13,105 bases of DNA from an uncultured Lachnospiraceae bacterium (GTDB lineage Bacteria; Bacillota; Clostridia; Lachnospirales; Lachnospiraceae), in assembly GCA_900544445.1 (NCBI GenBank), contig UQVK01000102.1, forward strand, positions 1-13,105, given 5' to 3'. Numbering within the stretch: position 1 is the first letter of the stretch; every line of letters starts with the position of its first letter. Below the pieces are notes generated by a model, which was given only the letters and a program-made list of their open reading frames with translations, was not told the DNA's origin and searched no databases. This document shows positions 1 to 13,105 of this stretch, piece after piece. The position numbers and the translations under genes were made by a program.

Positions 1-55
1 TTCCATGAAGAACGTGGGAGAGATGGTGGATATCATTTTAAGCCAGATCGACTGA
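1..55 (+). CDS. C-terminal end of a probable acyl/D-alanyl carrier protein (partial)
   Basis: Reading from base 2, 17 codons end in TGA at 53-55 and give SMKNVGEMVDIILSQID. This looks like the last helix of a small carrier protein of the ACP/DltC type, where a short segment such as 'S-x-K-x-V-x-x-M-V-x-I-I' closes the four-helix bundle. The Ser that would carry the phosphopantetheine lies outside the window, so the assignment cannot be proved. Context supports it: the next gene, 19 bases later, is a DltB-like MBOAT, and in dlt operons the carrier (DltC) delivers activated D-alanine to DltB. It could equally be another ACP-like carrier. The stop TGA overlaps an ATG (TGATG), suggesting tight translational coupling downstream. 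Confidence 0.5.
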   Translation, partial: SMKNVGEMVDIILSQID

Positions 56-74
56 TGGAAAGGAAACCGGAACG

Positions 75-1637
75 TTGAGCATCACATCCTTTTATTTTCT
101 GCTTTTCTACGCGCTTGTTCTGCTCATCTATTACATTGTGCCGAAGAAAGGCCAGTGGGGGATTCTCCTCCTGGCCAGTATCCTTTATTATCTTTTTTCG
201 GACAATGGGTTTCTGATCTTTTATCCGCTGGCTGCGGTGCTGGTCTGTTATGCGGGCATCCGGCGGATGGTCTGGGTCCGTGAGCATGCGGACGCGCTGA
301 AGGAGCGGGGAAAGAACCCGGAGCGGATGCGAAGGGCGGCGCTCATCGGCGTGATCGTCGTCAATGTGGGCGCTTTATTTTTGCTGAAATATATTAATTT
401 CGGAATCAATACGGTAAATGGAATCACCTCTCTTTTCCGGGAGGGAGAACTGTTACATGGCCTGAACTGGCTGGTGCCGCTGGGGATTTCCTATTATTCC
501 CTCACGCTGATCGGCTATGTGGTGGACGTGTATTTTGAAATCGCGGAACCGTTGAAGAATCCTGGAAGGCTTGCTCTCTACGGGATGTTTTTTCCCTGTA
601 TGCTTTCCGGGCCGATTCTCAGGTTCCGGGAGGATGGAAATCAGTTCTTTGAGCCGCATCCCTTTGACTATGTGCAGGTGACGCGGGGAATGCAGCGGAT
701 GCTGTGGGGATTTTTCAAGGTTCTGGTTATTTCCGAGCGCATGGGACTGATTGTGGATACCGTTTACGGGAATGATACACAGTACCAGGGGCTTTATATC
801 TGGATCGGAACGGTTGCCTTCGCGTTCCAGCTTTATACCAATTTCTCCGGCGGGATGGACATTTCGCTGGGAATCGCGCAGACCTTTGGCCTGAAGCTGC
901 CGGAAAACTTTGAGCGTCCGTTTTTTTCAAGGACCATTTCCGAGTACTGGCGCAGATGGCATATCACGCTGGGCGTGTGGATGAAGGAGTACGTGTTCTA
1001 TCCGATTTTACGTTCCGGCCTGTTTACGAAGCTGGGAAAGAAGCTCCGGGCCAGATTCGGAAAAAAGAGAGGAAAGCAGCTCACCACCTTTGCCGGAATG
1101 TTCCTTCTGTGGTTTGCCGTCGGCGTCTGGCACGGCGGGGACTGGAAGTATGTGATCGGCTCCGGCCTTCTGCACTGGGCCTACATTGTCTGCGGGGAGC
1201 TTCTGGAGCCCGTGTACGCAAAGGGCATGGCGAAGCTTGGTATAAACCCGAAGGCGAAATGGGTGGACGCTCTGCGCATGCTTCGCACCTTTTTCCTGGT
1301 GAATATCGGGTTTGTGTTCTTCCGCGCGGACAGCGTGGGCGCGGCCTGCTCCATGCTCCGCGGAGCGGTATCCGTTTTCAATCCGGGCATTCTCGTTGAC
1401 GGATCGATTTTTACGCTGGGGCTTGACTGGGTAGAATTCACTATCGCGGCGGTATCGCTTTTCATACTGCTCGCGGTATCCCTGCTGCAGGAAAAGGGCT
1501 CCGTGCGGGAGAGGATTGGCAGAAAGCGGCTGCCTGTGAGGTGGCTGATCTGGTACGCGCTGCTTTTTTATGTGATTCTGCTGGGAAATTACGGGCCGGA
1601 CTACAGCGCGGCGGAATTTATTTATCAGGGGTTCTAG
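75..1637 (+). CDS. DltB-like MBOAT family membrane O-acyltransferase
   Basis: A 520-residue polytopic membrane protein of the MBOAT family, which passes acyl groups from a cytosolic donor to an acceptor on the outer face of the membrane. The N-terminus (MSITSFYFLLFYALVLLIYY) and repeated hydrophobic segments to the end fit the family. Diagnostic motifs are YWRRWH at 291-296, the V-W-H-G-G motif at 351-355 with the presumed catalytic His353, and the C-terminal EFIYQGF, close to the FIY-x-Q-F ending common in this family. The start is TTG at 75: it gives the conventional N-terminus, AAAGGA lies at 59-64, and no ATG is available before residue 65. The gene follows a carrier-protein-like end and precedes a glycosyltransferase, which suggests D-alanylation or another acylation of a teichoic-acid-like polymer. 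AlgI/PatA-type O-acetylation is the alternative. The family is certain; the substrate is inferred. Confidence 0.9.
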   Translation: MSITSFYFLLFYALVLLIYYIVPKKGQWGILLLASILYYLFSDNGFLIFYPLAAVLVCYAGIRRMVWVREHADALKERGKNPERMRRAALIGVIVVNVGALFLLKYINFGINTVNGITSLFREGELLHGLNWLVPLGISYYSLTLIGYVVDVYFEIAEPLKNPGRLALYGMFFPCMLSGPILRFREDGNQFFEPHPFDYVQVTRGMQRMLWGFFKVLVISERMGLIVDTVYGNDTQYQGLYIWIGTVAFAFQLYTNFSGGMDISLGIAQTFGLKLPENFERPFFSRTISEYWRRWHITLGVWMKEYVFYPILRSGLFTKLGKKLRARFGKKRGKQLTTFAGMFLLWFAVGVWHGGDWKYVIGSGLLHWAYIVCGELLEPVYAKGMAKLGINPKAKWVDALRMLRTFFLVNIGFVFFRADSVGAACSMLRGAVSVFNPGILVDGSIFTLGLDWVEFTIAAVSLFILLAVSLLQEKGSVRERIGRKRLPVRWLIWYALLFYVILLGNYGPDYSAAEFIYQGF

Positions 1638-1639
1638 TT

Positions 1640-1687
1640 CACGTACTGGACGGAAGCCGTGTCCGCACGGCCCGGGGCGTCTACGTG
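1640..1687 (+). other. Three-segment RNA stem-loop in the MBOAT-glycosyltransferase gap
   Basis: Starting three bases after the MBOAT stop codon, CACGTA (1640-1645) pairs with TACGTG (1682-1687), GACG (1649-1652) with CGTC (1678-1681), and GCCGTG (1656-1661) with CACGGC (1666-1671). All 16 pairs are Watson-Crick. The apical loop is TCCG, a UNCG-type tetraloop. No T-run follows, so it is not a standard intrinsic terminator. It stops just before the purine-rich ribosome binding region of the glycosyltransferase. Possible roles are an mRNA-stabilising or processing element, or a modulator of translation of the next gene. The pairing is seen directly; the role is inference. Confidence 0.55.
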
Positions 1688-1711
1688 AGGAAATAAAAGG
1701 GAGAAAAGAAG

Positions 1712-2650
1712 ATGGACAAAATTGCGGTGCTGATACCCTGCTACAATGAGGAGAAGACCATTGAAAAGGTGGTAACGGACGCGAAGAAGGCGCTTCCGGA
1801 AGCGGTTATTTATGTGTATGACAACAATTCCACCGACCGGTCGGTAGAACTTGCCACAAAAGCCGGAGCGGTGGTGCGCAGGGAGAGAAAGCAGGGAAAG
1901 GGAAACGTGATCCGGCGAATGTTCCGTGAGATCGACGCGCAGTGTTATATCATGGTGGACGCGGACGATACCTATCCGCTGGAGTGCGCCGGGCAGATGG
2001 CGGACAAGGTTCTTCTGGAAAATTCCGACATGGTGGTGGGAGACCGGCTGTCATCCACCTATTATGAGGAAAATAAGCGTCCCTTCCACAACATGGGAAA
2101 CAGCCTGGTGAAAAAGAGCATCAATCTGCTGTTCCATTCCGAGATTCAGGACATCATGACCGGATACCGGGCCTTCAGCTATCAGTTCGTAAAGAGCTTT
2201 CCCGTGCTGTCCAAGGGCTTTGAGATCGAGACGGAGATGACCATCCACGCGGTGTACAACAACATGCAGGTGGACAATGTGGTGGTGGATTACAGGGACC
2301 GGCCGGAGGGAAGCGAATCCAAGCTGAATACCTATTCGGACGGAATCCGGGTGCTGGGAACCATCATGCGGATGTTCCGCCAGTACAAGCCGCTTGCGTT
2401 TTTCGCGGGGCTGGCGGTTGTGCTTACGGTGATTTCAGCGGTATTTTTCGTACCGGTGCTGATCGCCTTTCTGGAGACCGGAATGGTGGACAAGTTCCCG
2501 ACTCTGATCGTCTGCGGCTTTGTGGAGCTGGCGGCGATCCAGTCCGTCTTTTCCGGCCTGATTTTGCATAATCTGGGCGTGAAGGAGCGGCGGGATTTTG
2601 AAATGAGGCTGTATGAGATCCGGAACGGAAAAGAAGAGCGGGATAAATAA
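1712..2650 (+). CDS. Family 2 glycosyltransferase, DPM1/GtrB-like, with C-terminal membrane anchor
   Basis: A 312-residue GT-A fold glycosyltransferase. Visible signatures are the N-terminal V-L-I-P-C-Y-N-E-E nucleotide-binding strand (6-14), Y-D-N-N-S-T-D (36-42), the metal-binding D-A-D-D (83-86), D-I-M-T-G-Y-R-A-F (147-155) and G-F-E-I-E-T-E-M (169-176). These are typical of dolichyl/undecaprenyl-phosphate sugar synthases. Two hydrophobic segments near 228-250 and 262-286 would anchor it, as in GtrB. The expected reaction is transfer of a sugar from a nucleotide donor to undecaprenyl phosphate on the cytosolic side, for later use outside the cell, for example in glycosylating teichoic acid or another wall polymer. 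No flippase or GT-C partner is in the window. Start ATG 1712 has AGGGAG at 1698-1703. It lies 74 bases after the MBOAT gene and is probably co-transcribed with it. The sugar is not predictable. Confidence 0.88.
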   Translation: MDKIAVLIPCYNEEKTIEKVVTDAKKALPEAVIYVYDNNSTDRSVELATKAGAVVRRERKQGKGNVIRRMFREIDAQCYIMVDADDTYPLECAGQMADKVLLENSDMVVGDRLSSTYYEENKRPFHNMGNSLVKKSINLLFHSEIQDIMTGYRAFSYQFVKSFPVLSKGFEIETEMTIHAVYNNMQVDNVVVDYRDRPEGSESKLNTYSDGIRVLGTIMRMFRQYKPLAFFAGLAVVLTVISAVFFVPVLIAFLETGMVDKFPTLIVCGFVELAAIQSVFSGLILHNLGVKERRDFEMRLYEIRNGKEERDK

Positions 2651-2702
2651 AGAAAAAAGTGGAAAAAATAAGAGCAATCAGATTAAGATTTTATGAAGTC
2701 CA

Positions 2703-2731
2703 TTGCATGTCCCGGCGCTTTGGAATATACT
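2703..2731 (+). promoter_or_regulatory. Sigma-A-type promoter for the SGNH lipoprotein gene
   Basis: TTGCAT (2703-2708) and TATACT (2726-2731) are separated by exactly 17 bases. Transcription would begin near 2738, leaving a leader of about 45 bases before the ATG at 2783, which has a perfect AGGAGG at 2771-2776. No terminator is visible after the preceding glycosyltransferase gene, so the lipoprotein may be transcribed both from here and by read-through. Confidence 0.65.
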
Positions 2732-2782
2732 GGACTCGATAAAGGGAAGATTTTCTGATTCACCCTAAACAGGAGGAAGAAT

Positions 2783-3859
2783 ATGAAATGGCAGAATAGG
2801 AAAACAGGACTTTTACTGGCATTGCTTCTCGCAGTGTCCATGATTCTTTCAGCCTGCTCGGAGACAGATATTACGGAATCTCAGTCTTCCGTGAGCGGCG
2901 GATCAACGGAGAACCAGAGCGCGGACGCGGGCACGATTGCGGAGCTTCAGGAACAGATCGCGGAGCTTCAGGCGGAAAATGAGGCTTTAAGAAATCAGCT
3001 GCATCAGTACACGGAAGGTCAGGCATCCTCGGAAACGGCACAGGAGAATACGGAACAGACTCCGGAAGGGGAGCAGGAGACACAGACAGAGGAAGTCCCT
3101 GTAGAGGATGAACTGAATATCGTTGTTCTGGGAGACAGTATCTGGGACATGGACAGAGGGGATACGGGAATCGCGGCGCAGGTGGCTGCTTATATGAACG
3201 CGAATGTTTACAACTGTGCCATCGGCGGAACGCGGGCTTCCCTGAAGGAGGGTGAGTCCGATGTGAATTACGATACCTGGGATTCCACCTCTCTGACAGG
3301 GATGTGTTATGTGCTGTGTGATCTGGTCAGCCCGGAATTCCTGGAAGGATATCCGGCAGGCGGCGTGATCCGTAATGTGGACCCGAGCACGGTGGATTTC
3401 TATATTGTGGCTTATGGACTGAACGATTATTTCGCAGGAGCGCCGATTGCCGTGAAGGATGGAGATACCTATGACGCGCACGGTTATGCCGGAGCACTTC
3501 GAAATGCAATTGCCCTTTTGAGGAATGCCAGCCCCAATGCCCAGATTCTTCTCATTTCTCCCACCTACTGTCAGTTCTATGAAGACGGATATATGGTGAC
3601 GGACAGCAATATGAAGGATTATGGAAACGGAACTCTGACCGATTACGCGAACGCCTGCAGAAATGTATCGGAGACGGAAAATACGCTGTATATCGATGCG
3701 TATACCACGATGGGAATCAATATCTATACGGCGGAAGAGTATCTGGAAGACGGCGTGCATCTGACAGAGGCCGGAAGAGCGCTGTATGCGAAGGCGGTGG
3801 CCAGCTGTCTGAAGTACGGAAAGCCGGGCGAGGTATCCGGAAATTCCATTTATTATTGA
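2783..3859 (+). CDS. Surface lipoprotein with coiled-coil stalk and GDSL/SGNH hydrolase domain
   Basis: A 358-residue exported lipoprotein. Basic residues are followed by a hydrophobic stretch and the lipobox L-S-A-C with lipidated Cys25. Residues about 50-75 (A-E-L-Q-E-Q-I-A-E-L-Q-A-E-N-E-A-L) form heptads typical of a coiled coil, and 76-110 is a Glu/Gln/Thr-rich linker. The catalytic domain starts near 111 and carries all SGNH blocks: G-D-S-I at 117-120 (nucleophile Ser119), A-I-G-G (146-149, block II Gly), G-L-N-D at 212-215 (Asn214) and D-G-V-H at 323-326 (Asp323, His326). It should be an active serine esterase or acyltransferase on the outer face of the membrane. Next to a DltB-like MBOAT and a glycosyltransferase it may edit acyl groups on a wall polymer, a job DltD does in dlt systems, but it is not a recognisable DltD. 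A free-standing esterase is equally possible. The ATG is fixed by AGGAGG six bases upstream. Confidence 0.9.
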   Translation: MKWQNRKTGLLLALLLAVSMILSACSETDITESQSSVSGGSTENQSADAGTIAELQEQIAELQAENEALRNQLHQYTEGQASSETAQENTEQTPEGEQETQTEEVPVEDELNIVVLGDSIWDMDRGDTGIAAQVAAYMNANVYNCAIGGTRASLKEGESDVNYDTWDSTSLTGMCYVLCDLVSPEFLEGYPAGGVIRNVDPSTVDFYIVAYGLNDYFAGAPIAVKDGDTYDAHGYAGALRNAIALLRNASPNAQILLISPTYCQFYEDGYMVTDSNMKDYGNGTLTDYANACRNVSETENTLYIDAYTTMGINIYTAEEYLEDGVHLTEAGRALYAKAVASCLKYGKPGEVSGNSIYY

Positions 3860-3871
3860 TGATAAGGATGA

Positions 3872-3926
3872 CAGAAAAGGGCCCGCCCGGAAAGAATTTG
3901 CTCTTTCCGGACGGGCTCCCTTTCTG
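3872..3926. terminator. Long bidirectional terminator hairpin between convergent genes
   Basis: CAGAAA (3872-3877) pairs with TTTCTG (3921-3926), and the inner arm 3879-3894 pairs with 3903-3919 with only single-base mismatches or bulges, leaving a short AT-rich loop. The stem is more than 20 pairs with a GC-rich core. Read on the + strand it ends in CCCTTTCTG, and on the - strand in CCCTTTTCTG, so each side has a short T-rich tail. It sits between the stop of the + strand lipoprotein gene (3859) and the end of the - strand SGNH gene (3954), where both transcripts would end. Confidence 0.8.
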
Positions 3927-3953
3927 CAATTTGGAGAAATACATTCCGCCCCC

Positions 3954-5105
3954 TCAATGCGTCTCCAGATAAGCCTTCAGCTCCGCCACCTCTTCCGTCA
4001 GCAGCCCGGTAAAGTAAACCGCCCCGTCCGGATTCAAATGATCCGCGTCTCCAAAGTATTTCAGATTGGTCTGAAACCTTTCGTCATGGGAATAATCATA
4101 ATAGCTCACCCCATATTCCAGCGCAATCTCGTTGATCACGGAATAGAACTCATACAGGAAATCCGCGGATACATACTGGTTGTAGTAAACCGTAAACGGC
4201 GTTGTAATCAGAACCGGCGTGATGTTGTTCTCTTTGCAGAGCGTGATCAGATCAATCAGATTCTGTTTCTTATCTTCTTCAAAATACTCGTCCTTATTTT
4301 CAAAATGCCGCTGATATCTCGCAAGCCCTCTCGCTTCAAATTCCGCAACCGTTTCAGCGCCGTAGATTTCTTCCGGCGTACCGGATTCTGCCGCGTCTGA
4401 TGCGGCGGCGCCGTCTCCTGCCGCATCCAAACTGCCTTCCGGGGGATTTTCCGCAGAGGAGCCGGAAACGCCGGCTGCCGTGTCCGGCACAGTCGCCGTC
4501 CCGGCTTCTGCCGCGGCCTCTGCCGCCGCATCTGCCATCCCCGCTTCCGCCGCATAGGTGATGTTTTTCTTGTTTTCAGACAGGGAAGGAAAAATGACAG
4601 GCGGCTTGAACAGCTCAAAAATCTCTTCCCCGGCGGAAAGAACCGGGAAACGTACTGTGACCAGATCCTTATACAGGCTGTAATCCGGATTGTACTGGGG
4701 GGACAGAATCCGGTAATAGCGGACGCTGATGGCTTCCTGATCTGCCGGGTCCGTGGCCTCCTCATTGAAGGAGAAGTAGGAGACCGGGATGAAGAGAATG
4801 CTGCCATCCGCAAAATCATCCTTATGCATGTTGATCAGGGAGTAATCATACAGGAAGGACTGGCTGGTGAGGGCAAAATTGAAGGTCTCATAGCCGCGTT
4901 CAGCCGCCAGAGCGTCCCAGCTGAAGGCACACTGACCGTGAGAACTGCCCACGTTGGCAAGCTGAATATTGTGCGGAACAAAATTGAATACATTGACTTC
5001 CGACATGCCGGTGCTTACCTTCTGTTCGTACATCATATCCAGATAGAACAGACAGCAGAAAGTGATGCATACGGCAAGAACACTTTTTACGATAAATTTT
5101 TTCAT
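3954..5105 (-). CDS. Membrane-anchored SGNH-like acyltransferase partner of the MBOAT protein
   Basis: 383 residues with an uncleaved signal anchor at about 4-22, so the rest lies outside the membrane. The SGNH signatures are A-N-V-G-S-S-H-G (50-57), with the nucleophile being Ser54 or Ser55 as in the G-S-S motif of DltD, and D-A-D-H-L-N (353-358), giving Asp353 and His356 of the D-x-x-H block. Strand I-T-P-V-L-I-T-T-P-F (295-304) fits the hydrolase core. Proteins of this kind (DltD, AlgX/AlgJ, PatB) take the acyl group exported by an MBOAT and place it on a polymer, and here the MBOAT gene lies 17 bases upstream. Residues about 185-245 are an Ala/Gly/Ser/Glu-rich low-complexity insertion that is unusual inside such a domain. 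No good ribosome binding site precedes the ATG (AAAAACGCCC), so translation is probably coupled to the MBOAT gene; the signal anchor still makes this start convincing. The acceptor polymer is unknown. Confidence 0.8.
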   Translation of the reverse strand: MKKFIVKSVLAVCITFCCLFYLDMMYEQKVSTGMSEVNVFNFVPHNIQLANVGSSHGQCAFSWDALAAERGYETFNFALTSQSFLYDYSLINMHKDDFADGSILFIPVSYFSFNEEATDPADQEAISVRYYRILSPQYNPDYSLYKDLVTVRFPVLSAGEEIFELFKPPVIFPSLSENKKNITYAAEAGMADAAAEAAAEAGTATVPDTAAGVSGSSAENPPEGSLDAAGDGAAASDAAESGTPEEIYGAETVAEFEARGLARYQRHFENKDEYFEEDKKQNLIDLITLCKENNITPVLITTPFTVYYNQYVSADFLYEFYSVINEIALEYGVSYYDYSHDERFQTNLKYFGDADHLNPDGAVYFTGLLTEEVAELKAYLETH

Positions 5106-5122
5106 GGGCGTTTTTCAGTCTG

Positions 5123-6625
5123 TCAGAATTGCATGTAAATGAATTCTGTGGTTACTCCTTTCTCGGAAAAAAGCAGGATAACGAGTAAAAGCAGGATATA
5201 TACCGGCCAGCGGATGAAAAAGCGCTGTCTGGAAATCAGGGCGATCACATCGGTCTTCAGGGAGACCAGATCAAACAGAAACAGCGGAATCAGGGGCAGG
5301 CAGTGGAACATCAGATTGGTGAAGGTGATCCCCATCTGAACCGCACAGTCGTGGATATAGGTGTAGGGAGAGCCGATGCCCGTGAACATGTTCCGGATCA
5401 CGTAGAGCGCATCCTGAAAGGTTGCAGCCCGGAAAAAGATCCAGGCGAAACAGACCAGAAGGAAGGTCACCGGAACGGTAACGATACTCAGCAGGGCGTG
5501 CAGCTTCCGGTCAGTCTGGAACCGGGAGCCTTTTTTGTTCCATGGGAAAAAGCCCTCTATGACCTGAAGCGCGCCGTGGATGCCTCCCCAGAGCACGTAA
5601 TTCCAGCTTGCACCGTGCCACAGGCCGCTGACCAGGAAGGTGATCATGATATTAAGAGCATGACGGATACGGCCCACCCGGTTGCCTCCCAGCGGGATAT
5701 AGATGTAGTCTCTCAGCCAGCTGGAGAGGGACATGTGCCATCTTCCCCAGAAATCCTTGATGGAGGACGCAAAATAGGGGGAACGGAAGTTGGGAGACAG
5801 GCGTATCCCCAGGATGCCGGCGGAGCCGAGGGCGATGTCCGTATACCCTGAAAAGTCGCAGTAAAGCTGAATCGCGTAAAAAAATGTGGCCAGCATGAGA
5901 GAAAACCCGGTATAGGAGGAAAGATTCCCGTAGACCTGGCTGACGTAGATGGAAAGCCCGTCAGCCAGCACCAGCTTTTTGAAAAAGCCCCAGGCCATCA
6001 GCTTCAGGCTGTAGGACGCCTCTTTGTAGTGAAAACGCCGTGGCTTATGAAGTTGGGGAAGCAGGGAAGCGCCGCGTTCAATGGGGCCCTGCATGACCTT
6101 GGGGAAAAAGGAGATATATACCGCATAGATTCCGAAATGGCGTTCCGCGGGGATTTTCCCCTTATACACGTCAGCCAGATAGCTGATCGTCTGAAACAGG
6201 TAAAAGGAAATTCCGATGGGAAGCGCGAGCTTCAGGGTAAAGGGCTGCATGGGAATGGAAAACCGCTGTAGCAGCGCGGCCACATTTTCGGAAAAGAAAT
6301 TCAGGTATTTAAAGAAAAACAGAAGGCCCGCGCAGAACAGAACGGACAGGACGAGGACGATTTTAGCCGAGGAAGCCGCCTTCCGGCCCTTTCTGCTGTC
6401 CGGAGCCTTGTCACGATGTTTTCCTGCGCGTTCCATTTGCAGAGCCGCGTAATAGGAAATCAGGGTGGTGAGAAGGAGAACGAGAATGTATTCCGGTCCC
6501 CAGGAAGCATAGAAAAAATAGCTGGAAGCAAGTAGCGGCACCCAGCGCCATTTTCTGGGAACGGCCCAGTACAAAAGGAACACAACGGGCAGAAAAACGG
6601 CGTAGCCGAACGAATTAAACAGCAT
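5123..6625 (-). CDS. AlgI/PatA-like MBOAT family O-acyltransferase
   Basis: A 500-residue polytopic MBOAT protein. The N-terminus (MLFNSFGYAVFLPVVFLLYW) is the classical start of AlgI/PatA-type proteins. Motifs include F-F-P-K-V-M-Q-G-P-I (173-182), Y-C-D-F-S-G-Y-T-D-I-A-L-G (255-267), D-F-W-G-R-W-H-M-S-L (291-300) and L-W-H-G-A-S-W (335-341) with the presumed catalytic His337. It ends in TEFIYMQF. It should move acetyl or another small acyl group across the membrane for O-acylation of an extracellular polysaccharide or wall polymer, with the SGNH protein directly downstream as transferase. The frame is open 12 codons further (to 6661), but ATG 6625 is chosen because it gives the family N-terminus, has AGAAAGGGA just upstream, and lies at a sensible distance from the promoter at 6678-6707. 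This is the second MBOAT in the window; it is closer to AlgI than the one at 75-1637. Confidence 0.92.
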   Translation of the reverse strand: MLFNSFGYAVFLPVVFLLYWAVPRKWRWVPLLASSYFFYASWGPEYILVLLLTTLISYYAALQMERAGKHRDKAPDSRKGRKAASSAKIVLVLSVLFCAGLLFFFKYLNFFSENVAALLQRFSIPMQPFTLKLALPIGISFYLFQTISYLADVYKGKIPAERHFGIYAVYISFFPKVMQGPIERGASLLPQLHKPRRFHYKEASYSLKLMAWGFFKKLVLADGLSIYVSQVYGNLSSYTGFSLMLATFFYAIQLYCDFSGYTDIALGSAGILGIRLSPNFRSPYFASSIKDFWGRWHMSLSSWLRDYIYIPLGGNRVGRIRHALNIMITFLVSGLWHGASWNYVLWGGIHGALQVIEGFFPWNKKGSRFQTDRKLHALLSIVTVPVTFLLVCFAWIFFRAATFQDALYVIRNMFTGIGSPYTYIHDCAVQMGITFTNLMFHCLPLIPLFLFDLVSLKTDVIALISRQRFFIRWPVYILLLLVILLFSEKGVTTEFIYMQF

Positions 6626-6630
6626 AAAAA

Positions 6631-6639
6631 TCCCTTTCT
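6631..6639 (-). promoter_or_regulatory. Ribosome binding site that sets the MBOAT start
   Basis: On the - strand this reads AGAAAGGGA, followed by five T residues and the ATG at 6625. The upstream in-frame ATG at 6661 has no comparable site and would lie only about ten bases from the predicted transcription start. Confidence 0.65.
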
Positions 6640-6677
6640 GACCCGGCGGCGGGCCTGGCATTTATCTGACGAAAATT

Positions 6678-6707
6678 ATTATACTACAGGACTGGAAAAA
6701 TATACAA
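6678..6707 (-). promoter_or_regulatory. Sigma-A-type promoter for the MBOAT-SGNH pair
   Basis: On the - strand TTGTAT (6702-6707) is followed after 18 bases by a consensus TATAAT (6678-6683). Transcription would start near 6671, about 45 bases before the MBOAT ATG. The -35 box lies only nine bases beyond the stop codon of the CotH-family gene, and no terminator separates them, so the pair has its own promoter while probably also being read through from the VTC operon. Confidence 0.7.
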
Positions 6708-6715
6708 GACCAGAC

Positions 6716-8398
6716 TCAGCCCGCCCATTCCCCGTACAGGAATTCCTTCCTTGCCGCCAGGAAGGAACGGACCTGTTCCACCTGGTCCATATAGGCCTGA
6801 CGCGCCGCTTCGGTAAGGGCGGCCGGGGAAAGGGATGTCTCCTGGCTGTCATTGTTCACACGGCCCCAGCGCAGATAGTCCATGACCGCACTGGCGGAAA
6901 GCTCCTGCGCCCATTGGGTCAGGCCGGTTTCCACAAGCTCATTCAGCCAGGGATACAGGACGCTTTCATACAGACTGACCACATCCTGATAGAAAGCGTT
7001 GTTATAATACAGAAGCTGCCACCAGATCAGGCTCCCGGGAATATCCCGGGCGGAAAAGCCGGTGGGATCCATGTAGTCGATTTCTTCCTGGATGCGTTCC
7101 ACCCCGTAGGCCCAGTCATAATCCCAGACGGGGCCGGCATGAAGCAGGCCGTCCTGATCCTTGTAAAAATACTGGCTGGTGGAGGAGCAGTCGATGTTTT
7201 TGCTCACCTCTTCCACCAGATATTTGCCCACAAAGCTGGGGATGTCAATGTATGCGGAAAGGACCTGATAGTCGTCAAGTCCCACGCTTTCACGCATGAC
7301 GTTTTCACATTCCTGCACATAGGAGGAGATGTACTGATACTGCGCTTCGGAAAGGTATGCAGGGGATTTGGCGACCATGTAGGCGCCGCTTTCCAGAATG
7401 AAGCCGCTGGCCTCACCCGAATAACGCATGGCGTTGTCCGCCTCCAGAATATAGCCTCCGGTGATGTTTTCCGGATTGTTTTCATAATCCCACCATTTAC
7501 CGGTGATGGACTGGTTCCAGTCGTCAAGGGTCAGTCCGGTGGTGAGCTGGTTCAGGCTTTCTTCACTTCGCAGAGGATTGGCCTGTTCGGTCAGCTCTTC
7601 CAGGTCCGTGAGGTTCATGTTTTCCGGGGTGATCCGCTGGTACAGCTCATATACGCCCTCAAAACTGTTGTTGATGTACAGATTGACCCGGATGCAGGCC
7701 ATGCTGCCGGTTCCTGCAAGTTCTCCCATTTCATTGGAAATACGGTTCCTGAGAAAGGTGAGATCGCTGGAAGAGACCAGGGAATAATCCGTCGTCTGCC
7801 CGGTCATGCCGGAAAGAGTGACGGAATCCTGCAACGTGATGTTATACGGTTTTTTCTCCTGTTCCCAGCTTGTGTTTCCACGCCCTTTGATTTTCTCCAG
7901 ACCTCCGCCATAGACGGTTTCCCCGTCGCCGCTTAAGATGAGCGCCTGGCCGGAGTCAGACTGTTCTTGGTCCGAGCTGATGTGGGAGAGGTCATGTTTC
8001 AGCGTAAGATAGACGGAAGGGATCTGAGAACCGGTCAGAATGGTGAGCGTCTGCCCGCCTTCGAGCCGGAAGCTCTGTCCGGAGGAAAGGATGGGAAGAG
8101 AAAAAGATTTGCTGCCTTCCCCGGAAACCGTCTGCAGTCCTGAGCCCTCCGTCTGGATGAGACGGCCTTCAGCCCAGGAGGGAAGAAAAAGATAATATTC
8201 CCCCGTATCAGAGCACCAGGCGTCTATGGAAATGGAGGTTTCTCCGCTGGTGAGCTGGGCTGTGATGACGGGAACCTCCCCGTCGCCGGAGCGTATGCTG
8301 ATATATACGGTATGCGACTGCTTCAGGGCGCTGAAACAAAACAGGAGAAAGATACCGAGAAGCAGAAACAGCCCCATGACTTTCTTGTTTTTATCCAT
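6716..8398 (-). CDS. Exported CotH-family protein kinase
   Basis: 560 residues. A hydrophobic segment at 8-24 is a signal anchor or signal peptide, so the catalytic part is outside the membrane; Cys21 lacks a proper lipobox. Residues 30-150 are a Ser/Gly/Thr-rich, beta-like region. The CotH kinase domain follows with its hallmarks: K-G-R-G-N-T-S-W (171-178) and K-K-P-Y (182-185), F-L-R-N-R-I-S-N-E-M (215-224), Y-I-N-N-S-F-E-G-V-Y-E-L (241-252), the S-Q-Y-F-Y-K-D segment (408-414) and the metal-site-like G-P-V-W-D-Y-D-W-A-Y-G (422-432). B. subtilis CotH phosphorylates spore-coat proteins, but this anchored form in a VTC-DUF4956 operon is a different branch, and no CotB/CotG-like substrate is visible. 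It is last in the trio, 12 bases after DUF4956, with AAAGGA upstream. The family is clear. Its target, and the source of phosphate outside the membrane, are unknown. Confidence 0.9.
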   Translation of the reverse strand: MDKNKKVMGLFLLLGIFLLFCFSALKQSHTVYISIRSGDGEVPVITAQLTSGETSISIDAWCSDTGEYYLFLPSWAEGRLIQTEGSGLQTVSGEGSKSFSLPILSSGQSFRLEGGQTLTILTGSQIPSVYLTLKHDLSHISSDQEQSDSGQALILSGDGETVYGGGLEKIKGRGNTSWEQEKKPYNITLQDSVTLSGMTGQTTDYSLVSSSDLTFLRNRISNEMGELAGTGSMACIRVNLYINNSFEGVYELYQRITPENMNLTDLEELTEQANPLRSEESLNQLTTGLTLDDWNQSITGKWWDYENNPENITGGYILEADNAMRYSGEASGFILESGAYMVAKSPAYLSEAQYQYISSYVQECENVMRESVGLDDYQVLSAYIDIPSFVGKYLVEEVSKNIDCSSTSQYFYKDQDGLLHAGPVWDYDWAYGVERIQEEIDYMDPTGFSARDIPGSLIWWQLLYYNNAFYQDVVSLYESVLYPWLNELVETGLTQWAQELSASAVMDYLRWGRVNNDSQETSLSPAALTEAARQAYMDQVEQVRSFLAARKEFLYGEWAG

Positions 8399-8410
8399 TT
8401 TCCTGTTCCT

Positions 8411-9085
8411 TTAATAAACCGCCTCTCCGTCACGGGCGATGACAGAAGCACTGAGTACGTGGGAGAGTGCGGAAACCGCGTCGAGAAGCTCCCCCTCCTG
8501 CCGGGTCCGGCATTCGATGATGAAATCCGTGCCGTCCATGGTACGGTTGCGGGATTTGACCTTATAGCTTTGCGTCAGCTTCTGCACGGATGGCAGAAGC
8601 TCGTCCTCTTTGCCTTCCCCGTCCATGTTGACAACCAGAAGGACGCTTGCGCGGCCTTCCGGGACCAGTTCGAGAAGGAAGAGAAGGATGGTTACAACGA
8701 TGGAAATGAGCAGGGCGAGCTCATAGTTGCGCGCGCCGAGAATGATTCCGATGCCGATGGACCAGAAAAGGAAAAGCATATCCTTCGGTTCCTTGACGGC
8801 GGTACGGAAGCGGACGATGGACAGCGCGCCCACCATACCGAGGGAAATGACCAGATTCGACTGCATCGCCAGGATGATGCCTGCCGTTATGATGGGCAGA
8901 ACGCCGAGCACGATGTTGAACTGCTTGTTGTAAAAGCTCTTTTTCTGCGACAGATAGTAGACCGCGTAGATGTAAATGCAGAACAGGATTGCGATGCCAA
9001 GCGTGATGCAGATGGAAGCTGTGGACAGCGTGTTGTTTTCCATCGTTTCCAGAATGGAGTTTTTGATGATATCTTGGAAGCTCAT
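8411..9085 (-). CDS. DUF4956 multi-pass membrane protein
   Basis: 224 residues. Hydrophobic segments lie near 22-45, 57-75, 77-91, 103-118 and 121-140, followed by a soluble tail of about 80 residues. The strongly conserved family segment is seen at 81-102: S-L-G-M-V-G-A-L-S-I-V-R-F-R-T-A-V-K-E-P, then K-D, where Arg and Lys sit between membrane segments. The C-terminal tail has alternating strands and helices and may be an ACT- or MgtC-like regulatory domain (inference). The biochemical role of DUF4956 is not known to me; it recurs beside VTC-domain and CotH genes, as here. A membrane subunit that works with the VTC enzyme, such as a channel or scaffold, is plausible. The frame has an earlier ATG (9112), but the ATG at 9085 has AAGAAAGGTG eight bases upstream and gives the usual start, so it is chosen. 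Confidence 0.88.
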   Translation of the reverse strand: MSFQDIIKNSILETMENNTLSTASICITLGIAILFCIYIYAVYYLSQKKSFYNKQFNIVLGVLPIITAGIILAMQSNLVISLGMVGALSIVRFRTAVKEPKDMLFLFWSIGIGIILGARNYELALLISIVVTILLFLLELVPEGRASVLLVVNMDGEGKEDELLPSVQKLTQSYKVKSRNRTMDGTDFIIECRTRQEGELLDAVSALSHVLSASVIARDGEAVY

Positions 9086-9093
9086 TTGAAAAA

Positions 9094-9103
9094 CACCTTT
9101 CTT
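9094..9103 (-). promoter_or_regulatory. Ribosome binding site that decides the DUF4956 start
   Basis: The - strand reads AAGAAAGGTG here, eight bases before the ATG at 9085. It lies inside the nine extra codons that would be added by the ATG at 9112, which itself is preceded by CTCATCAACGA with no Shine-Dalgarno match. Confidence 0.65.
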
Positions 9104-9130
9104 TTTATTCATTCGTTGATGAGACGTTTA

Positions 9131-9868
9131 TCAGCCCTTGAAAGCGGAGAGAGGGCCCTCCTTCCGTACAGCTCCGCTCAGCGCATGGCTTCTGCAGAGC
9201 ACATATTTGGAAAAGGTGATCCGTTCCAGCTTTCCTGTGTCCAGCGCGCTTCGGATGAAGCCTGGAAGGAATTCGTCATATTTTACCTCCATGATATGCC
9301 ATCCGGCGGCCATGACGGGCCTTTTGGGCAGCGCGCGGTCCGGAAAGCGGAGCACATATCCGGAGGAAGCCAGGTTCCGGTCAAAGGTGACGCGGACGTT
9401 TCCTTTCTTACAGGTATAGGCGGTCCGTTCATACTCCACGATGGTCTTCGGCAGAAGCCGGTGCAGGAGCATTTCCGTCTGCAAAAGTGTGAGCAGCGGC
9501 CGGTCCCCGCCTGACAGGCGTACCGGTCTTCCGCGGAGCAGGCAGAGGCATTCCGCTTCGGTGAGCGGACAGCTCTTTTTTCGTGTGAGGTCGTGGGATT
9601 TGATTTTCTGTTCCAGATGGATGGCATCCATGCTTTCATTATAAATCCGGATCCGGAATTTGCTGCGCGGAGAGACACCGCTCAGATTCTGGCGCAGGGC
9701 CAGGTCCTGCCAGTCGTCAAAATAGACGCTTCGGATGCGGTAAGCGCCCTCCGGATGAAAGGCGTCCGGTTCCATCAATGGACGGATTCTGGCAGTAATG
9801 AGGGCAATGTCCCTTTCGTCCACCAGAAACTTCTGTTCATGACGATATTTTCCTCTGAAACGCTCCAT
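9131..9868 (-). CDS. VTC-domain (polyphosphate polymerase family) triphosphate-tunnel protein
   Basis: 245 residues, soluble, made only of the VTC/triphosphate tunnel metalloenzyme (TTM) domain. Expected tunnel residues are present: Y-R-H-E-Q-K-F (8-14, Lys13), R-I-R-S-V-Y-F-D (44-51), K-F-R-I-R-I-Y (70-76), L-E-Q-K-I-K (85-90), V-E-Y-E-R-T-A-Y (144-151), V-R-V-T-F-D-R-N-L (158-166), M-E-V-K-Y-D-E-F-L-P (193-202) and S-K-Y (220-222). In yeast Vtc4 the same fold makes polyphosphate from ATP while the membrane part of the complex passes it into the vacuole. The bacterial protein lacks SPX and membrane domains; the following DUF4956 gene may supply the latter. It is the first gene of the operon, ATG 9868, with AAAGGA six bases upstream. 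All charged tunnel strands look intact, so catalysis is likely, but polyphosphate as product is inferred from the family; another triphosphate substrate is possible. Confidence 0.9.
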   Translation of the reverse strand: MERFRGKYRHEQKFLVDERDIALITARIRPLMEPDAFHPEGAYRIRSVYFDDWQDLALRQNLSGVSPRSKFRIRIYNESMDAIHLEQKIKSHDLTRKKSCPLTEAECLCLLRGRPVRLSGGDRPLLTLLQTEMLLHRLLPKTIVEYERTAYTCKKGNVRVTFDRNLASSGYVLRFPDRALPKRPVMAAGWHIMEVKYDEFLPGFIRSALDTGKLERITFSKYVLCRSHALSGAVRKEGPLSAFKG

Positions 9869-9993
9869 GACCGTTCCTTTCCTGCGGGCGGACAGGTGCC
9901 CGCATGGGGTTGATCAGAATACATAAAAGGCCGAAAAAAATGCTGCCCAAGATAAGTTTACCCACTCCTATCCCGAACAACACATGTATGAAT

Positions 9994-10011
9994 GAACCGT
10001 ATGGCCGGTTC
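9994..10011 (-). other. Leader hairpin B, perfect 6-bp stem
   Basis: On the - strand GAACCG, six-base loop GCCATA, CGGTTC. It lies about 125 bases before the VTC start codon. Its loop is complementary to the loop of the hairpin at 10029-10045. The structure is seen directly; any regulatory function is inference. Confidence 0.45.
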
Positions 10012-10028
10012 CATGTCAGACCCAAAAC

Positions 10029-10045
10029 CGTCCGCATACCGGACG
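10029..10045 (-). other. Leader hairpin A, perfect 6-bp stem
   Basis: On the - strand CGTCCG, five-base loop GTATG, CGGACG. It lies about 65 bases after the predicted transcription start of the VTC operon and 17 bases before hairpin B. No T-run follows either hairpin, so neither is a simple terminator. Confidence 0.45.
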
Positions 10046-10118
10046 TATCCCGAATTTTTGTAAAGCATCTCCCCGCATCCCCAAAGACAGCGCCTGTCAA
10101 CGCCGCAGTATGGAAAAT

Positions 10119-10147
10119 ATTATGGCAGAGTCGGCAGTAAAAGTCAA
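10119..10147 (-). promoter_or_regulatory. Sigma-A-type promoter of the VTC-DUF4956-CotH operon
   Basis: On the - strand TTGACT (10142-10147) and CATAAT (10119-10124) are 17 bases apart, each one mismatch from consensus. Transcription would start near 10112. The motif ATAATATT occurs both over the -10 region (10116-10123) and just upstream of and partly over the -35 box (10146-10153), a possible operator or chance in AT-rich DNA. Confidence 0.7.
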
Positions 10148-10208
10148 TATTATAGGCGGTATGGTATTAAAAAAGCAGCTGGCAGGGTTACCATTCACAG
10201 TCCTGATT

Positions 10209-12848
10209 CTATTCCATACGCAGCCTTTCAACGATGCTGTGCTTTTCCAGATTCCGGAAGCAGATGCAGGGAATCAGCACCGCAAACAGCAGGAGGATGG
10301 GCGTGCAGATAAGGAGGGGCAGCAGGGTGAAGCGGAAGGTGGTGAAGCCTCCTGCCACCATGGCGCGCACGCCGATTCCGACGGCAAGGGAGCCGAGCAG
10401 GTAGGAGGCCGCCAGGGTGATGACGGCATAGCAGAGGCCCTCATTTACCAGCATCCGGCGAAGCTGCTTTTTCGTCATGCCGATGGACTGGATGACAGCG
10501 AATTCCCGTCTGCGGGAAACGATGGCCGTGACCATGGAGTTGACGAAGTTGAGGATGCCGACCAGGGCGATGACGATGCTGATGGCGCTGCCCGTAACGG
10601 CGGAGGAGCGGGTTTCCGCCTCGTACTGGCTGGCCATGCTCTGCCGGGAGACCACGGGCAGGCCGGGGTTCACCGTTTCCGTGTAGGAATCCAGAAATGC
10701 CTGTGCTTCCTCCAGATGCGCGTCGTCCACGTTGAGAAACAGCTTTCTTAAGGTGTGGTCCGGCCACTGGGCCCGGAACACGTCGGCGGGCAGGATGAAC
10801 TGCATTTCAAACCGGCCTGCGGCGTTCTGCTGGGAAGCGCCGGCGGTTACCGGATTCAGGGGATAGACGACGGCCATCACCGTGTAGCTTTGTCCGTTCA
10901 GGGTTACCTCCGTTCCAGGCGTGGGAGCGGGAATTGTGTCCGGAATCGTTCCCGGCTCCACACTGGGGCCGACGGCAAGAACATAGCTGCCTGTGGAAAA
11001 TTCCTGTGCGTCGTAGGAACCGGCCATGATACAGCCATCCTGGGTGATGGTATTCAGCGGAATGCCATCCAGTCCCAGGAGGATGGCAGAAGCCATTCCA
11101 CTGTCCAGAGCATCACGAAGCTGGTCTGCGCCTGCAGAATCGTAGGTTTCCCAGTCGGCGAGCCGGTCTTCGGTGTAGAAGGCGGCCAGATTCTGAATGG
11201 TATCCTTCGTCATCTCCCAGTCCACCTGCGCGGAGTAGAGATGACCGGTTTCCTCCAGCCCGTCCAGGGATTCCGCCCGGCTGACCAGATCGGAGGAAAG
11301 GGTGGCACCATGCGGATCGTAGCCGTTGAAATAATCCTCGCTGGTGGCTTCGGACAGCTCGAAGTCCGCCAGGGTCAGATCAGCCAGATATTTTTCCATA
11401 TCAAAGGCTGCGTTCTGCGCGTAGAAGCAGCTTAAAAGCACCAGACCGAGGGTCAAAGAGCAGACCACGGTGACGGTGCGCTTTTTGTTCCGGCCCAGAT
11501 TGGCGAGTGCCATGGAGAACAGGGACGCGTTTCCGGGACGGTGTCTGCGCGCTTTTTGAGAGCGGGGCGAAAGGGCTTTCCGGGAGCGGGCAGAAGACGT
11601 TTTCCGGGAGCTGCCGGAAGGCACGGTACCGTCCGCATCGTTCATGCGAAGCGCTTCCACCGGGGAGATCCTGGCGGCAATCCGGGCGGGACGCAGGCAG
11701 GAGATCAGCACGGTGAGCCAGGAGAACAGGGCGGAACCGATGAAAATGACCGGACTTGCGGAAACGGAGGACTGCTCCGCCGTCCCCATGAGCACGGGAA
11801 CCAACACCATGCCCAGAAGCCAGCCCAAAAGCAGGCCTGCGGGAATGCCCGCCAGGCAGAGGCGGTCCGCCTGTTCGTATAGGAGTTTTCGGATCTGGCG
11901 CGTGGAAGCGCCCAGGGTTTTCAGCCTGCCGTAGAACTGAATGTCTGCGGTGACGCTGATCTGAAAAATATTATAGATGATCAGGTATCCCGCGACGAAC
12001 ACCAGCGCCATGCCCAGATACATGGGAAGGCTTTCCTGAAAGGCGGCGGCGTTCATTTCCGGGCTGTAGGCGAGATTCACGCTGTATTCCAGCCCGGTCA
12101 GCCCGGTGTCCGCGAGGATGCCGTCCATGACGCCCTCGATGTTCTGATCCGTATAGAGGCTGATCTGGAGCATGCGGAGCCCCAGATAGGGATTCTCCGG
12201 ATCATTTCCGGTGTTGTCTCCGGCATCCCCTGTCATGGCGTCGGCATATTCCCGGCTCACCCATGCCAAATGGGAGTAGGAGGACTCATTTCCTTCCCAG
12301 AAGCCGACGAGAGTGAAAGTGGAATAGATTTTTTCATCGGAAGTGGGAGTTTTGCGCCACTCCAGTGTGACCGCCTGCCCCAGCTTGTGGGGAATTCCCA
12401 GACGGTCCAGGGTGACGATGTCCAGCGCAACTTCATCCGCCGCCTGGGGCATCCGGCCCGTGGTGGGAGCGGAAAAGGAGTGGGCGGCATAGCTGTCGTC
12501 CGCCCAGCGGATCTCCACCGACATTCCGGCGAGGGCGGTATTTTCCGCGAGACCGAGAACGATGCTTTCTCCGGTTCCCGCCACATCCGGATGGGCGGCG
12601 ATCTGCGCCGCCTGCTCTTCGGTGATGCCGCGGATGGAAGCCTGGGTGTCGCTTCCGGTCTGGCGGAAGGTCATTTCGATCATATTCCGGTTCAGGCTTT
12701 GGGCCAGGGTGAACAGGGTGGTGAACATCAGCGTGGTCAGAATGATGGCGAGAATGGCGGCCAGATTCCGCCCTCTGTTATTCCGAAAGGTGCGGCTCCC
12801 CAGCACCCGGATCGGATGAAACTCTTTGTTTTCAGAAACGGTTTTCAT
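10209..12848 (-). CDS. FtsX/MacB-family ABC transporter permease with two FtsX modules
   Basis: 879 residues. The first module has a membrane segment at about 28-50, an extracytoplasmic domain of roughly 225 residues, then three segments within about 277-385 with the coupling sequence Y-G-R-L-K-T-L-G-A-S-T-R-Q-I (306-319) typical of FtsX. A basic Ser/Arg/Lys-rich linker (about 403-440) leads to the second module, with a segment at about 456-477, a second outside domain of about 270 residues, and three segments in the last 130 residues preceded by I-Q-S-I-G-M-T-K-K-Q-L-R-R. This two-module layout is common in Firmicute exporters that act on lipoproteins, peptides or envelope stress rather than transporting through a pore. 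It pairs with the ATPase gene 13 bases upstream. Start ATG 12848 has AAGGAG a few bases before it. The substrate cannot be predicted, and no two-component system is visible in the window. Confidence 0.92.
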   Translation of the reverse strand: MKTVSENKEFHPIRVLGSRTFRNNRGRNLAAILAIILTTLMFTTLFTLAQSLNRNMIEMTFRQTGSDTQASIRGITEEQAAQIAAHPDVAGTGESIVLGLAENTALAGMSVEIRWADDSYAAHSFSAPTTGRMPQAADEVALDIVTLDRLGIPHKLGQAVTLEWRKTPTSDEKIYSTFTLVGFWEGNESSYSHLAWVSREYADAMTGDAGDNTGNDPENPYLGLRMLQISLYTDQNIEGVMDGILADTGLTGLEYSVNLAYSPEMNAAAFQESLPMYLGMALVFVAGYLIIYNIFQISVTADIQFYGRLKTLGASTRQIRKLLYEQADRLCLAGIPAGLLLGWLLGMVLVPVLMGTAEQSSVSASPVIFIGSALFSWLTVLISCLRPARIAARISPVEALRMNDADGTVPSGSSRKTSSARSRKALSPRSQKARRHRPGNASLFSMALANLGRNKKRTVTVVCSLTLGLVLLSCFYAQNAAFDMEKYLADLTLADFELSEATSEDYFNGYDPHGATLSSDLVSRAESLDGLEETGHLYSAQVDWEMTKDTIQNLAAFYTEDRLADWETYDSAGADQLRDALDSGMASAILLGLDGIPLNTITQDGCIMAGSYDAQEFSTGSYVLAVGPSVEPGTIPDTIPAPTPGTEVTLNGQSYTVMAVVYPLNPVTAGASQQNAAGRFEMQFILPADVFRAQWPDHTLRKLFLNVDDAHLEEAQAFLDSYTETVNPGLPVVSRQSMASQYEAETRSSAVTGSAISIVIALVGILNFVNSMVTAIVSRRREFAVIQSIGMTKKQLRRMLVNEGLCYAVITLAASYLLGSLAVGIGVRAMVAGGFTTFRFTLLPLLICTPILLLFAVLIPCICFRNLEKHSIVERLRME

Positions 12849-12861
12849 GATTTCTCCTTAT

Positions 12862-13105
12862 TTAGTCTGTGCTTCCTACGATATGTCCGTCTTCGATGTG
12901 GATGACCCGGTCGGCCATCCGGGCGATCTCCGGATTGTGGGTGATCATGACGATGGTCTGGTGAAATTCCCGGCTGGTCATTTTCAGAAGTCCGATCACG
13001 TCGTCGCTGGTGCGGGTGTCCAGATTTCCGGTGGGCTCGTCCGCCAGGATAATGGAGGGCTTGCTGGCGAGGGCTCTCGCAATTGCCACACGCTGCTGCT
13101 GGCCG
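12862..13105 (-). CDS. ABC transporter ATP-binding protein, LolD/MacB type (partial, 3' end)
   Basis: The gene runs off the right edge; about 80 C-terminal residues are visible. They begin inside the ABC signature ([12 protein letters not shown]), followed by Walker [13 protein letters not shown] and the switch His in [19 protein letters not shown] is the form typical of the MacB/LolD/FtsE group that partners FtsX-like permeases, matching the permease 13 bases downstream. It supplies ATP hydrolysis for that complex at the cytosolic face. The Walker A motif and the start lie outside the window. Confidence 0.95.

Follow-up and report, generated by a model that had tools for sequence, protein, structure and literature searches.

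VTC-domain and DUF4956 proteins are a near-obligate pair in the genomes that we surveyed, and in our judgement there is an even chance that they are two subunits of one membrane phosphate-polymer synthase/exporter serving surface-polymer operons. An earlier note had read three tightly packed genes from the window, the whole 13,105-nt stretch of DNA analysed here (assembly GCA_900544445.1, contig UQVK01000102.1). A Pfam scan of the window confirmed all three names, VTC, DUF4956 and CotH, on one strand and with small gaps: 45 bp between VTC and DUF4956 (18 bp with the longer DUF4956 start) and 12 bp between DUF4956 and CotH (Table 1). The catalytic and membrane parts lie on separate genes, as the note had said. 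The likelier start of DUF4956 is 9085, not 9112, because most of the close homologues listed have 224 aa and an AGAAAGG precedes the ATG at 9085. The three are the first genes of a probable five-gene operon that continues with the MBOAT and DltD-like genes, and a relative (L002, VTC identity 77%) keeps all five in the same order. The MBOAT gene has an in-frame ATG at 6625 with a better ribosome site than the start at 6661. The hairpin just downstream of the MBOAT and DltD-like genes has the most pairs among the terminator-like hairpins of the scan (19 found, 13.0 expected), and the promoter-like match upstream of VTC is the best of its kind in the window (10 found, 7.8 expected). An Rfam scan of the window at gathering scores found no family, and a search of viral contigs with the window VTC found no relative.

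Table 1. Features of the probable operon and its flanks in the window
Feature	Position	Strand	Basis
VTC-domain protein, 245 aa	9131..9868	-	PF09359, E 1.1e-41; no membrane segment by hydropathy
DUF4956 protein, 224 aa from likely start	8411..9085	-	PF16316, E 1.2e-14 (ORF as called 8411-9112)
CotH-family kinase, 560 aa, hydrophobic N-terminal export or anchor segment	6716..8398	-	PF08757, E 3.6e-27
MBOAT membrane O-acyltransferase	5123..6661	-	PF03062, E 3.4e-26
DltD-like partner of O-acyltransferase, probably exported	3954..5105	-	PF04914, E 3.6e-6
Intrinsic-terminator-like hairpin, 16 pairs, operon end	3881..3916	-	consensus match only
Promoter-like match, 10/12, extended -10, ~250 bp upstream of VTC	10119..10147	-	consensus match only

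The survey covered 267 genomes of two phyla (149 of the first and 118 of the second) and 14 control genomes. VTC was found in 20/149 and 23/118 genomes, respectively (19/148 and 22/117 without the centre genomes G001 and G154, which had been reached through VTC loci), and all 43 of these genomes also had a DUF4956 match, compared with 13 of the 224 VTC-less genomes. DUF4956 lay no more than 3 kb from VTC for 52 of the 54 VTC matches, an adjacency far above chance by Fisher tests whose values are uncorrected for kinship and come from genomes of unstated completeness, and the two-phylum survey led us to reject chance adjacency. Both VTC and DUF4956 matched three of the control genomes and no others, those of Bacteroides ihuae, Corynebacterium glutamicum and Methanosarcina acetivorans; C. 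glutamicum has a CotH match as well. A Nonomuraea (actinomycete) record has the pair too. In 13/118 genomes of one phylum DUF4956 is present although no VTC is detectable, and hence it does not function solely with VTC. At 10 of these 13 loci it has an HlyD-like adaptor gene as neighbour, and Hymenobacter DUF4956 adjoins a TolC-family gene; such neighbours fit an inner-membrane export role. The ~410-aa protein encoded next to the DUF4956-adaptor pairs was considered as a TolC-like candidate, but the one TolC-family protein with which its profile was compared did not match (probability 0.6).

The window VTC protein is predicted to be a cytosolic triphosphate-tunnel polyphosphate polymerase, and matches PF09359 over residues 9-225 with 143.3 bits (cut-off 23). 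The family profile hits Vtc4, which is the polymerase subunit in yeast, more strongly than Vtc2 (2.3e-10 for Vtc4 structure 3g3q and 1.3e-4 for Vtc2). The tunnel that the earlier note had assigned is intact by sequence, as K13, R72, R74, K88, R148, R159, E194 and K221 are invariant in 137/137 frames (133 distinct, the count including 4 duplicates). The first six of these residues were aligned to Lys or Arg residues of Vtc4 by profile alignment. We take Vtc4 K200, K281, R361, R373 and K458 to be tunnel or metal positions, and E194 and K221, both beyond the printed Vtc4 alignment, are presumably matched to Vtc4 residues as well. Window R72 and R74 are Vtc4 R264 and R266, which, together with E426, are named as tunnel or metal residues in the excerpted text of PMC9911596. 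No SPX domain was found by Pfam in the protein, in which only VTC matched. In the first phylum, PPK1 was present in 9/20 VTC genomes compared with 14/129 other genomes; both enzymes co-occur, and VTC as a replacement for PPK1 is not supported. Since PPK1 is commoner in VTC genomes, VTC may be dispensable for making polyphosphate itself and may have a different product.

On profile comparison, its membrane partner DUF4956 is a remote relative of MgtC. The five membrane segments that had been claimed for it were recovered in a model built on a deeper alignment (pLDDT 80.3), which has five helices of membrane-crossing length; a first model from 26 sequences (pLDDT 66) had given ACT-like or ferredoxin-like matches only. 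The C-terminal domain is ACT-like by fold match, and it alone was matched in Foldseek searches, which found no solved relative of the membrane part; because the ACT-like fold is common, an MgtC domain among these matches was unspecific. Comparison of DUF4956 with MgtC by hhalign gave a collinear alignment of 193 columns (probability 95.1, with a pairwise E-value of 3e-8 that is uncalibrated on a database). The membrane part alone reached a probability of 65.1 (score 38.0), and the ACT-like part alone 48.0 with a score of 30.5, no better than the best MgtC-side chance score of 30.3. The 35 other locus gene groups used as controls (at most 40 members each, one of them, L001_1, probably antisense frames) gave scores up to 23.9 against DUF4956 (probability at most 2.4) and up to 30.3 against MgtC (at most 10.6), while reversed DUF4956 scored 23.9 (probability 2.7). 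Furthermore, a DUF4956-only profile reached one MgtC protein at E ≤1e-5 and recruited 20/20 MgtC proteins in the next round. Thus DUF4956 resembles MgtC/SapB (PF02308) in its collinear membrane domain and C-terminal ACT-like domain, but the relationship is remote: PF02308 reaches 3 of 10 DUF4956 genes from 61 genomes at 28.5, 22.3 and 20.5 bits, all below the cut-off of 31.4, and has no match at E 0.001 in the window protein. A conserved RFRxAxK motif follows helix 3, with R92 kept in 145/146 and R94 in 146/146 distinct frames, counted over DUF4956 only, as 20 of the 170 frames gathered by the iterated profile are MgtC. DUF202, the membrane domain of eukaryotic VTC, occurs in 0/23 VTC genomes tested compared with 23/95 VTC-less genomes, and in none of the window proteins by Pfam; judged by this genome distribution, in which no genomes are shared, identity of DUF4956 with DUF202 is not supported.

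CotH at VTC loci is frequent but exchangeable. The window CotH matches PF08757 with 96.2 bits (cut-off 23.8), and the family profile matches Bacillus cereus CotH 5jd9 at 1.2e-24. It looks exported, in agreement with the earlier note, having a strong hydrophobic N-terminal segment (KD17 2.68 at residues 7-23), and such a segment is present in 72 of 73 CotH frames of at least 400 aa at the best 80 of 577 relatives' loci. Conserved adjacency of all three families, which had been put forward as a check, holds for VTC and DUF4956, while CotH is not obligatory: in the first phylum CotH is near 18/27 VTC matches and absent near 9/27, and in the second it lies within 10 kb of at least 6/27 and, among the matches listed, is absent near 21/27. 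Co-variation at the genome level, complete for DUF4956, extends to CotH in 41/43 VTC genomes, one of which (G071) has a signal-less, spore-sized protein as its sole match, compared with 27/224 VTC-less genomes. All 23 VTC genomes of the second phylum have CotH, yet few of their VTC matches have it listed nearby, so that operon hitch-hiking alone does not explain the link. Among the CotHs of first-phylum VTC-less genomes, 2/3 have 365-369 aa and no signal, like spore CotH. Signal-like CotH starts also occur without VTC, in G077 and in 16/16 sampled CotHs from 13 second-phylum genomes that lack both VTC and DUF4956. The conserved active-site Asp residues D403 (35/37 aligned CotHs) and D426 (36/37) would correspond to B. 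subtilis D228 and D251, which to which being read from the 5jd9 alignment. W425 occupies the position of B. cereus Trp245, which sandwiches adenine with Tyr142 according to the excerpted text of PMC12189002; it is Trp in 32/37 and aromatic in 36/37. The Tyr142 position is Leu in the window CotH by alignment, in a loop that aligns poorly. Loss of the adenine site, which might have supported a non-ATP donor, was not found for Trp245.

The neighbourhoods of the pair point to surface polymers. Two or more of the gene groups GT2, priming sugar transferase and LytR-CpsA-Psr (three groups, named from single representatives) are present in 24/80 loci, the best 80 of 577 confirmed relatives and hence biased towards the window. 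Of the nine first-phylum VTC matches that have no CotH nearby, five have a Cthe_2159 protein as neighbour and three a lamin-tail protein, with signal- or lipoprotein-like starts in 8/8 of those checked. OmpR-type two-component genes adjoin several VTC-DUF4956 pairs. In alignment A4 one L030 fragment was left out of 63 locus sequences, and the N-terminus of P0190 looks chimeric.

For the two-subunit synthase/exporter we infer a polymerase activity, a physical complex, a direction of transport and a product, arranged as follows. On the cytosolic side, the soluble VTC tunnel domain would polymerise phosphate from a nucleoside triphosphate. DUF4956, MgtC-like and with its ACT-like domain in the cytosol, would anchor VTC at the membrane and regulate it, and the phosphate polymer would probably be passed outward by DUF4956 past the conserved Arg motif. 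The product would serve the cell envelope, the loci encoding putatively exported proteins (CotH in most cases, Cthe_2159 or lamin-tail proteins in the others) and enzymes of polysaccharide synthesis or acylation that would build or decorate a surface polymer. To our knowledge, the exit of polyphosphate from bacterial cells and the phosphate source of extracytoplasmic kinases are open questions.

What the exported product would do allows several readings. An unlikely one is that the polymer, or its divalent cation complex, belongs to the surface matrix as a structural or ion-binding component; CotH, Cthe_2159 and lamin-tail proteins would bind this matrix or arrange it, with no phosphotransfer from the polymer. 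The exchangeable third slot and the signal- or lipoprotein-like starts of its eight checked occupants agree with this, as do neighbours such as glycosyltransferases, the O-acyltransferase pair and LytR-CpsA-Psr and, in the excerpted text of PMC7112168, Pel genes; a scaffold, however, would not need the active-site Asp residues that CotH keeps. The earlier note had instead made exported polyphosphate the phosphate donor of an extracytoplasmic CotH that phosphorylates surface proteins or polysaccharide. This idea, which we judge slightly less likely still, gains from the abundance of CotH in VTC genomes, from its presence throughout the second-phylum VTC genomes although few copies are listed nearby, from the hydrophobic N-terminus of nearly all CotHs at the loci and from the spore-like CotHs of first-phylum VTC-less genomes, and the ATP source of spore CotH is itself called unanswered in the excerpted text of PMC7821199. 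Yet CotH is non-obligatory, exported-looking CotHs occur without VTC, and the adenine-stacking Trp is kept, which favours a nucleotide donor, so that the feeding of CotH by polyphosphate is no more than possible. It is quite improbable, in our view, that the VTC and MgtC-like DUF4956 synthase-exporter energises extracellular phosphorylation, the operon CotH taking phosphate from the exported polymer and not from ATP to place it on surface polysaccharide or proteins.

The pair might also be a sensor or regulator, VTC binding or hydrolysing a triphosphate and the MgtC-like DUF4956 altering membrane energetics, ions or polysaccharide synthase activity. The MgtC relationship, an ACT-like domain of a fold common in ligand-sensing domains, and the two-component genes beside several pairs are what such a role would lead one to expect. 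We know of no accepted transport function for MgtC proteins, so DUF4956 could be purely regulatory. The invariance of the Vtc4 tunnel residues, however, goes beyond the needs of a binding-only role, and DUF4956 is also paired with HlyD-like adaptor genes; we give this reading a low probability.

The trio of families is already published: the excerpted text of PMC7112168 describes cotH-PPP-DUF4956(-DUF4832) accessory genes beside pelDEADAFG in streptococci, clostridia and bifidobacteria, and proposes that CotH might regulate Pel through phosphorylation. As in the window, the same three families are contiguous there and lie by surface polysaccharide genes; unlike those loci, the window has no Pel genes among its Pfam matches, and MBOAT and DltD-like genes follow. 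VTC and CotH also occur together in Clostridium perfringens NELoc-2 (PMC2879425, in part) and in a Planococcus maritimus plasmid cluster (L083), with the shared downstream order CotH, ~690-aa protein, HEAT repeat protein and GT2. The proteins after the VTC genes of NELoc-2 are annotated as tubulin/FtsZ GTPase in that part of PMC2879425, and their size and position suggest that they are DUF4956. With eukaryotic VTC (yeast Vtc1/Vtc3/Vtc4), as the excerpted text of PMC9911596 presents it, the bacterial pair shares a homologous tunnel domain in which R264, R266 and the other mapped residues are kept, the coupling of the enzyme to a membrane component, and basic residues that are conserved in the membrane part; it differs in that the membrane partner is a separate, MgtC-like gene product with five helices and an ACT-like domain but no DUF202, and in that the VTC gene has no SPX. 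The window CotH shares the active-site Asp and the adenine-stacking Trp position with the spore coat kinase CotH (B. subtilis; B. cereus 5jd9), but has an N-terminal hydrophobic segment and lies in a surface-polymer locus, whereas 3/3 spore-sized CotHs fetched were signal-less.

In the literature searched we found neither the link between MgtC and DUF4956 nor the obligate pairing of VTC with DUF4956. The remote family that DUF4956 gains in MgtC suggests a biochemical context, a phosphate polymer at the membrane, for that superfamily. A two-gene unit of a yeast-type polymerase and a different membrane partner, found in both phyla, in Nonomuraea and, at the genome level, in C. glutamicum and M. 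acetivorans, provides a concrete test system, and with the operon of this gut bacterium one can test whether a phosphate polymer is made and exported by bacteria for surface modification.

The three genes run on the minus strand in the order VTC, DUF4956, CotH, with gaps of 45 bp (counting the DUF4956 start at 9085, placed there because many homologues have 224 aa and because of an AGAAAGG site) and 12 bp. MBOAT and DltD-like genes follow 3' of the trio in the same direction, up to a terminator-like hairpin of 16 pairs, and L002, a locus whose VTC is 77% identical, has the same five genes in identical order. Because of this shared direction, the hairpin and the conserved order, we read the five genes as one predicted operon. 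The window belongs to a Lachnospiraceae bacterium, and its CotH is 99% identical to a protein named for Candidatus Eisenbergiella intestinigallinarum. The plus-strand cluster, whose GT2 matches the AglJ model below its cut-off, is convergent to the operon and ends at the same terminator region, so that two acyltransferase systems face each other.

Features of the window, with coordinates and strand
Feature	Position	Strand	Remark
Second MBOAT, GT2, SGNH/GDSL lipoprotein-like gene	75-3859	+	cluster
Predicted operon	3954-9868	-	five genes
DltD-like	3954-5105	-	
MBOAT	5123-6661	-	
CotH	6716-8398	-	
DUF4956	8411-9085	-	
VTC	9131-9868	-	
Large FtsX-like ABC permease	10209-12848	-	upstream of VTC, ~340 bp between

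VTC and DUF4956 are paired. A DUF4956 gene adjoins VTC on the same strand in 80/80 of the loci that best match the window VTC among 577 relatives; 58 of these best 80 have a CotH no more than 2.5 kb away, on the same strand in 56 of them, the flank being too short to judge in 8 of the 22 loci without it. Since these loci were picked by similarity, two broader genome samples were searched, 149 genomes from the phylum of Eisenbergiella tayi (first phylum) and 118 of a second phylum reached via a Bacteroidales locus, the centres of both having been picked via VTC. In the first phylum, VTC and DUF4956 occur in one and the same set of 20 genomes, with 27 matches each; 26 of the 27 VTC matches have a DUF4956 gene on the same strand no more than 2 kb away, and in the exception, genome G067, both lie near contig ends. 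All 23 second-phylum genomes with VTC also have DUF4956, as do 13 further genomes without VTC, and DUF4956 is within 3 kb of 26 of the 27 VTC matches, the remaining one being a 54-residue fragment. Fisher tests of co-occurrence, with kinship ignored, gave 3e-25 in the first phylum and 1e-15 in the second. The eukaryotic VTC membrane domain, DUF202, was found in 23 of the 118 second-phylum genomes, but in 0/23 of those with VTC. CotH is within 2 kb of 18 of the 27 first-phylum VTC matches and, among the matches listed, within 10 kb of at least 6 of 27 in the second. The earlier note had suggested a survey for conserved adjacency of the three families; VTC and DUF4956 are a near-obligate pair, and CotH is frequent beside them without being obligatory. 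In genome G155, that of the close relative L001, four DUF4956 matches are spread over as many contigs, and a single cell may therefore hold several of these modules.

The window VTC is soluble by hydropathy, and its PF09359 match spans its length. A 27-sequence VTC profile matched yeast Vtc4 (3g3q) in the PDB at E 2.3e-10, versus 1.3e-4 for Vtc2. K13, K70, R72, R74, E86, K88, R148, R159, D163, E194, K196, S220 and K221 are invariant in 137/137 VTC frames taken from the loci (133 distinct). R72 and R74 align with Vtc4 R264 and R266, and the other mapped tunnel residues of Vtc4 are K200, K281, R361, R373 and K458. In PMC9911596, R264, R266 and E426 are the Vtc4 residues mutated to inactivate the enzyme. 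Judged from sequence, the tunnel is intact and activity is predicted. VTC is not simply a substitute for PPK1, because in the first phylum a larger share of VTC genomes than of the others carries PPK1 (9/20 versus 14/129), a co-occurrence above expectation and the opposite of a replacement pattern.

The earlier note had further proposed that exported polyphosphate or a related phosphate donor could feed CotH; polyphosphate as the donor agrees with the co-occurrence of the two families at genome level: CotH is found in 18/20 first-phylum VTC genomes versus 3/129 others and in 23/23 in the second phylum, or 41/43 in both. A 37-member CotH profile matched B. cereus CotH 5jd9 at E 1.2e-24, with D403 kept in 35/37 and D426 in 36/37 aligned CotHs in the active-site region. 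Trp245 of that protein is, according to PMC12189002, one of two residues sandwiching the adenine; W425, placed at Trp245 by reading of the profile alignment with 5jd9, is Trp in 32/37, and this retention argues against a polyphosphate donor. Among the 73 CotH frames with 400 aa or more in the best 80 of 577 loci, 72 have a strong N-terminal hydrophobic segment, an upper bound as frames were read stop-to-stop. CotH also occurs without VTC in 24 further second-phylum genomes, and signal-like starts were seen in 16/16 CotHs of a sample that covered 13 second-phylum genomes lacking both VTC and DUF4956. In the VTC-less first-phylum genomes, two CotHs of 365-369 aa have no signal and that of G077 is lipoprotein-like; the sole CotH of the VTC genome G071 (368 aa) lacks a signal. 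Because signal-bearing CotHs are found in VTC-less genomes, the exported-looking kinase, as predicted from these starts, does not always need VTC, which also speaks against polyphosphate as its donor and leaves that role improbable.

The trio is already in print. According to PMC7112168, streptococci, clostridia and bifidobacteria carry cotH, a polyphosphate polymerase and DUF4956 in one contiguous stretch with Pel genes. Planococcus maritimus has VTC-DUF4956-CotH and after them a protein of 689 aa, a HEAT protein and a GT2, an order also described for C. perfringens NELoc-2 (PMC2879425); the two NELoc-2 membrane proteins after the VTC genes, annotated there as tubulin/FtsZ GTPase, may by their size and position be misnamed DUF4956 proteins. 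Neither a link to MgtC nor obligate VTC-DUF4956 pairing was found in the passages searched from a largely open-access literature on DUF4956, VTC, CotH, polyphosphate polymerase and MgtC.

The three genes are consecutive in Nonomuraea, and on an E. faecalis plasmid the order is VTC, DUF4956, two-component pair, CotH. Surface-polymer genes are neighbours of the pair: at least two of three groups, represented by GT2, a priming sugar transferase and a LytR-CpsA-Psr protein, occur in 24 of the 80 Lachnospiraceae loci, the best 80 of 577 relatives. Among nine first-phylum VTC matches without close CotH, a Cthe_2159 match lies beside the pair in five (once in a short 218-aa protein) and a lamin-tail protein in three; at L093 neither was found among four neighbours scanned. 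Signal- or lipoprotein-like starts were seen in the eight such neighbours checked, one beside the Paenibacillus pair L082. Cthe_2159 carbohydrate-binding proteins directly adjoin the CotH-less pair at loci L082, L092, L096, L097, L102 and L104. At L086, L092, L093, L096 and L098 the VTC-DUF4956 pair is flanked by genes for an OmpR-type response regulator and a histidine kinase, which suggests envelope-stress or phosphate control.

No VTC was detectable beside DUF4956 in 13/13 second-phylum loci from VTC-less genomes. An HlyD-like gene (in L175 and L176 with scores below the Pfam cut-offs) is next to it in 10 of the 13, followed by a protein of ~410 aa that, at L168-L177, matches no clear family; DUF4956, adaptor and ~410-aa protein at L168-L177 are a candidate exporter of some cargo. 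DUF4956 is remotely kin to MgtC, and the border between them is blurred, because divergent DUF4956 frames at second-phylum loci L167 and L161 score worse than MgtC proteins against the DUF4956 profile, in a comparison made once one MgtC had entered it. We infer that VTC and the MgtC-like DUF4956 would form a two-subunit phosphate-polymer synthase, in which the MgtC-like subunit would anchor, regulate and probably transport, and whose product the exported partner proteins would use or organise.
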